The notes under the pieces are model-generated. The model was not told the origin of the DNA. It searched no databases and worked only from the letters and a program-made list of their open reading frames with translations. DNA of 64,000 nt from Streptomyces sp. NP160 (GTDB taxonomy: Bacteria; Actinomycetota; Actinomycetes; Actinomycetales; Quadrisphaeraceae), in NCBI RefSeq assembly GCF_006335115.1, contig NZ_VDMJ01000010.1, forward strand, positions 1 through 64,000, given 5' to 3'. Positions 1 through 64,000 of this stretch are shown here, in pieces; position 1 is the stretch's first letter, and each line of letters opens with the position of its first letter. A program made the position numbers and the translations under genes.

Positions 1-1190
1 ACCAGCCTGATCAGCCTGATCAGCCTGATGAGCGCACGTTGGGTGCTCACTGCTTCGACGCCGCGGTCAGCGCCCTGGCCGGTGCGCGGCCGGCGGCGTT
101 GGACGCCACCAGCGCGGGGTGGACTGCTGGCACGAACGTGGAGATCCGCATCAGCCTGCCGGGGCTGGTCGGGGTGGAGGATGACCCCGGCTACATCGAG
201 GGGTACGGGTGGGTGCCGGCGTGGCTGGTGCGCACCGTGCTGGGCTGGGGGCGGTGCCGGTTGCGGCGGGTGCTGACCGATCCGTTCACCGGGGACCTGG
301 TCGCGGTGGACGGGCACACCTACCCCGCTTCCTGGCTCACCGACCCCGGTGACCCCGACCCCGGCTCCGAGGAGCCCGACGACACCGGTGGTCCCGGCTC
401 CGACGACGCCGGCGGCCCTGGCCCGCAATCCGGCGCTCCCCGTGGCGGCGACGGCGCCGGAACCCATCCCGGTCGTGACGCCGGTGCTGGTGCGGGCCTC
501 GGCAAGACCCGCTCACCAGCACCGGGGGCTGCCCGGCCACCGGGGGCTGCCCAGCCACCGGGTGGTGCACGGCCGGGGTTGTTCAAGGGCCGGCCCCTGC
601 AGCAGCTGCCACCACCACCGGCGGGCCTGGGCCCCGACCTGCCCGACGACCTTGAAGACCTCGCCGGTGACCCCGGCGACCCGTGCACCGCGGGGACCTG
701 TGAGCCGGTCGACCCCGCCGCCTGCCCGCTGGGCGCCATCGGTGGTGGACTGCACGACCCGCCCGAAGCGCTGCGCCGTCACCTGACGGCGTTGTGGGGC
801 ACCTCCACCGGGCCCGGTGACCGCCTGCCCGCGCACCGGGCCGACCTGGACCACGTCACCCCCTGGGGGTCCCTGCCCGGTCAGGGTGGCAGCACGTGCG
901 GGTGCAACCTGGACCCCAAATCCCGCCGCTGGCACCGGCGCAAGCACGCCGGGGATGCCCGCAGTGCTGCCAGCGTCCCGTGGTCGGCGCGCTGGCAGCA
1001 CTGGCGCTGCAGCGCTGGGCACGCCCACTGGCGCTCCCCGCTGGGCCTGGACCACATCACCCGCCCGAAGCCCTACACCGACCCGATCGCGCGCTACCGC
1101 CCCTGGGCGCCGCCGCCGCGGGTGCAACCGCCCCGGCCGCCCAAGACCACCAGCAGCGCGCTGCGCTTCACCGAGCCGCCACCCTTCTGA
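1..1190 (+). CDS. DUF222/HNH endonuclease-domain protein, 5' end outside the window
   Basis: The open frame runs in from base 3 without a start, so the N-terminus lies upstream. The visible part begins with three QPD repeats and DERTLGAHCFDAAVSAL, then a segment like the end of a DUF222 domain (GYGWVPAWLVR, LTDPFTGDLVAVDG). A Pro/Gly/Asp-rich linker of about 150 residues follows, and then an HNH-like module (ADLDHVTPW, CGCNLDPKSRRWHRRKHAG). Proteins of this architecture (the 13E12-repeat/REP13E12 type) are often multicopy in actinobacteria and of unknown physiological role. Nuclease activity is inferred from family, not shown. Nothing nearby suggests a partner gene. Confidence 0.8.
   Translation, partial: QPDQPDQPDERTLGAHCFDAAVSALAGARPAALDATSAGWTAGTNVEIRISLPGLVGVEDDPGYIEGYGWVPAWLVRTVLGWGRCRLRRVLTDPFTGDLVAVDGHTYPASWLTDPGDPDPGSEEPDDTGGPGSDDAGGPGPQSGAPRGGDGAGTHPGRDAGAGAGLGKTRSPAPGAARPPGAAQPPGGARPGLFKGRPLQQLPPPPAGLGPDLPDDLEDLAGDPGDPCTAGTCEPVDPAACPLGAIGGGLHDPPEALRRHLTALWGTSTGPGDRLPAHRADLDHVTPWGSLPGQGGSTCGCNLDPKSRRWHRRKHAGDARSAASVPWSARWQHWRCSAGHAHWRSPLGLDHITRPKPYTDPIARYRPWAPPPRVQPPRPPKTTSSALRFTEPPPF
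3..29 (+). repeat. Three tandem 9-bp repeats encoding QPD
   Basis: CAGCCTGAT occurs three times in tandem at 3-11, 12-20 and 21-29, in frame with the DUF222/HNH gene, giving QPDQPDQPD. The array may extend upstream of the window. Confidence 0.85.
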
Positions 1191-1208
1191 AGCGCGCAGG
1201 ATGGTGGC

Positions 1209-1769
1209 GTGGAGGTGCTCGTCGGCCTGGGCCTCGCGTCAGCCGCAGGGCTGAACGCGTACCTGCCGCTGCTCCTCCTCGGCGCGCTCGCCCGCTTCAC
1301 CGACCTCGTGCCGCTCCCGCCGGAGTGGTCGTGGCTCTCCGACCCGGTCGCCCTCACCGTCCTCGCCCTCCTCCTGGTGGTGGAGGTGGTGGCCGACAAG
1401 GTCCCTGGCGTCGACCACCTCAACGACGTGCTCGGGGCCGTGGTGCGCCCGGCCGCCGGTGGCATCGCCGTCGGGGCGGGCACCGCCAGCACCAGCGGGG
1501 ACGGCCAGTGGTGGTCCGTCGTCCTCGGCGCCGTCGTCGCCCTCGTCGTGACCGTCGCGAAGTCCGCGGGACGGGCCGCCGTCAACGCGACGACGGTCGG
1601 CACCGGAGCTCCCGTCGCCTCGACACTGGAAGACGGCGCGAGCCTCGCCCTGACCCTGTCCGCCCTGCTCGCACCGGTCCTGGTGCTCGTGGCGCTGGTG
1701 GCCTCGGCGCTGGCGATCGGGTTGGCCGTCAGACGCGTCGCTCGGCGCCGCTCTACGATCGCCCGGTGA
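1209..1769 (+). CDS. DUF4126 family membrane protein
   Basis: 186 residues, strongly hydrophobic, with four or five probable membrane segments. The N-terminal GLASAAGLNAYLPLL and the later DKVPGVDHLNDVLGAVVRPAAG block are characteristic of DUF4126, a family of unknown function. The GTG start is preceded by CAGGAT and a 6-nt gap, a weak -10-like arrangement. The stop codon overlaps the GTG start of the following GntR gene. The role is unknown. Confidence 0.75.
   Translation: MEVLVGLGLASAAGLNAYLPLLLLGALARFTDLVPLPPEWSWLSDPVALTVLALLLVVEVVADKVPGVDHLNDVLGAVVRPAAGGIAVGAGTASTSGDGQWWSVVLGAVVALVVTVAKSAGRAAVNATTVGTGAPVASTLEDGASLALTLSALLAPVLVLVALVASALAIGLAVRRVARRRSTIAR
1754..1759 (+). promoter_or_regulatory. 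-10 element for leaderless GntR gene
   Basis: TACGAT followed by a 6-nt spacer and then the GTG start at 1766. It lies inside the end of the DUF4126 gene, so the regulator could be expressed independently of it. No clear -35 was recognised. Confidence 0.45.
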
Positions 1770-2443
1770 GCGCAGCGGCTGAGGGCCTCTCCCAGCCGAG
1801 CCTGGTCGAGCTGGCCACCGCGCGCCTGCGCGAGGAGATCCTCTCGGGGCACCTCGCCCCCGGCGAGCGCATCGTCGAGGAGCAGGTGACCGCCCGGTTC
1901 GGCACCAGCCGTGCGCCGGTGCGCGAGGCGCTGCGGCTCCTCGCCGAGCAGGGCCTCGTCGAGCACCTCCCGCGCCGCGGTGCGCGCGTCGCCGTCTGGT
2001 CCCCCGAGGACGTGAGCCAGCTGTTCGAGGTGCGTCACGCCCTCGAGCAGTACGCGGTGCTGTCGGCGCTGCCCCTGCGCGACCGCGGGACCGGCAGCGC
2101 GACCGGCACCGACCCCCTCGCCCGCGTCCGGGAGCACCTGGCCGCGATGGAGCGCGCCGAGGACGCCGGGGACGCCCTCGCCAAGGACGACGCCCACCGC
2201 GCCTTCCACGCCGCCGTCGTCGGCCTGGCCGGCAACCGCCAGCTCGAGCTGGCACTGGCCCCGGTGCTGCTGAAGCTCCAGCTCCCGATGGCGGTCAACC
2301 TCCGCCGGGAGGCCCAGGCCGCCTCCCCCGAGCGCGGCCTCGCGCGCCACCACGCGCTCCTCGACGCGCTGGAGACCGACGACCCCCAGCGGGTGCTCGC
2401 CGCTCTGCGCGACCACGGGGAGCTGACCTACCTGCCGCTGTGA
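1766..2443 (+). CDS. GntR-family (FadR/FCD) transcriptional regulator
   Basis: 225 residues. The N-terminal winged helix-turn-helix (LREEILSGHLAPGERIVEEQ, FGTSRAPVREALRLLAEQG, LPRRGARVA) is followed by an all-helical FCD ligand-binding domain ending in the usual DDAHRAFHAAVVGLAGNRQL motif. The GTG start overlaps the upstream stop codon and has its own -10 candidate. It lies directly upstream of the allophanate/biuret hydrolase genes in the same orientation, so it probably controls that module in response to a pathway intermediate; the ligand is unknown. A near-consensus FadR-type site lies between it and atzF. Confidence 0.88.
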   Translation: MSAAAEGLSQPSLVELATARLREEILSGHLAPGERIVEEQVTARFGTSRAPVREALRLLAEQGLVEHLPRRGARVAVWSPEDVSQLFEVRHALEQYAVLSALPLRDRGTGSATGTDPLARVREHLAAMERAEDAGDALAKDDAHRAFHAAVVGLAGNRQLELALAPVLLKLQLPMAVNLRREAQAASPERGLARHHALLDALETDDPQRVLAALRDHGELTYLPL

Positions 2444-2454
2444 TGCGCACACAG

Positions 2455-2465
2455 ACGTAACACGA
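2455..2465 (+). promoter_or_regulatory. Candidate GntR/FadR-type operator upstream of atzF
   Basis: ACGTAACACGA matches the FadR-subfamily consensus TNGTNNNACNA at five of its six fixed positions and lies in the 56-bp gap between the GntR gene and atzF. Short and degenerate, so it could be chance. Confidence 0.25.
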
Positions 2466-2499
2466 CCGTTCCACGCGCGTCACCAGCCACTCGCCACGT

Positions 2500-4284
2500 T
2501 TGTCGGCAATCGACCGCGTGCTCACCACCGCGACGCTGCTGGCCGACCTCCGCGCCGGACGCACCACCCCGGCGGCCGTCGTGGAGCAGGCGCTGGACCG
2601 CATCGCCGAGCGCGGCGACGACGGCACCTGGATCACCGTCCAGCAGCGCGACGTGCTCCTCGCCCGCACCGCCGCCCTCGAGGCAGACCCCTCCGCACGC
2701 CGCCTCCCCCTGTACGGCGTCCCCTTCGGTGTGAAGGACTCCATCGACGTCGCCGGGCTCCCCACCACCCTGGCCTGCCCCGCCTACGCCGACTCGCGCG
2801 GCGTGCCCACCACCAGCGCCGAGGTCGTGCTCCGCCTCGAGGCCGCCGGCGCGGTGTGCCTGGGCAAGACCAACCTCGACCAGTTCGCCACCGGCCTCAA
2901 CGGCACCCGCACCCCGTACACCGTGCCGCGGAGCACCTTCGGCGGCGGCCTCATCAGCGGCGGCTCCAGCTCCGGCTCCGCGCTGGCGGTCGCAGGCGGG
3001 GTCGTCGCCTTCGCCGTCGCCACGGACACCGCCGGATCGGGCCGCGTGCCGGCAGCCCTCAACGCCGTCCTCGGGTACAAGCCCTCGCGCGGCCTCATCA
3101 GCACCGTCGGCCTCGTCCCCGCGTGCCGCTCCCTCGACTGCGTGACCCTCATCGCCAGCTGCGCCGACGACCTCCGCCGCGTCATGGACGTCGTCGCGAG
3201 CGCGCCGGACCAGCGCGACCCCTGGAGCCGGCCCCGCTCCTCGGCCCGCCCGCCGCGCGTCCGCATCGGGCTGCCGGACCCCGCCGACCTCCCCTTCGGC
3301 CACGCCGGGCACGACGACGGCGACCTTCGCGCCGCCCACGTCGCCGCGACGGGGGCGCTGGAGGCCGTCGGAGACGTCGTCCCCGTGACCCCGGACCCGT
3401 TCCTCCAGGCCGGCGAGCTCCTCTACGCCGGCCCGTGGGTGGCCGAGCGGACCCTGGAGTTCTCCAGCTTCCTCACCGAGCACCGCGACGACGTCCTCGA
3501 CGTCGTCGCGGGCATCATCGACAGCGGCAGCCGCTTCAGCGCCGTCGACGCCTTCGCCGCCCAGTACCGCCTCGCCGAGCTGAGGGCGGCAGCGGCCCGC
3601 ACCTGGGAGCAGGTCGACGTCGTCGTCCTCCCCACGATCCCCACCACCTTCACCGTCGAGCAGGTGCTGGCCGACCCGGTGGCGACCAACACCACGCTCG
3701 GCACGTACACGCAGTCGGGCAACCTGCTGGACCTCTGCGGCGCCGTGGTCCCCGCGCCACCCACCGCTGACGGCCGGCCGGTCGGTCTCATGGTGCTCGG
3801 CCCGGCCCTCGCCGACGAGGCCGTGCTCCACGTGGCCGAGCGGCTCGCGGAGCTCTTCGGGCCGCAGGCGCCGGTCGAGCGGACGGACCTCCTCGTGGCC
3901 GGGCACCACCTCGCCGGCGGCCCGCGCAACCACGAGCTGACCGAGCGGGGCGCCCGCCTGGTCACCGCCACGCGCACCGCCCCCAGCTACCGGCTGCTGC
4001 GGTTCGACGACGACGCCGGCCGCAGCGTGCCGGCCCTGCTGCGCGACGCCGGGTCGCCGTCGCAGGACAGCGGCGGCATCTCGGTGGAGGTGTGGTCGGT
4101 GCCCACCGACCAGCTGCCCGGGTTCCTCACCGGCGTCCCCGACGTGCTCGAGCTCGGCGAGGTCGAGCTGGCCGACGGCCGCACGGTCGCCGGGCTCGCC
4201 TGCGCTGCTGGCGCCGACCCGGCCTCCGCCACCGACATCACCGCCGACGGCGGGTGGCGCGCCCACCTCGCCCTGACCGCCTGA
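2500..4284 (+). CDS. atzF: Allophanate hydrolase
   Basis: 594 residues. Hydrolyses allophanate (urea-1-carboxylate) to ammonia and CO2, the last step of biuret and cyanurate breakdown. The amidase-signature domain shows the Lys-cisSer-Ser triad as Lys79 (PFGVKDSID), Ser156 (ISGGSSSGS) and Ser180 (DTAGSGRVPA). From about residue 485 the AtzF-specific C-terminal domain follows (YRLLRFDD, EVWSVP, FLTGVPDVLELGEVEL, DITADGGWRAHL), so the protein is full length and not a generic amidase. No urea carboxylase gene lies beside it. The TTG start is the first start after an in-frame stop at 2458; GTG at 2518 is an alternative. The biuret hydrolase gene follows 21 bp downstream. Confidence 0.92.
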   Translation: MSAIDRVLTTATLLADLRAGRTTPAAVVEQALDRIAERGDDGTWITVQQRDVLLARTAALEADPSARRLPLYGVPFGVKDSIDVAGLPTTLACPAYADSRGVPTTSAEVVLRLEAAGAVCLGKTNLDQFATGLNGTRTPYTVPRSTFGGGLISGGSSSGSALAVAGGVVAFAVATDTAGSGRVPAALNAVLGYKPSRGLISTVGLVPACRSLDCVTLIASCADDLRRVMDVVASAPDQRDPWSRPRSSARPPRVRIGLPDPADLPFGHAGHDDGDLRAAHVAATGALEAVGDVVPVTPDPFLQAGELLYAGPWVAERTLEFSSFLTEHRDDVLDVVAGIIDSGSRFSAVDAFAAQYRLAELRAAAARTWEQVDVVVLPTIPTTFTVEQVLADPVATNTTLGTYTQSGNLLDLCGAVVPAPPTADGRPVGLMVLGPALADEAVLHVAERLAELFGPQAPVERTDLLVAGHHLAGGPRNHELTERGARLVTATRTAPSYRLLRFDDDAGRSVPALLRDAGSPSQDSGGISVEVWSVPTDQLPGFLTGVPDVLELGEVELADGRTVAGLACAAGADPASATDITADGGWRAHLALTA

Positions 4285-4305
4285 GCCCCACCGAGGAGGA
4301 GCCCG

Positions 4306-4989
4306 ATGCCCACCGTCCCGGCCGAGCCCGGCCCGTTCCCGTTCGAGGTGGGCAGCACCGCGCTGCTCGTCATCGACATGCAGCGCGACTTCCTCCTGCC
4401 CGGCGGGTTCGGGGAGTCGCTCGGCAACGACGTCGGGCAGCTGGCCCGCGTGGTCCCGCCGCTGGCGGCCCTGCTCGCCGCGGCCCGCGAGGCCGGGATG
4501 CTCGTCGTCCACACCCGGGAGGGCCACGAGCCGGACCTGTCCGACTGCCCGCCCGCCAAGCTGCGCCGGGGCGCCCCCAGCCTGCGGATCGGCGACCCCG
4601 GCCCCTACGGCCGGATCCTCGTGCGCGGCGAGCACGGCCACGACATCGTCGACGAGCTCGCCCCGCTGCCCGGCGAGGTGGTGCTCGACAAGCCCGGCAA
4701 GGGCGCCTTCTACGCCACCGACCTGCAGCAGCTGCTCACCGGCGCCGGGGTGACCCAGCTGCTCGTCACCGGCGTCACCACCGAGGTGTGCGTGCACACC
4801 ACCGTCCGCGAGGCCAACGACCGCGGCTACGAGTGCCTCGTCGTCTCCGACTGCGTCGGCTCGTACCTCCCGGAGTTCCAGCGGGTCGGCCTCCAGATGA
4901 TCGCCGCCCAGGGCGGGATCTTCGGCTGGGTCGCGCCGTCCTCCGCCGTCGTCACCGCACTGTCCCCCGCCACAGCGACCGTCGCCTAG
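4306..4989 (+). CDS. biuH: Biuret hydrolase-like cysteine hydrolase (isochorismatase superfamily)
   Basis: 227 residues. Predicted to hydrolyse biuret to allophanate and ammonia. Isochorismatase-fold residues are Asp24 (VIDMQRDF), Lys129 (DKPGKGAF) and Cys162 ([21 protein letters not shown]). Their spacing matches the Asp-Lys-Cys triad as I recall it for Rhizobium Biu[11 protein letters not shown] and [14 protein letters not shown] also match my memory of that enzyme and are not general to the superfamily. The ATG start has a GAGGAGG ribosome-binding site. It sits immediately downstream of allophanate hydrolase, which supports biuret or a related carbamoyl-urea as substrate. Triuret or another N-carbamoyl amide remains possible. 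Confidence 0.85.
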
Positions 4990-4999
4990 GAGCCCCGCC

Positions 5000-6655
5000 A
5001 TGTCGAGCACCGCCGTGTCGAGCACCGCCACTGCCAGCCGGGTCCCCCTGTGGACCCGGGGTGACACCAACGCCTTCTTCGGGCTGGCGTTCAACATCCT
5101 CGTCAACGTGCTCACCCTGACGGGGCTCATGATCGCCGTCGTCGGGCTCGCCGCCGACGACGTGCTCGGCACGGTGCTGCCCGCCATCGGCGTCGCGATG
5201 GTGCTCGGCAACGTCTTCTACACGGTCCTGGCGCTCCGGCTGGCCAAGCGCGAGGGCCGCTCGGACGTCACGGCGCTGCCGTACGGGCCGAGCGTGCCGC
5301 ACATGTTCATCGTCGTCTTCGTCATCATGCTGCCCATCGCCCTGGCGACCGGCGACCCCGTGAGGGCGTGGGAGGCGGGCCTGGCCTGGGCGTTCGTCAT
5401 CGGGATCATCGTGCTCATCGGCGCGTTCGTGGGGCCGTGGATCCGCCGCGCCACCCCGCGCGCGGCCATGCTCGGCACCCTGGCGGGCATCTCCCTGACC
5501 TTCATCGCCATGCGGCCCGCCGCCCAGATCTGGGAGGCCGCCTGGATCGGGCTGCCGGTGCTGGCGGTCATCCTCATCGGCTTCGTCGCCGGGGTGCGTC
5601 TGCCGGGCGGGGTGCCCGTCGGGCTGGCGGCGCTGCTGCTCGGCACGGCCATCGGCTGGATCGGCGGGTACATGTCCGTGCCGGACGTCACCGCCGCCGC
5701 CCGGGACATCGCCCTCGCCGTGCCCCACCAGCGCGTCGACCTGCTGCTCGCCGGGCTGTCCGACCTCGCCCCGCTGCTCGCCACCGCCATCCCCCTGGGC
5801 GTCTACAACTTCACCGAGGCCATGAGCAACGTGGAGTCCGCCGCGGCTGCCGGTGACGACTACGACCTGCGCAGCGTGCTCCTCGCCGACGGCGCGGGCG
5901 CCGTGGTGGGCGCGGCGCTCGGGTCCCCGTTCCCCCCGGCCGTCTACATCGGGCACCCCGGTTGGAAGGCCGCCGGCGGTCGGGTGGGGTACTCCATGGC
6001 CAGCGGCCTGGTCATCGGCCTGCTGTGCTTCCTGGGCCTCTTCGGGCTGCTGTCGGCCCTGCTGCCGCTGCCCGCCATCGTGCCGATCCTGCTCTTCATC
6101 GGTCTGCTCATCGGCGCCCAGGCCTTCCGCGCGACCCCGAGGGTCCACGCGGCGGCGGTGGTCATCGCCATCGTCCCGAACGCGGCGTCCTGGGCGTCCG
6201 GCCTGGTGGACAACGCCCTTGCCGCCGCTGGGACCAGCGCCGCCCAGGTCGGCAGCGCCGCGCTGGCCAGCGCCGGCGTCGTCTACGACGGCCTCCTCAC
6301 CCTCGGCCACGGCGCCGTGCTCGCGGGCATGGTGATGGGCTCCATCACCGTGTTCCTCATCGACCGGCGCTTCGCCGCCGCGGCGGTCGCCTGCGGGGTG
6401 GGCGCCCTGCTGAGCTTCGTCGGGCTCATCCACGCCGCCCAGGTCGGGTGGGCCGCGGCTCCCGCCGTGGCACTGGGCTACCTGCTCTTCGGCCTCGTGG
6501 CGGCGGGGTTCTGGTGGCTGCAGAAGGCCCGCGGCGAGCAGCCGACCCCGGCGCCGGAGGTGGACGAGAACGGCGACCCGGTGGTCCCGTCCCCGCGCGG
6601 CGAGGTGGACCTGACCGCCGGCCGCGACCGGGAGACGGCACCCGCCGGCCCGTGA
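5000..6655 (+). CDS. NCS2-type (xanthine/uracil-like) permease
   Basis: 551 residues with about 12-14 membrane segments, beginning WTRGDTNAFFGLAFNILVNVLTLTG. Motifs such as SDVTALPYGPSVPHMFIVVF, NFTEAMSNVESAAAAGDDYD and SPFPPAVYIGHPGWKAAGGR place it near the AzgA/NCS2 purine-pyrimidine permeases. The last about 45 residues are a charged cytoplasmic tail. It starts 10 bp after biuH behind an AGGAG site, so it is probably co-transcribed with atzF and biuH and may import biuret or a heterocyclic precursor; substrate is inferred from context only. Confidence 0.8.
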   Translation: MSSTAVSSTATASRVPLWTRGDTNAFFGLAFNILVNVLTLTGLMIAVVGLAADDVLGTVLPAIGVAMVLGNVFYTVLALRLAKREGRSDVTALPYGPSVPHMFIVVFVIMLPIALATGDPVRAWEAGLAWAFVIGIIVLIGAFVGPWIRRATPRAAMLGTLAGISLTFIAMRPAAQIWEAAWIGLPVLAVILIGFVAGVRLPGGVPVGLAALLLGTAIGWIGGYMSVPDVTAAARDIALAVPHQRVDLLLAGLSDLAPLLATAIPLGVYNFTEAMSNVESAAAAGDDYDLRSVLLADGAGAVVGAALGSPFPPAVYIGHPGWKAAGGRVGYSMASGLVIGLLCFLGLFGLLSALLPLPAIVPILLFIGLLIGAQAFRATPRVHAAAVVIAIVPNAASWASGLVDNALAAAGTSAAQVGSAALASAGVVYDGLLTLGHGAVLAGMVMGSITVFLIDRRFAAAAVACGVGALLSFVGLIHAAQVGWAAAPAVALGYLLFGLVAAGFWWLQKARGEQPTPAPEVDENGDPVVPSPRGEVDLTAGRDRETAPAGP

Positions 6656-6660
6656 CGCCG

Positions 6661-6703
6661 GGGACGCACCCTTGGATTGTGTAACAATCCAGGGGTGCGT
6701 CCC
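6661..6703 (+). promoter_or_regulatory. 43-bp palindromic operator over the eamA promoter and start
   Basis: Inverted repeat with 20-bp arms (6661-6680 and 6684-6703), 19 of 20 matched, around the 3-nt centre GTA. The core TTGTGTAACAA at 6677-6687 matches the FadR-subfamily consensus TNGTNNNACNA. AACAAT at 6683-6688 lies 6 nt before the eamA GTG, so the repeat covers both the probable -10 and the start codon. The likeliest ligand is the GntR protein encoded at 7588-8223. Confidence 0.7.
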
Positions 6704-7591
6704 GTCGTGCTCGTGCTGCTCGCCGCCGTCTGCTTCGGCTCCACCGGCACCGCGGTGGCGCTCGGCGCGTCCGGCTCCTCGCCCCTCGCGGTCGGCGCGG
6801 CCCGCATCGCCGTGGGCGGTGCGCTGCTCGCGGCGGTCGCGGCGTGGCCGCTGCTGCGGCGCGGCAGCGGCGTGACCGCTCCCTCCGCGCGGCTGGTGGG
6901 CGTCGTGGTGGTCGGGGCGGTGGGGGTGGTCGCCTACCAGCCGCTCTTCTTCGCCGGCACCCGCACCAACGGCGTCGCCGTCGGCACGGTGGTGGCGCTG
7001 GGGTCCGCACCGCTCGTCACGGGCCTGCTGGCGTGGGTGCTCACCGGCGTGCGTCCCGGTCGGCGGTGGACCGCCGCCACCGCCGTCGCCGTCGTCGGGC
7101 TGGCGCTCCTCGCCGTCAGCGCCGGCGAGGACGCCGCCGCCTCGCCGCTGGGCCTGCTGGCCTCGGTGGGAGCAGGCGCCAGCTACAGCGTCTTCGCGCT
7201 GGTCACCAAGCGCCTCCTCGACGCCGGCTGGGGCCCCACCGGCAGCGTCGGGGCGGTCTTCGGCCTGGCCGCTGTGCTGAGCGTCCCGGTGCTCCTCGTG
7301 ACCGGGGTCCCCGCCGGCGCGGGCGGCCTGGCGGTGGCCCTGTGGCTGGGAGTGGTCACCACGGCCCTGGCGTACGTGCTGTTCTCCACGGGGCTGCGGG
7401 AGCTGACCGCGCCCACCGCGGCCACGCTGACGCTCGCCGAGCCGCTCACCGCCACCCTGCTCGGCCTGCTCGTGCTCGGCGAGCACCTCACCGCGGCGCA
7501 GGCCGCCGCGCTGCTGCTGGTCGCCACGGGCCTGGCGGTCCTCGCCGCCCCCACGAGCCGTCGGCCCCGCCGTGCCAGGGTGCCGGCGTGA
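6695..7591 (+). CDS. EamA/DMT-superfamily transporter
   Basis: 298 residues with ten predicted membrane helices as two EamA repeats (VLLAAVCFGSTGTAVALG in the first; LLASVGAGASYSVFALVTKRLL in the second). Drug/metabolite transporters of this family usually export amino acids or other small metabolites; the substrate is not evident. The GTG start lies inside the right arm of a 43-bp palindrome, 6 nt after a -10-like AACAAT, predicting a leaderless and repressible message. The stop overlaps the GTG of the downstream GntR gene. Confidence 0.85.
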   Translation: MRPVVLVLLAAVCFGSTGTAVALGASGSSPLAVGAARIAVGGALLAAVAAWPLLRRGSGVTAPSARLVGVVVVGAVGVVAYQPLFFAGTRTNGVAVGTVVALGSAPLVTGLLAWVLTGVRPGRRWTAATAVAVVGLALLAVSAGEDAAASPLGLLASVGAGASYSVFALVTKRLLDAGWGPTGSVGAVFGLAAVLSVPVLLVTGVPAGAGGLAVALWLGVVTTALAYVLFSTGLRELTAPTAATLTLAEPLTATLLGLLVLGEHLTAAQAAALLLVATGLAVLAAPTSRRPRRARVPA

Positions 7592-8223
7592 GCCCGCGCC
7601 GCGCCGACGACCTGCACGCCGTGCTGCGCGACCGGGTGCTCTCCGGCGAGCTGCCCCCCGGCACGCCGCTGCGCGAGGAGGCGCTGGCCGAGGAGCACGC
7701 CGCCAGCCGGCACACCGTCCGCACCGCGCTGGCAGCCCTCGTGGCCGAGCGGCTGGCCAGCGCCGCCCCGTTCGCCGGGGTGCGGGTGGCCGCGCTGGAC
7801 GACGACGACGTGCGCTCCCTGCAGGACCTGCGCCGCGCCGTCGAGTCGGAGGCGGTCAGGCTCGCGGGCGAGCGCTGGGGCAGCGCGTGGCCCACCGAGG
7901 TGGTCGCGGTGCTGGACGAGCGCGCGGACGCCCTCGAGCGCGCCGTGCGGGGGGCAGCGGCGGAGCCGCTGGCGGTGCTGCGCGAGCACGCGGCGCTGCA
8001 CGAGGCGCTCGTGGCGGTGGCCGGGTCGCGTCGGCTCACCGAGGCGGCTGCCGCCCTGGGGGCGGAGGTGCGGCTCTTCACCGCCCACCTGCAGCTGCAC
8101 CGCTCCCCCGCTGCGCTGGCCGAGCAGCACCGCGCCTACCTGCGCGACGTCCGCGAGCGCGGGCCGGTGGCGGTGCGCGAGCACCTGGCGGCCTCGCAGG
8201 ACGCCCTGCTCAGCGGCCGGTAG
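7588..8223 (+). CDS. GntR-family regulator of the eamA operon
   Basis: 211 residues. Winged helix-turn-helix (VLRDRVLSGELPPGTPLREE, HAASRHTVRTALAALVAERL) followed by a short FCD-like helical domain (LREHAALHEALVAVAGSRRL). The GTGA overlap with eamA makes a two-gene operon, and the FadR-type palindrome over the eamA promoter is the obvious autoregulatory target. The gene end overlaps the convergent cyclase pseudogene by 14 bp. Confidence 0.88.
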   Translation: MSPRRADDLHAVLRDRVLSGELPPGTPLREEALAEEHAASRHTVRTALAALVAERLASAAPFAGVRVAALDDDDVRSLQDLRRAVESEAVRLAGERWGSAWPTEVVAVLDERADALERAVRGAAAEPLAVLREHAALHEALVAVAGSRRLTEAAAALGAEVRLFTAHLQLHRSPAALAEQHRAYLRDVRERGPVAVREHLAASQDALLSGR

Positions 8224-8793
8224 CCACGGCCCGGACGGGGGCGCCGTCACCGCGGGCGAGGCGCAGCGGGAGCAGGTGCACCTGCGGGTCGGTCAGCCGG
8301 GCGAGCTCCCCGAGGCCCCGGAGGTTCTCCGCGAGGACCCCTCCCGCGCCCAGCCACGCCCGGTGGAAGTCCAGGTGGTGGAGCGGGTCCGGGCTCAGGG
8401 TGTCGACGCCGAGGGTGCGCACGCCCGCTGCCAGCAGGCGCCCGGCGGTGCCGGGCGCGAGGTGCGGGTGCCGCTCGCGCCGGCCGCGAGGGCCCCGGCG
8501 TGGGGCGCGAACGGCTCCCAGCCCACGGCGGCGCCGGGCGCGTGACCGCGGGCGTCCACGACGAGCGCGGGACCGGTGAACAGGGCCAGGTCCAGCTCGT
8601 CGAGCGTGGGCCCGCCGGGCACCACGTGGGAGGGCGCGTCGACGTGGGTGCCGCTGTGGGAGCCCAGGTGCAGCGACGTCACGGCGCACCCGTCGGCGGC
8701 GAGGTCCAGCGCGGGCGCCAGCGAGACGGCCGGGTCGCCGGGGAAGACGGGCATGCCCGTGGTGACGGGGTGGGTGAGGTCGACGACGCGCAC
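8210..8793 (-). pseudogene. Cyclase/kynurenine formamidase-like gene, frameshifted with an internal deletion
   Basis: From a GTG at 8793 the frame reads VRVVDLTHPVTTGMPVFPGD and LGSHSGTHVDAPSH, which carries the cyclase-family metal motif HxGTHxDxPxH. About residue 100 the similarity leaves this frame and resumes in another (HPHLAPGTAGRLLAAGVRTLGVDTLS, then LGAGGVLAENL to the stop at 8210). Family members have roughly 20 further residues between the two parts (a VVLxxTGW-type block); these are missing. A frameshift plus a deletion near 8470-8510 indicates decay rather than a single sequencing error. The ancestral enzyme may have hydrolysed a cyclic or formyl amide. Confidence 0.75.
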
Positions 8794-8811
8794 GTCAGCG
8801 ATCCTGGACCC

Positions 8812-9714
8812 GTGGAGGTGGCGGACTGGCGCGAGCGCGCCGCGGCGCACGGTGCGCGCGCCGACGCCCTCACCGCCGGGCGCCGCGCGCGCCGCTCCCA
8901 CGGGGCGTCGGCCGGCTCCGTCGACGCCGTCGACGACTTCCTCTACGACTACTACTCCCTGCGGCCCGGCCAGCTGCGGCGCTGGCACCCCGGCGCGGGC
9001 GCCGTGCTGGTGGACGCCGCGGACGCCCCGCACGCGGACTGGCGGTGGTACGTCCGGGTGGGCACCGGGCGCGTCGCGCTCGACGTCCAGGGGTTCGGGG
9101 CGGACCGCGGTCGCGCCGTGGCGACGACCCACCGGCTGCTGGGCGCCCTGCGGGACCGGACACCGCACCTGGGGTGCTTCGGCCTGCACGAGTGGGCCAT
9201 GGTCTACCGCTCCGGCGACGCCGTGGGCGGTCCGAGCACCGGCGGGGCGTCCCCGGCGGGGCGCCGGCACGCGCTGCCGCTGCGCCTGGGCCAGGCCGGC
9301 ACCGACGCCGTGGTGGAGGCGCACCCGCTGCGGTGCAGCCACGTCGACGCCTACCGCTTCTTCACCCCCGAGGCCGTGCCCCGCAACGCCGCGGTGCTCA
9401 CGCGGGAGACCCAGGCGGCGTCCGACCAGCCCGGCTGCGTCCACGTGACGATGGACGTGCTGCGCCACGCGGTCGCGCTGGGCCCCGCGTGCCCCGGCGA
9501 CCTGCTGCTGGACTGCTTCGAGGCCGCCCGGTCCGCGCGGGAGGTCGACATGCGCGCCTCCCCGTACGACGTGTCAGGCTCGGGCCTGGCCCCGATCCGG
9601 ATCGAGACCCGCGACGGCAAGGCGGCCTACGCCGCCGCCCAGCGCGAGCTGGCCGCGGCCGCGGCGCCGCTGAGGGAGCGTCTGCTCCGCGTGTGCGAGG
9701 AGGTCCTGGCATGA
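8812..9714 (+). CDS. Conserved protein often annotated 3-methyladenine DNA glycosylase
   Basis: 300 residues, soluble. Shows a family pattern recognisable in actinobacteria: FLYDYYSLRPGQLRRWHPG, FGCFGLHEWAMVY-like (CFGLHEWAMVYRSG), LRCSHVDAYRFFTPEAVPRN and DMRASPYDVSGSGLAPIRIETRDGKAAY. The glycosylase name is inherited from databases and I see no helix-hairpin-helix or other known glycosylase motif, so the activity is doubtful. The GTG start is preceded by GATCCT and 6 nt. The stop overlaps the ATG of the hydroxy-acid oxidase gene (ATGA), so the two are co-translated, with nei2 third. Confidence 0.7.
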   Translation: MEVADWRERAAAHGARADALTAGRRARRSHGASAGSVDAVDDFLYDYYSLRPGQLRRWHPGAGAVLVDAADAPHADWRWYVRVGTGRVALDVQGFGADRGRAVATTHRLLGALRDRTPHLGCFGLHEWAMVYRSGDAVGGPSTGGASPAGRRHALPLRLGQAGTDAVVEAHPLRCSHVDAYRFFTPEAVPRNAAVLTRETQAASDQPGCVHVTMDVLRHAVALGPACPGDLLLDCFEAARSAREVDMRASPYDVSGSGLAPIRIETRDGKAAYAAAQRELAAAAAPLRERLLRVCEEVLA

Positions 9715-10763
9715 GCACGACGACGACGGCGCTGTTCGCCGAGCTCGAGGCGCAGGCCCGGCCGCTGCTGCCCGCCCACGTGGCCGGGTACGTGGCCGCG
9801 ACGGCCGGCGCCGGCCAGTGCCACGCCGAGGGGCTGCGGGACTGGGCCGCGGCACGGCTGGTGCCCCGCGTGCTGCAGGGCCGCGAGGTGCCGGACGCCG
9901 AGCTCGCGGCGACGACGGTGCTCGGGACGCCGCTGCGGACCCCGGTGCTCGTCGCTCCGATGGCGCAGCAGGTGGCCGCCCACCCCCGCGGGGAGGCCGA
10001 GACCGCCCGCGCCGTGGCCGCGGCGGGGTCGCTGCTCGGGGTGTCCACCAACACCGCGGTCCCCTTCGACGCCGTCCAGGCCGCCGGGGCGCCCTGGTGG
10101 TACCAGGTGTACGTGCTGCGCGACAGGTCGCTCACCGGGCTGCTGGTGGACCGCGCGGCCGCTGCCGGCGCCACCGCGCTGGTGCTCACCGTGGACACCA
10201 CGGCCCTGACGGACGTGCGCCCCGGTGAGCAGAGCATCGAGCCGACCGCCTGGCCGCAGGGACCGGGACGCGCACGGCTCACAGCGCTGACCAGCGCTGA
10301 CCTCGGCGACAGGGAGGCGGGGGCCGCGTCCCCGGCCTTCGACGTCGGCCTCGACACGATCGGCTGGCTCGCCGAGAGGACCGGCCTGCCGGTGGTGGTC
10401 AAGGGCGTGCTCCACCCCGACGACGCGCGCGCCTGCGCCCAGGCCGGGGCCGCCGGCGTCGTCGTCAGCACCCACGGCGGACGGCGGCTCGGGGAGTCCG
10501 TCACCTCCGCGGCGGCGCTGCCCGGCGTGGTCGCCGCCGTCCGCTCCGTCAGCGACGAGGTCGAGGTCTACGCGGACTCCGGCGTCCGCAGCGGCGCAGC
10601 GGTGGCGTGGGCGCTGGCGCAGGGCGCTCGCGCCGTCTTCGTGGGCCGGCCCGCGTGGTGGGGCCTGGCGGCGCGCGGCGCCGACGGCGTCGCCGCCGTG
10701 CTCGACGCGGTCACGAGCGAGCTGGTCACGGTGCTGCGCCAGTGCGGCGACGTGCGTGCCTGA
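9711..10763 (+). CDS. FMN-dependent alpha-hydroxy-acid oxidase/dehydrogenase
   Basis: 350 residues, TIM barrel of the lactate oxidase/glycolate oxidase family. Visible elements are the flavin-domain segment TPVLVAPMAQQVAAHPRGE, the barrel strand WWYQVYVLRD, VVVKGVLHPDDA (flavin N1 Lys), the catalytic-base block STHGGRRLGES and the phosphate loop DSGVRSGAAVAWALAQGARAVFVGRP. In most relatives the catalytic-base motif is SNHGGRQLD; here Asn and Asp are replaced by Thr and Gly while His and Arg remain. Oxidises a 2-hydroxy acid of unknown identity. Its end overlaps the GTG of nei2 by 8 bp. Confidence 0.88.
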   Translation: MSTTTTALFAELEAQARPLLPAHVAGYVAATAGAGQCHAEGLRDWAAARLVPRVLQGREVPDAELAATTVLGTPLRTPVLVAPMAQQVAAHPRGEAETARAVAAAGSLLGVSTNTAVPFDAVQAAGAPWWYQVYVLRDRSLTGLLVDRAAAAGATALVLTVDTTALTDVRPGEQSIEPTAWPQGPGRARLTALTSADLGDREAGAASPAFDVGLDTIGWLAERTGLPVVVKGVLHPDDARACAQAGAAGVVVSTHGGRRLGESVTSAAALPGVVAAVRSVSDEVEVYADSGVRSGAAVAWALAQGARAVFVGRPAWWGLAARGADGVAAVLDAVTSELVTVLRQCGDVRA

Positions 10764-11610
10764 GGGCGACGTCGTCTGGCGCTCCGCCCAGCGCCTCCAC
10801 GCGGCGCTCGCCGGGCGCCGCGTCGTGCGGAGCGACCTCCGCTGGCCGTCGCTGGCCACCGTCGACCTGACGGGCCGGGTGGTGGCGGAGGTGGTCAGCC
10901 GGGGCAAGCACCTGCTGGTGCGCCTGGGTCCTGGTGGAGGGTCCGAGCAGCCGCTCACGCTGCACAGCCACCTGCGCATGGAGGGCTCCTGGCACGTCCA
11001 CGCCACCGGGCAGCCGTGGCGCACCGCGCGGGCCGCGCACGGCGTGCGGGCGGTGCTCGCGAACGCCGAGTGGACCGCCGTGGGCCACCGGCTCGGGATG
11101 CTCGACCTCGTCCCGACGAGCGAGGAGGCGCGGCTCGTCGGCCACCTCGGGCCGGACGTGCTCGGGCCCGCCTGGGGCCCGGACGCGGTGGCCGCGGTGG
11201 TGGGCGCGCTGCGCGCGCGGCCGGCGCGGGAGGTGGGCGAGGCCCTGCTCGACCAGAGCGTCCTCGCCGGCGTCGGCACCTACTTCATGGCCGAGGCCCT
11301 GTTCCTGCGCGGGCTGTCGCCGTGGACACCGGTGGAGGCGCTGGACGACGACGCCCTGCGGGCGCTCGTCGAGCTGGAGCGGCGGCTGCTGCTCGCCGGG
11401 ACGAAGGACGTCGCCCACGGCTCCCTCGGGTACGTCCACGCCCGGTCCGGTCTCCCGTGCCGGCGGTGCGGCACCGCGGTGCGGGTGGCCCCCATCGGCC
11501 GGGCGCCGCAGGAGCGGTCCGCCTTCTACTGCCCCCGCTGCCAGCCGGGGCCAACACCCACGGACGACGGGTCGCCGCAGGCGCCCCTCGGCGCGGTCAG
11601 GCGGCGCTGA
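10756..11610 (+). CDS. nei2: Fpg/Nei-family DNA glycosylase (Nei2 type)
   Basis: 284 residues. Bifunctional glycosylase/AP lyase for oxidised bases. After the GTG-encoded Met the chain begins PEGD, giving the catalytic N-terminal Pro and Glu that define the family and fix the start. H2TH region: [25 protein letters not shown]-terminal zinc finger has four cysteines (CRRCGTAV and CPRC). The PEGDVV start and [11 protein letters not shown] favour the mycobacterial Nei2 branch over MutM. It is the last gene of a plus-strand operon and overlaps the convergent clgR by 14 bp. Confidence 0.9.
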
Positions 11611-11941
11611 CGAGGCCGTCGCGGGTGATGACCACCGGCGGGATGCCCAGGTCGGCGACGGGTGCGGCCGGGACGGTGGCGACGGCGGACGCCGGGGGTG
11701 CGAGGCCCTCGGCAGCGGCCACGCGGTCGCTGACAGCGCGCAGCACGGTGGACATCGGCACGGCCAGCGCGTCGCAGATGGACGACAGCAGCTCGGAGGA
11801 GGCCTCCTTCTGGCCGCGCTCCACCTCGGACAGGTAGCCCAGGGAGACGCGGGCGGCGCCGGAGACCTCGCGCAGGGTCCGGCCCTGCTGCTGGCGGGCG
11901 GAGCGCAGCACGTCGCCGATCTCGCGTCGCAGCAGTGGCAC
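11597..11941 (-). CDS. clgR: ClgR-like helix-turn-helix regulator
   Basis: 114 residues from the GTG at 11941, which has a GGGAGG site about 6 nt upstream and gives the usual family N-terminus ([51 protein letters not shown]). ClgR is an XRE-type activator of clp protease and other proteostasis genes. The end [12 protein letters not shown] resembles the short tail through which ClgR is itself degraded. An in-frame ATG at 12064 overlaps the cinA stop and also has a GGAAG site, so a longer form with 41 low-complexity residues cannot be excluded. Lies downstream of cinA. Confidence 0.87.
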
Positions 11942-12063
11942 CTGGCGCCTCCCGTCCGTGTTCGGCGGTGACGCCGAGAGACCACGGTACCCCGTCGGGG
12001 CCGAGGGCGGGCGGCTGGAGGAGGGACGGCGGGTCGGAGGGCGGCGGACCGAGGTGCTGGTCA

Positions 12064-12576
12064 TCAGTTCTTCCAACGCTCCGGGGTCCCGTCTCGTTCC
12101 TCACGGTCCGTGAGCACCCGGGCCAGGAGGTCGAGGGCTCCCCGCACGGCGCCCTCCCGGACCGCGGCGCGGTCGCCGGGCAGGCGCAGCACCTCGGCGG
12201 CCAGGCCCGCGGAGCTGGACACGGCGACGACCACGGTGCCGGCGGGGTGTCCGTCGTGCGGGCCGGGGCCCGCGACGCCCGTGGTGGCCACGCCGACGTC
12301 GGCGCCCAGCAGACGGGCCGCGCCGCTGGCCATGGCCTCCGCGACGGCGCGGTGGACGGGCCCGGTGCGCTCCAGCTGGTCAGCGGACACGCCGAGCACC
12401 GAGGCCTTGACCTCCGTGGCGTAGGAGACGACGCCGCCGCGGAGCACGTCCGAGGCACCGGGCACGTCGGCCAGGCGCGCGCTCACGAGACCGGCGGTGA
12501 GGGACTCGGCGGTGGCGACGGTGAGCCCGGCCTCGCGCAGCAGCGCGACGACGCGGTCAGCGCCCTCAGCGTCCAC
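12064..12576 (-). CDS. cinA: CinA-family nicotinamide-nucleotide amidase
   Basis: 170 residues: only the C-terminal CinA (PncC) domain, without the N-terminal MoaB-like domain of full-length CinA. Family motifs are [41 protein letters not shown] and [22 protein letters not shown]. Deamidates nicotinamide mononucleotide to nicotinate mononucleotide in pyridine-nucleotide salvage. Its GTG start lies 11 bp inside pgsA, and clgR follows, the common actinobacterial pgsA-cinA-clgR order. Confidence 0.93.
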
Positions 12577-13159
12577 GCCGCACCAGCCGGTAGGCGCGGA
12601 CGAGGTAGTCCACGCCCGTGACCAGCGTCACGGCGGCGGCGGCCAGCACCAGCACCAGCAGGACCCCGTCGACGACGTCCAGCGGGGTGCCGGACAGCCA
12701 GGAGGCCCACGGCAGCAGCAGCAGGCCCGCCGCAGCGATCTGGAGCACCGTCTTGAGCTTGCCGCCCGGCGAGGCGGCGATGACGCCGTAGCGGATCACC
12801 ACGAAGCGCAGGAGCGTGATGCCCACCTCGCGCACGAGGATCACCACGGTCACCCACCACCACACCTCCCCGAGCAGGGAGAGGCAGATGAAGACCGCGC
12901 CCAGCAGCAGCTTGTCGGCGATGGGGTCGGCGATCTTGCCGAAGTCGGTCACCAGGCCGCGGGCCCTGGCGATGTCGCCGTCGATCTTGTCGGTGATGCT
13001 CGCGGCGGCGAAGGCCGCGAAGGCCCCCAGCCGGAACCACGCGTCGTCGCCGTCGCGGGCCAGCAGCAGCCACACCACCAGCGGCACCAGCACGATGCGG
13101 AGCACCGTGAGGTAGTTGGCGATGTTCCACGGCGAGACGCGCGCCGGCTGCGTGGTCAT
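12566..13159 (-). CDS. pgsA: CDP-diacylglycerol--glycerol-3-phosphate 3-phosphatidyltransferase
   Basis: 197 residues, membrane protein with about six helices. The CDP-alcohol phosphotransferase signature is present: [28 protein letters not shown]. Makes phosphatidylglycerol phosphate, or in some actinobacteria is a paralogue within the same family (the PgsA2/PgsA3 question cannot be settled from sequence alone). Its ATG overlaps the rimO stop (TGATG), so it is translationally coupled to rimO and followed by cinA. Confidence 0.92.
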
Positions 13160-14613
13160 CGGGGCCGGGCGATCAGGTCGACGCCCTCGCTGCCCGTGAT
13201 GACGACGGGGACGAGCGCGCCGACGGGCGGCAGCTCGCCACCGGGCGCGAGCTCGAGCCGCGTGGTGCCGTCGACGTCGGGCCCCTGGAAGCCGGTGCGT
13301 CCGACCGCGTGGACCTGCCCGCCGTCGTCGTCGTGCTCCTCGACCAGGACGACGTCGCGGGAGCCCACGCGCTGCGCGGCCCGCTCGTCGACCAGGGCCT
13401 CCACGAGCCGGGAGACCCTGTCGACGCGCTCGGCCACGACGTCGTCGCTGAGCTTGCCGTCGAGCCCCGCGGCCTCGGTGCCGTCCTCGTCGGAGTAGCC
13501 GAAGACCCCCACCACGTCGAGGCGGGCGGCCTCGAGGAAGCGCTCGAGCTCGGCGACGTCGTCCTCGGTCTCCCCCGGGAAGCCGACGATGACGTTGGAG
13601 CGCACGCCGGCCTCGGGCGCGAGGGCGCGGACCCGGTCCAGCAGGCCGAGGAACTCCTCGGTACCGCCGAAGCGGCGCATCCGCCGCAGCAGCGCCGGCG
13701 CGGAGTGCTGGAAGGACAGGTCGAAGTAGGGCACCACGCCGGGGGTGCCGGCGATCGCCTCGAGCAGCCCGGGGCGCACCTCGGCGGGCTGCAGGTAGCT
13801 CACCCGCACCCGCTCGAGCCCGTCGACGGCGGCCAGCTGCGGCAGCAGGGACTCCAGGGCGCGCAGGTCGCCGAGGTCCTTGCCGTAGGAGGTGGAGTTC
13901 TCGGAGACGAGGAACACCTCCTTCACCCCGTTCTCGGCGAGCCAGCGGGCCTCGGTGAGGACGTCGGCCGGCGGGCGGGAGACGAAGCTGCCTCGGAAGG
14001 CGGGGATCGCGCAGAACGAGCAGCGCCGGTCGCAGCCGGAGGCCAGCTTGAGCGGCGCCCACGGGGCGGAGCCGAGGCGGGCGCGGACCACGGGCGGACC
14101 GGAGTCGGGGACCTTCTCCAGCTGGGAGCTGCTGAGCTCCCCCAGCCCGGGCAGGGCCACCGCGCCGCTGCGCGCGGCGGCCTGGCGCTTCGCGGGGCTG
14201 ACCGGGAGCAGGGTGCGGCGGTCCCGCGGGACGTGGGACTCCGGCCGCTCGCCGTGGAGGATCCCCTCGAGGTGGGTGGACAGGTCGGTGTAGCTGTCGA
14301 AGCCGAGGACGGCGTCGACCTCGGGCAGCTCCTCGGCGAGGTCCTTGCCGTACCGCTCGGACATGCAGCCGACCGCCACCACGGCCTGCGTGCGCGAGGC
14401 CTCGTCGTCGCGGAGCTCGGCGACGTCGAGGAGCACGTCGACGGAGTCCTTCTTCGCCTGCTCCACGAAGCCGCAGGTGTTGACGACGGCGACGTCGGCG
14501 GCGGCCGGGTCGTCCTCGAGGCGCCACCCGGCGGCGGCCAGGCGGCCGGCGAGCTCCTCGGAGTCGACCTCGTTGCGGACGCACCCGAGGGTGACCAGAG
14601 CTACCGACCTCAC
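13156..14613 (-). CDS. rimO: Ribosomal protein S12 methylthiotransferase
   Basis: 485 residues from the GTG at 14613. N-terminal UPF0004 domain with conserved Cys ([45 protein letters not shown]), then radical SAM CxxxCxxC ([13 protein letters not shown], about residue 193), and a C-terminal TRAM domain. Adds a methylthio group to an Asp of S12. I chose GTG 14613 over TTG 14622 because TTG overlaps a TACCCT -10 and the GTG gives the usual N-terminus [10 protein letters not shown]. Lies between ftsK and pgsA on the minus strand. Confidence 0.93.
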
Positions 14614-14621
14614 GGACGGCA

Positions 14622-14627
14622 AGGGTA
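14622..14627 (-). promoter_or_regulatory. -10 element upstream of rimO
   Basis: TACCCT on the minus strand, 8 nt before the GTG at 14613, in the short ftsK-rimO gap. It suggests an internal leaderless promoter. Confidence 0.35.
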
Positions 14628-14655
14628 CGGGGCTCCCCGACCGCCGGCTGCTGGC

Positions 14656-17406
14656 TCAGTACCTGTCGGTGAGCTGCCAGGCGTCCTGGGAGTCCTCGGA
14701 GGGCTCGTCCACGCCGTCGTCCCAGCCGTCGCCGTCCGCCAGGTCGACGACCTGGGTGGCGCCGTCCGGCACGTGCACGGGCTCGCGGGCCGCGTCTCCG
14801 CGCAGGCGGGCCAGGGCCTCGTCCATGTCGTCGGGCTTGACGTAGACGTCGCGGGCCTTGGAGCCCTCCGAGGGGCCCACCACGCCGCGCTGCTCGAGCA
14901 GGTCCATGAGCCGGCCCGCCTTGGCGAAGCCCACCCGCAGCTTGCGCTGCAGCATCGAGGTGGAGCCGAACTGCGTGGTGATGATGTGCTCGGCGGCGGC
15001 CAGCATGAGCTCGAGGTCGTCGCCGACGTCCTCGGCGATCTTCTGGGCGTTGCTGGGGGCGACGACGTCCTGCACGTAGTCGGGCGCGGCCTGCGCCTTG
15101 ACGTGCTGGACCACCTTCTCGACCTCGGACTCGCTGACCCAGGCGCCCTGCACGCGGGCCGGCTTGGAGGAGCCCATCGGCAGGAAGAGGGCGTCGCCCT
15201 GGCCGATGAGCTTCTCGGCCCCCGGCTGGTCCAGGACCACGCGGGAGTCGGCGAGGGAGGACGTCGCGAACGCCAGGCGCGAGGGCACGTTGGCCTTGAT
15301 GAGGCCGGTGACCACGTCCACCGAGGGGCGCTGCGTGGCCAGGACCAGGTGGATGCCGGCGGCGCGCGCCAGCTGGGTGATGCGGACGATGGAGGCCTCG
15401 ACGTCGCGCGGGGCGACCATCATGAGGTCGGCCAGCTCGTCCACGACCACCAGGAGGTACGGGTAGCGGCGCAGGGCGCGCTCGCTGCCCTCGATCGGCT
15501 CCACGCGGCCCTCGTCGATGGCGGCGTTGAAGTCGTCGACGTGCTTGAACCCGTACATCGCCAGGTCGTCGTAGCGGCGGTCCATCTCCTGGGTCACCCA
15601 GTCGAGCGCCTCGGCGGCCTTCTTGGCGTTGGTGATGATCGGGCTGAGCAGGTGCGGGATGCCCTCGTAGGCGGTGAGCTCCACGCGCTTGGGGTCCACG
15701 AGGATCATCCGGACCTGGTCGGGCGTGGCCCGCATGAGGATCGACGTGATCATGGAGTTGATGAAGCTCGACTTGCCGGCGCCCGTGGCACCCGCGACGA
15801 GCAGGTGCGGCGTCTTGGCGAGGTTGGTGATGACGTAGCCGCCCTCGACGTCCTTGCCGATCCCCATGACCATCGGGTGGGTGTTGCGCTGCGCGACGTC
15901 GCTGCGCAGCACGTCGCCCAGGACGACGACCTCGCGGTCGGTGTTGGGGATCTCCACGCCGATCGCCGACTTGCCGGGGATCGGGCTCAGGATGCGCACG
16001 TCGGCGCTCGCCACGGCGTAGGCGATGTTCTTGGACAGGGCCGTGACCTTCTCCACCTTGACGCCGGTGCCCAGCTCCACCTCGTAGCGGGTGACCGTCG
16101 GGCCACGGGTGAAGTCGGCGACGCGCGCGTCGATCGAGAAGTTGTCCAGGACCGCGGTGAGGGCGTCGACCACGCGGTCGTTGGCCTCGGTGCGGGTGGC
16201 GTGGCCCTCGCCGTGCTTGAGGACGTCGTCCGGCGGCATCTCGTAGCTGCCGGTGAAGGCCAGCGCCATCTGCTCCACCCGGTGGGGCAGCTGCGTGGTG
16301 GGCGGCGCCTGGAGCGCCGGGGCCGGGGAGGGCGCGGAGCCGCGGGCGTGCGCGGTGACGCCCGCGGCGCTGGAGCGGCGCGGGGCGTCCGGCTCGGGCT
16401 CGTCGTCCTGCTCGACGGCGACGGCCGCGGTGGGCTCGCTGCCGAAGTCCTTGAAGGGGTCGAAGACCTCGTCCGGGACGGCCGGGGCGGCCGGGGCCTC
16501 CTGCTCGGCGAAGGCGGGCCTGTCGTCCTCGACGGCGCCGCGCCTGCGGCGCTTCGGCTTGGGCTCGGCCTCGCGCTCCATGGCCTGCTCGTAGGCCTCG
16601 TCGCCGTGGCGGTCGCCGCGGGCACGGCCCAGCTGGCGGCGCTCGAGCTCGCCGTCGGGGTCGTCCTCTCCGCCGGCCCAGCGGGAGCCGTGCACGTCGT
16701 CGCCGCCGGTGAGCGTGCGGTACAGCAGGCCCAGGCGGTGGGGCACGAGGTGCACGGGCGTCGCGGTGGTCACCAGCACGCCGAACACCGCGAGGATCGC
16801 GAGCAGCACGTACGTCAGCGCCTCGCCGACGGCGGCGTGCACGGGGGTGGCCACGAGGTAGCCGAGCACGCCGCCCGCCTCGCGGATCCTCTCCAGCGCG
16901 CTGACCGGGCTCGCGCCGATCGCCCCGCCGAGGTGGAGCATGCCCGCCACCGCCACGGTGATGGCCCCCAGCCCCACGACGACGCGGCTGTTCTCGCTGC
17001 CGGCGTCGGGGCGCAGCAGCAGGCGCAGCGCCAGCAGGAAGAGGGCCAGCGGCAGGGCGAGGCTGACCTTGCCGACGGTGCCCGCGACGACCGCGTGGAC
17101 GACGTCGCCGAAGGTGCCCGGCATGCCCCACCACTCGCGGGCGGCCACGAGGATGCCCGCGGCGAGCAGCGCGAGGCCGATGCCGTCGCGGCGGACGTCC
17201 GGGTCCAGCTCGGCGCTGTCGGGGCGGCCCTTGCGGGCGCTGCCGCCCACGGCGTGGGCGAGTCCCATCCAGGTGCCGCGGACGGCCCGCACGGGCCACG
17301 GCGCGCGGGTCCGCGCGTGGGCGGCGCCGCGCGCACCGCCCTTGGGGGCGGCCTTGGCCCCGGCGCGAGGCTTCGCGGGGGTGCGCGACGACGTGCGGCT
17401 GGCCAT
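14656..17406 (-). CDS. ftsK: DNA translocase FtsK
   Basis: 916 residues. Pumps chromosome DNA through the division septum and activates XerCD recombination at dif. After a basic N-terminus there are four membrane helices (about residues 60-210), a Pro/Glu/Ala linker, then the motor domain with Walker A VAGATGAGKSSF (about residue 540), Walker B YLLVVVDELADLMM and TQRPSVDVVTGLIKANVPSR. The C-terminal gamma winged helix (QRKLRVGFAKAGRLMDLLEQRGVVGPSEGSKARDV) recognises KOPS. The ATG start is 6 nt after a TAGCGT -10. Confidence 0.97.
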   Translation of the reverse strand: MASRTSSRTPAKPRAGAKAAPKGGARGAAHARTRAPWPVRAVRGTWMGLAHAVGGSARKGRPDSAELDPDVRRDGIGLALLAAGILVAAREWWGMPGTFGDVVHAVVAGTVGKVSLALPLALFLLALRLLLRPDAGSENSRVVVGLGAITVAVAGMLHLGGAIGASPVSALERIREAGGVLGYLVATPVHAAVGEALTYVLLAILAVFGVLVTTATPVHLVPHRLGLLYRTLTGGDDVHGSRWAGGEDDPDGELERRQLGRARGDRHGDEAYEQAMEREAEPKPKRRRRGAVEDDRPAFAEQEAPAAPAVPDEVFDPFKDFGSEPTAAVAVEQDDEPEPDAPRRSSAAGVTAHARGSAPSPAPALQAPPTTQLPHRVEQMALAFTGSYEMPPDDVLKHGEGHATRTEANDRVVDALTAVLDNFSIDARVADFTRGPTVTRYEVELGTGVKVEKVTALSKNIAYAVASADVRILSPIPGKSAIGVEIPNTDREVVVLGDVLRSDVAQRNTHPMVMGIGKDVEGGYVITNLAKTPHLLVAGATGAGKSSFINSMITSILMRATPDQVRMILVDPKRVELTAYEGIPHLLSPIITNAKKAAEALDWVTQEMDRRYDDLAMYGFKHVDDFNAAIDEGRVEPIEGSERALRRYPYLLVVVDELADLMMVAPRDVEASIVRITQLARAAGIHLVLATQRPSVDVVTGLIKANVPSRLAFATSSLADSRVVLDQPGAEKLIGQGDALFLPMGSSKPARVQGAWVSESEVEKVVQHVKAQAAPDYVQDVVAPSNAQKIAEDVGDDLELMLAAAEHIITTQFGSTSMLQRKLRVGFAKAGRLMDLLEQRGVVGPSEGSKARDVYVKPDDMDEALARLRGDAAREPVHVPDGATQVVDLADGDGWDDGVDEPSEDSQDAWQLTDRY

Positions 17407-17412
17407 GCGGCC

Positions 17413-17418
17413 ACGCTA
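17413..17418 (-). promoter_or_regulatory. -10 element of leaderless ftsK
   Basis: TAGCGT on the minus strand, with a 6-nt spacer to the ATG at 17406; part of the window-wide TANNNT-to-start pattern. Confidence 0.5.
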
Positions 17419-17461
17419 TCCGCTCGTCACATCCCTCACACAGGCCCCACGCCGGGAGGAA

Positions 17462-19186
17462 CTACGCCTCGACGACCACCGGGATGATCATGGGGCGGCG
17501 GCGCAGCGACGTGCCGGCCCAGCGGCCGACCACCCGGCGCACCACCTGCTGCAGCTGGTGGGTGTCCACCCCGCCGCCGCCCTGGGACGCCTGCGCGACG
17601 GCCTGGGCGAGCGCGTCGGCGACCCGCGGCACGATCGACTGCAGCGTGCTCGTGTCCTCGGCCACGCCCCGGGCGTGCACCTCCGGACCCGCCACGACCT
17701 TGCCGGTGGAGGAGTCGACGACGGCGAAGACCGAGATGAAGCCCTCGTCGCCGAGGATCCGGCGGTCCTTGAGGTCCGCGTCGGTGATGGAGCCGACCGA
17801 CGAGCCGTCCACGTACACGTAGCCGCAGGGCACCTGGCCGGTGATCTTCGCCCGGCCGTCGCGCAGGTCCACCACGGTGCCGCAGTCGGTGATGAGCACC
17901 CGCTCGCGCGGCACGCCGGTCTTGACCGCCAGGTCGGCGTTGGCGTGCAGGTGGCGCACCTCGCCGTGCACCGGCATGGCGTTCTTCGGCTTGACGATGT
18001 TGTAGCAGTACAGGAGCTCGCCGGCGCTGGCGTGGCCGGAGACGTGCACCCGGGCGTTGCCGGAGTGGACCACCGTGGCGCCCAGGCGCATGAGGCCGTT
18101 GATGACGCGGTACACGGCGTTCTCGTTGCCCGGGATGAGCGAGGAGGCCAGGACGACCGTGTCGCCCGGGCCGACCTGCACGCGGTGGTCGTGGTTGGCC
18201 ATCCGGCTCAGCGCGGCCATGGGCTCGCCCTGCGAGCCGGTGCACATGAGCACGACCTTGGCGTCCGGCAGGTCGTCGACCTGCTTGAGGTCGACCAGGA
18301 CGCCCTTGGGCACCTGCAGGTAGCCGAGGTCGGCAGCGACGCCCATGTTGCGGACCATCGAGCGCCCCACGAAGGCGACCTTGCGGCCGTGCTTGTGGGC
18401 GGTGTCGAGCACCTGCTGCACGCGGTGCACGTGCGAGGCGAAGCTGGCCACGATGAGGCGGCGCTGCGCCGTCGCGAAGACCCGGTCCAGCACCGGGGTG
18501 ATCTCGCGCTCGGCGGTGGTGAAGCCGGGCACCTCGGCGTTGGTGGAGTCGACCATGAACAGGTCGACGCCGCGCTCGCCCAGCCTCGCGAAGGCGCGCA
18601 GGTCGGTGATGCGGCCGTCCAGCGGCAGCTGGTCCATCTTGAAGTCACCGGTGTGCAGCACCGTGCCGGCGCTGGTGCGCACGGCGACCGCCAGGGCGTC
18701 GGGGATGGAGTGGTTGACCGCCACGAACTCGCACTCGAAGGGGCCGAGCTGCTCCACCTGGCCCTCGGAGACCGCGAGGGTGTACGGCTGGATGCGGTGC
18801 TCCTTGAGCTTGGCCTCCACGAAGGCCAGCGTCAGCGTGGAGCCCACCAGCGGGATGTCGGGGCGCAGGCGCAGGAGGAACGGCACCGCGCCGATGTGGT
18901 CCTCGTGGCCGTGCGTGAGGACCACCGCGACGACGTCGTCGAGGCGGTCGGCGATGTAGCTGAAGTCCGGCAGGATCAGGTCGACGCCGGGCTGGTGGTC
19001 CTCGGGGAACAGGACGCCGCAGTCGATGACCAGCAGCTTCCCGTCGATCTCGAGGACGGCCATGTTGCGGCCGACCTCCCCCAGACCGCCCAGCGGGACC
19101 ACCCGCAGGGTGCCGCGGGCGAGCTTCGGCGGGAGCCCGAGGGGCTGCGCCTCGGTCTGGGTGGGCTGGGCGGTGGGTGCTGTCAC
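17462..19186 (-). CDS. rnj: Ribonuclease J
   Basis: 574 residues. Metallo-beta-lactamase/beta-CASP endo- and 5'-exoribonuclease for mRNA decay and rRNA maturation. Starts with a short Thr/Gln-rich leader; the two-zinc motif is VVLTHGHEDHIGAVPFLL (about residue 90) with later ligands NHSIPDALAV and HTGDFKMD; beta-CASP region CTGSQGEPMAALSRMANHDH and VHVSGHAS. GTG start overlaps the dapA stop (GTGA), so translation is coupled to dapA, the conserved actinobacterial dapA-rnj pair. Confidence 0.95.
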   Translation of the reverse strand: MTAPTAQPTQTEAQPLGLPPKLARGTLRVVPLGGLGEVGRNMAVLEIDGKLLVIDCGVLFPEDHQPGVDLILPDFSYIADRLDDVVAVVLTHGHEDHIGAVPFLLRLRPDIPLVGSTLTLAFVEAKLKEHRIQPYTLAVSEGQVEQLGPFECEFVAVNHSIPDALAVAVRTSAGTVLHTGDFKMDQLPLDGRITDLRAFARLGERGVDLFMVDSTNAEVPGFTTAEREITPVLDRVFATAQRRLIVASFASHVHRVQQVLDTAHKHGRKVAFVGRSMVRNMGVAADLGYLQVPKGVLVDLKQVDDLPDAKVVLMCTGSQGEPMAALSRMANHDHRVQVGPGDTVVLASSLIPGNENAVYRVINGLMRLGATVVHSGNARVHVSGHASAGELLYCYNIVKPKNAMPVHGEVRHLHANADLAVKTGVPRERVLITDCGTVVDLRDGRAKITGQVPCGYVYVDGSSVGSITDADLKDRRILGDEGFISVFAVVDSSTGKVVAGPEVHARGVAEDTSTLQSIVPRVADALAQAVAQASQGGGGVDTHQLQQVVRRVVGRWAGTSLRRRPMIIPVVVEA

Positions 19187-20103
19187 AGCAGGTCTGCTCC
19201 TCGCAGGTCGGAGCTGAGCTGCTCGACCTGCTCGTCGGTGGCCTCCACGAGGGGCAGGCGCACGTGGCGGTTGGGGATGGCTCCGGTGAGCTCCAGCGCC
19301 GCCTTCACCATGATCGCGCCCTGCGTGCGGGTCATGATCGCGGTGACGGCGGGGAGCAGCCGGGTGTGCAGTGCTCGTGCGGCGGGCAGGTCGCCCGCGT
19401 CGACGGCCGCGACCATCGCGGCGTACTGGGCGGCCGCCACGTGGGCGACCACGGAGACCATGCCGGCGGCGCCCTGCGCGAGGTGCGCGAGGTTCAGCTG
19501 GTCGCTGCCGGAGTAGTAGGCCAGGCCGCCCTCGCCGCCGGCGGCGGCCATGACCTGGGACGAGGCGAAGAGGTCGTCCTTGGCGTCCTTGACGGCCACC
19601 AGGCGCGGGTGCTCCGCCAGGCGCAGGAGCACCTCGGTGGAGACCGCGGTGCCGGTGCGGCCGGGGATGTCGTAGACCATCACCGGCAGGCCCGTGGCGT
19701 CGGCCACGGCCGTGAAGTGCCGGTACAGGCCCTCCTGCGGGGGCTTGTTGTAGTACGGGGTGACCACGAGCAGGCCGTGCACGCCGGTCTTCTCGGCCGC
19801 GCGGGCGCGGCGCAGGGTGTGGTCGGTGTCGTTGTTGCCGCAGCCGGCGATGACGTGGGCCCGCGAGCCCACCGCCTCGACGACGGCGGCGAGCAGCGCG
19901 TCGTGCTCGTGCTCGGCCAGCGTCGGGGACTCCCCCGTGGTGCCGGCGACGACGAGGCCGTCGTTCCCCTCCTCGACGAGCCGCTCCGCGAGCGCCTGCG
20001 CGGCGGGGACGTCCAGCGCGCCGTCGGCGGTGAACGGCGTCGCCATCGCGGTGAGCACCGCCCCGAACGGCCGGTGGACAGCGGGGGCGGTCGGGTCGGG
20101 CAC
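19183..20103 (-). CDS. dapA: 4-hydroxy-tetrahydrodipicolinate synthase
   Basis: 306 residues. Condenses pyruvate with aspartate semialdehyde, the first step committed to diaminopimelate and lysine. Visible are GTTGESPTLAEHEHDALL (pyruvate-binding TT), VVTPYYNKPPQEGLYRHF (catalytic Tyr) and the Schiff-base Lys in LVAVKDAKDDL (about residue 171). The GTG start is 6 nt after TAGCCT, whose TAG is also the stop codon of the upstream acyltransferase gene. Confidence 0.95.
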   Translation of the reverse strand: MPDPTAPAVHRPFGAVLTAMATPFTADGALDVPAAQALAERLVEEGNDGLVVAGTTGESPTLAEHEHDALLAAVVEAVGSRAHVIAGCGNNDTDHTLRRARAAEKTGVHGLLVVTPYYNKPPQEGLYRHFTAVADATGLPVMVYDIPGRTGTAVSTEVLLRLAEHPRLVAVKDAKDDLFASSQVMAAAGGEGGLAYYSGSDQLNLAHLAQGAAGMVSVVAHVAAAQYAAMVAAVDAGDLPAARALHTRLLPAVTAIMTRTQGAIMVKAALELTGAIPNRHVRLPLVEATDEQVEQLSSDLRGADLL

Positions 20104-20109
20104 CGGGAG

Positions 20110-20115
20110 AGGCTA
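20110..20115 (-). promoter_or_regulatory. -10 element of leaderless dapA
   Basis: TAGCCT on the minus strand, 6 nt before the dapA GTG. Its first three bases are the stop codon of the 20113-20976 gene. Confidence 0.45.
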
Positions 20116-20976
20116 CCGGGCGGCGTCCGCCGGGGGGTCCGCGGGCAGGGCCGTGCCGACGTCGCCCAGCTCCTCCGGCCCGAGCTCCGGCTCGTGGGCC
20201 CGGCGCGTCGTGGAGTCGGCCGTCGGACCGGCGCCGAGCACCTCGGGCCCCGCGGTCTCGGGCTTCATCGCCTTCGCGGCGGCGCGGCGCTCCTTGGCCG
20301 TGGCCGACAGGCGGTCCTTCATCGTGGTCGCGTAGACGTCGACGTACTCCTGGTTCGACAGCCGCATGATCTCGTAGGTGATCTCGTCGGTCACCGAGCG
20401 CAGCACGAACCTGTCGTTCTCCATGCCCTGGTAGCGGGAGAAGTCGAGCGGGGCGCCGATGGTGATGCCCACCCGGCGGATGCGCGGGATGCGGCGCCCG
20501 ATGGGCTGCACGACGTCGGTGCCGTGCATGGCCACCGGGAGCACCGGCACGCCGCTGGTCAGCGCCACGCGGGCCACGCCGGTCTTGCCGCGGTACAGGC
20601 GGCCGTCGGGGCTGCGCGTGCCCTCGGGGTAGATGCCGAACAGCTCGCCGCGGTCGAGCACCTGCAGCGCCAGGTCGATCGCCGCCTGGCTGGCCTTGCC
20701 GCCGGAGCGGTCCACCGGGAGCTGCCCGATGCCCTTGAAGAAGCCCGCCGTGAGGCGGCCCTTCACACCGCGGCCCGTGAAGTACTCGGCCTTGGCCATG
20801 AAGCTCACCCGCCGCGGGACCACCAGCGGCAGGAAGAAGGAGTCGGACACCGACAGGTGGTTGCTCGCGAGCACCGCCGGCCCCGTCAGGGGCACGTGCT
20901 CCAGACCCTTGACCTCCGGCCGGAACAGCGACGTCAGGACGGGGTAGAGCACCGCCTTGAACAGCCAGTAGAGCAC
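20113..20976 (-). CDS. plsC: 1-acyl-sn-glycerol-3-phosphate acyltransferase-like protein
   Basis: 287 residues. PlsC-domain acyltransferase with block I NHLSVSD (His40, Asp45), block III YPEGTRSPDG (Glu118-Arg121) and block IV PVLPVAMHGT. An N-terminal hydrophobic stretch anchors it at the membrane. Acylates lysophosphatidate or a related lysolipid. The C-terminal 60 residues are charged and without a recognised domain. Start ATG has a GAGGAGG site upstream, so this message probably has a leader; TATGGT at 21007-21012 is a -10 candidate. Confidence 0.87.
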   Translation of the reverse strand: MLYWLFKAVLYPVLTSLFRPEVKGLEHVPLTGPAVLASNHLSVSDSFFLPLVVPRRVSFMAKAEYFTGRGVKGRLTAGFFKGIGQLPVDRSGGKASQAAIDLALQVLDRGELFGIYPEGTRSPDGRLYRGKTGVARVALTSGVPVLPVAMHGTDVVQPIGRRIPRIRRVGITIGAPLDFSRYQGMENDRFVLRSVTDEITYEIMRLSNQEYVDVYATTMKDRLSATAKERRAAAKAMKPETAGPEVLGAGPTADSTTRRAHEPELGPEELGDVGTALPADPPADAAR

Positions 20977-21053
20977 CCGTCCTCCTCGTCAAGCGGTTCT
21001 GGCTCAACCATAGGGGCGGCCTCGACCGGCCCGCAGCGTGCGACGATGGTGGC

Positions 21054-21839
21054 GTGGGTGTGCTGGCCGGCGCTGAGGCCTTCTCCTCCGGCGGCGCGGC
21101 CGGCGCGCAGGCCCCCGCCTCGCCCGCGGTCCTGCTCTGCCACGGCTTCACGGGCAGCCCCCAGGGGCTGCGCGGGTGGGCCGAGGACCTGGCCGCCGCC
21201 GGGGTCGCGGTGAGCCTGCCCCGGCTGCCCGGGCACGGCACCCGGTGGCAGGAGCTGGCGCGCACCGGCTGGGCGGACTGGTCGGGCGCCCTCCGGGCGG
21301 AGCTGGAGCGGCTGCGCGGGCTCGGGCACCGCGTCGTCGTCGGCGGTCTCTCGATGGGCGGCGGCCTGGCGCTGCGGCTCGCGGCCGACCACCCCGCCGA
21401 CGTCGCCGGCCTGGTGCTCGTCAACCCCGCCGTGCGCCTCGGCGACCCGCGGACGGCCTCGCTGCCGCTGCTGCGCCGGCTGGGACTGCTCGGCCGCCCG
21501 GGGCGCGAGCGCACCGCACCGGCCGTCGGCGGGGACGTCGCGAAGCCGGGGGCGGTGGAGCTCGCCTACGACCGGGTGCCGCTGACCGCGGCCGCCGAGC
21601 TGGTGCGGGGCCTGCGCGGCGTCCAGCGGGACCTGCCGCTGGTGCACCAGCCCGTGGTGCTGCTGCGCTCCGCCGTCGACCACGTCGTGCCCGCCTCCTC
21701 CAGCACGCTGGTGCTGGAGCGCGTCGGCTCGGCCGACGTGCGCGAGGAGGTGCTGCCCCGCAGCTTCCACGTGGCCACGCTCGACCACGACGCGCCGCGC
21801 ATCAGCGCAGCCACCCTCGAGCTGGTGGGCCGGCTGTGA
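21054..21839 (+). CDS. Alpha/beta hydrolase (esterase/lipase)
   Basis: 261 residues. Monoacylglycerol-lipase/carboxylesterase-like fold with oxyanion segment LLCHGFTGSPQGLRGWAEDLA, LPRLPGHGTRW, nucleophile Ser100 in VVGGLSMGGGLALRLA, probable acid in LLRSAVDHVVP and His in SFHVATLDHDAPR. Adjacent and divergent to plsC; linkage to lipid metabolism is plausible but unproven. GTG start follows GACGAT with 6 nt between. Confidence 0.82.
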   Translation: MGVLAGAEAFSSGGAAGAQAPASPAVLLCHGFTGSPQGLRGWAEDLAAAGVAVSLPRLPGHGTRWQELARTGWADWSGALRAELERLRGLGHRVVVGGLSMGGGLALRLAADHPADVAGLVLVNPAVRLGDPRTASLPLLRRLGLLGRPGRERTAPAVGGDVAKPGAVELAYDRVPLTAAAELVRGLRGVQRDLPLVHQPVVLLRSAVDHVVPASSSTLVLERVGSADVREEVLPRSFHVATLDHDAPRISAATLELVGRL

Positions 21840-22384
21840 CCGCCGCTCCCCCGCCCGGTGGCGGCGACCCCGAGGGCGTCGACGTCGACGCCGCGTGGGC
21901 GCAGATCCTCGCCCACTGGGACGACCCGGCCGCCGAGCCCGACCGGCCGGCGGGTGCCGCGGCCCCGCCCGCGCAGCCCCCTGCACCTCCCGCGCCGCCC
22001 GTGCCCCCCGTGGCGCCGACGGAGCTCCGCCGCCGCCGCACGGACCCCCCGGCCGAGCCCGCCCAGCCCGCCCAGCCCGTCCAGCCCGCCGGGCCGCGGC
22101 TGCCGGACGGGCGCGGCGGCACCGAGGCCGACCCCCTCGCCGAGGAGCACTGGACGCCCCCGGAGCCTCCGCCGATGCCCCGGGGCAGCTGGAGGACGTG
22201 GCTGCCGTGGCTGGGCGTGCTCGGCGTGCCGTTCTTCTTCGTCGTCGTGGTGGTCGTGCGACCGCCGCTGCCGCCCGTCGTCGTCCTCGTCGCCGTGCTG
22301 GGGTTCGTGGCGGGGTTCGTCACCCTCGTCCTGCGGCTGCCGAGCCACCGCGAGGACGACGGCGACGACGGCGCCCGGCTCTAG
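21836..22384 (+). CDS. Pro-rich protein with two C-terminal membrane helices
   Basis: 182 residues, GTGA overlap with the hydrolase gene. The first about 115 residues are Pro/Ala-rich with an acidic start (VDVDAAWAQILAHWDD). Two hydrophobic segments follow (WLPWLGVLGVPFFFVVVVVV and VVVLVAVLGFVAGFVTLVL), with a short acidic tail. The pattern is seen in small actinobacterial membrane proteins of unknown function; I do not recognise a domain. Confidence 0.7.
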   Translation: MTAAPPPGGGDPEGVDVDAAWAQILAHWDDPAAEPDRPAGAAAPPAQPPAPPAPPVPPVAPTELRRRRTDPPAEPAQPAQPVQPAGPRLPDGRGGTEADPLAEEHWTPPEPPPMPRGSWRTWLPWLGVLGVPFFFVVVVVVRPPLPPVVVLVAVLGFVAGFVTLVLRLPSHREDDGDDGARL

Positions 22385-22393
22385 CGGTCCGGG

Positions 22394-23374
22394 CTAGCCG
22401 ATCCGGGCGAGGTCGGCCACGCCGATCATCCCGGCGTCGTTGCCCAGCGAGGCCAGCTCCACGGGGATCGCGGGGCGGTGCCCGCGCGCCGTGAGCTGGC
22501 GGGCGAAGGCGGTGCGGGCCGGGGCGAGGAGCAGGTCGCCGGCCTCGGAGACCCCTCCGCCGACGACGACGAGCGACGGGTCCAGCGCGGCGACCACGCT
22601 GGCGGCGCCCTCGCCGATCCACCGGCCGAGGTCGGCGAGCAGCTCCACCGCCGCCGTGTCGCCCTCGAGCGCGGCCTTCGTGACGGTGGGCCCCTGGATC
22701 GCCTCCGGGTCGTCCCCCACCAGCTCGAGCAGGTGGGCCGCGAGCGGGGAGCCGGTGCGGGCCATCGCGCGGGCCTCCCGGACCAGCGCGCGGCCCGAGG
22801 CGTACTGCTCCCAGCAGCCGCGGTTGCCGCAGCCGCAGGGGTGGCCGTCGGGGACGACCCTGATGTGGCCGAGCTCCCCCGCGAAGCCGCTGGCGCCCCG
22901 CAGGAGGCGGTCGCCGATGACGATGCCGCCGCCCAGGCCGGTGCCGATGGTCAGCAGCACCATGTCGTGGACCTCGTGCCCGGCGGTGCTGGCGCTGCGC
23001 CCCGTGCCGTGGGCGAACTCGCCCCAGGCGGCGGCGTTCGCGTCGTTCTCCACCACCACCGGCAGGCCCAGCGCGCCCTCGAGGTCGGCGCGGACCGGCT
23101 CGTCGCGCCAGGCGAGGTTGGGGGCGAAGGTCACCACGGAGCGGCTGGCGTCCACGAAGCCGGCGGCCGCCACGCCCACGGCGGCGACGTCGTGCTGGCG
23201 CCGCAGCTCGCCGACGGCGTCCACCACGGCCGAGGCGATGGCGCCGACGTCGCGGGCGGGGGTCTCGCGGCGGGTGCGGGCCACGACGCGGCCGTCACCG
23301 TCGACGACGCCCGCCGCGATCTTGGTGCCGCCGATGTCCACGCCGACGGTCAGTGCGCCGGAAGGGGTGCTCAC
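22394..23374 (-). CDS. glk: ROK-family glucokinase
   Basis: 326 residues. Phosphate-binding GVDIGGTKIAAGVVD, sugar-binding ENDANAAAWGEF and GTGLGGGIVI, and the ROK zinc motif CGCGNRGCWEQYASG. Predicted to phosphorylate glucose; whether ATP or polyphosphate is the donor cannot be decided, although the ROK class with this Cys motif is usually ATP-dependent. GTG start is 8 nt after TAGCGT. Divergent from the fatty acyl-CoA synthetase gene. Confidence 0.88.
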   Translation of the reverse strand: MSTPSGALTVGVDIGGTKIAAGVVDGDGRVVARTRRETPARDVGAIASAVVDAVGELRRQHDVAAVGVAAAGFVDASRSVVTFAPNLAWRDEPVRADLEGALGLPVVVENDANAAAWGEFAHGTGRSASTAGHEVHDMVLLTIGTGLGGGIVIGDRLLRGASGFAGELGHIRVVPDGHPCGCGNRGCWEQYASGRALVREARAMARTGSPLAAHLLELVGDDPEAIQGPTVTKAALEGDTAAVELLADLGRWIGEGAASVVAALDPSLVVVGGGVSEAGDLLLAPARTAFARQLTARGHRPAIPVELASLGNDAGMIGVADLARIG

Positions 23375-23382
23375 GGCGCTGG

Positions 23383-23388
23383 ACGCTA
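23383..23388 (-). promoter_or_regulatory. -10 element upstream of glk
   Basis: TAGCGT on the minus strand, 8 nt from the GTG at 23374. Confidence 0.35.
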
Positions 23389-23453
23389 CCCGCCTCGCTA
23401 CAGTCGGCAGGACCCGCCGACCCGCTGAGCCAGCGTCGACTCAAGGGAGTGCA

Positions 23454-25283
23454 GTGATCGAGCGAGCCGAGCCCCTGGCCGTCCAGGTGGACCCGTCCCA
23501 GTCCGTCACGGACCTGCTGGTCGAGGTGGCCGCCGAGGCCCCCGAGCTGCCGCTGCTCGCACGCCCCGCGGGCGACGGGTGGGAGCAGCTGGGCGCCGCC
23601 GAGGTGGTGCGGCGCGTGAAGGCGCTCGCCGCCGGGCTCGCCGCCAGCGGCGTGGCCCCGGGCGACCGGGTGGCCCTCCTGAGCCGCACCCGGCTGGAGT
23701 GGACCCTCGTGGACTACGCCATCTGGTGGGCCGGCGCCGTGACGGTGCCCGTGTACGAGACGTCCTCGGCGGAGCAGGCCGCGTGGATCATCTCCGACTC
23801 CGGCTGCACCGCGGCGGTCGTCGAGCAGCCGCGCCACCGCGACCTGCTCGCCTCCGTGGCCGCCGAGACCCCCGAGCTCGACCCGTCGCGCGTGTGGGTC
23901 ATCGACGACGGCGGCCTCGAGGCCGTCGAGGCGCTCGGGCGCGACGCGTCCCTGGCGGTGGAGGAGGCCGAGCTGGAGCGCCGTCGCGCCGCGGTGACGG
24001 GCTCCGACCTCGCGACGATCATCTACACCTCGGGCACCACGGGCCGCCCCAAGGGCTGCCAGCTGACCCACGCCAACTTCGTGGTGCTCTCGCGCAACGC
24101 CGTGGCCGCCATCCCCGACGTCTTCGCCGCCGGGGCCTCCACGCTGCTCTTCCTGCCGCTGGCGCACGTGTTCGCGCGGTTCATCCAGGTGCTGTGCCTG
24201 GCGGGCCGCTCCACGCTGGCGCACACGCCGGACTCGAAGGACCTCTCCCGGGACCTGGCCACGTTCCGGCCCACCTACGTGCTGGCGGTGCCGCGCGTGT
24301 TCGAGAAGGTCTTCGCCAGCGCGGAGCAGAAGGCCATCGAGGGCGGCAAGGGGAAGGTCTTCGCGAAGGCGGCGGCCGTCGCCGAGGCGTTCAGCCGCGC
24401 CCAGGACTCCGCGCGAGACGGCGGCCGCGGGCCGGGCCTGGGACTGCGGGCCCAGCACGCCGTCTTCGACAGGCTCGTCTACGCCAAGCTGCGCGCGGCC
24501 CTCGGCGGGCGGGCGGAGTACGCCGTCTCCGGCGGCGGGCCGCTGGGCGAGCGGCTCGGCCACTTCTTCAAGGGCGTCGGCATCACGGTGCTGCAGGGGT
24601 ACGGCCTCACCGAGACCACCGCCCCCACCACGGTCAGCCGCCCCGAGCGGGTCAAGGTGGCCTCGGTGGGCCGCCCGCTCCCGGGCTGCTCGGTGCGCAT
24701 CGACGCCGACGGCGAGGTGCTGGTCAAGGGGCCCCACGTGTTCTCGGGGTACTGGCACGACCCGGCGGCCGACGCCGAGGCCTTCGACGCCGACGGGTGG
24801 TTCCGCACCGGCGACCTCGGCGCCCTCGACGACGAGGGGTTCCTCTCCATCACCGGCCGCAAGAAGGAGATCATCGTCACCGCCGGCGGCAAGAACGTCG
24901 CCCCCGCGGTGCTCGAGGACCGGCTGCGCGCCCACCCCCTCGTCAGCCAGGCGCTCGTGGTGGGCGACGGCCGGCCCTACGTCGGCTGCCTGCTCACCCT
25001 CGACCCCGACGTGCTGCCCGGGTGGCTCCGCGCCCGCGGCATGCCCGTCCTGGACGTCACCGCGGCCGCCCGCGACGAGGGCGTGCGCGCGGTGCTGCAG
25101 GAGGTGGTCGACCAGGCCAACGCCGCGGTCTCCCGCGCCGAGTCGATCAAGCGCTTCGCCGTGCTGGAGTCCGACTTCACCGAGGCCAACGGCCTGCTGA
25201 CGCCGTCCCTGAAGCTGCGGCGCCGCCAGGTCCTGGCCGCGCACGCGGACGCCGTGGAGGAGCTCTACAGCTCCAGGAGCTGA
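23454..25283 (+). CDS. fadD15: Long-chain fatty-acid--CoA ligase (FadD15-like)
   Basis: 609 residues. AMP-forming acyl-CoA synthetase: P-loop IIYTSGTTGRPKGCQLTH, VLQGYGLTETTAPTTV, and the C-terminal DGWFRTGDLGALDDEGFLSITGRKKEIIVTAGGKNVAP. The insertion-rich middle (FEKVFASAEQKAIEGGKGKVFAKAA) is typical of FadD15-type long-chain enzymes. GTG start has AAGGGAG 5 nt upstream, unlike many neighbours. The 3' end overlaps the convergent pimB gene by 19 bp, as its homologue lies beside pimB' in mycobacteria. Confidence 0.92.
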   Translation: MIERAEPLAVQVDPSQSVTDLLVEVAAEAPELPLLARPAGDGWEQLGAAEVVRRVKALAAGLAASGVAPGDRVALLSRTRLEWTLVDYAIWWAGAVTVPVYETSSAEQAAWIISDSGCTAAVVEQPRHRDLLASVAAETPELDPSRVWVIDDGGLEAVEALGRDASLAVEEAELERRRAAVTGSDLATIIYTSGTTGRPKGCQLTHANFVVLSRNAVAAIPDVFAAGASTLLFLPLAHVFARFIQVLCLAGRSTLAHTPDSKDLSRDLATFRPTYVLAVPRVFEKVFASAEQKAIEGGKGKVFAKAAAVAEAFSRAQDSARDGGRGPGLGLRAQHAVFDRLVYAKLRAALGGRAEYAVSGGGPLGERLGHFFKGVGITVLQGYGLTETTAPTTVSRPERVKVASVGRPLPGCSVRIDADGEVLVKGPHVFSGYWHDPAADAEAFDADGWFRTGDLGALDDEGFLSITGRKKEIIVTAGGKNVAPAVLEDRLRAHPLVSQALVVGDGRPYVGCLLTLDPDVLPGWLRARGMPVLDVTAAARDEGVRAVLQEVVDQANAAVSRAESIKRFAVLESDFTEANGLLTPSLKLRRRQVLAAHADAVEELYSSRS

Positions 25284-26431
25284 GCCAGCCGGGCGGCGCG
25301 CTCGTCCCAGCCCCACTGCGAGCGCACCCACCGCTGGCCGGCCGCGCCCAGGGCGCGGGCGCGGGCGGGGTCGCCGAGCAGGGACGCCGCCGCGGCCGCG
25401 ACGGCGGCGGGGTCGGTGCCGTCCACCAGCAGCCCCGTCTCCCCGTCGCGCACCGCGTCCGGGGCCCCGCCCGAGCGGCCCACCACCACCGGGCGCCCGC
25501 TCGCGGCGGCCTCGAGGAAGCAGATCCCCAGGCCCTCGGTCTCCAGGCCGGCGAGCCGGTCGCGGCAGGGCATGGCGAAGACGTCCGCGGCGGCGTGGGC
25601 GGCGGCCAGCTGGCCGTGGGGCAGGCGACCTGTCACCACGACGTCGCCGCCGGGGCCCCGGCGCAGGCCCAGGTCGTCGGCCAGCCGCTCCAGCTGGCGG
25701 CGGCGCGGTCCCTCCCCCACCAGCACGAGGGCCGTCCCGGGCACGGCGCCCTGGACGGCCGGCAGGGCGCGCAGCAACACGTCCTGCCCCTTGCGGGCCA
25801 CCAGCCGCGAGACGCACAGGAGCACGGGCCTGCCCGCGAGGCCCCACTCCTCGCGGAGGGCGCGCGCGCCGTCGTCGTCCTGCGGGCGGCCGAAGGCCGA
25901 CGGGTCCACGCCCGGCGAGAGCGTCGTGACGCGGGGGCGCAGGGCGTGCGGGAGGGCGGCGGTGATCGGCGCGCCGGTGGCCGGGCCGAGCACCGTGAGG
26001 ACGTCGTTGCGGGCGGCCACGGCCCGCAGCGCGGCCCGGGAGCCGGGCAGCCGCGCCCACCACACCTCGTGGCCGTGGGTGGTGGCCACCGTGCGGCGCA
26101 CCCCCGCCCGGCGCAGCGCCGGGGCGAGCAGGCCCAGCGGCGCCGCGGCGCCGAACCAGGCCCGGTCGCAGCCGTGCTCGCGGGCCGTGGCGCTGACGCG
26201 GGCCGCGAGCGCCGGGGTGGGCAGCAGGAGGGTGCGGGGGTCGCGGACGACGACGACGCCGAGCGCCGCCAGCTCCGCGTCCAGCTCGCGCTGCGCGGCG
26301 GCCAGCGCCGGGTGGCGGCGGGTGTGGACCACCACCCGCCCCGGCAGCCGCCGCACGAGGTTCTCCACGAGCGACTCGATGCCGCCGGCGCGCGGCGGGA
26401 AGTCGTTGGTGACGACGAGGGTGCCGGTCAC
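25265..26431 (-). CDS. pimB: Family 4 glycosyltransferase, PimB'-like mannosyltransferase
   Basis: 388 residues. N-terminal TLVVTNDFPPRAGGIESLVENLV and C-terminal GT4 motifs (LLCVSRLVARKGQDVLLRALP, GRLPHGQLAAAHAAADVFAMPC, EGLGICFLEAAASGRPVVVGRSGG) fit the GDP-mannose-dependent phosphatidylinositol mannoside mannosyltransferase PimB'. Neighbouring fadD15-like, trpD and cytochrome genes match the mycobacterial pimB' locus, supporting the assignment. GTG 26431 overlaps the upstream stop (GTGA). Confidence 0.83.
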   Translation of the reverse strand: MTGTLVVTNDFPPRAGGIESLVENLVRRLPGRVVVHTRRHPALAAAQRELDAELAALGVVVVRDPRTLLLPTPALAARVSATAREHGCDRAWFGAAAPLGLLAPALRRAGVRRTVATTHGHEVWWARLPGSRAALRAVAARNDVLTVLGPATGAPITAALPHALRPRVTTLSPGVDPSAFGRPQDDDGARALREEWGLAGRPVLLCVSRLVARKGQDVLLRALPAVQGAVPGTALVLVGEGPRRRQLERLADDLGLRRGPGGDVVVTGRLPHGQLAAAHAAADVFAMPCRDRLAGLETEGLGICFLEAAASGRPVVVGRSGGAPDAVRDGETGLLVDGTDPAAVAAAAASLLGDPARARALGAAGQRWVRSQWGWDERAARLAQLLEL

Positions 26432-27885
26432 CGGGCGAGCCCGGCCAGCTCGGCGCGCCACAGGCGGACCACCTCGGCGCGGTCGGTGCCCAGGGTGGAG
26501 GCGAGGGCGGCGTCCAGGGCGGCGTCGGCGTCGGCGTCGCCCGGCTCGGTGGAGGCGGTGCGGTACAGCTGGACCACGCGGTCGTCGCCGTACCGCTGCG
26601 CGAGCGCCGTGACGGCGAGCCAGGCGCTGGAGTACGACGGGCCCACGTCGGCCGTCGTCGCGGGGTCGAAGTCGTCGGCGGTGGGCAGCTCCTGCGGGGC
26701 CCGGCCCGCGCGGACCCGTGCCGCCAGGTCAGCGGCCACGGCCTGCTCGGGCAGCCCCGTCCCGCGGTAGCCGACCCAGTCCGCGAACCCCTCCGACAGC
26801 CACAGCGGCACCGCGCGGGAGGCCCCGGACCGGGTCGCCACGTGCGTCAGCTCGTGCGTGAGCACCACCTGCTGGCCCAGCGGCGCCAGGGCGCCGAACC
26901 CGCTGGGGTTGACCACCACGTGGTCCCCGCGGGTCGCGCCGTTCCCCCCCACCAGCTCCCCGGTGGTGACCGCGGCGATCTGGTCCAGCCCGGCGTCGTC
27001 CTCGCGGCCCAGCAGCCTCGCCATCTGGTCCTGGTCGGCCGGCACCTCCACCACGGTGCTGCGGGGCCAGGAGGTCCCCCACACCTCGTCGACGGCGCGG
27101 GCCGCGGTGGTGGTCAGCTGCGCGGCGCGGTCCAGCTCGGCGCGGGCCGCCGTGCCGATCACCACCGCGCGCGGGGAGGTGACCACCTGCACGGGGGCCA
27201 GGTCCCACAGGTCCGGCACCGTCTCGCCGTCGGCGTCGTCCACCACGGCCCAGCCCTCGCCGGCGGGCACCACCGTGAGGTCCTGCTGGCGGCGCACCGG
27301 GTCCTCCCCGGCCCCCTCCACCGACCAGACCAGCGTGGTGCGCGCCACCCAGCTGCCGGCCGGCAGCTGCTGGCTCCGCTCGGCGGGCAGGGCCGGGCCG
27401 CTGCCGGTCACCTGCCAGGACCAGGTGCCCAGCGGCACCGGCTCGAGCCTGTCGAACACCGCCGCCGTCCGCTCGCGGTAGGCGTCCAGGGCCGGGCGCG
27501 CCGCGGCGGTCGCGTCCGCGTCGGGGAGGACGGCGGCCTCCCAGCCGCTCTCGTCGCGGGCCAGCAGCGCGGCCGCGCGCGCGTCCAGCAGCGCCTGCAC
27601 GGCGCGCAGGGAGGACGGCGCGCCGGCGGTGGAGTCGCCGCGGGTGGCCGCGGCCGACGGGAGGACGGGGGCGCTGGCAGGGGCGGCGACCGGGCCGGGC
27701 TCGTCGAGGAGCCGGACCGCCGCGGTCCCGAGCACGGCGGCGGCGGCCAGCGCGAGGGCCCCGCTCAGCAGGCGGGTGGCCCCCGTGCGGACGCCGGCGC
27801 GCCGGCGGGCGCGACGGACGGGGCGGTGCAGGTCGCGCCGGCGGGGCGGGGGTGGCGCGTCGGCCGCGCTGTGCCGTCCCGCCAC
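26428..27885 (-). CDS. Membrane-anchored gluzincin-like (peptidase MA) protein
   Basis: 485 residues. A basic, Pro-rich N-terminus, one membrane segment (about residues 40-60, LSGALALAAAAVLGTAAVRLL), an extracellular domain of about 200 residues, then a metallopeptidase-like domain with HELTH in VVLTHELTHVATRSG and the downstream Glu in PLWLSEGFADWVGYRG, the HExxH...E zinc arrangement. Probably a cell-surface protease or a related inactive protein; the substrate is unknown. Coupled to pimB by GTGA, so possibly linked to envelope assembly. The -10 TAGCAT lies 7 nt before the GTG. Confidence 0.78.
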   Translation of the reverse strand: MAGRHSAADAPPPPRRRDLHRPVRRARRRAGVRTGATRLLSGALALAAAAVLGTAAVRLLDEPGPVAAPASAPVLPSAAATRGDSTAGAPSSLRAVQALLDARAAALLARDESGWEAAVLPDADATAAARPALDAYRERTAAVFDRLEPVPLGTWSWQVTGSGPALPAERSQQLPAGSWVARTTLVWSVEGAGEDPVRRQQDLTVVPAGEGWAVVDDADGETVPDLWDLAPVQVVTSPRAVVIGTAARAELDRAAQLTTTAARAVDEVWGTSWPRSTVVEVPADQDQMARLLGREDDAGLDQIAAVTTGELVGGNGATRGDHVVVNPSGFGALAPLGQQVVLTHELTHVATRSGASRAVPLWLSEGFADWVGYRGTGLPEQAVAADLAARVRAGRAPQELPTADDFDPATTADVGPSYSSAWLAVTALAQRYGDDRVVQLYRTASTEPGDADADAALDAALASTLGTDRAEVVRLWRAELAGLAR

Positions 27886-27892
27886 GGCACCG

Positions 27893-27947
27893 ATGCTACG
27901 GGCGCCGGGGCCGGCGCGGGCCCGGTGTCGGTGGTGGCGCCTACCGT
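27893..27947. promoter_or_regulatory. Divergent leaderless promoters between the peptidase and exonuclease genes
   Basis: Minus strand TAGCAT (27893-27898) is 7 nt before the GTG at 27885; plus strand TACCGT (27942-27947) is 7 nt before the GTG at 27955. The 69-bp divergent gap therefore carries a predicted -10 at each edge. Confidence 0.45.
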
Positions 27948-27954
27948 CCGCCGG

Positions 27955-29688
27955 GTGGCGCTTCCCGCTCCCTCCACGCTCCCCCTCTGGGACGACGACG
28001 CGTCGTCGTCCTCCCCCGTCGCCCTCGGCGGTCTGGACCCGGACACGCCGCTGCACGAGGTGGACTTCCTCGTGCTCGACTTCGAGACCACCGGCGCCTC
28101 GGCCGCCACCTGCGCGATCACCGAGGTGGGCGCGGTGCGGGTGCGCGGCGGGGAGGTGGTGGGCGAGCTGGGCACCCTGGTCCGGCCGCCGGGACCCATC
28201 CCGCGGGAGATCACCGCGCTCACCGGCATCTCCGACGCGATGGTCGCCGGCGCCCCGACCATCGGGCAGGTGCTCGCCCCGCTGCTCGAGCTGCTGCGGG
28301 GGGCCGTGCTCGTGGCCCACAACGCCCCCTTCGACGTGTCCTTCCTGCGGGCCGCGTGCGCCGCGACGGACCGCGAGCGGCCCGCGCCCGCCGTGGTCGA
28401 CACGCTCCGCCTGGCCCGGGCGGTGCTGGCCCGCGGTGAGGTGCGCGACCACAAGCTCGGCACCCTCGCCCGGCACCTGGGGGCGCGCACCACCCCCACC
28501 CACCGCGCCCTGGACGACGCGCGGGCCACCGTCGACGTGCTGCACGCGCTGCTGGCGCGGGTGGGGTCCCTGGGCGTGACCACCCTGGGAGACCTGGCCA
28601 AGGTGGCGCCGGCCGTGCCCGAGCGGGTGCGCCGCAAGCGCACCCTGGCCGACGGGCTGCCGTCCGCGCCTGGGGTGTACCTGTTCAAGGACGCCCAGGG
28701 GCGGGTGCTCTACGTCGGCACCAGCGGGGACCTGCGCGCGCGGGTGCGCAGCTACTTCACCGCCGCCGAGCGCCGCACCCGGATGGCGGAGATGGTGCAG
28801 CTGGCCGCCTCGGTGACCCCCGTGGTGTGCGCCACGCCGCTGGAGGCGCAGGTGCGCGAGCTGCGGCTCATCGCCGAGCACGACCCCCACTACAACCGCA
28901 GGTCGCGCCGGCCGGAGCGGCTGCCGTGGGTGAAGCTCACGGCGGAGCCGTACCCGCGCCTGTCGGTGGTGCGCGAGGTCCGGGACGACGCCGCCGCGGG
29001 CGCCGCGTACCTGGGGCCGTTCTCCTCCTCGCGCTCGGCGCAGGCCGCCGTCGAGGCCGTCCAGGACGCCCTGCCCCTGCGCCGGTGCTCCGGGCGCCTG
29101 CCGCTGCGCCCGGCCGCCGGGGCGTCCGCGTGCGCCCTCCACGAGATCGGCAGGTGCGGTGCGCCCTGCACCGGGGCCCAGTCGCCGGTCGCCTACGGGG
29201 AGGTGGCGGACCTCGCCCGCGGCGCCATGGTCTCCGACCCGGCGCCCGTGCTCGCCGCGGCACGGGCCCGCCTCACCGAGCTCGCGGCGGCGCAGCGCTA
29301 TGAGGAAGCGGGCCAGGTGCGCGACAGGTCGGTGGCCTTCCTGCGCGGCGCCGCCCGCGCGCAGCGCCTGGCACCGCTCGCCGCGGCCGCCGAGGTGGTG
29401 GCCGCCCGGCGCCGGCCCGGTGGGGGCTGGGAGCTGGTGGTGGTCCGCCACGGCCGCCTCGCCGGCACCACCACCACGCCGCCCGGGGCGGACCCGCGCC
29501 CAGCGGTGCAGGCCCTGCGGGCCACGGCCGAGGAGGTGGCGCCCCCCGTGCCGCCCGAGCCCGCGTGCTCCGCGGAGGAGGCGGAGCGCGTGCTGGCCTG
29601 GCTGGAGGGGGACGGAGTGCGGCTCGTCAGCGTGGAGGGGACGTGGGCCTGCCCGGTGCGGTCGGCGCTGGGCGCGGCCCTGTCATGA
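27955..29688 (+). CDS. DEDDh exonuclease fused to UvrC-like GIY-YIG nuclease
   Basis: 577 residues. Residues about 35-200 form a DnaQ-type 3'-5' exonuclease: LVLDFETTG, HNAPFDVSFLRAA and HRALDDARAT carry the DEDDh residues. Residues about 230-320 are GIY-YIG (APGVYLFKDAQGRVLYVGTS, LRARVRSYF, LEAQVRELRLIAEHDPHYN). A UVR-like motif lies near 445-465 (LAAAQRYEEAGQVRDR). The C-terminal endonuclease half of UvrC is absent. Actinobacteria carry this fusion (Rv2191 type) beside trpD/ctaE; it probably acts in DNA repair, but its reaction is not established. GTG chosen from the leaderless -10. Confidence 0.88.
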   Translation: MALPAPSTLPLWDDDASSSSPVALGGLDPDTPLHEVDFLVLDFETTGASAATCAITEVGAVRVRGGEVVGELGTLVRPPGPIPREITALTGISDAMVAGAPTIGQVLAPLLELLRGAVLVAHNAPFDVSFLRAACAATDRERPAPAVVDTLRLARAVLARGEVRDHKLGTLARHLGARTTPTHRALDDARATVDVLHALLARVGSLGVTTLGDLAKVAPAVPERVRRKRTLADGLPSAPGVYLFKDAQGRVLYVGTSGDLRARVRSYFTAAERRTRMAEMVQLAASVTPVVCATPLEAQVRELRLIAEHDPHYNRRSRRPERLPWVKLTAEPYPRLSVVREVRDDAAAGAAYLGPFSSSRSAQAAVEAVQDALPLRRCSGRLPLRPAAGASACALHEIGRCGAPCTGAQSPVAYGEVADLARGAMVSDPAPVLAAARARLTELAAAQRYEEAGQVRDRSVAFLRGAARAQRLAPLAAAAEVVAARRRPGGGWELVVVRHGRLAGTTTTPPGADPRPAVQALRATAEEVAPPVPPEPACSAEEAERVLAWLEGDGVRLVSVEGTWACPVRSALGAALS

Positions 29689-29704
29689 GTGGTGGGATGT
29701 GACG

Positions 29705-29986
29705 GTGATCACCGCCATCGTGCACGTCGACGTCGAGGTCTCCCAGGTCCCCGAGGCGGCGTCGGCCATCGCCGACGTCGAGGGGGTCAGCGAGGTGTAC
29801 TCGGTCACCGGCGACACCGACCTCGTCGTCATGGTCCGCGTCGCGCAGCAGGAGGCGCTCGCCGACGTCATCGCCGACCGCATCGGCAAGGTGGCGGGCG
29901 TGCGCGCCACCCGGACGTACCTCGCCTTCCGCGCCTACTCCCGGCACGACCTGGAGGCGGCCTTCGCCATCGGCGCCGACGAGTAG
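29705..29986 (+). CDS. Stand-alone Lrp/AsnC ligand-binding (RAM) domain protein
   Basis: 93 residues. VITAIVHVDVEVSQVPEAAS, GVSEVYSVTGDTDLVVMVRV and IGKVAGVRATRTYLAF are the beta-alpha-beta RAM fold that binds amino acids in Lrp/AsnC regulators, without any DNA-binding domain. It may sense an amino acid and modulate a partner. It lies between the exonuclease gene and trpD; GTG at 29699 is an alternative start. Confidence 0.88.
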   Translation: MITAIVHVDVEVSQVPEAASAIADVEGVSEVYSVTGDTDLVVMVRVAQQEALADVIADRIGKVAGVRATRTYLAFRAYSRHDLEAAFAIGADE

Positions 29987-30000
29987 GCCGGCGAGCCCGG

Positions 30001-31089
30001 TCAGCTCGAGGTCGCCGCCACCCAGCGCTCGAGGACGGCGGCGGCGGCGCCGCTGTCCACGGCGGCGGCGGCCACGGCCAGCTGGCGGCGCAGGGCCTCG
30101 TGCAGGTCCCCCTCCAGGCCGTCCGCGGCTGCCAGGGCGGCCGCGGCGTTGAGCAGGACGGCGTCGCGCACCGGCCCGGTCCCCCCGCCGAGGACGCGGC
30201 GGGCGACGGCCGCGTTGTGGGGTGCGTCACCCCCGGCGAGGTCGGCGAGCGTCGACGGCGGCAGGTCGAGCGCCCGGGGGTCGACCTCCAGCTCCTCCAC
30301 GGCACCGCCGCCGACGCGCCAGGCCGAGGAGGGGCCGGAGGTGGTGAGCTCGTCCAGGCCGTCCTCCCCGCGGAAGACGAGCGCCCGCGTGCCGCGGTGC
30401 GCCAGCACGCCCGCCACGAGCGGCGCGAGCCGCGCGTCGGCCACCCCGATGGCGGCCGCGCCGGGGCGCCCGGGGTTGGTCATGGGGCCGAGGACGTTGA
30501 AGGCGGTGGGCACACCGAGCCCGCTGCGGGCCTCGGCGGCGTGGCGGAACGCGGGGTGGAACACCCGCGCGAAGGCGAACGTGATGCCGACCTCCCCGGC
30601 GACCTCCCCGACCCGCTGCGGGGGCAGGTCGAGCCGCACGCCGAGCTCCTCCAGCAGGTCGGCGGAGCCGCACTGGGAGGAGGCGGCGCGGTTGCCGTGC
30701 TTGACCACCGTGCGCCCGGCACCGGCCACCACCAGGGCGGCCATGGTGGAGATGTTGACGGTGCTGGTGCCGGTGGCCGAGCGGTCACCGCCGGTGCCGA
30801 CGACGTCGACGGCGGCCTCCCGCGGACCGGCCGCCTCGGGGAGGTGCAGCGGCACCGCGTGGGCGAGCATCTCGTCGGCCAGCCCGGTCAGCTCCGCCAC
30901 CGTCTCGCCCTTGGCGCGCAGCGCCACGAGGAACCCCGCCAGCGGAACCGCCGGGGCCTCGCCCGCCATGACCCGCGCCATGGCCCAGGCGCAGTCGTCA
31001 GCGGTGAGGTCGCGCCCGGCGACCAGGGCCGAGATCAGGGACGGCCAGGTGCGCGCACCGGAGGGTCCGAGGGCTGCCACGCCCGACAC
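30001..31089 (-). CDS. trpD: Anthranilate phosphoribosyltransferase
   Basis: 362 residues. Transfers phosphoribose from PRPP to anthranilate in tryptophan synthesis. PRPP/metal motifs are [25 protein letters not shown]-type (VVGTGGDRS and NISTMAA), [35 protein letters not shown] and the metal pair in [13 protein letters not shown]. No other trp gene lies nearby, as in other actinobacteria. GTG 31080 is an alternative start. Divergent from ctaE. Confidence 0.95.
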
Positions 31090-31215
31090 CCTGCCAGGTG
31101 GGGACGGCGATCCGGCAGCCCGGGCCCAGCCGCCGCACAGGCGCGGGTGGTGTGATCGTGACCGCATCGTGTCCGCGCGGCGGGTCCCGGACGTCGCACC
31201 CCGGGGACCGGACGC

Positions 31216-31221
31216 CATAAT
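31216..31221 (+). promoter_or_regulatory. -10 element of ctaE-qcrCAB
   Basis: CATAAT, five of six matches to TATAAT, followed by 6 nt and the ctaE GTG at 31228. It predicts a leaderless mRNA for the first gene of the respiratory operon. Confidence 0.5.
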
Positions 31222-31227
31222 GGCGCC

Positions 31228-31860
31228 GTGTCGAGCACAGCAGCCCTGCCGCACGCTCCGGCGGCCGTCAACCGGCCAGACCCCGTGTCGGTCGGCACCA
31301 TCGTCTGGCTCTCCAGCGAGCTCATGTTCTTCGCCGGGCTCTTCGCGATGTACTTCACGGTGCGCGCGGTCGTCCCGGAGCTCTGGCAGACCGAGCCCCA
31401 GCTGTTCAACATGCCGTTCGCGATCACCAACACGACGATCCTCGTGCTGAGCTCGCTGACCTGCCAGTTCGGGGTGTTCGCCGCCGAGCGCTACCAGAAG
31501 GCCCGCACCGGGTCGCTGCTGCAGGTCAACCGCTGGGGCATGCGCGAGTGGTACGTGCTGACCTACCTCATGGGCGCCTTCTTCGTGTCCGGCCAGGTCT
31601 TCGAGTACGCCGAGCTGGTGCACGAGGGGCTCACCATCGCCTCCACGCCGTACGGCTCGGTCTTCTACCTCGCCACCGGCTTCCACGGCCTCCACGTGAC
31701 CGCCGGGCTGCTGGCGTTCCTGCTGGTCATCGGCCGCAGCTTCGCGGCGCGCCGGTTCGGCCACCAGGAGGCCACCAGCGCCGTCGTCACCAGCTACTAC
31801 TGGCACTTCGTCGACGTGGTGTGGATCGGGCTGTTCTTCATCATCTACATCCTCCGGTGA
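31228..31860 (+). CDS. ctaE: Cytochrome c oxidase subunit III
   Basis: 210 residues, about five membrane helices, typical of the short actinobacterial subunit III. Conserved [44 protein letters not shown] and [21 protein letters not shown]. First gene of ctaE-qcrC-qcrA-qcrB, which encodes parts of the bc1-aa3 supercomplex; the remaining oxidase subunits are encoded convergently at 36-39 kb. Confidence 0.96.
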
Positions 31861-31942
31861 GCGCGATGACCTCCCGCGTGAGCCTCGTCACGTCCCCGGC
31901 GCGCCCTGTCGCGCTCCACCCCGCAACGTTGAGGATGTCTTC

Positions 31943-32740
31943 GTGAAGGCTGTGAAGGCTCGCGGCGCCCGCCGCCGCCACCCCCTCGGTGGTGTGGTCG
32001 TGATGCTGCTGGCGCTGCTCGTCGTGGGCGGCGCCTACTCGGTGCTCACACCGTCCACGGCGTCGGCCGCCGGGGCCAGCACCGAGGACGTCCAGGCGGG
32101 CCGCGAGCTCTTCCTGGCCAACTGCTCCAACTGCCACGGCCTGCAGGCCCAGGGCACGGGCGAGGGCCCGACCCTGATCGGCGTCGGCGCCGCCTCGGTC
32201 GACTTCCAGGTGGGCACCGGCCGCATGCCGCTGTCGGCCAACCTGCCGCAGGCCATCGAGAAGCCGGTGCAGTTCTCCGACGAGCAGATCGCCCAGATGT
32301 CCGCCTACGTCGCCTCGCTGGCGCCGGGCCCGGCCATCCCCGCCGAGGAGTTCCAGTCCTACACGGACGACCCCGAGCGCATCTCCAAGGGCAACGAGCT
32401 CTTCCGCACCAACTGCGCGATGTGCCACAACGTCGTGGGCGCCGGCGGCGCCCTGACCCGCGGCAAGTGGGCCCCGAACCTGCAGGACGTCTCGGCCAAG
32501 CACGTCTACGAGGCGATGCTCACCGGCCCCCAGTCGATGCCCGTCTTCAACGACGCGAACATCACCCCGGAGGAGAAGCAGGACATCGCCAGCTACCTGC
32601 ACTTCGCGGGCACCGAGCCGTCGCCGGGCGGCCTCACGCTCGGCTCGCTGGGCCCGGTCTCCGAGGGCCTGTTCGTCTGGGTCGCCGGCATCGCGGCCCT
32701 CATCGGCTGCGCCGTCTGGCTCGGGGCGAGGGCCTCGTGA
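31943..32740 (+). CDS. qcrC: Diheme cytochrome c subunit of the bc1 complex
   Basis: 265 residues. N-terminal membrane helix/signal (VVVMLLALLVVGGAYSVLT), two c-type heme sites CSNCH (Cys61, Cys64, His65) and CAMCH (Cys158, Cys161, His162), and a C-terminal anchor helix. Diheme QcrC passes electrons directly to the oxidase in actinobacteria, replacing soluble cytochrome c. GTG start with GAGG about 8 nt upstream. Confidence 0.96.
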   Translation: MKAVKARGARRRHPLGGVVVMLLALLVVGGAYSVLTPSTASAAGASTEDVQAGRELFLANCSNCHGLQAQGTGEGPTLIGVGAASVDFQVGTGRMPLSANLPQAIEKPVQFSDEQIAQMSAYVASLAPGPAIPAEEFQSYTDDPERISKGNELFRTNCAMCHNVVGAGGALTRGKWAPNLQDVSAKHVYEAMLTGPQSMPVFNDANITPEEKQDIASYLHFAGTEPSPGGLTLGSLGPVSEGLFVWVAGIAALIGCAVWLGARAS

Positions 32741-32801
32741 CCCGCGCGACGCTCGTGAGCCGGTCTTCCACCACCAGCACCGACACCCGGGAGGACCGGC
32801 C

Positions 32802-33872
32802 GTGAAGGACTCCCCCACCACGGGGCACAAGGACGCCGGCCCCAGCCACGGCGGGCCCGGCACCGACCTGGCGGCGCCCGAGGGCCAGGCCCTCGAGAAC
32901 CGCTTCGCGAACCCGGGCCTGCCGGCCCACCGGTTCCGCACCACCGACACCGACCCGAAGGCCGCGAAGAACGCGGAGCGGCAGGTCTCGACGATCTTCC
33001 TGCTCTCGGCCGTCGGCACGATCGTGTTCATGGTGGGCTACTTCGCGCTGCCCATCGACGACGACAAGAGCTTCGGCCGCCTCCAGCTGTCGACGCTCGT
33101 GCTGGGCCTCGGCCTGGGCTTCGCGATCTTCTGCATCGGCATCGGCCTGGTCCACTGGGCCAAGACGCTCATGCCCGACCACGAGCAGGTCGAGCTCCGC
33201 CACGACATCCGCGGCACCGACGAGGAGCGGCGCGACGCGTCGAACATCATCCTCGACGGCGTCGAGGAGAGCGGCGTCATGCGCCGCACCGTCATCCGCA
33301 ACTCCCTCATCGCCGCGCTCGGCATCCTGCCGATCCCCGCGGTCGTGCTCTTCCGCGACCTCGGCCCGCTGCCCGGCACGGTGCTGCGCGAGTCGCTGTG
33401 GGAGGAGGGCGTCCGCCTCACGCGCGACCCCGACGGCACGCCGATCCGCGCGGCCGACGTCACCTTCGGCTCGGTCTTCCACGTCATCCCCGACGGGCTC
33501 GCCGAGTCCTCCCACCCCATCGAGGAGAAGGCCAAGGCCGCGGTCCTCCTCATCAGGATCCAGCCGGAGGAGGTCCAGCCGGACGCCGAGCGCGAGGGCT
33601 GGGACTACGGCGGCATCTACGCGTACTCCAAGATCTGCACCCACGTCGGCTGCCCCGTGGCGCTCTACGAGCAGCAGACGCACCACCTTCTCTGCCCGTG
33701 CCACCAGTCGACCTTCGACCTGACGCAGCACTGCAAGGTGATCTTCGGCCCGGCCAAGCGGCCGCTGCCGCAACTTCCGATCACGGTGGACAGCGAGGGG
33801 TACCTGGTCGCCAGCGCTGGCTTCCCGTACCCGCCCGGTCCGAGCTACTGGGAGCGAGGTGGATCAGAGTGA
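32802..33872 (+). CDS. qcrA: Rieske iron-sulfur subunit of the bc1 complex
   Basis: 356 residues. Long N-terminal part with three predicted membrane helices as in actinobacterial QcrA (FLLSAVGTIVFMVGYFALP, LVLGLGLGFAIFCIGIGLVHW, NSLIAALGILPIPAVVLF). The C-terminal Rieske domain has CTHVGC (Cys279, His281) and CPCHQS (Cys298, His301) as 2Fe-2S ligands. GTG start behind GGGAGGA. Ends in a GTGA overlap with qcrB. Confidence 0.97.
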   Translation: MKDSPTTGHKDAGPSHGGPGTDLAAPEGQALENRFANPGLPAHRFRTTDTDPKAAKNAERQVSTIFLLSAVGTIVFMVGYFALPIDDDKSFGRLQLSTLVLGLGLGFAIFCIGIGLVHWAKTLMPDHEQVELRHDIRGTDEERRDASNIILDGVEESGVMRRTVIRNSLIAALGILPIPAVVLFRDLGPLPGTVLRESLWEEGVRLTRDPDGTPIRAADVTFGSVFHVIPDGLAESSHPIEEKAKAAVLLIRIQPEEVQPDAEREGWDYGGIYAYSKICTHVGCPVALYEQQTHHLLCPCHQSTFDLTQHCKVIFGPAKRPLPQLPITVDSEGYLVASAGFPYPPGPSYWERGGSE

Positions 33873-35551
33873 GCTCGATCCTCACGGACAAGAGGACGGC
33901 GACGGTCGCCGGGTACCTCGACGACCGCGTCGGCGCCTCGAAGATCGTCAAGACCTTCGCGCGCAAGATCTTCCCGGACCACTGGTCCTTCATGCTGGGC
34001 GAGGTCTGCCTCTACACGTTCGTCGTCCTGCTGGTCTCGGGGACGTTCCTGACGTTCTGGTACGACCCGAGCATGTCCCTGACCACCTACGAGGGCAGCT
34101 ACGCCCCGCTGGTCGGGCAGACCGTGTCCCGCGCCTACGAGTCGACGCTGCACCTGAGCTTCGACATCCGCGGCGGCCTGCTCATGCGGCAGATCCACCA
34201 CTGGGCGGCGCTGCTGTTCGTGGCCGGGATCCTGGCGCACATGGCCCGCGTCTTCGTGACCGGAGCCTTCCGCAAGCCCCGTGAGCTGAACTGGCTGGTC
34301 GGCGTCGCCCTGGCGATCCTGGCCCTGGCCGCCGGCTTCACCGGCTACTCGCTCCCCGACGACCTGCTCTCCGGCAACGGCCTGCGGATCATCTCGGGCG
34401 TCATCCAGGCCATCCCGGTGGTCGGCACGTACCTGGCGTTCTTCATCTTCGGCGGGGAGTTCCCCGGCGAGATGATCATCCCCCGGCTGTTCATCCTCCA
34501 CGTGATGCTCATCCCGGCGGCGCTGCTGGCCCTGATCGGCATCCACCTCGGGCTGCTCGTGCTGCACAAGCACATGCAGTTCCCCGGCCCCGGCCGCACC
34601 AACACCAACGTGGTCGGCTACCCGGTGCTGCCGGTGTACGCCGCGAAGGCCGGTGGCTTCTTCTTCATCGTCTTCGGCGTCGTGGTGATCATGGCCGCCA
34701 CAGTGACCATCAACCCGATCTGGAACTACGGGCCCTACGACCCGTCGCCGATCGGCGCCGGCACGCAGCCGGACTGGTACATCCTCTTCGTCGACGGCGC
34801 GCTGCGGCTCATGCCCGGCTGGCTCGGGCCCATCCCGACGGAGTTCTCGACCTTCGGGTACGTGTGGTCGCTCAACATCCTGCTGCCGGGTGCCGTGGTG
34901 CCGGGCCTCATGATCATGGCGCTCATCGCCTACCCGTGGATCGAACAGTGGCTGACCGGTGACACCCGCGAGCACCACCTGCTCGACCGTCCCCGCAACA
35001 AGCCCACCCGCACCGGCCTGGGCGTCGCTGCCCTGGTCTTCTACGTGGTCATGGCTCTCGCGGCCACCAACGACCTCGTGGCGACGCACTTCCACATCTC
35101 CATCAACGACATGACGTACGTGCTCCGCGCGCTGTTCTTCGTCGGTCCGCCGATCGCCTTCTGGGTGACCAAGCGGATCTGCCTGGGCCTGCAGCGCCGC
35201 GACCGGGAGCTCGCGCTCCACGGCCGCGAGACGGGGCGCATCGTGCGTACCGCTGACGGTGAGTACTTCGAGGTGCACGAGCCCCTCGACGTCTACGAGC
35301 GGTGGAACCTGGTCCAGCACGAGGACGACCTCCTGGTGCCGCTCCCCCAGGGCAAGGCCTCCGGCCTGGACAAGGTGCGGGCACGCTTGTCGGCCTTCTT
35401 CTTCGAGGACCACGTCGCCGCTGTCACCCCCGCTGAGCTCGAGGCCGCCCACGGCCACGACGAGGGGCACGGCCAGGCGATCGAAGGTGACACCGACCCG
35501 CACGCCGTCGGCGCCGTCGGTCGAGGCGCGGAGACGAGCCATGGCCACTGA
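33869..35551 (+). CDS. qcrB: Cytochrome b subunit of the bc1 complex
   Basis: 560 residues, b-type cytochrome with about eight or nine helices. Heme-binding and quinol-site features include GGLLMRQIHHWAALLFVAGILAHM, GYSLPDDLLSGNGLRI, LHVMLIPAALLALIGIHLGLLVLHKH and NPIWNYGPYDPSPIGAGTQPDWY. A C-terminal extension of about 110 residues, rich in His/Asp/Glu, is common in actinobacteria. Last gene of the operon, followed by a 19-bp hairpin. Confidence 0.97.
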   Translation: MSSILTDKRTATVAGYLDDRVGASKIVKTFARKIFPDHWSFMLGEVCLYTFVVLLVSGTFLTFWYDPSMSLTTYEGSYAPLVGQTVSRAYESTLHLSFDIRGGLLMRQIHHWAALLFVAGILAHMARVFVTGAFRKPRELNWLVGVALAILALAAGFTGYSLPDDLLSGNGLRIISGVIQAIPVVGTYLAFFIFGGEFPGEMIIPRLFILHVMLIPAALLALIGIHLGLLVLHKHMQFPGPGRTNTNVVGYPVLPVYAAKAGGFFFIVFGVVVIMAATVTINPIWNYGPYDPSPIGAGTQPDWYILFVDGALRLMPGWLGPIPTEFSTFGYVWSLNILLPGAVVPGLMIMALIAYPWIEQWLTGDTREHHLLDRPRNKPTRTGLGVAALVFYVVMALAATNDLVATHFHISINDMTYVLRALFFVGPPIAFWVTKRICLGLQRRDRELALHGRETGRIVRTADGEYFEVHEPLDVYERWNLVQHEDDLLVPLPQGKASGLDKVRARLSAFFFEDHVAAVTPAELEAAHGHDEGHGQAIEGDTDPHAVGAVGRGAETSHGH

Positions 35552-35578
35552 GGTGCCTGCGCGTCGCTGACGCCGTCC

Positions 35579-35620
35579 CGCGAGGGGCGGGTCCCGGAAC
35601 ACCGGGACCCGCCCCTCGCG
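35579..35620 (+). terminator. Hairpin downstream of qcrB
   Basis: Perfect 19-bp stem (35579-35597 with 35602-35620) around the loop AACA, 28 bp after the qcrB stop. No T-tract follows, as is common in high-GC actinobacterial terminators; it may act partly as an mRNA 3'-end barrier. Confidence 0.75.
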
Positions 35621-35784
35621 GCGTCTGGGCCCCTTCGCGCCCTCCGCAGCGCGTGCCAACCCCCGGCGTCCGGCTGCGACTGGAGGGGGGCCGGCCCAGC
35701 TCGGCCGCCGCGAGCCGGGAGAGGGTCCTCGACGCGCGTGCTCGGCCGCGAGTCCTGACCACCCCCGGCTCTAGACGCAGCCGA

Positions 35785-35829
35785 GCGCCTGGCTGCGGTC
35801 CAGCAGCCCCCAGGACCGCAACCAGGCGC
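35785..35829. repeat. 17-bp inverted repeat in the intergenic stretch
   Basis: Arms 35785-35801 and 35813-35829 match at 16 of 17 positions with an 11-nt loop. No flanking gene end explains it. Confidence 0.65.
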
Positions 35830-35887
35830 CCGGCTGCGGTGGCGAAGGCGTCCCAGCTCGGCCGATGCGCACCTCGTCGGCAGCTCT

Positions 35888-35954
35888 GGCGCACTTTCCG
35901 CGGGAAGTGCGCCACCCGGCGTCTCCTTGGCGCGCTCTCCGCGGAAAGTGCGTG
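35888..35954. repeat. Pair of related palindromic elements
   Basis: Two 26-bp copies at 35888-35913 and 35929-35954 agree at 21 of 26 positions and share the core TCTCCGCGG or TTTCCGCGG plus AAGTGCG. The first is itself palindromic, with 9-bp perfect arms GGCGCACTT/AAGTGCGCC around TCCGCGGG. They look like REP-type intergenic repeats. Confidence 0.55.
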
Positions 35955-35991
35955 AGCCGTCACCGCCGAGCGGCCGGTTGCGGTAGCCGAC

Positions 35992-36036
35992 GACGACGAG
36001 GGCCCCGGAGCGTGGTGCTCCGGGGCCCTCGTCGTC
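35992..36036 (-). terminator. Hairpin downstream of ctaF
   Basis: Perfect 20-bp stem (35992-36011 with 36017-36036) and loop GTGGT, beginning 15 bp beyond the ctaF stop on the minus strand. No U-tract. Confidence 0.75.
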
Positions 36037-36051
36037 AGGCGGTGACGCGGC

Positions 36052-36450
36052 TCAGTGCGCGTGCGCCCCGCGGTAGAACTCGAACAGCCAGCCGACCAGG
36101 CAGACCATCGCGAGGATGCCGCCCAGCAGGGACATCCACCAGCCGACCGCCAGGCCGCAGACGACCAGTGCGATGCACAGGCCGATGGCCAGCGGCCACC
36201 AGGAGTGGGGCGGGAACACGCCCTGCTCGCCGGCACCGTCCGCGATCTCACCGAAGGCGTCGTCCTCGGGGCGCGGGTCGATGCGCCGCGAGGTCAGCCA
36301 CAGGTAGGCGCCCATGAGGCTGGCGAGGCCGCCGGTGAGGAACAGGCAGACGGTTCCGACGGGCTCCCAGTCGGACAGCACGCCGTACACGACGGCCAGC
36401 GGGAGGAAGAAGAACGCCCCGCCGCCGAAGGTCCAGAACTCGGTCTTCAC
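36052..36450 (-). CDS. ctaF: Actinobacterial cytochrome c oxidase subunit IV
   Basis: 132 residues with four membrane helices: MKTEFWTFGGGAFFFLPLAVVYG, VGTVCLFLTGGLASLMGAYLWL, and two in the second half, with the conserved FPPHSWWPLAIGL between. This small subunit is specific to actinobacterial aa3 oxidases. Third gene of ctaC-ctaD-ctaF, 7 bp after ctaD. Confidence 0.95.
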   Translation of the reverse strand: MKTEFWTFGGGAFFFLPLAVVYGVLSDWEPVGTVCLFLTGGLASLMGAYLWLTSRRIDPRPEDDAFGEIADGAGEQGVFPPHSWWPLAIGLCIALVVCGLAVGWWMSLLGGILAMVCLVGWLFEFYRGAHAH

Positions 36451-36457
36451 GGGTGCC

Positions 36458-38188
36458 TCACTTCCCCCGGAGGTCGGGCTCGCCGACCAGCTTGTCGAGC
36501 AGGTTCTGGTCGGGCGTGGCGCGGTCTGCCGCTGCCACCTCCGGGTGGTGCAGGTCGAAGGCGGGCGACTCGCTGCGGATGCGGGGCAGCGACGTGAAGT
36601 TGTGGCGCGGCACCGGGCAGGCCGTGGCCCACTCGAGCGAGCGGCCGAAGCCCCACGGGTCGTCGACCTCGACCTTGGGCGAGCGCACGCCCTTGTAGAC
36701 GGCCCACAGGAACGGGATGAAGGAGGCCGCGAGGATGAAGGAGGCCACGGTCGACACCTGGTTCATCCACGTGAACTGGTCCGTCGGCGAGTAGTCCGCG
36801 TAGCGGCGCGGGAAACCGCGCACGCCCAGCCAGTGCTGGATGAGGAACGTGCCGTGGAAGCCCACGAACAGCAGCCAGAAGTGCCACTTGCCGAGCTTCT
36901 CGTCGAGCATCCGCCCGGTCCACTTCGGCCACCAGAAGTAGAAGCCGGCGAACATCGCGAACACCACGGTGCCGAACACCACGTAGTGGAAGTGCGCCAC
37001 CACGAAGTAGCTGTCCGAGACGATGAAGTCCAGCGGCGGGCTCGAGAGGATGATGCCGGTCAGGCCGCCGAACAGGAACGTGATGAGGAAGCCGATCGAC
37101 CACAGCATCGGCGTCTCGAAGGTGATCGAGCCGCCCCACATGGTGCCGATCCAGTTCACGAACTTCACGCCCGTGGGCACCGCGATGAGCATCGTGGTGA
37201 AGGCGAAGAACGGCAGCAGCACCGCGCCGGTGACGTACATGTGGTGCGCCCACACCGCCACCGACAGGCCAGCGATCGCGATGGTCGCGTAGACCAGCGA
37301 CTTGTAGCCGAAGAGCGGCTTGCGGCTGAAGACCGGCAGGACCTCGCTGATGATGCCGAAGAACGGCAGCGCGATGATGTACACCTCGGGGTGCCCGAAG
37401 AACCAGAACAGGTGCTGCCAGAGGATGGCGCCGCCGTTCTCGGGGTTGAACACCTGCGCCTGGAAGATGCGGTCCGCGGCGAGCGCGAACAGCGCGGCGG
37501 CCAGGGCCGGGAAGGCCATGATCACCAGGACGCTCGTGATGAGCACCGTCCAGGTGAACAGCGACATGCGCCACATGGTCATGCCGGGCGCGCGCATGCA
37601 GATGATCGTGGTGATGAAGTTGACGGCGCCGAGGATGGTGCCGAACCCGCTCATCGCCAGGCCGAGCACCCACAGGTCACCGCCGATGCCCGGGGTGAAG
37701 GAGTCGTCCGAGAGCGGGCTGTAGGCGAACCAGCCGAAGCTCGCGGCGCCGGCCGGGGCGAGGAAGCCCGCCATGACGATGAGCGAGCCGAACAGGAACA
37801 GCCAGAACGACAGCATGTTGAGGCGCGGGAACGCCACGTCGGGCGAGCCGATCTGCAGCGGCATGATCGCGTTGGCGAAGCCGGCGAACAGGGGCGTGGC
37901 GAAGAGCAGCAGCATCACGGTGCCGTGCATGGTGAAGAGCTGGTTGTACTGCTCCGCCGTCTGCACCACCTGCAGGCCGGGCTCGAACAGCTCCGCCCGG
38001 ATGAGCAGCGCCATGACGCCGCCCATGAGGAAGAAGATGAAGCTGGAGATCATGTACATCGCACCGATGACCTTGTGGTCGGTGCTCGTGACCCACTTGA
38101 CGACGATGCGGCCCATCGACTCGCGGTCGCTGATGGCGCGTGACCGCGAGGCGGCGGCGACGCCGCCGGCCTCGTAGTAGGTGGTCAT
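36458..38188 (-). CDS. ctaD: Cytochrome c oxidase subunit I
   Basis: 576 residues, 12 membrane helices. Heme a/a3 and CuB ligands appear in [41 protein letters not shown] (His-Tyr cross-link region), [10 protein letters not shown] and [16 protein letters not shown]-terminal segment after residue 540 is hydrophilic. ATG start behind GGGAG overlaps the ctaC stop (ATGA). Confidence 0.97.
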
Positions 38189-39165
38189 CCGTTGCTCCCC
38201 TCAGCGTTCTGACCGCCGGCGTTCTCGCCCTGCTGGTCCTCGACCTGGTCGCCGCCGCCCGGCACGTTGCTGTCCTCGCCCAGGCTGTGCGCCGGGCCGA
38301 TCTCCGGCCCGAGCTGGCCGACGTTGCCGGCGGCGCGCAGCTCCTCGAGGCGCTGCTGGTAGGCCTCCTGCGACACCACCGCGACCTTGAAGATCATGCG
38401 GCTGTGCCCCTCACCGCAGAGCTCGGCGCAGCGGCCGATGAACGTGCCCTCCTTGGTGGGGGTGATGCTCATGTAGTTGGTGCGCCCGGGGATGACGTCC
38501 TTCTTGTAGGAGAAGGCCGGCACGTAGAAGTCGTGGATGACGTCGCGCGCGGTGAGCGTCAGCTCGATCTTCTCGTTCACGGGCAGGTACAGCGTGGAGA
38601 TCGTGCCCGGCGCGTCGAAGTCGAGGCCGTCGGGCGTCTCCTGCGCCTGGATGCCGGCGTCGAAGACGCCCGCGTCCGTGTAGTTGAAGTCCCAGCCCCA
38701 GCGCTTGCCGACCACCTCGATGTTCACCGCGGGCTCGTCGTAGCGGTTCTCGAGGATGTGCTGGTCGCGGGCGGTGAAGTAGAAGAGCACGCCCACCATG
38801 AACAGCGGCATGATCGTGAAGAGCATCTCGACCGGCACGTTGTAGCGCAGCTGCGGGGGCAGGCCCGCCTCGCCGCGACGCCGCCGGAACTTCACGATGC
38901 AGTAGATGATCAGGCCCCAGGTGATGACCCCGACCGCGAGCGCGGCGATCCAGGAGCCGACCCACAGGTTCTCCGACAGGTCCGTCGTGGTGGTGGCGCC
39001 CTCGGTCTCCGGCGGCAGCCAGCCCCGCGCGACGTCGGCGTTGACGGCGGCGGTGCAGCCGGTGGTCACGAAGGTGGCGGAAGAGGCGATGACGGCCCAG
39101 GCGACGGCCGCCTTCGCGGTCCCCGACCTGCTCCTCGTCGTCCGCGTGCGGTGCTGCTGCGACAC
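38185..39165 (-). CDS. ctaC: Cytochrome c oxidase subunit II (lipoprotein)
   Basis: 326 residues. Lipoprotein-type signal ending VTTGC, two membrane helices ([20 protein letters not shown] and [19 protein letters not shown]), then the cupredoxin domain with CuA ligands in [18 protein letters not shown] and the electron-entry WGWDFNY. A Gly/Asn/Gln-rich tail ends the protein. GTG start behind AGGAG; TACTGT about 75 nt upstream is a possible -10. First gene of ctaCDF. Confidence 0.95.
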
Positions 39166-39240
39166 GTGCGCTCCTGCTCGTCTGGAGGCCCTGGTGCCAC
39201 CCGCCGCGTGGGCGCCGCGGCGAGGACCCGGATCGACGGC

Positions 39241-39246
39241 ACAGTA
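39241..39246 (-). promoter_or_regulatory. Possible -10 of the ctaCDF operon
   Basis: TACTGT on the minus strand in the 145-bp gap upstream of ctaC, giving a leader of roughly 70 nt before a normal ribosome-binding site. No convincing -35. Confidence 0.25.
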
Positions 39247-39310
39247 CCGCGCGGTCACCCTGGCAGCCCCGCCTGGGGCGCCCCCGCGACGCACCTGTGA
39301 CCTGCCCCAC

Positions 39311-39922
39311 TCACCACGCCGGGTGGGGAGCCTCCAGCGCCGTCCGCAGCCGCGCCGCGTACTCGCGCCGCGAGACCTCCACCACGCCGAGGGAGGCGAG
39401 GTGGTCCGTGCGCCACTGCACGTCGAGCAGGCGGCGCGGGTCGCCGTCCGCGCGGAGCACGGCCACGAGCCGCACCAGCGCCACCTTGGAGGCGTCGGTG
39501 GCGCGCGAGAACATCGACTCCCCGGCGAACAGGCCGCCCACGGACACCCCGTACAGGCCGCCCACCAGCCGCTCCCCCGGCGACCCGTCCCAGACCTCCA
39601 CCGAGTGCGCCCAGCCGAGGCGGTGCAGGCGCCCGTAGGCGCGGGCGACCTCCGGGGTGATCCACCGGTGCGGCCGCGCGGGGTCCGCGCACCCGGCGAC
39701 CACGTCGTCGAAGGCGGCGTCCACCGTGGTGGCCAGGCGCACCACCGAGCGCCGCAGCGAGCGGGAGACGCGCAGCCCGTCCAGCGGCAGCACGCCGCGC
39801 GGGTCGGGGGTCCACCAGCCCAGCGGGCCGGCCCCTCCCCCACCCAGGCCCATGGGGAACATCCCCAGCCGGTAGGCCGCGAGCAGCGTCCCGGGCTCGA
39901 GGTCCCCCCCGGTGCCGGCCAC
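39311..39922 (-). CDS. aat: Leucyl/phenylalanyl-tRNA--protein transferase
   Basis: 203 residues from GTG 39922. Adds Leu/Phe to N-end-rule substrates with basic N-termini. Family core GGDLEPGTLLAAYRLGMFPM, GLYGVSVGGLFAGESMFSRATDASKVALVRL and LLDVQWRTDHLASLGVVEVSR. The start is uncertain: the same frame stays open upstream and encodes LPLEPPPSPFAAGL, resembling the usual Aat N-terminus, but with no ATG, GTG or TTG before the erpA-like stop; CTG at 40033 would be the candidate. Confidence 0.87.
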   Translation of the reverse strand: MAGTGGDLEPGTLLAAYRLGMFPMGLGGGGAGPLGWWTPDPRGVLPLDGLRVSRSLRRSVVRLATTVDAAFDDVVAGCADPARPHRWITPEVARAYGRLHRLGWAHSVEVWDGSPGERLVGGLYGVSVGGLFAGESMFSRATDASKVALVRLVAVLRADGDPRRLLDVQWRTDHLASLGVVEVSRREYAARLRTALEAPHPAW

Positions 39923-40029
39923 CTCGCCGACGTCGTCCCCGGCCAGCGCTGCGGCCTCCAGACGCGCGAGAGCCGCCGCCAGCCCCGCGGCGAACGGGGA
40001 CGGCGGCGGCTCCAGCGGGAGCGTGCGGC

Positions 40030-40389
40030 TCAGTGGAAGGAGTCGCCGCAGGCGCAGCTGCTCTGCGCGTTGGGGTTGTCGATGGTGAAGCCCTGCTTCT
40101 CGATCGAGTCGGCGAAGTCGATGACCGCGCCCTCGAGGTAGGGGCGGCTCATCTTGTCGACGATGACCTCGACCCCGCTGAAGTCGCGGGCGGCGTCCCC
40201 GTCGAGGAAGCGCTCGTCGAAGTACAGCTGGTAGATCAGGCCCGAGCAGCCACCGGGCTGCACGGCGACGCGCAGGCGCAGGTCGTCACGGCCCTCCTGC
40301 TCGAGCAGGCTGCGCACCTTCTCCGCGGCGACGTCGGTCAGCTCGACGCCGTGCTCCTTGGTGGTGGGCGTGTCAGCCAGTTCGGTCAC
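40030..40389 (-). CDS. erpA: A-type iron-sulfur carrier/insertion protein (ErpA/HesB-like)
   Basis: 119 residues. Core GVELTDVAAEKVRSLLEQEG, RVAVQPGGCSGLIYQLYFDE and C-terminal SSCACGDSFH carry the three conserved cysteines that hold an Fe-S cluster for delivery to apoproteins. GTG start directly after GAGGAGG. A TAGCCT at 40457-40462 is a possible -10. The adjacent cytochrome genes (QcrA needs 2Fe-2S) fit the conserved locus. Confidence 0.92.
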   Translation of the reverse strand: MTELADTPTTKEHGVELTDVAAEKVRSLLEQEGRDDLRLRVAVQPGGCSGLIYQLYFDERFLDGDAARDFSGVEVIVDKMSRPYLEGAVIDFADSIEKQGFTIDNPNAQSSCACGDSFH

Positions 40390-40459
40390 GGGTCCTCCTC
40401 GCACAGGGGCTTGTCTGCGGGCTGCAACGCCGAGCGCGGCACCGCTGTTCCCGGCCAGG

Positions 40460-41608
40460 CTACGCCCGCTGCGGCCAGGTCAGGGCCACCTGGGCGGTCC
40501 TGGCGGCCAGGGCCGGGCCCGGCGCCGCCAGCGACGCCTCCAGCTCCTCCGGCCGCTCCACGACGGCGCGGGCCAGCGCGAGCCCTCCCGCCGCCGCCTG
40601 CGCGGCGTCCAGGCGGACCTGCCCCGCGACGACGACGACGGGGACGCCCGCCCCCGCTGCGACCTCCGCGGCCTGCGCGACGACCTTGCCGCGCAGGGAC
40701 TGCCAGTCCAGGCAGCCCTCCCCGGTGAGCACCAGGTCGGCGGCGGCCGCGCGCTCGGCCAGCCCGACCGCCCGCGCCACGGCCCGCGCACCCGCCTCAC
40801 GGCGGCCGCCGAGGACGAGCAGGCCGTGGCCGAGGCCGCCCGCCGCGCCGGCGCCGGGCAGGTCCGCGAGGCCGGCCGCGGCGGGGCACGCTTCCTCGAC
40901 GGCGTCGCGCCAGGCCGCCAGCGCCTCCTCGAGCAGGTCGGCGTCGGCGGGCGAGGCGCCCTTCTGCGGGCCGAAGCCGCGGGCGGCGCCGTGCGGGCCG
41001 AGCAGGGGGACGTCGACGTCGGTGGCGGCGACCAGGTCGACCCCGGCCCAGGCCTCGCGCAGGTCGGCCAGCCAGGCCAGGTGATCGCCTCGAACCCCGC
41101 GCAGGCTCCCGCCGCCGGAGGCGAGCACCGCGTCGGGGGCGCCGGCCAGGGTGGCCAGCGCCCCGGCTCCCCCGTCGGTGGTGGCGCTGCCGCCCAGCCC
41201 CACGAGCACCCGCTGCGCCCCGGCCCCGCAGGCGGCGGCCAGCAGCGCCCCCACACCGGCGGTGGTGGCGGCCAGCGCGTCGCGCTCCGCGGCGGGACCG
41301 GGCGGCAGCAGGGCGGTGCCGCAGGCCAGGGCGGACTCGACCGCCGCCGTCGTCGTCGTGCCCCCGAGGAGCAGGACGGGCGCGGTGACGGGCCCGCCCA
41401 GCGGCCCCGTGGTGGGCACCTCGAGCCTGCGGGAGGCCGGGGCGGCGGCCTCGAGCACGTCGAGGAAGCCGGGGCCGCCGTCGGACAGGGGGCACAGGTC
41501 CACCTCGTCGCCGGGGCGCGCGGACAGCCAGCCGTCCGCCAGCGCCCGCGCCGCCTCGGGGGCGGACAGGGTGCCGGTGAACCCGTCCGGGGCGACCAGC
41601 ACCCTCAC
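40460..41608 (-). CDS. glxK: Glycerate kinase
   Basis: 382 residues of the GlxK/GckA-type glycerate kinase family. VLVAPDGFTGTLSAPEAARALADGW, CPLSDGGPGFLDVL, RVLVGLGGSATTDGGAGAL and FGPQKGASPADADLLEEAL are family blocks; GEGCLDWQSLRGKVV lies near the active site. Phosphorylates glycerate, feeding photorespiratory-like glyoxylate carbon into glycolysis. GTG starts 1 nt after the M20 peptidase stop and uses its GGAG, so it is co-translated. Confidence 0.9.
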   Translation of the reverse strand: MRVLVAPDGFTGTLSAPEAARALADGWLSARPGDEVDLCPLSDGGPGFLDVLEAAAPASRRLEVPTTGPLGGPVTAPVLLLGGTTTTAAVESALACGTALLPPGPAAERDALAATTAGVGALLAAACGAGAQRVLVGLGGSATTDGGAGALATLAGAPDAVLASGGGSLRGVRGDHLAWLADLREAWAGVDLVAATDVDVPLLGPHGAARGFGPQKGASPADADLLEEALAAWRDAVEEACPAAAGLADLPGAGAAGGLGHGLLVLGGRREAGARAVARAVGLAERAAAADLVLTGEGCLDWQSLRGKVVAQAAEVAAGAGVPVVVVAGQVRLDAAQAAAGGLALARAVVERPEELEASLAAPGPALAARTAQVALTWPQRA

Positions 41609-41609
41609 C

Positions 41610-43028
41610 TCAGCGCTCCGGTGACAGGGAGTCCAGCAGCAGCGCCTCCGCGAACAGGGCGCGCTCGAAGACGGCCAGCGAGAGCGACTCGTCGTGCCCG
41701 TGGGCGCGGGTGTCGGGGTCCTCCACACCCGTGACCAGCACGGTGGCGCCCGGGAACGCCTCGACCAGCTCGGCGATGAAGGGGATCGACCCGCCGACGC
41801 CCGCGTGGACGACGTCGTCGGCGGAGGCCAGCCCCCACGCGCGGGCCAGGGCGGAGCGGGCGGCGTCGTACACGGGCCCGTCGACGTCGCCGGAGAAGGC
41901 CCGGCCGGACTCGTCCAGCTCCACCTCCACGCGCGCACCGAGCGGCGCGGTGGCGAGCAGGTGGTCGCGCAGCAGCCCGAACGCCTCGGCCGGCGCGAGA
42001 CCCGGCGGCACGCGCAGGGACAGGCGGGCGCGGGCGGAGGGGGCCAGCGTGTTGGAGGCCTTCTCGATCGGCGTGACGTCCACCCCGATCACCGTGAGCG
42101 CGGCCCGGTGCCACAGGCGCTGGGCGAGGGGCCCGGAGCCGAGCAGGGCCACGCCGTCCAGCACCCCGGCGTCGGCGCGGAAGCGCTCCTCGGTGACCTC
42201 CGGAAGGCCGGTCGGCTCCGGCCCGTCGGTGGGGCGCAGGCCGGGCACGGCGATCGCGCCGTCGTCGTCGCGCAGGCGGTCCAGCAGCCGCACCAGCGCC
42301 GTGGTGGCGTCGAGCGCGGGGCCGCCGTACATCCCCGAGTGGACGGCGTGGTCGAGCGTGCGCACGGTGACGGTCGCGTCGACCAGCCCCCGCAGGCTCG
42401 TGGTCAGCGAGGGGGTGTCGACCGACCAGTTGTCGGAGTCGGCGACGACGACGACGTCGGGCCCGGCCGAGCCCGACCCGCCCGCGAGCGCCTCGCGGTG
42501 CTCGGCGAGGAAGGCCGAGAAGGACGGCGAGCCGACCTCCTCCTCCCCCTCGACGAAGACGACGACGCCGACGCCCTCGTCCGGGCCCCAGGTCGGCAGG
42601 AGCGCGCGCAGCGCCCCGACGTGCACGAGCACGCCCGCCTTGTCGTCGGCGGCGCCGCGGGCGAACAGGCGGCCGTCCCGCTCGGTCGGCTCGAAGGCGG
42701 GGCTGGCCCAGCCCTCCGGGGTGCCCGGCGGCTGGACGTCGTGGTGGGCGTAGAGCAGCACGGTGGGCGCGCCGGCGGGGGCGGGCCGGCGGCCGACCAC
42801 CGCGGGCATCCCCGGGCTGCCGTCGGGCCGGGCGGAGGAGAGGACCCGCACGTCGTCGAGGCCGGCGGAGCGCAGGAGCTCCACGACGGCGGCGGCGCTG
42901 CGGTGCACCTGCTCGGGCGAGGTGGCGGAGACGCTCGGGATGCGGACCAGGGCCTCGAGGTCGGCGCGGACGCCCGGCAGGATCGTGCGGACGGCGTCTT
43001 CCACGCTGCGCGTCTGGGGGCTCGTCAT
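41610..43028 (-). CDS. M20-family dipeptidase
   Basis: 472 residues. Zinc metallopeptidase with co-catalytic metal ligands in LLYAHHDVQPPG, ARGAADDKAGVLVHVGAL (bridging Asp) and VVFVEGEEEVGSPSF (catalytic Glu), plus the dimerisation domain (HSGMYGGPALDATTALVRLL) and the final His in RAHGHDES. Splits dipeptides or related amides; exact substrate unknown. ATG start 7 nt after TAGCGT. Upstream member of a pair with glycerate kinase. Confidence 0.9.
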   Translation of the reverse strand: MTSPQTRSVEDAVRTILPGVRADLEALVRIPSVSATSPEQVHRSAAAVVELLRSAGLDDVRVLSSARPDGSPGMPAVVGRRPAPAGAPTVLLYAHHDVQPPGTPEGWASPAFEPTERDGRLFARGAADDKAGVLVHVGALRALLPTWGPDEGVGVVVFVEGEEEVGSPSFSAFLAEHREALAGGSGSAGPDVVVVADSDNWSVDTPSLTTSLRGLVDATVTVRTLDHAVHSGMYGGPALDATTALVRLLDRLRDDDGAIAVPGLRPTDGPEPTGLPEVTEERFRADAGVLDGVALLGSGPLAQRLWHRAALTVIGVDVTPIEKASNTLAPSARARLSLRVPPGLAPAEAFGLLRDHLLATAPLGARVEVELDESGRAFSGDVDGPVYDAARSALARAWGLASADDVVHAGVGGSIPFIAELVEAFPGATVLVTGVEDPDTRAHGHDESLSLAVFERALFAEALLLDSLSPER

Positions 43029-43035
43029 GCACCCG

Positions 43036-43041
43036 ACGCTA
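43036..43041 (-). promoter_or_regulatory. -10 element of the M20 peptidase gene
   Basis: TAGCGT on the minus strand, 7 nt before the ATG at 43028. Confidence 0.4.
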
Positions 43042-43094
43042 CGACCGACGCCCCTCGGCGCGCGGAGCGGTCCGAGCAGGAGCAGGCTCAGCGC

Positions 43095-44138
43095 GTGCCT
43101 CAGGACACCGCTGCACCCTCCGCGCCCGCGTCCGACGGGCGACCCGGTGGCGAGAGCACGATCACCGTCCTCGTGGCCCTGGGCGCGAACCTCGCCGTGG
43201 CGGTGGCCAAGGGCGTGGCGGCCGTCATCACCGGCTCCGCGTCGATGGCGGCGGAGACGGCGCACTCCTTCGCGGACACCCTCAACCAGGTCTTCCTGCT
43301 CATCGCGCTGAAGGGCAGCACCAGGCCCGCGGACCGCGCCCACCCCTTCGGCTACGGCCGCGTCCGCTACTTCTGGGCGCTGCTGGCGGCGGGGTCGATC
43401 TTCGTGACGGGCGCGCTTTACTCCGCCTACGAGGGCGTGCACGCGCTGACGTCGGGCGAGCACGACGTCGAGTCGCCGCTCATCAACTACGTGGTGCTGG
43501 GCGTCGCCTTCGTCCTCGAGGGGGTCTCGCTGCTGCGCGGGCTGCAGCAGACCCGCGGCGAGGCCCGCCAGCACCGCCTCGGCTTCCGCGACTTCCTGCG
43601 CACCAGCGACGACCCGACCGCCACCACCGTGGTCTTCGAGGACTCCGCCGCCCTCATCGGCCTGGTGCTCGCCGCGGCCGGGAACGTCCTGCACCAGGTC
43701 ACCGGCCACGCGTACTGGGACGGCGTCGCCTCGCTGGCCATCGCCGTGCTGCTCGCCGCCGTGGCCCTGCGCCTGGGGCTGGCCAACAAGCGCCTGCTCA
43801 CCGACGTCCAGGCCGACCCGCGCCTGGTGCGCGCCGTGCTGGTGCACCTCGGCGACGAGCCCGAGGTCGAGGCCGTCGTCGACCTGCTCACCCTCACGCT
43901 CGGCACCGACAGCGTCCTGGTGTGCGCGCGCCTCGACCTGGACGACGACCTCGGCGCGGCGGACGTCGAGCGCGCGACGGTCCGCATCGGCGACGGGGTC
44001 AGGGAGGCGTTCCCCGACGTCGCCGAGGTCTTCCTCGAGCCCGTCCCGCGCCACGACCAGGGCGTGCGCGAGCGGGTGCGGTCGCGCTACGGCGACCGCC
44101 TGGCGGAGTACATGGTCCACGAGGCCAGCGGCTCTTGA
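43095..44138 (+). CDS. Cation diffusion facilitator family transporter
   Basis: 347 residues, six membrane helices. The metal-binding aspartates/histidines appear in SASMAAETAHSFADTLNQVFLL and in TVVFEDSAALIGLVLAAAGNVLHQ; HPFGYGRVRYFWALLAAGSIF is a family signature. A cytoplasmic domain of about 100 residues follows. Exports a divalent metal such as Zn, Fe or Mn; the metal is not predictable here. GTG start behind a GGAGCAGG stretch. Confidence 0.9.
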   Translation: MPQDTAAPSAPASDGRPGGESTITVLVALGANLAVAVAKGVAAVITGSASMAAETAHSFADTLNQVFLLIALKGSTRPADRAHPFGYGRVRYFWALLAAGSIFVTGALYSAYEGVHALTSGEHDVESPLINYVVLGVAFVLEGVSLLRGLQQTRGEARQHRLGFRDFLRTSDDPTATTVVFEDSAALIGLVLAAAGNVLHQVTGHAYWDGVASLAIAVLLAAVALRLGLANKRLLTDVQADPRLVRAVLVHLGDEPEVEAVVDLLTLTLGTDSVLVCARLDLDDDLGAADVERATVRIGDGVREAFPDVAEVFLEPVPRHDQGVRERVRSRYGDRLAEYMVHEASGS

Positions 44139-44140
44139 CC

Positions 44141-44146
44141 TACTCT
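44141..44146 (+). promoter_or_regulatory. -10 element of the leaderless DUF3043 gene
   Basis: TACTCT, 6-nt spacer, then GTG at 44153, in the 14-bp gap after the cation transporter gene. Confidence 0.5.
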
Positions 44147-44152
44147 TGACCC

Positions 44153-44752
44153 GTGTTCGGACGGACGAAGGAGCCGGCTGCGCCCGCCCAGCCGGCGGAG
44201 CAGCCCACGGCCACCCCGGGGCAGGGCAAGGGCCGGCCCACGCCGACCCGCGCCGAGCGCGAGGCGGCCAACCGCCGTCCCCTGGTCCCGACGGACCGCA
44301 AGGCGGCCAGCGCCAGCTCCAAGGAGGCCCTGCGGGCCGAGCGCCGCCGCGTGCAGCTGGGACGCGTCAACGGCGAGGAGAAGTACCTCGCCCTGCGCGA
44401 CCGCGGCCCCGTCAAGCGGTTCGTCCGCGACGTCGTCGACGCCCGCCGCAACCTCGGCGAGTACTTCCTGCCGTTCGTCCTCGTGCTGCTGCTCGTGCAG
44501 CTGGGCGTGAGCAGCTCGGGCAACAACGTGCTGTTCCTGGCGTCCTACGCGCTGCTGTACGTCGGCCTCATCGCCGTCGTCGTCGACTCCCTGCTGCTCC
44601 GCCGGAAGGTGCGCCGGCTGGTGGAGGCGAAGTTCGGCCCCGAGGCCCTCGTGCGCACCGGGGTGGTCGGCTACGCCGTCATGCGCGCGCTGCAGCTGCG
44701 GCGCAGCCGCATCCCCAAGCCGCAGGTCGCCCGCGGCCAGCAGGTCGGCTGA
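44153..44752 (+). CDS. DUF3043 membrane protein
   Basis: 199 residues. Basic N-terminus (KGRPTPTRAEREAANRRPLVP), DRGPVKRFVRDVVDARRNLGEYFLPFVLV and two membrane helices, ending in a basic tail. This is the DUF3043 family (Rv2206 type), conserved across actinobacteria next to the respiratory and glycerate kinase genes; function unknown. Confidence 0.92.
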   Translation: MFGRTKEPAAPAQPAEQPTATPGQGKGRPTPTRAEREAANRRPLVPTDRKAASASSKEALRAERRRVQLGRVNGEEKYLALRDRGPVKRFVRDVVDARRNLGEYFLPFVLVLLLVQLGVSSSGNNVLFLASYALLYVGLIAVVVDSLLLRRKVRRLVEAKFGPEALVRTGVVGYAVMRALQLRRSRIPKPQVARGQQVG

Positions 44753-44764
44753 GTCCCCGAGGGA

Positions 44765-45007
44765 CTACTCGGCGGGTCGCAGCGGCATCGGGCCGTAGAC
44801 CCGCGCGCCGTCGCGCAGCAGCACCGCCCCCTCGGCGCCCTCGCCCAGCAGCGCCCGCCACTGCAGTCCCACCCACGACTCCGCGTCCGCCTGGGCGCCG
44901 AACCCGGCCTCGGGCTGCTGCACGCCGGCGGGGGTGACCGGGCCCCCGTCGGCGTCCTCGAAGGCCCACGTCCACCGGGTCTGGGCTGAAGCGGGTGCGG
45001 CGCTCAT
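44765..45007 (-). CDS. Small conserved actinobacterial protein
   Basis: 80 residues, acidic, soluble. WTWAFEDADGGPV, FGAQADAESWVGLQWRALLGEGAEGAVLLRDG and YGPMPL match a short conserved protein family whose role I do not know. ATG start is 6 nt after TAGCGT, so leaderless. Ends face to face with the DUF3043 gene. Confidence 0.75.
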   Translation of the reverse strand: MSAAPASAQTRWTWAFEDADGGPVTPAGVQQPEAGFGAQADAESWVGLQWRALLGEGAEGAVLLRDGARVYGPMPLRPAE

Positions 45008-45013
45008 GCCGCC

Positions 45014-45019
45014 ACGCTA
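45014..45019 (-). promoter_or_regulatory. -10 element of the 80-residue protein gene
   Basis: TAGCGT on the minus strand with a 6-nt spacer to the ATG at 45007. Confidence 0.45.
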
Positions 45020-45034
45020 GGTCCGGCTGCGAGG

Positions 45035-45661
45035 ATGTCGCGCGTGGGGCTGGGAGGCGGGCCGAGCGAGGCCGACGACTACGAGTGGGTCGACCTGTCG
45101 GCGCTGCGCGCCCGCAGGCCGCGGCGCCAGGAGGTCCCCGCTGCACCGGACCCGCTGGCGGACGCCCTGTGCGCGCTGCTCACCGACCGTCCGCTGTGGA
45201 TGTCGCTGCCCGTGAGGCGCGTGCTCCTCGTGGACCTCGACAACCTCCGCGCCGGGCCCGCCCGCTGGCGGGCGCGGATGGCGGCCGTGGTGACCCTCGC
45301 CCGCCAGGCCGACACCGCGCACCTGGCCGGGCAGGCCGGCGCCGTGGAGCGCGCCCGCCCGCACCTCGCCGAGTTCGCCAGCCGCGCCGTGCCCGTGGCC
45401 GACGGCTCCGACGTGGCCGACCACGTGCTGCTCGAGGCCGCGGCGGCCGACGCGCGCGCCGCCCTGGACGCCGGCGAGGACGGTCCCCAGGTGCTCGTGG
45501 TCAGCAACGACGGCATCTTCGCCGCGCTCGCCGAGACCGGTCCGCTGCTCGTCCTGTCCCCCGGCGTCGACGCGCTGTCCGACCGCCTCGACGACGCCGC
45601 CACCGACGTCCTGGACCTGTCGGGGCTCGAGGCCGACGTGGTCTCCGAGCTGGCGGTGTGA
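45035..45661 (+). CDS. PIN/NYN-like domain protein
   Basis: 208 residues. The centre reads VRRVLLVDLDNLRAGPARW, ADGSDVADHVLLEAAA and PQVLVVSNDGIFAALAETG, the spaced acidic pattern of NYN/PIN-type nucleases, with an N-terminal about 55-residue variable part. A ribonuclease role is possible but only suggested by the pattern. It is followed 7 bp later by an ABC-F gene, so a link with ribosome function is conceivable. Confidence 0.6.
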   Translation: MSRVGLGGGPSEADDYEWVDLSALRARRPRRQEVPAAPDPLADALCALLTDRPLWMSLPVRRVLLVDLDNLRAGPARWRARMAAVVTLARQADTAHLAGQAGAVERARPHLAEFASRAVPVADGSDVADHVLLEAAAADARAALDAGEDGPQVLVVSNDGIFAALAETGPLLVLSPGVDALSDRLDDAATDVLDLSGLEADVVSELAV

Positions 45662-45668
45662 CGCAGCG

Positions 45669-47315
45669 GTGAGCGCGACCCTCGTGGCCCGGGGGCTCGC
45701 CGCCGGCCACGCCGACCGGACCCTGTTCAGCGGCCTGGACCTCGTGGTGGCCCCCGGCGACGTCGTCGGCCTGGTCGGCGCCAACGGCGCCGGCAAGTCG
45801 ACGCTGCTGCGGCTGCTGGCGGGCGTCGACGACCCTGCTGCCGGCTCCGTGGTGCTCTCGCCCCCCGGCGCCGCGGTCGGCTGGCTGCCGCAGGAGGTCG
45901 ACCGGCGGCCGGGCGAGACCGTGGCCGCGCACCTGGCCCGTCGGACGGGCGTGGCCGCGGCGCAGGAGGGGCTCGACGCGTCCCTGGCGGCCCTCGAGCG
46001 CGGCGACGCCGGCTCCGACGACGCCTACGCGGCGGCGTTCGAGCGGTGGATGGCCCTCGGCGCGGCCGACCTGGAGGACCGCGTCCCGGCGGTGCTGGCC
46101 GGCCTGGGCCTGGACGTGCCCACCGACGCCCCCATGACGTCCCTGTCGGGCGGTCAGGCGGCTCGCGCGGGCCTGGCGGCGCTGCTGCTGTCGCGCTTCG
46201 ACCTGCTCCTGCTCGACGAGCCCACCAACGACCTCGACCTCGCCGGCCTCGCACGGCTGGAGCGGTTCGTGGCCGACCAGCGCGCCGGCGTCGTCGTCGT
46301 CAGCCACGACCGCGAGTTCCTCACCCGCACCGTGACCACCGTGGTGGAGCTCGACCTCGCCCAGCAGCAGGTCGGCGTCTACGGCGGCGGCTACGAGGCC
46401 TACCTCGAGGAGCGCGCCGTGGCCCGCCGGCACGCGCGCGAGGCGTACGAGGAGTACGCCGGCACGAAGGCCGGTCTGGAGGAGCGCGCCCGCACGCAGC
46501 GCGCCTGGATGGACAAGGGCGTCAAGAACGCCGTCAGGAAGGCCAAGGACCCCGACAAGGTCTCCAGGGCCTTCAAGCGGGAGTCCACCGAGAAGCAGGC
46601 CGCCAAGGCCCGCCAGACCGAGCGGCGCATCGAGCGCCTGGAGGTGGTGGAGGAGCCCCGCAAGGAGTGGGAGCTGCGCTACTCCATCGCCGCCGCGCCG
46701 CGCGGGTCGTCGGTGGCCGCGGTGCTGTCCGGTGCCGTGGTGCGCCGCGGGGGCTTCGCCCTCGGGCCGGTGAGCGCACAGGTGGACGCCGGGGACCGGA
46801 TCGGCATCACCGGTCCCAACGGCGCCGGGAAGACCACGCTGCTCGCCGCGCTGCTCGGCCGGGCCGAGCTGGCCGGGGGGACGGCCTCCCTGGGCGCCAG
46901 CACGCAGGTCGGTGAGGTGGACCAGGCCCGCAGGTCGCTGGGCTCCCGGTCGGCGGGCCCGCTGCTGGAGGCCGTGCGCGCGCAGCTCCCCGACGAGCCG
47001 CCGCCGGCGGAGGTGCGGACGCTGCTCGCGAAGTTCGGCCTCAGGGGCGACACCGCGCTGCGGCCGGCGAGCACGCTCTCGCCGGGCGAGCGCACCCGCG
47101 CCGCGATGGCGGTGCTGCAGGCCCGCGGGGTCAACCTCCTGGTGCTGGACGAGCCGACCAACCACCTCGACCTGCCGGCCATCGAGCAGCTCGAGGAGGC
47201 CCTGGAGGCCTACACCGGCACGCTGCTGCTGGTCAGCCACGACCGCCGGCTGCTCGAGGCGGTGCGCCTGACCCGCCGCTGGCACGTCGAGGCCGGTCGG
47301 CTCAGCGAGCCGTGA
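45669..47315 (+). CDS. ABC-F family ATPase
   Basis: 548 residues with two nucleotide-binding domains and no membrane segments. Walker A GANGAGKST and GPNGAGKTT, signatures LSGGQAARAGLAALLL and LSPGERTRAAMAVL, Walker B LLLLDEPTNDLDL and LLVLDEPTNHLDL. A charged linker of about 100 residues (EEYAGTKAGLEERARTQRAWMDKG onward) is the P-site tRNA-interaction motif region. Acts on ribosomes; antibiotic protection or a housekeeping translation factor cannot be distinguished. GTG start. Confidence 0.9.
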   Translation: MSATLVARGLAAGHADRTLFSGLDLVVAPGDVVGLVGANGAGKSTLLRLLAGVDDPAAGSVVLSPPGAAVGWLPQEVDRRPGETVAAHLARRTGVAAAQEGLDASLAALERGDAGSDDAYAAAFERWMALGAADLEDRVPAVLAGLGLDVPTDAPMTSLSGGQAARAGLAALLLSRFDLLLLDEPTNDLDLAGLARLERFVADQRAGVVVVSHDREFLTRTVTTVVELDLAQQQVGVYGGGYEAYLEERAVARRHAREAYEEYAGTKAGLEERARTQRAWMDKGVKNAVRKAKDPDKVSRAFKRESTEKQAAKARQTERRIERLEVVEEPRKEWELRYSIAAAPRGSSVAAVLSGAVVRRGGFALGPVSAQVDAGDRIGITGPNGAGKTTLLAALLGRAELAGGTASLGASTQVGEVDQARRSLGSRSAGPLLEAVRAQLPDEPPPAEVRTLLAKFGLRGDTALRPASTLSPGERTRAAMAVLQARGVNLLVLDEPTNHLDLPAIEQLEEALEAYTGTLLLVSHDRRLLEAVRLTRRWHVEAGRLSEP

Positions 47316-48034
47316 TGTGGCTGGCCGAGGCGTGGTCGCGCGCGACGGCGCTCGCGCCCGCGCTGCCGCTGCAGACCGCGGTGGTCACGGGCCTGGTGGC
47401 GCTGGCCGTGGTGGCCTGGCGGCCGAGCTGGCGGGCCTGGCGCACCGCCCTGGTGCTCGCGCACGAGGGCGGGCACGGGCTCGTCGCCGCCCTGTCCGGG
47501 CGCCGGCTGCGGGGCATCCGGCTGCACCCCGACGCCTCCGCGGTGACGGTGTCCGTGGGGCCGGCGCGCGGCCTCGGCGTGGTGGCGGTGCTGCTGGCGG
47601 GCTACCCCGCCCCAGCGCTGGTGGGCCTGGGCGCCGCGGCGCTGCTGGCCGCGGGACGCCCGGCGGCGGTGCTGTGGGCCGTGCTGCTCGCGCTCGCGCT
47701 GCTAGCGGTGCAGGTGCGCGGGTGGCGGGCGGTCGGTGCGCTGGCGGCCACCGCCGTCCCGACGGCCGCGGTGACCTGGTGGGCTCCGGCGCCGGTGCTG
47801 CAGGCGGTCGCGGCGCTGCTGGCGTGGGGCCTGCTGCTCGGCGCGCCGCGCGGCGTGGCCGAGCTGGCGCGGTCGCGCCGCGGCGGGCGGTCCCCCAGCA
47901 GCGACGCCGACCAGCTGGGCCGGCTGACGGGCGTGCCGGGCGTGGTCTGGGTGGGCCTGTTCGCGCTGGTCGTGCTCGTCGCGGCGGCCTGGGGCGGGTC
48001 GCTGCTGCTGGACCTGCCCCTCGTGCCGCGCTGA
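47312..48034 (+). CDS. M50 family metallopeptidase-like membrane protein
   Basis: 240 residues, six or more hydrophobic helices. HEGGH in ALVLAHEGGHGLVAALSGRR is the zinc motif of the M50B group, here with Gly-Gly in the variable positions. The GTG start overlaps the ABC-F stop (GTGATG; ATG 47315 is also possible). It may be an intramembrane protease; substrate unknown. Confidence 0.78.
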   Translation: MMWLAEAWSRATALAPALPLQTAVVTGLVALAVVAWRPSWRAWRTALVLAHEGGHGLVAALSGRRLRGIRLHPDASAVTVSVGPARGLGVVAVLLAGYPAPALVGLGAAALLAAGRPAAVLWAVLLALALLAVQVRGWRAVGALAATAVPTAAVTWWAPAPVLQAVAALLAWGLLLGAPRGVAELARSRRGGRSPSSDADQLGRLTGVPGVVWVGLFALVVLVAAAWGGSLLLDLPLVPR

Positions 48035-48059
48035 GAGGTCCCGGCTAGCCTCGGCTCGC

Positions 48060-49556
48060 GTGACGGAGATGCGCGCCTCGACCACCGCCCCCGCCCGCGC
48101 CAAGGCCGACGCGCTCGTGCTCGCTGTGGCCCCCGGGCCGCAGGTGCTGGGCGCCGAGGCCCTCCCGCGCCCCCTGCGCGCCGCCCTGTCCACCGACGCG
48201 CTGACCGCGCTCGGCGTGACCGGCAAGGCCGACGAGGTGGTGCGCGTCCCCGCCGGGGAGGGCGTGCGGGCCGCCGTCGTCGTCCTCACCGGCACCGGGC
48301 CGCTCCAGGCCGGCGCGGCCGGGGCGGAGCAGCTGCGGCGCGCCACGGGCGCCGCCGTGCGCACGCTGGCGGGTGTCGGGTCGGCGGCGCTGGCCCTGCC
48401 CGCCGACGACCTCGCCGCTGCCACCGCCGTCGCCGAGGGCGCGCTGCTGGGCGCCTACGCCTACCGCGCCCAGCGGGCCCGCACCGCGGAGAGCTCGAAG
48501 GCTCCGGTGGCGTCGCTGGAGCTGCTCACCCCGCTGGCCCGCGACAAGGCCCTCGCGGCCGCGCTGCAGCGCGCCGCCGTGCTCGCCGACGCCGTCTCCA
48601 GCGTGCGCGACCTCGTCAACGCCCCGCCGAACGAGCTCTACCCCGAGACCTTCGCCGCGTTCGCCCGCGACGCCGTCAAGGGGACCAGGGCGAAGGTCAC
48701 CGTGCTCGACGAGGAGGCGCTGGCGGCCGGCGGGTACGGCGGCATCCTCGGCGTGGGCCAGGGCTCCGAGCGCCCGCCGCGCCTGGTCAGGGTGGAGCAC
48801 GCCCCGACCCGCCCGAAGGCGCACCTGGCGCTGGTCGGCAAGGGCATCACGTTCGACTCCGGCGGCCTGTCGCTCAAGCCGCCGACCGGCATGGTCACCA
48901 TGAAGTGCGACATGGCCGGCGCCGCCGCCGTGCTCGCCGCCGTGGTGGCCGCCGCCCGGCTCGACCTGCCGGTGCGCGTCACCGGCTGGCTCGCCCTGGC
49001 CGAGAACATGCCCTCCGGCACCGCCCAGCGCCCCTCCGACGTGCTCACCACCTACGGCGGGCGCACCGTCGAGGTGCTCAACACCGACGCCGAGGGCCGC
49101 CTCGTCATGGCCGACGCCCTCGTCGCCGCCGGGGAGGAGCAGCCCGACGCCGTCGTCGACGTCGCCACGCTCACCGGCGCCCAGGTGGTGGCGCTGGGAT
49201 CGCGGGTCAGCGCCGTCATGGGCGACGACCCCCTGCGCACCGCCGTGCTCACCGCCGCCGAGCGCGCCGGGGAGCAGTTCTGGCCGATGCCGCTGCCGGA
49301 GGAGCTGCGCGCCTCGCTCGACTCCCCCGTGGCCGACATCGCCAACATCGGCGACCGCAACGGCGGGATGCTCGTCGCCGGCCTGTTCCTGCGCGAGTTC
49401 GTGCCCGCCGGGGCCGACGGCGAGCGGATCCCGTGGGCGCACCTCGACATCGCCGGGCCCGCCTTCAACGAGCACGGCCCGCACGGCTACACCGGCAAGG
49501 GCGGCACCGGGCACGCCGTGCGCACCCTCGTGGCCCTCGCCGAGGACCTCGCCTAG
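48060..49556 (+). CDS. pepA: Leucyl aminopeptidase (M17)
   Basis: 498 residues. N-terminal macro-like domain, then the catalytic domain with two-metal ligands: VGKGITFDSGGLSLKPP, MKCDMAGAAAVLAA and the signature NTDAEGRLVMADAL. Removes N-terminal residues from peptides. GTG start 8 nt after TAGCCT. Ends 4 bp into the convergent small gene. Homologue of the M. tuberculosis PepB gene that sits at the same place in the locus. Confidence 0.95.
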   Translation: MTEMRASTTAPARAKADALVLAVAPGPQVLGAEALPRPLRAALSTDALTALGVTGKADEVVRVPAGEGVRAAVVVLTGTGPLQAGAAGAEQLRRATGAAVRTLAGVGSAALALPADDLAAATAVAEGALLGAYAYRAQRARTAESSKAPVASLELLTPLARDKALAAALQRAAVLADAVSSVRDLVNAPPNELYPETFAAFARDAVKGTRAKVTVLDEEALAAGGYGGILGVGQGSERPPRLVRVEHAPTRPKAHLALVGKGITFDSGGLSLKPPTGMVTMKCDMAGAAAVLAAVVAAARLDLPVRVTGWLALAENMPSGTAQRPSDVLTTYGGRTVEVLNTDAEGRLVMADALVAAGEEQPDAVVDVATLTGAQVVALGSRVSAVMGDDPLRTAVLTAAERAGEQFWPMPLPEELRASLDSPVADIANIGDRNGGMLVAGLFLREFVPAGADGERIPWAHLDIAGPAFNEHGPHGYTGKGGTGHAVRTLVALAEDLA

Positions 49557-49909
49557 GCCCCGCCCTCCTCGCGGCGCTTGCGGGCGGTCCACTCCCGCAT
49601 GCGCTGCGGGTAGCCGGTGAGGTTCACGTCGTACACGGGGATGCCGGTGCGGCGGGCGAAGTCGCGCGCGGTGGCGGGGTCGGGCACCCGGCGCCGCGTC
49701 CACTCGCCGTCCTGGGCGACGAGCACCAGCGTGGTGGGCGTCACGTTGGTGGCCGGCTCCACGTAGGCCTCGACGCCCGTGCGCGTGGCGGCGAACTCCG
49801 CCAGGTGCGCGGAGTCCGGGCCGGTGGGACGCCGACCGCCCCGGCCGGACCCACGGGAGGACGCCCGGGACGCCGAGCGTCCCAGGCCCAGGCGCGAGAA
49901 CAGACCCAC
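49553..49909 (-). CDS. Conserved hypothetical protein
   Basis: 118 residues. Basic start (GLFSRLGLGRSASRASSRG), then LAEFAATRTGVEAYVEPATNVTPTTLVLVAQDGEWTRRRV and IPVYDVNLTGYPQRMREW. This pattern recurs in actinobacteria, sometimes mislabelled oxidoreductase; function unknown. The GTG was chosen because TACCGT lies 7 nt upstream and it gives the family N-terminus. Confidence 0.75.
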   Translation of the reverse strand: MGLFSRLGLGRSASRASSRGSGRGGRRPTGPDSAHLAEFAATRTGVEAYVEPATNVTPTTLVLVAQDGEWTRRRVPDPATARDFARRTGIPVYDVNLTGYPQRMREWTARKRREEGGA

Positions 49910-49916
49910 GCGGCAC

Positions 49917-49922
49917 ACGGTA
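49917..49922 (-). promoter_or_regulatory. -10 element of the 118-residue protein gene
   Basis: TACCGT on the minus strand, 7 nt before the GTG at 49909. Confidence 0.4.
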
Positions 49923-50004
49923 ACGGCGTCTGGGAGCATGTCAGGCGAGCGCGGCGCGGCAGGGATGCCGCCGTGCCGCCGACACGCGAGTGGAGGAGCC
50001 TCTG

Positions 50005-51381
50005 GTGGCCGAGACTGTCTACGACGTCGTCGTCCTGGGTGGTGGCAGCGGCGGGTACGCCGCGGCCTTCCGCGCAGCGGAGCTGGGGCTGAGCGTCGCT
50101 CTGGTGGAGAAGGACAAGCTCGGCGGGACCTGCCTGCACCGCGGGTGCATCCCGACCAAGGCCCTGCTCCACGCCGCGGAGGTGGCCGACGCCACCCGCG
50201 AGAGCGAGCAGTTCGGCGTCCGCGCCACCTTCGAGGGCATCGACATGCCGGCCGTCAACAAGTACAAGGACGGCACCATCGGCCGCCTGTACAAGGGCCT
50301 CCAGGGCCTGGCCAAGGCGCACAAGCTGACGCTCGTCGAGGGCGAGGGCAAGCTCGTCGCCCGCGACACCGTCGAGGTGAACGGGCAGCGCTACACCGGC
50401 AAGAACGTGGTCCTGGCCACCGGCTCCTACTCGCGGTCGCTGCCCGGCCTGGAGCTGGGCGGGCGCGTCATCACCAGCGAGCACGCGCTCCAGCTCGACC
50501 ACGTGCCGGACAGCGTGATCATCCTCGGCGGCGGCGTGATCGGCGTGGAGTTCGCCAGCGCCTGGAAGTCCTTCGGCGCCGACGTCACCATCGTCGAGGC
50601 CCTGCCCCGGCTGGTGCCGGTCGAGGACGAGGCCGCCTCCAAGGCCCTCGAGCGCGCCTTCCGCAAGCGCAAGATCGGCTTCAAGACCGGCGTGCGCTTC
50701 TCCGGCGTCACCCAGGACGACTCCGGCGTCACCGTCTCGCTGGAGTCCGGCGAGCAGCTCAAGGCCGACTACCTGCTCGTGGCCGTCGGTCGCGGCCCGG
50801 TCACGGCCGGGCTGGGGTACGAGGAGCAGGGCGTCAAGGTCGAGCGCGGCTTCGTCATCACCGACGAGCGCCTGCGCACCGGCGTCGAGGGCCTCTACGC
50901 CGTCGGCGACATCGTCCCCGGCCTGCAGCTGGCCCACCGCGGCTTCGCCCACGGGATGTTCGTGGCCGAGGAGATCGCCGGCCTCAACCCCGTCCCCGTG
51001 GTCGACTCCGGCATCCCGCGCGTGACCTACTGCGACCCCGAGATCGCCTCGGTGGGGCTCTCGCAGAAGCAGGCCGAGGAGGCCTACGGCGACGACCAGG
51101 TCGAGTCCCTCGAGTACAACCTCGCCGGCAACGGCAAGAGCCAGATCCTCGGCACCCAGGGCTTCGTCAAGCTCATCCGCCGCAAGGACGGCCCCGTCGT
51201 CGGGTTCGTGGCGGTCGGCGCCCGCATGGGCGAGCAGGTGGGCGAGGCCCAGCTGATCGTCAACTGGGAGGCCTTCCCGGAGGAGGTCGCGCAGCTCGTG
51301 CACGCGCACCCCACCCAGAACGAGTCGCTCGGCGAGGCGCACCTGGCGCTGGCCGGCAAGCCGCTCCACTCGCACGCCTGA
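50005..51381 (+). CDS. lpd: Dihydrolipoyl dehydrogenase
   Basis: 458 residues. FAD motif VVVLGGGSGGYAAAFRAAELG, redox disulfide GGTCLHRGCIPTK, NAD motif ILGGGVIGVEFASAW, and catalytic His-Glu in HAHPTQNESLGEAH. Reoxidises lipoyl groups of 2-oxoacid dehydrogenase complexes. The GTG at 50005 is preferred over 49990 because GGAGGAG sits 6 nt before it. sucB follows 54 bp downstream. Confidence 0.95.
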   Translation: MAETVYDVVVLGGGSGGYAAAFRAAELGLSVALVEKDKLGGTCLHRGCIPTKALLHAAEVADATRESEQFGVRATFEGIDMPAVNKYKDGTIGRLYKGLQGLAKAHKLTLVEGEGKLVARDTVEVNGQRYTGKNVVLATGSYSRSLPGLELGGRVITSEHALQLDHVPDSVIILGGGVIGVEFASAWKSFGADVTIVEALPRLVPVEDEAASKALERAFRKRKIGFKTGVRFSGVTQDDSGVTVSLESGEQLKADYLLVAVGRGPVTAGLGYEEQGVKVERGFVITDERLRTGVEGLYAVGDIVPGLQLAHRGFAHGMFVAEEIAGLNPVPVVDSGIPRVTYCDPEIASVGLSQKQAEEAYGDDQVESLEYNLAGNGKSQILGTQGFVKLIRRKDGPVVGFVAVGARMGEQVGEAQLIVNWEAFPEEVAQLVHAHPTQNESLGEAHLALAGKPLHSHA

Positions 51382-51435
51382 GCCGGCTCCCCCAGCCAGC
51401 ACGAGCTCGACACCAACTTCGAGGAGACAACACAC

Positions 51436-53343
51436 ATGCCGTCCGTGGAGATGCCGGCGCTCGGCGAGAGCGTCACCGAAGGCACCGTCACCCGCTGGCT
51501 CAAGAGCGTCGGTGACACCGTCGAGGTCGACGAGCCGCTGCTCGAGGTCTCGACCGACAAGGTCGACACCGAGATCCCGTCGCCCTTCGCGGGCACCCTG
51601 ACCGAGATCCTCGTCCAGGAGGACGACACGGCGGAGGTCGGCGCAGCGCTGGCCGTCATCGGCGACGCGTCCGAGGGCACCTCCTCGGGCTCGTCCTCCG
51701 GCGGCGCCTCCGAGCCCGAGCCGCAGCCCGAGCCGGAGCCCGAGCCCGAGGAGGCCCCGGCGCCGCAGGCCGAGGCGCCGAAGAGCTCCGGCGGTGCCTC
51801 CGGCGGTGGCGGCTCCCAGGCGGTGACGATGCCCGCGCTCGGCGAGTCCGTCACCGAGGGCACCGTCACCCGCTGGCTCAAGAGCGTCGGTGACACCGTC
51901 GAGGTCGACGAGCCGCTGCTCGAGGTCTCCACCGACAAGGTCGACACCGAGATCCCGTCGCCCTTCGCGGGCACGCTCACCGAGATCCTCGTCCAGGAGG
52001 ACGAGACCGCCGAGGTCGGCGCCGAGCTGGCCCGCGTGGGCAGCGGCTCGGGCGGCTCGGACAGCTCGGACAGTGCGGGCTCCGGCGGCGAGGAGGGCGC
52101 CGACAGGGCGGCCGGCTCGCTGGCCGACGAGGTCGAGGAGCGCGAGAAGGCCGAGCAGCAGGCGATGGACACCGAGTCCGGCTCGTCCAGCTCGTCCAGC
52201 CCGTCCAGCTCGTCGCAGCAGTCGTCGTCGAAGCCCTCCCAGCAGGACGTCCCGGACCGCCAGGTGGCGCCGGAGGCGCCCGCCACCGCGAGCGGCGCCG
52301 AGCAGGCCAGCGAGGACTACAACAGCCCCGCCCCCCAGACCGGTGGGGGCGTGACGCCCCCCGTCGACCCGGGCAGGACCGCGCCGAAGGCGCCGGCCGA
52401 CGTGTCGGCCTACGTCACCCCGCTGGTGCGCAAGCTCGCGGCCAACGAGGGCGTGGACCTGTCCACCGTGACGGGCACCGGAGTCGGCGGGCGCATCCGC
52501 AAGGAGGACGTGCTCAAGGCCGCCGAGGCCGCGAAGGCGAAGGCCGCCCCGGCGCCGGCTGCGCCGTCGTCCTCGTCGTCCTCCTCGTCGGCGCCGAAGG
52601 CCCCCGCGGCCCCGAGCATCTCCGCCAAGCGCGGCACCACGGAGAAGATGAGCCGCCTGCGCAAGGTCATCGCGCAGCGCATGGTCGAGTCGCTGCAGGT
52701 CTCCGCGCAGCTGACCACCGTCGTCGAGGTCGACGTCACGCGCATCGCCAAGCTGCGCGAGCGCGCCAAGGACGCCTTCAAGGCCCGCGAGGGCGCCTCG
52801 CTGAGCTACCTGCCCTTCATCACCCTGGCCGCGGTCGAGGCGCTGAAGCAGTACCCGCAGGTCAACGCCAGCATCGAGGGCGAGTCGATCGTCTACCACC
52901 CGCAGGAGAACATCGGCATCGCGGTGGACACCGAGCGCGGCCTGCTCGTGCCCGTGGTCAAGGACGCCGGCGACCTCAACCTCGCCGGCATCGCCCGCAA
53001 GATCGGTGACCTCGCCAAGCGCACCCGCGACAACAAGGTCACGCCGGACGAGCTCGGCGGCGGCACCTTCACCATCACGAACACCGGCAGCCGCGGCGCC
53101 CTGTTCGACACCCCGATCATCAACCAGCCGCAGGTGGCCATCCTCGGCACCGGCGCGGTCGTCAAGCGGCCCGCCGTGGTGACCGGCCCCGACGGGGACG
53201 ACGTCATCGCCGTCCGGTCGATGATGTACCTGGCGCTCTCGTACGACCACCGCCTGGTGGACGGCGCGGACGCCGCGCGCTTCCTCGTGGCGCTCAAGGC
53301 GCGCCTCGAGGACGGCGCGTTCGAGGCCGAGCTCGGCCTCTGA
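51436..53343 (+). CDS. sucB: Dihydrolipoamide acyltransferase (2-oxoglutarate dehydrogenase E2)
   Basis: 635 residues. Two lipoyl domains (residues about 1-77 and 127-203), each with the lipoylated Lys in [15 protein letters not shown], joined by Pro/Glu/Gly/Ser linkers. The E1/E3-binding domain is near 320-360 ([34 protein letters not shown]). The catalytic domain ends with [15 protein letters not shown] (His-Asp). In mycobacteria the homologue DlaT serves pyruvate dehydrogenase, so the exact 2-oxoacid is uncertain. ATG start behind GAGGAG. Confidence 0.94.
51451..52034 (+). repeat. Direct repeat encoding two near-identical lipoyl domains
   Basis: Copies 51451-51656 and 51829-52034 lie 378 bp apart. 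51481-51551 is identical over 71 bp to 51859-51929, and a further 44-bp identical run follows one mismatch. Confidence 0.85.
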
Positions 53344-53359
53344 CGGGACTGGGAGCAGC

Positions 53360-54250
53360 GTGAGGATCGTCGCGGCCGGCGCGTCCGGCATGATCGGCGG
53401 GCCGCTGGTCCGCTGGTGGCGCTCGGCGGGCCACGACGTCGTCACGCTCGTGCGCCGGGCTCCCACCGCACCCCACGAGGTGCAGTGGGACCCGGCGTCC
53501 GGCCGGCTCGACCCGGCCCTGCTGGGCCGGGTCGACGCCGCCGTGAACCTCGCGGGTGCCGGGGTGGGCGACCGCCGGTGGACGGAGTCCTACCGGCGGA
53601 CCGTCGTGGAGTCGCGCACGTCGTCCACCGCCACCCTCGCGCGGGCGCTGGCCACCCTCGACGAGCCACCGCGCGTGCTGCTGCAGGGCAGCGCCATCGG
53701 CTACTACGGCGACCGGGGGGCCGAGGCGCTCGACGAGACCTCCAGCGCCGGGGAGGAGTTCCTGGCCCGCTGCTGCGTCGCGTGGGAGGCGGCCGCCGCT
53801 CCGGCGCGCGCCGCCGGCATCCGGACCGTCTCGCTGCGCACCGGCCTGGTCATGGCCTCCAGCGGTGGGGCCTTCGGCCAGGTGCTGCCGCTGGTCAGGC
53901 TCGGGCTGGGCGGTCCGCTGGGATCCGGGCGCGACTGGTGGTCGTGGATCTCCCTCGAGGACGAGCTGCGCGCCATCGACCACCTCCTGCACGTCGACGT
54001 GTCGGGGCCCGTGAACCTCGTGGCCCCCGACCCCCGGCCGAGCGGCGAGATCATCAAGGCCTTCGCCGCGGCGCTCCACCGTCCCGCGGTGCTGCCGGTG
54101 CCCGCCGCCGCGCTGCGCGTGGCGCTCGGGGGGTTCGCCGAGGAGGTGCTCGCCAGCCGGCGCCTCGCGCCGCAGGTGCTGCTGGACAGCGGGTTCCGCT
54201 TCAGCCACCCGGACCTGGAGTCCGCGGTGCGCTGGACGCTCGCCCACTGA
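53360..54250 (+). CDS. TIGR01777-family NAD-dependent epimerase/oxidoreductase
   Basis: 296 residues. Rossmann start RIVAAGASGMIGGPLVRWWRSAGHDVVTLVR, then AAVNLAGAGVGDRRWTESYRR and LLQGSAIGYYGDRGAEALDE, ending with the DUF1731 C-terminal part (ALRVALGGFAEEVLASRRLAPQVLLDSGFRF). SDR39U1-like protein of unknown substrate. Found between sucB and lipB in many actinobacteria; starts 17 bp after sucB. Confidence 0.9.
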   Translation: MRIVAAGASGMIGGPLVRWWRSAGHDVVTLVRRAPTAPHEVQWDPASGRLDPALLGRVDAAVNLAGAGVGDRRWTESYRRTVVESRTSSTATLARALATLDEPPRVLLQGSAIGYYGDRGAEALDETSSAGEEFLARCCVAWEAAAAPARAAGIRTVSLRTGLVMASSGGAFGQVLPLVRLGLGGPLGSGRDWWSWISLEDELRAIDHLLHVDVSGPVNLVAPDPRPSGEIIKAFAAALHRPAVLPVPAAALRVALGGFAEEVLASRRLAPQVLLDSGFRFSHPDLESAVRWTLAH

Positions 54251-54268
54251 CCACCGCACCCCGGCGGG

Positions 54269-55675
54269 TCACGCCGTCCCCGCGACCTTCCACTGCCCGT
54301 CCTCCCGGAGGAGCAGCAGCCGCGAGGTGACGGGCCCGCTCTCGGGCACGTCCACCGCCCGGTCGCCGGTGAGCACCCGGTGGGCGCTCACCTCCGTCAC
54401 CACCCGCACCCACGCCCGGTCCCCGTCGCGCGCCTCCACCGCCGCGGACAGCACCCGTGCCGTGGCGCCCTCGAGAGTGCTGCCGGCCAGGCCCGCGATC
54501 AACCGGGCGTCGGCGCGCGCGGGCTCGGAACCAGCGACGTCGACGCGGTCCAGCAGGGCCTGGTCGTGCTCGAGCACCGCCCTCCACCGCAGGTCGGCGA
54601 GGGCGTGGACGGCGTCGGCGGGGTCGGCCGAGGTCAGGCCCGGCTCCGGGCGGGGCACCGCTCCCAGCGCTGCCGCTCCCCCGGTCACCAGGGCCAGGGC
54701 GACCAGGCCGCCCGCCCAGCGCAGCGGGTGGCGGGCCAGCGCCCCCGTCAGCCGGCCGCGCAGTCCCCGGGGTGCGTCCGCTGCCGCGGTGCCGCCCGGC
54801 GCGGGAGCGGTGCGCACGGCCGTGCGCCGGATCCGCTGGGTGATGGCCGTCCCCGCCGCGCCGGACGGTGCGGCCACGGACCCGGGTGAGCCGATCGGCA
54901 CCGGACGGGCGACCTCCCAGCAGGCACGGGCGAGGTCGCCGGCACCCGCGCCTGACGGCTCTGCGACCAGCGCCGCCCGCAGCAGCTCCGCGAGCTCCCG
55001 CCGCTCCGCGTCGTCCGCGGCCTGGTCACTGGGAAGCTGACCGAGCGCCTGCAGGCCGAGGCGGGCGAGGTCGCGCACGTCGTCGCCCGGCCGGTGGGCG
55101 GGCTGCCGGGGCCGGGCATCCCCGGCGCGCCGGCGCAGCTCGCGGCGGCGCAGGCCCTCGGGAACGGCGGATCGAGCGCCGCCCCAGCCGAGCAGGAGCG
55201 GCAGGCCGGCGTGGTCGAGCAGCACGCCCTCGGCGCAGACCTCCCCGTGCACCAGACCCGCCTCGTGGAGGACGGCCAGCGCGCTGCCCACCCCCGCGAC
55301 CAGCACCGCCACCTCCCCCGGCAGCAGGTGCAGCCGCTCGGCCAGCAGGTCGGCCAAGGACCCGCCGGCCACCGGGCCGAGCACCTGCACGGCACCCTCG
55401 CGGCAGCGCACCACCCGCTGCAGCGGCAGGAGGTGGGGGTGCACCAGGCGCCGCCGCAGCGTCGCCTCGTCGAGGCTCGCCAGGGGCCCCGTGCCGCCCG
55501 CGGGACGCACCCGCTGCACCAGCACGTCCCGCCCGTCCTCGTCCAGCGCCCACCAGGCCGCGGGGCGCCCGGGCACCGGGGGTGCGAGCAGCACGCCCAC
55601 CAGCAGACCGGGGACCTGCGGTGCCGAGGGCACCGAGGACCCCGCCGGGGATCTGCGGGCGCGCGAGGTGATCAC
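54269..55675 (-). CDS. Membrane-anchored kinase-like protein lacking catalytic motifs
   Basis: 468 residues. Residues about 20-240 follow a Ser/Thr kinase fold pattern (LASLDEATLRRRLVHPHLLPLQRV, LADLLAERLHLLPGEVAVLVAGVGSALAVLHEAGLVHGEV). Each catalytic motif is changed: the VAIK Lys position reads VLVQ, the HRD motif reads HGE and DFG reads GWG. A membrane helix follows (about 325-345) and an outside domain of about 120 residues with a DUF-like fold (DAVHALADLRWRAVLEHDQALLDRVD). Probably a pseudokinase that binds partners. It ends 18 bp from the TIGR01777 gene and is divergent from the FAD oxidoreductase gene. Confidence 0.75.
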   Translation of the reverse strand: MITSRARRSPAGSSVPSAPQVPGLLVGVLLAPPVPGRPAAWWALDEDGRDVLVQRVRPAGGTGPLASLDEATLRRRLVHPHLLPLQRVVRCREGAVQVLGPVAGGSLADLLAERLHLLPGEVAVLVAGVGSALAVLHEAGLVHGEVCAEGVLLDHAGLPLLLGWGGARSAVPEGLRRRELRRRAGDARPRQPAHRPGDDVRDLARLGLQALGQLPSDQAADDAERRELAELLRAALVAEPSGAGAGDLARACWEVARPVPIGSPGSVAAPSGAAGTAITQRIRRTAVRTAPAPGGTAAADAPRGLRGRLTGALARHPLRWAGGLVALALVTGGAAALGAVPRPEPGLTSADPADAVHALADLRWRAVLEHDQALLDRVDVAGSEPARADARLIAGLAGSTLEGATARVLSAAVEARDGDRAWVRVVTEVSAHRVLTGDRAVDVPESGPVTSRLLLLREDGQWKVAGTA

Positions 55676-55744
55676 CGGCCCACCCTGCCCGCCGCACGCC
55701 ACCTCCCGCTGGCGCCGACGGCGAGCCTGTGGACAACTGGGGCC

Positions 55745-57028
55745 GTGGATCACGAGCGGGACGTGGTGGTGGTCGGTGCGGGCCTGGCGGGTCTCGCGTG
55801 CGCGCTGCGGGTGGCCGGCACCGGTGCCGACGTGCTCGTGCTGGAGGCCGGTGACGGCCCCGGAGGCCGGGTGCGCACCGACGACGCCGGCGGGTTCCGC
55901 GTGGACCGCGGCTTCCAGCTGGTCAACCCCGCCTACCCGGCGCTGCGCCGCGTGCTCGGCGAGGACGGGATGGCGGACCTGGCCCTGCAGCCCTTCGGCG
56001 CGGGCGCCGCGGTGGCCATCGGGGGGCGCCGCCACGTGCTCGCCGACCCGCGGCGACTCCCGACGGCGGCGCTGTCGTCCGTGCTGGCCCCGCTCGGCTC
56101 TCCGGTCGAGAAGGCCGCCTTCGTCGCCTGGGCGCTGGGCGCCGCGACCGCCGACCCGCGCGCGGTCAGGGACGGCGCCGACGAGCCGCTGGCCAGCGCG
56201 CTCGACAGGGCGGGGGTGCGCGGGAGGCTGAGGACGGGTGTGGTGGACCCCTTCCTGGCCGGGGTGCTGGGCGACGACGAGGGGCGCACGTCGGCGTCCT
56301 TCGCGCGCCTCGTGGTCCGCTCGTTCGTGCTGGGCACGCCGGGCGTGCCCCCGGACGGCGTGCAGCGCCTCCCGGGCCTGATGGCCCGGCGCCTGGCCGC
56401 CCTGCCGGGCACCGAGCTGCGTCCGCGCACCTCCGTGCGCGCGGTGCGCCGGAGCGCCGGTGGGGTGCGCCTGCGGACGGACGACGGCGAGGTGGCCGCC
56501 CGCGCCGTCGTCGTCGCCACCGACGCCTGGACGGCGGCCCGGCTGCTGCCCGGGCTCGACGTGCCCGCTCCCCGCGGCCTCACCACGTTCTGGCACGAGG
56601 CGCCCGAGCAGCCCGCGGCCCGGTCGCGGGCCCGGCTCCTGCACCTCGACGGCGACCGGCGCGGGCCGGTGGTGAACAGCGCCGTGATGACGGCGGTGGC
56701 GCCCGGGTACGCACCGACCGGCCGCCACCTCGTGGCGAGCACCGTGCTGGGCGCGGACGAGGTGGCCGAGCCCGTGGTGCTGCGCCAGCTCGAGCACGTG
56801 TGGGGGCAGGGCACCGCCGACTGGGAGCTCGTCACCACCAGCTCGGTGCCCCACGCGCTGCCGGCGCTGCTGCCGCCCCTGCGCGCCCGGCAGGACCCGG
56901 ACCTCGGCGACGGCGTCTACGTGGCCGGCGACCACCGCGACACCGCCAGCCAGCAGGGCGCGCTGACCTCCGGACGGCGGGCTGCCGGCGCCGTGCTCAG
57001 CGCGCTGGGCCTGCGTCCGGCAGCGTGA
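55745..57028 (+). CDS. FAD-dependent oxidoreductase (phytoene desaturase/amine oxidase-like)
   Basis: 427 residues. N-terminal dinucleotide-binding motif VVVVGAGLAGLACALRVAGTGADVLVLEAGDGPGGRVRT and C-terminal FAD motif DGVYVAGDHRDTASQQGALTSGRRAA, the carotenoid-desaturase/amine-oxidase architecture. Substrate unknown; no carotenoid genes are near. Its end overlaps the convergent Gfo/Idh gene by 32 bp. A GTG start was chosen at the conserved nucleotide fold. Confidence 0.83.
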   Translation: MDHERDVVVVGAGLAGLACALRVAGTGADVLVLEAGDGPGGRVRTDDAGGFRVDRGFQLVNPAYPALRRVLGEDGMADLALQPFGAGAAVAIGGRRHVLADPRRLPTAALSSVLAPLGSPVEKAAFVAWALGAATADPRAVRDGADEPLASALDRAGVRGRLRTGVVDPFLAGVLGDDEGRTSASFARLVVRSFVLGTPGVPPDGVQRLPGLMARRLAALPGTELRPRTSVRAVRRSAGGVRLRTDDGEVAARAVVVATDAWTAARLLPGLDVPAPRGLTTFWHEAPEQPAARSRARLLHLDGDRRGPVVNSAVMTAVAPGYAPTGRHLVASTVLGADEVAEPVVLRQLEHVWGQGTADWELVTTSSVPHALPALLPPLRARQDPDLGDGVYVAGDHRDTASQQGALTSGRRAAGAVLSALGLRPAA

Positions 57029-58034
57029 CCACGCGCAGCTCGGCGGCGCTGGCGCGGGCGGCGTCGAGCACCCGGGCCACGTGCAGCGACTCCCGCGGAG
57101 GCACGGGCACCGCCGCGGGGTCGCCCTCGGCGACGGCCCGGGCCACGGCGCGGTAGAAGTCGGCGGGCTCGCCCGGCGCGGTCGGCACCGGCCGGCGCTC
57201 GGCGCCCGCCACCACCCAGCCCGTGCAGCGCGGCGCGTCGGTGAAGCCGGTGAACGCCGCCGGCTCGCCCTCGAAGTCGGTGACCACGTACGCGCCCGCC
57301 GTGCCGAGCAGGCGGGTGCGCGGCCCCGGCGCCCCGACCAGCGAGCCCACCGCCAGGTGCGAGCGCACCCCGCCGGCGTGGGTGAGCGCGAGCACGGCGT
57401 CGTCCTCGGACGGCGTCGTGCGCGCGGTGAGCTCGGCGTAGACGGCGCTGACGGGGCCGAAGAGGTCGACCGCGGCGTCGACCACGTGGCTGCCGAGGTC
57501 GAGCAGCAGCCCACCGCCCTCGGACGCGGGCGCGTTCTCCCGCCAGCGCTGCTTGGGCACGGGGCGCCACCGCTCCCAGCGGCGCTCGAAGCGGAACGGC
57601 CGTCCCACCTCGCCGCGCTCGAGCAGCCGCCGCAGCGTGCGGTGCTCGTCGGAGTGGCGCCGGTTCTGGAAGGTGGTCAGCACCGTCCCGGCGGCCTCGG
57701 CGGCCTCCACCACCCGCTGCGCCTGTGCGGCGTCCACCGCGAGGGGCTTGTCGACGACGACGGCGAGGCCCGCGGCCACGCACGCCAGCGCCTGCTCCGC
57801 GTGGACGCCCGACGGGGAGGCGAGGACGACCACGTCCACGCCGGCGCCGGGCGCCGCCTCGAGCAGGGCGTCGAGGTCGGGCACCACGCGCGCCCCCGGG
57901 AGGTCCGAGCGGACCGCCGCGCTGCGCACCGCGTCGCGGGTGGCCACGACCGCCACCTCCGCGCCGGCGGCCCGCAGCAGCGGGACGTGGAAGGAGCGAC
58001 CTGAGTCGCCGTACCCGACGAGGCCCACACGCAC
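56997..58034 (-). CDS. Gfo/Idh/MocA family oxidoreductase
   Basis: 345 residues. NAD(P)-binding start [28 protein letters not shown]-like motif [19 protein letters not shown] and the C-terminal substrate domain with [21 protein letters not shown] (catalytic His). Acts on a sugar or inositol-type substrate. GTG start is 6 nt after TAGGGT, within a promoter region shared with lipB. Confidence 0.9.
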
Positions 58035-58054
58035 CGGCCTACCCTAGGTCGGTG
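58032..58054. promoter_or_regulatory. Bidirectional leaderless promoter between Gfo/Idh gene and lipB
   Basis: The two GTG starts (58034 minus, 58052 plus) are 17 bp apart. Plus TACCCT (58040-58045) and minus TAGGGT (58046-58041) overlap, and each is exactly 6 nt from its GTG. The whole 23 bp is near-palindromic: 10-bp arms match at 9 positions around CCC. Confidence 0.6.
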
Positions 58055-58753
58055 CACCAGGGCCCTTCCGCAGAGCGCGTGGGTGGCGTCGGCGACGGCG
58101 GCCTCGTGGAGTACCTCGAGGCCTGGGACCTGCAGCGAGCCGTCCACGCCGACGTGGTGGCCGGACGGCGCGGCGACACCCTGCTGCTGCTGGAGCACCC
58201 GCCCGTGTTCACCGCGGGCAAGCTGACCGAGCCCGCCGACAGGCCGCTGGACGACGGCACCGGCAGCGGCGTGCCCGTCGTCGACGTCGACAGGGGCGGC
58301 CGCATCACCTGGCACGGGCCGGGGCAGCTGGTCGGGTACCCGGTGCTCTCGCTGGCGGGACGCATCGACGTGGTCAAGCACGTGCGCCGCGTGGAGGAGC
58401 TGCTCATCGCCGTCTGCGCCGACCTCGGGGTGGTGGCGGAGCGGGTGCGGGGCCGCAGCGGCGTGTGGGTGGAGGGGCGCAAGGTGGCCGCCATCGGCAT
58501 CCGCGTGGCGCAGTCGGTGACCATGCACGGCTTCGCGCTGAACTGCGACAACGACCTGGGCGCCTACGAGGCGATCGTCCCGTGCGGGATCGCCGACGCC
58601 AGCGTGACCACGCTGTCCGCGGAGCTGGGCCGGCAGGTCACGGTGGCCGAGGTGCTGCCGCTCGTGGAGGCCCGTGCCTCGCTGCTGGACCCGACCCGCG
58701 AGCCCGACGAGGCGACGACGACGGCCGTGGCACCGAGCGCCTCCCGCACCTGA
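58052..58753 (+). CDS. lipB: Octanoyltransferase LipB
   Basis: 233 residues. Transfers octanoyl from acyl carrier protein to lipoyl domains. Motifs [19 protein letters not shown], the catalytic Lys in [12 protein letters not shown] and Cys in [15 protein letters not shown] are present. Its targets include the SucB encoded 5 kb upstream. lipA, usually next, is absent here. Start GTG is leaderless, and its stop codon lies in a short palindrome TGACCGA-GG-TCGGTCA shared with the convergent gene. Confidence 0.95.
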
Positions 58754-58763
58754 CCGAGGTCGG

Positions 58764-59522
58764 TCACAGCTGGCCGAGCAGCGCCCCGACCAGCGGCCCG
58801 AGCAGGAGCGACAGCAGCAGCGCGCGCCAGGGGCCCAGCCGGGCGCGGGGCCGGCGCGGCGCCGGCAGCCACCGGGTCGGGCCGGCCAGCAGCAGGTGCG
58901 CGAGCAGACCGCCCGGGACCCAGCTCAGCCAGAACCACGCCCAGCGGGTCGCCCGCCACGGCGCGGGCCCGTGCAGGAGCAGCCCCAGCCAGCACGCCCA
59001 GCCGAGCAGCAGCGCCACGGCGACCACCGCGGGGAAGGGCATGAGCCGGCCCCAGAAGGACGCCGAACCGTCGAAGGAGTCCTGGACGCGCTCCACGCGC
59101 AGACCGGGGGCGATCGCCTGGAGCTCCTCGCCGGCGTCGCGCTCCACCGTCGCCGGCGGGGTCGACGACCAGAGGACGTTCGCGGTGGGCGGCACCACGT
59201 AGAGGTCCACGCGCCGCTGGAGCAGCCCGTCCCGCCAGGTCACCCGCTGCTGCTGGACCAGGGAGCCGTCGTCCGCAGCCGTGGCCACGCGCACGCTCGT
59301 CACCGCACCGGAGGAGACGGCGTCCTCGACCTCGCTCCAGTGGGCCGGCCGGGCCCCGAAGACCACCGCGACCACGAGCAGCACCGCGCAGCCCGCGGCG
59401 AGGACCCAGCGCACGACGTCGTACCCGGTCCTGCGCCGAGGCGCGAGGGGCGTGCGACGCAGCTCCGCGTCCGAGGCCGTCAGGCCGTCGACCGGCTGCA
59501 CGTCCGCGCCGGTGATCGCCAT
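58764..59522 (-). CDS. Membrane protein of unknown function
   Basis: 252 residues. One helix near residue 40 (WVLAAGCAVLLVVAVVFGA), an outer segment of about 120 residues, then three or four helices (FPAVVAVALLLGWACWLGLLL, WAWFWLSWVPGGLLAHLLL, WRALLLSLLLGPLVGALL). No domain recognised. ATG 6 nt after TAGCGT. Confidence 0.75.
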   Translation of the reverse strand: MAITGADVQPVDGLTASDAELRRTPLAPRRRTGYDVVRWVLAAGCAVLLVVAVVFGARPAHWSEVEDAVSSGAVTSVRVATAADDGSLVQQQRVTWRDGLLQRRVDLYVVPPTANVLWSSTPPATVERDAGEELQAIAPGLRVERVQDSFDGSASFWGRLMPFPAVVAVALLLGWACWLGLLLHGPAPWRATRWAWFWLSWVPGGLLAHLLLAGPTRWLPAPRRPRARLGPWRALLLSLLLGPLVGALLGQL

Positions 59523-59528
59523 GCTCGG

Positions 59529-59534
59529 ACGCTA
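59529..59534 (-). promoter_or_regulatory. -10 element of the 252-residue membrane protein gene
   Basis: TAGCGT on the minus strand with a 6-nt spacer to the ATG at 59522. Confidence 0.45.
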
Positions 59535-59616
59535 GCCCCGCGGTCTCCGCCGCGGTAGACCGCCGCGCGGGGGTGGCGCTGGAGCCCCGGAGCCTGCGCC
59601 GGGGCTGACGGCCGCC

Positions 59617-59631
59617 GTATCAGGTTGAGAC
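59617..59631. promoter_or_regulatory. Candidate Fis-family regulator site upstream of the alcohol dehydrogenase
   Basis: GTATCA-GGT-TGAGAC is an imperfect inverted repeat whose right arm equals that of the site at 62342. It lies about 90 bp before the adh GTG in the 200-bp divergent gap. That gap also holds an 8-bp hairpin at 59583-59606. Confidence 0.4.
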
Positions 59632-59722
59632 GCGCGCTGGCGCTGCCCGCCGCGGCTGGGTTGGCTGGTGCCCGACCCCCTCCGGCGACCGGGCCGGCGG
59701 GGCCTCGACGAGGAGGAGCGCC

Positions 59723-60751
59723 GTGAAGGCCCTGCGCGTGCACGAGTACAACCAGCCGCCGTCGCTGGACGAGGTGCCCGAGCCCGAGGTCAAGGGCCCG
59801 TGGGACGTCGTCGTCGACGTCGGCGCCGCCGGCCTGTGCCGCACGGACCTGCACATCCTGGAGGGGCAGTGGGAGGCCATCCAGCACCCGCCGCTACCCT
59901 ACGTGCTCGGCCACGAGAACGCCGGCACGGTGCGGGCGGTCGGGTCGGCGGTGAGCAACGTCGCCCCCGGCGACCTGGTGATCATGCACCCGCTCGTGAC
60001 GTGCGGGCTGTGCCTGGCGTGCCGCAACGGCCAGGACGCCCACTGCGAGAACGCGACCTTCCCCGGGCTGGACGTCGACGGGGGCATGGCCGAGCAGATG
60101 CTCACCGGCGCCCGCTCGGTGGTGAAGCTCGACTCCGGGCTGCAGCCCGCGGCCGTGGCGGCGCTGGCCGACGCCGGCGTCACCGCCTACCACGCGGTGC
60201 GCAAGGCCGCGGGCGTGCTCTTCCCGGGCACCCACGCCGTCGTCGTCGGCGCCGGCGGGCTGGGGCACATCGGCATCCAGACCCTCGCGGCCATCACGAG
60301 CGCCCAGATCACCGTGGTGGACCGCAACGAGGCCGCCCTGGAGCTGGCGAGGAGCATCGGCGCCCACCACACCGTGCTCGCCACCAGCGACGCCGAGGTC
60401 GAGAAGGCCGTGCTCGACGCCACCGACGGCGGCGCGCACGTGCTGTTCGACTTCGTCGGCGAGCACGGCGCCGAGCTGCTGGCGCCGAAGCTGCTGCGCA
60501 ACCGCGGCCAGCACTACGTCATCGGCTACGGAGGCGAGGTCCGCGTCCCCACCATCGAGGCCGTCATCCGCGAGATCAGCGTGGTGGGCAACCTCGTCGG
60601 CACCTACCAGGACCTCGTGGAGCTCATGGCGCTCACCGCGCAGGGCCGCGTGACCCTGCACACCAGGCAGTACCCGCTCGAGGCGGCGCTCGACGCCATC
60701 CACGACCTCGAGGCGGGGAGCATCCGCGGTCGCGGGATCCTCGTCCCCTGA
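59723..60751 (+). CDS. adh: Zinc-dependent NAD(P) alcohol dehydrogenase
   Basis: 342 residues. Catalytic zinc ligands in AAGLCRTDLHILEG (Cys) and LGHENAGTVRAVG (His-Glu); four structural-zinc cysteines in TCGLCLACRNGQDAHCEN; nucleotide motif VVVGAGGLGHIGIQ. Close to alcohol dehydrogenases of propane-type monooxygenase clusters, which oxidise propan-2-ol or propan-1-ol; substrate is inferred from the neighbours. GTG start behind GAGGAGG. Convergent with the regulator gene. Confidence 0.88.
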   Translation: MKALRVHEYNQPPSLDEVPEPEVKGPWDVVVDVGAAGLCRTDLHILEGQWEAIQHPPLPYVLGHENAGTVRAVGSAVSNVAPGDLVIMHPLVTCGLCLACRNGQDAHCENATFPGLDVDGGMAEQMLTGARSVVKLDSGLQPAAVAALADAGVTAYHAVRKAAGVLFPGTHAVVVGAGGLGHIGIQTLAAITSAQITVVDRNEAALELARSIGAHHTVLATSDAEVEKAVLDATDGGAHVLFDFVGEHGAELLAPKLLRNRGQHYVIGYGGEVRVPTIEAVIREISVVGNLVGTYQDLVELMALTAQGRVTLHTRQYPLEAALDAIHDLEAGSIRGRGILVP

Positions 60752-60765
60752 CCGCTCGCCGACCG

Positions 60766-60802
60766 CCGCGGCCCTGGTGGTCCCCTGTCGTCAGGGCCGC
60801 GG
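60766..60802. terminator. Hairpin between adh and the convergent regulator gene
   Basis: Perfect 11-bp arms at 60766-60776 and 60792-60802 with a 15-nt loop; the right arm overlaps the regulator stop codon. It may serve both directions. Confidence 0.5.
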
Positions 60803-62269
60803 CACCTCGATGCCGTAGGCGCTGATGCGGCGGTAGACGGTGGCGCGGGAGATCCCGAGGCGCGACGCGGCCTGCGCCACCGTCGTCCCCGGCACCGCGA
60901 GCGCCTTGACGATCTCGTCGCGCTCGAGCGCCTCGAGCCGGGTGAGGTTGCGCCGGCTGTGGGAGGCGAGGTCCGCCGGGAGGTGGCGGACCTCGACGAC
61001 GTCGGTGCGGGCGCACGCCGCCTGCACCACCTGCCGCAGCTGCGTCGCGCCCCCCGGCCACGGAGCGGTGCGCAGCACCTGGGCGGCGGCGGGCGTGATG
61101 GCCACGTCGCGGTGGCGGTGGGCCCGGGCGAAGTGCTCGGCCAGCGGGACCACGTCCTCGGGCCGGTCGCGCAGCGGCGGCACCTCGACGACGACGTCGA
61201 CCAGCGCGGCCAGCGCCTCGGGCAGGGCCGACGCCTCGTGCTCGGTGAGCACGAACGGCTGCGGCGAGCCGTCGCTGCGCCGCGCGGCGGCGAGCAGGCC
61301 GGCCAGCTGGTCAGCGGCCCACGCGGGCAGCGCGGAGGTCCCGGAGACGACGATGCAGGCGCCCTCCTCGCGCAGCACGGGCGTCCACGCGGACAGCCAG
61401 GCGCTGACCTCGTCGGGTCCGGGGGTGCGCGCCGCCAGCAGGGTGCCGCGCAGCTCGGCGCGGCGCCGGGCGGAGGCCACCAGGGCGGTCTTGCCCGCTC
61501 CGGCCTCCCCCGCGAGCGCCGCGGTGCGCCCGGCGAGCAGGGCCCGCTCGACCTGCTCGACGGCGGAGCGCCAGGCCGGGGACGCGCACGGGTCGGCCGG
61601 GCCGGCGGCGCGCGCGGGGACCACCCGGTAGACCTGCCCGCGGGGTGCCGCCGGGGGCTCCGTCGTCGTCCTGCTCGGTCCCAGGGCCGCGGGCCCCCCG
61701 GTGCGGGCGAGCATCAGCGCGGTGGTGCTGCGGGCCGCGGTGGTGGCCAGCGCGAGCAGCAGCCCGGAGGACGAGCGGGACCAGGTGGTGAGGTTGACGG
61801 TGCCGGCGACGTCGCCGGTGCGAGGGTCGAGGACGGGCGCGGCGGCGCACGTGTACTCGCGCAGGCTCTCCACGTAGTGCTCGGCGCCTCGGACCAGGCT
61901 GGGGGCGCGGTCGGCGAGGGCCAGGCCGAGCCCGTTGGTGCCGGCGTGGGCCTCGGCGTAGGAGAACCCCGGCGCCAGGTGGACCCGGTCCAGGGAGCGG
62001 TGCATGGCGGCGTCGTCGAGGAAGCGCTGCAGCACCAGGCCGGTCGCGTCGGTGAGCATCACGCCCACGGCCTCGCCCGCCAGGGTGGAGCGCAGGTCGG
62101 TGAGCACGGTGCGGCCGGACTCGACGAAGAGCGGGTCCACGTCCACGGCGCCGGAGTAGACCGGTGGCACCTCGTCGGGAGGGACCTCCAGGTGCCGGCT
62201 GCGCTCCCAGGAGGCCCTCAGCCGCAGCGAGGACTCCACCGACGTGCCGCGCACCGGGTCCGGTGCCAT
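60791..62269 (-). CDS. MimR/AcoR-like Fis-family transcriptional activator
   Basis: 492 residues. N-terminal GAF-like sensor (about 25-190, with LAPGFSYAEAHAGTNGLGLAL and GTVNLTTWS), a reduced AAA+ domain from about 235 with a Walker-type AGEAGAGKTAL, and a C-terminal Fis helix-turn-helix (VAQAASRLGISRATVYRRISAYG). The sigma-54-contacting GAFTGA loop is absent, in keeping with actinobacteria lacking sigma-54. The MimR regulators of mycobacterial propane/acetone monooxygenase clusters have this architecture. ATG start with a GGAGG site. Divergent from the amidohydrolase. Confidence 0.88.
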   Translation of the reverse strand: MAPDPVRGTSVESSLRLRASWERSRHLEVPPDEVPPVYSGAVDVDPLFVESGRTVLTDLRSTLAGEAVGVMLTDATGLVLQRFLDDAAMHRSLDRVHLAPGFSYAEAHAGTNGLGLALADRAPSLVRGAEHYVESLREYTCAAAPVLDPRTGDVAGTVNLTTWSRSSSGLLLALATTAARSTTALMLARTGGPAALGPSRTTTEPPAAPRGQVYRVVPARAAGPADPCASPAWRSAVEQVERALLAGRTAALAGEAGAGKTALVASARRRAELRGTLLAARTPGPDEVSAWLSAWTPVLREEGACIVVSGTSALPAWAADQLAGLLAAARRSDGSPQPFVLTEHEASALPEALAALVDVVVEVPPLRDRPEDVVPLAEHFARAHRHRDVAITPAAAQVLRTAPWPGGATQLRQVVQAACARTDVVEVRHLPADLASHSRRNLTRLEALERDEIVKALAVPGTTVAQAASRLGISRATVYRRISAYGIEVPRP

Positions 62270-62341
62270 CCCCCACCTCCGCGGTGCAGGGGCTGCGCTG
62301 CCCCCGGGTGCAGATGAGGGTAAGCGCCGCGGGCGGGCCGT

Positions 62342-62374
62342 GTCTCACAGTGAGACGTCCGTCCCCTGTGAGAC
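62342..62374. promoter_or_regulatory. Inverted-repeat operators in the regulator-amidohydrolase gap
   Basis: GTCTCA-CAG-TGAGAC (62342-62356) is a perfect 6-bp inverted repeat with a 3-nt centre. A second TGAGAC half-site lies at 62369-62374, 18 nt further. The 167-bp gap separates the Fis-family regulator from the amidohydrolase, so these are its probable binding sites. Confidence 0.6.
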
Positions 62375-62436
62375 GGGCTGCGGGAGTGCGACCTTCGTGG
62401 AGGAGCGACGAAGCACCACCTCGACGAGGAGGCACC

Positions 62437-63501
62437 GTGTACAGCAAGGACGGCACCGACTACTTCATCCTCGACGCGCACATCGCGCTGTGGGACGCCC
62501 GGCCGGAGAACCTCCGCAACGTCCACGGCAAGCAGTTCATCGACTGCTTCTACGACTACCACCGCAACCTCTCGCCCGAGAGCGAGCACTGGGACTACGA
62601 CCAGTACCTGTACTACTCGGACCGGCTCATGAAGGACCTCTTCGAGGACGGGTACGTCGACCACGCGATCTTCCAGCCGGCGATCCTCGGCGAGTTCTAC
62701 AAGAACGGCTTCGGGCAGACCGAGGAGGCCTTCGCCCTCGCCCAGGCCCACCCGGACAAGCTCACCTACAACCACGCCTTCGACCCGCGCTTCGGCGAGC
62801 GCGGCCTGGAGCAGCTGCGCCGCGACGCCGAGCGGATGCACCTCAAGGGCGTGAAGCTCTACACCGCGGAGTGGCAGGGCGAGTCGCGCGGCTACAAGCT
62901 CACCGACCCGTGGAGCTACCGCTACCTGGAGGCCTGCCAGGAGCTCGGCATCAAGAACATCCACGTGCACAAGGGCCCCACCATCCGCCCGCTGGACCGC
63001 GACGCCTTCGACGTCGCCGACATCGACGCCGTGGCCTCCGACTTCACCGACCTCAACTTCGTGGTGGAGCACTGCGGCCTGCCGCGCCTGGAGGACTTCT
63101 GCTGGATCGCCACGCAGGAGCCCAACGTCTACGCCGGCCTGGCGGTGGCGATGCCGTTCATCCACTCCCGCCCGCGCTACTTCGCGCAGATCATCGGCGA
63201 GCTCATGTACTGGGTCGGCGACAGCCGGATCTTCTTCTCCTCCGACTACGCCATCTGGACGCCCAAGTGGCTGGTGGAGAAGTTCGTCGACTTCCAGATC
63301 CCCGAGGACATGACGGAGTACGCGCCGCTGACGGTGGACTCCAAGAAGCGCATCCTCGGGCTCAACGCCGCGGCGCTCTACGACATCCCGGTGCCGGAGC
63401 ACCTGCAGGTGGCGCCCGAGCCGACTGACATCCGCGAACCCGCTGTCAAGGCCGACAACGCGCGCGCGGCGGACTCCGAGCTGCTCACGGGGATGGCGTG
63501 A
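62437..63501 (+). CDS. Amidohydrolase-family protein of propane-type monooxygenase clusters
   Basis: 354 residues, amidohydrolase-2 (TIM-barrel) fold. Blocks FIDCFYDYHRNLSPESEHW, LKGVKLYTAEWQGESRGYKL, KNIHVHKGPTIRPLDRDAFD, FVVEHCGLPRLEDFCWIA and FFSSDYAIWTPKWLVEKFVDF recur in proteins encoded with prm/mim-type monooxygenases in Rhodococcus and Mycobacterium. The first metal motif reads DAHIALWD, not the usual HxH. The role in the cluster is unknown. GTG start behind AGGAGG; overlaps the next gene by GTGA. Confidence 0.85.
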   Translation: MYSKDGTDYFILDAHIALWDARPENLRNVHGKQFIDCFYDYHRNLSPESEHWDYDQYLYYSDRLMKDLFEDGYVDHAIFQPAILGEFYKNGFGQTEEAFALAQAHPDKLTYNHAFDPRFGERGLEQLRRDAERMHLKGVKLYTAEWQGESRGYKLTDPWSYRYLEACQELGIKNIHVHKGPTIRPLDRDAFDVADIDAVASDFTDLNFVVEHCGLPRLEDFCWIATQEPNVYAGLAVAMPFIHSRPRYFAQIIGELMYWVGDSRIFFSSDYAIWTPKWLVEKFVDFQIPEDMTEYAPLTVDSKKRILGLNAAALYDIPVPEHLQVAPEPTDIREPAVKADNARAADSELLTGMA

Positions 63502-64000
63502 CGGCCCTGCAGACCCGCCCCGAGCAGCGGACCGGGCTCGAGCAGGAGGCCTGGGACGCGCTCGGGGTGGTCATGGACCCCGAGCTCGACGAGGCGATCA
63601 CGTCGCTGGGGTTCGTGAGGTCGCTGGAGGAGGATGACGACGAGGGCGGCCACTCGCTGCGGGTGCACCTGCGCCTGCCGACGTCGTTCTGCTCCCCGAA
63701 CTTCGCCTACCTCATGTGCTCGGACGCCAAGGACGTCCTGGAGGCGGTCGTGCGTCGGCACGGGGCGGGGCGGGTGCTGGTGGAGCTCGACGACCACCAC
63801 GACTCCGACCTCATCAACCGCGGGCTGGCGGCCGACGCCGGGTACAAGGGCACGTTCGGGCACGAGGCCGAGTCCGACCTCGACGAGCTGCGCCTGACCT
63901 TCCGGCGCAAGGCGCACACCGCCGCGGCGGAGCGGGCGCTGACCGCGCTGCTGCGGGCCCGCCCGGACCTCGGCGAGCACGACGTGCACGCCGTGCGGGT
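63498..64000 (+). CDS. MIP18/DUF59-family metal-sulfur cluster assembly protein, 3' end outside the window
   Basis: About 167 residues visible, still open at the window end. The DUF59 motif DPELDEAITSLGFVRSL is followed by VHLRLPTSFCSPNFAYLMCSDAKDVL, with conserved cysteines. DUF59 proteins help load iron or Fe-S centres; the second protein after the amidohydrolase in propane monooxygenase clusters is of this type. The GTG start overlaps the amidohydrolase stop. Confidence 0.85.
   Translation, partial: MTALQTRPEQRTGLEQEAWDALGVVMDPELDEAITSLGFVRSLEEDDDEGGHSLRVHLRLPTSFCSPNFAYLMCSDAKDVLEAVVRRHGAGRVLVELDDHHDSDLINRGLAADAGYKGTFGHEAESDLDELRLTFRRKAHTAAAERALTALLRARPDLGEHDVHAVR

Follow-up and report, generated by a model that had tools for sequence, protein, structure and literature searches.

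A conserved putative GntR operator at the predicted leaderless start of an eamA-gntR operon, enclosed in a lineage-specific 43-bp palindrome of Streptomyces sp. NP160

In the 64,000-nucleotide stretch of Streptomyces sp. NP160 DNA analysed here (the window), a 43-bp near-perfect palindrome at 6661–6703 separates the end of a permease gene from the body of an eamA gene that is itself followed by gntR, and this raises the question of whether the palindrome acts as a repressor site in DNA, as a hairpin in RNA read through from the permease gene, or as both. The geometry given in the preliminary description is confirmed at these positions: arms 6661–6680 and 6684–6703 surround the loop GTA, 19 of the 20 arm pairs are Watson-Crick, the eamA GTG (6695–6697) lies in the right arm, and the -10-like AACAAT is found in the centre at 6683–6688. 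Since the sole exception, T6672:G6692, is a wobble in RNA, the RNA helix has 20 pairs; RNA 6640–6720 is predicted to fold at -50.2 kcal/mol (z -5.3), a value equalled by 0 of 200 shuffles. The permease stop ends at 6655 and the left arm begins 5 nt further on. As the comparisons below bring out, the palindrome combines two things, a conserved 15-bp core and outer arms that are not conserved. The features of the locus are the following.

5000..6655, plus strand: upstream tandem permease gene, the source of any read-through RNA (reading frame)
6661..6703, no strand: 43-bp palindrome, 20-bp arms, loop GTA (sequence and fold)
6661..6674, no strand: left outer arm, lineage-specific, 5 nt past the permease stop (comparative sites)
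6675..6689, no strand: operator core GATTGTGTAACAATC, 15 bp, conserved, putatively bound by GntR (comparative sites)
6683..6688, plus strand: -10-like box AACAAT, at -12 to -7 of the predicted leaderless start (sequence; placement after PMC3898074)
6690..6703, no strand: right outer arm, lineage-specific as pairing partner, holding the first three eamA codons (comparative sites)
6695..6697, plus strand: eamA start codon GTG, with predicted transcription start at 6695 (6-nt spacing in 15 of 15 loci; SD-like 4-mer at 1 of 70 sites)
6695..7591, plus strand: eamA, EamA-family exporter (domain match)
7588..8223, plus strand: gntR, GntR + FCD (FadR-type) regulator (Pfam domains)

The product of gntR scores above the Pfam cut-offs for both of its domains (GntR, 49.8 bits for a cut-off of 27; FCD, 37.8 bits for a cut-off of 24.3). 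The permease encoded at 5000–6655, a membrane-type protein of 551 aa, is matched by no Pfam model at E 0.1 and by none of NCBIfam at 0.001, and its gene directly follows genes matching allophanate hydrolase (above the cut-off) and biuret amidohydrolase (below the cut-off).

The window belongs to the genus Quadrisphaera, and the core ATTGTGTAACAAT stands 6 nt upstream of the eamA start in all six Quadrisphaera genomes compared, that is, the window's own genome and five congeners, three of which are Q. granulorum, Quadrisphaera sp. INWT6 and a MAG labelled Actinomycetales. The same arrangement is met when loci are chosen independently of the motif: among the 19 best loci retrieved by GntR alignment (L036–L054, 43–87% identity), 15 contain an eamA start and each of these 15 has the exact 13-bp core with the 6-nt spacing, the remaining four being three Agromyces loci without an eamA match and one locus starting inside eamA. 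With pattern scans added, 70 distinct core sites were assembled, in which the pattern-fetched members have identical core and spacing by construction; all 70 precede an eamA homologue, and gntR is found downstream of 62 of them within the up to 2.1 kb inspected. In two genomes found by protein (G422 and G528) the core lies 7 nt from the eamA start. As side observations, the 13-bp core occurs twice in tandem upstream of eamA at L205 (G1092), and the upstream frame at L118 (G002) and L120 (G003) is called as ending inside the core, which would place a stop codon within the operator.

Covariation delimits the conserved site. The pair adjoining the 13 bp is matched in 43 of 57 sites, against 36.4 expected with swapped left flanks (p 0.002), and over the 70 sites G:C is its commonest form (47) and C:G occurs in five. 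Pairing positions 2–20, examined over the same 57 sites, show no covariation excess relative to swapped left flanks (lowest p 0.087). A covarying pair next to the 13 bp and none beyond it argue for an operator of about 15 bp, 6675–6689, instead of the 43 bp of the earlier description. The likeness to the FadR consensus that had been noticed at the centre is upheld: TTGT GTA ACAA at 6677–6687 fits the FadR-subfamily operator consensus as set out in the accessible text of PMC4494728, namely TKGT/ACMA boxes with GT and AC 3 nt apart. Within its own genome the core is single-copy at up to 2 mismatches, in a search where the reversed control pattern likewise gave one match; a wider regulon was rejected on the uniqueness of the core at this tolerance.

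The distribution of the core was further compared with that of the regulator. Among 366 genomes of the M. testaceum genus, 44 have the core, 49 a GntR homologue (E <= 1e-18) and 43 have both, the two lists having been matched by reading. The only genome of the 366 with a core and no GntR homologue (G391) has a partial gntR interrupted by a contig end, and the six genomes with GntR only comprise two with the core at 7 nt, one cut by a contig end, two weak matches (E about 3e-19) and G583, in which no TTGTNNNACAA was found in the 3.5 kb inspected. In genus g24 the association is weaker: a GntR homologue is present in 51 of 60 genomes and the exact core in six of 60, all six of which have GntR; 17 gntR loci of this genus were inspected and contained no TTGTNNNACAA site. 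It was also observed that in the g24 genomes G155, G298, G299, G312, G314 and G320 eamA retains the core and the GntR homologue lies far off by coordinates. Judged from these sequence comparisons, the FadR-type GntR of the operon very probably uses the core as its operator. A search of the open literature by the letters of the core gave, among the matches listed, no title on GntR or on an exporter operon, and no paper was found in the open literature searched either on an operator or repressor of an EamA-GntR pair in Actinobacteria or on a GntR palindromic operator at a leaderless start codon.

The constant distance between core and start codon bears on the promoter. Start codons at the 70 sites are ATG in 50 cases and GTG in 20, an SD-like 4-mer within 13 nt before the start is found at one site only, and the core-to-start spacers comprise 48 different sequences. 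If transcription begins at the start codon, AACAAT is placed at -12 to -7, the position of TANNNT in leaderless genes of M. tuberculosis according to the part of PMC3898074 that is available; the first T of TANNNT is missing, and a motif scan of 6400–7000 returned no sigma-70-like promoter. Because AACAAT stands at the end of the core and the start codon follows 6 nt on, we infer a leaderless promoter whose -10 box would be one half of the operator. With its predicted start at the GTG, the regulated mRNA itself would be unable to form the hairpin, an amendment to the earlier reading.

The outer arms, as such, are absent from all five other Quadrisphaera. In G001, which likewise has the permease (94% identical) before eamA, the permease is followed by a hairpin of its own with 23-bp arms and then by the bare core; in G005 the start region pairs with upstream sequence via an interrupted helix, and at L043 a 9-bp match offset by 4 nt was read by eye. 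When pairs are counted outward, with arms of at least 9, wobble allowed and one mismatch, arms cover the start codon at four of the 70 sites (the window, L130, L131 and L199), and a rapidly built eamA tree of 69 sequences (the short L140 being omitted), in which 22 of 66 inner branches are weakly supported, requires four separate changes to account for them. Perfect runs of at least 8 occur at two of 57 sites, against 0.02 predicted by swapped flanks. Replacing the own flanks by swapped ones makes the fold slightly worse (p 0.0065 for 57 sites, p 0.012 for 69 sites without the window), and the outer arms may therefore not be wholly neutral. Compared among orthologues for covariation, as the preliminary description had suggested, the arms drift largely uncompensated beyond position 1, despite about four gains of start-covering arms; uncompensated drift is the outcome that the description itself had named as speaking against its proposal. 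Sporadic, lineage-specific extension of this sort is the pattern expected of template switching, so that the outer arms were perhaps added by template-switch correction of an already palindromic site. In the accessible portions of the respective papers, E. coli quasipalindromes provide a described case of template switching (PMC7202029), and RNA hairpins are proposed to originate in this way (PMC8794818).

The hairpin was also placed in the context of its own genome by surveying 464 kb (the window plus 400 kb from two contigs) for hairpins with at most one mismatch and a loop of 3–10, with five first-order Markov simulations as control. Thirteen hairpins, the 6661–6703 palindrome included, have arms of at least 20, against a simulated mean of 0.0, and the palindrome therefore exceeds chance; for arms of at least 15 there are 43 hairpins against a simulated mean of 1.4. 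Zones from -5 to 60 nt past called gene ends, 5% of the bases, contain 28 of these 43, and the window has two further hairpins with 20-bp arms. Long perfect hairpins behind genes are normal in this genome, and the peculiarity of 6661–6703 is that an operator, a -10-like box and a start codon are contained in one hairpin.

Several observations on hairpins elsewhere in these genomes may be recorded here. GC-rich long perfect hairpins without U-tracts are strongly over-represented, as at 35578–35621 and 35992–36036 of the window and in the own-genome stretches L173–L192. The 23-bp hairpin arm CGTGATCATGGGCGTCCGCCACC is found at G000:C57:112803-112856 (L178, own genome) and at L007:3053-3104 (upstream of eamA in G001), its copies forming a dispersed hairpin family of the genus Quadrisphaera. 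A second recurring palindrome, GCACTTTCCGC with its complement, is intergenic and occurs at 35890–35952 of the window and near 81077, 92356 and 102362 of G000:C57.

Genes lying tightly in tandem before the core were located at the related sites. The gene in question is often of MarR type; it was found by tblastn with two of its proteins, one of which Pfam calls MarR, and its stop lies 10–19 nt before the core in 18 sites. The codon table of the window's own genome, used for gene calls, overlooked the tandem gene in many Microbacterium loci. At 22 of 57 sites, in Microbacterium loci such as L044, L128 and L145, the gene immediately before eamA-gntR belongs to the MarR family.

Could the arms, then, have been kept by selection, as a read-through lock or terminator that ends permease transcripts and hides the eamA start? 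Such a reading is, on our appraisal, rather unlikely. By its position 5 nt behind the permease stop, the strong hairpin counts as a U-tract-less gene-end hairpin and sits as other hairpins of the genome do, and the preliminary claim that a read-through hairpin would bury the eamA start agrees with the folding, in which the helix is very stable and the start codon has a predicted unpaired probability of 0.00 in read-through RNA against 0.30 in leaderless RNA. Start-covering arms, which arose about four times, are confined to the sites in tight tandem, being present at four of these 26 and at none of the 44 others (p 0.016, or 0.044 without the window), although this grouping was defined after the cases had been seen and, of its 26 sites, 18 rest on the MarR-type gene, four rest on weak gene calls and two are L118 and L120, with the called stop of the upstream frame inside the core. 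The choice of rule matters for this association: eight combinations of rule and grouping give p from 0.016 to 0.29, or from 0.044 to 0.46 once the window is left out, and 22 of the 26 tight sites have no start-covering arms; independent pairs on the tree number about 3 to 0 (median p 0.25). Own flanks beat swapped ones in a tight group of 22 sites (p 0.002; p 0.016 if the window is omitted), and the 48 remaining sites show this less clearly (p 0.076), but burial of the start in read-through RNA, taken as an unpaired probability below 0.1, is no more frequent at tight sites (five of 26) than at the others (10 of 44). The hairpin also has no U-tract: a canonical intrinsic terminator was rejected for this reason, the scan of 6400–7000 having returned 0 terminator-like sites and a hairpin without a T run. 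An Rfam family identity was likewise rejected, the four matches in the same interval all being below the gathering score. Dual insulation, through DNA and through RNA, could hypothetically operate in this lineage, the group-level tests being weak or negative. A bolder version, which strikes us as improbable, would have a read-through lock grow out of the palindromic operator at a leaderless start: template switching would extend it again and again into a hairpin that conceals the start codon in RNA arriving from upstream, and the one element would silence the gene through the protein at its promoter and through the fold of the read-through RNA. The gene's own leaderless mRNA would escape since it begins inside the right arm.

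Two further explanations concern the palindrome as DNA. If all 43 bp were one long operator, for instance for two GntR dimers, symmetry about a single centre would be natural, as would the 9-bp perfect extensions seen also in L130 and L131; but the outer arms differ or are absent in the five other Quadrisphaera, positions 2–20 are without covariation and the core alone tracks the GntR gene, which makes this very unlikely. We give still less credence to a mobile or dispersed palindromic repeat inserted on the operator: the genus does have dispersed hairpin families, including the one upstream of eamA in G001 and at G000:C57:112803, but an own-genome search with 6600–6760 found no second copy of the arms, its other matches being two to eamA coding sequence (query 113–160 and 134–160) and a third that is the opposite strand of the palindrome.

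The reading that we favour, and hold to be probable, is autorepression by a GntR dimer at the 15-bp operator over a leaderless promoter, with the outer arms as a later, lineage-specific extension. A GntR/FCD dimer on 6675–6689 would cover the -10 box beside the leaderless start and block RNA polymerase, and a ligand, perhaps an exporter substrate, would release it from the operator, the outcome being autoregulation of a two-gene export module. Extension of the arms would have placed the operator at the apex of a 20-bp hairpin that closely follows the permease stop, and permease read-through RNA would form a gene-end-type hairpin which would also bury the eamA start.

Each component of this autorepressed site has a counterpart among known systems. 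Like FadR-subfamily operators, as presented in the accessible text of PMC4494728, it has TKGT/ACMA boxes, an A/T-rich and conserved centre and a variable periphery; unlike them, it coincides with a -10 box 6 nt before the start codon and, in this strain only, is enclosed in a hairpin with 20-bp arms. With actinobacterial leaderless promoters, in the available part of PMC3898074, it shares a -10-like box 7–12 nt before the start and the lack of an SD, whereas the box here is AACAAT instead of TANNNT and the start is predicted. U-tract-less (I-shaped) gene-end hairpins are used by mycobacteria according to the accessible text of the review PMC12288462, the reference list of which includes a title stating that the mycobacterial polymerase requires a U-tract. 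The I-shaped hairpins of that review are likewise strong, within 50 nt of the stop codon and without a U-tract; the present hairpin differs in including the operator and start codon of the next operon. Finally, as with the quasipalindromes attributed to template switching in the available portions of PMC7202029 and PMC8794818, a short palindrome has been near-perfected in single lineages. As a switch the site is ordinary; what is curious, and confined to this lineage, is that it has merged with a hairpin of gene-end type.

In Quadrisphaera and Microbacteriaceae, these results assign to an uncharacterised EamA exporter and its GntR a widely conserved probable operator that apparently serves one target; a simple prediction follows, namely a leaderless start and autorepression. 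The related sites, for their part, form a series in which a short protein-binding palindrome became a long hairpin several times, and in which growth by selection and growth by mutation can be tested against each other.
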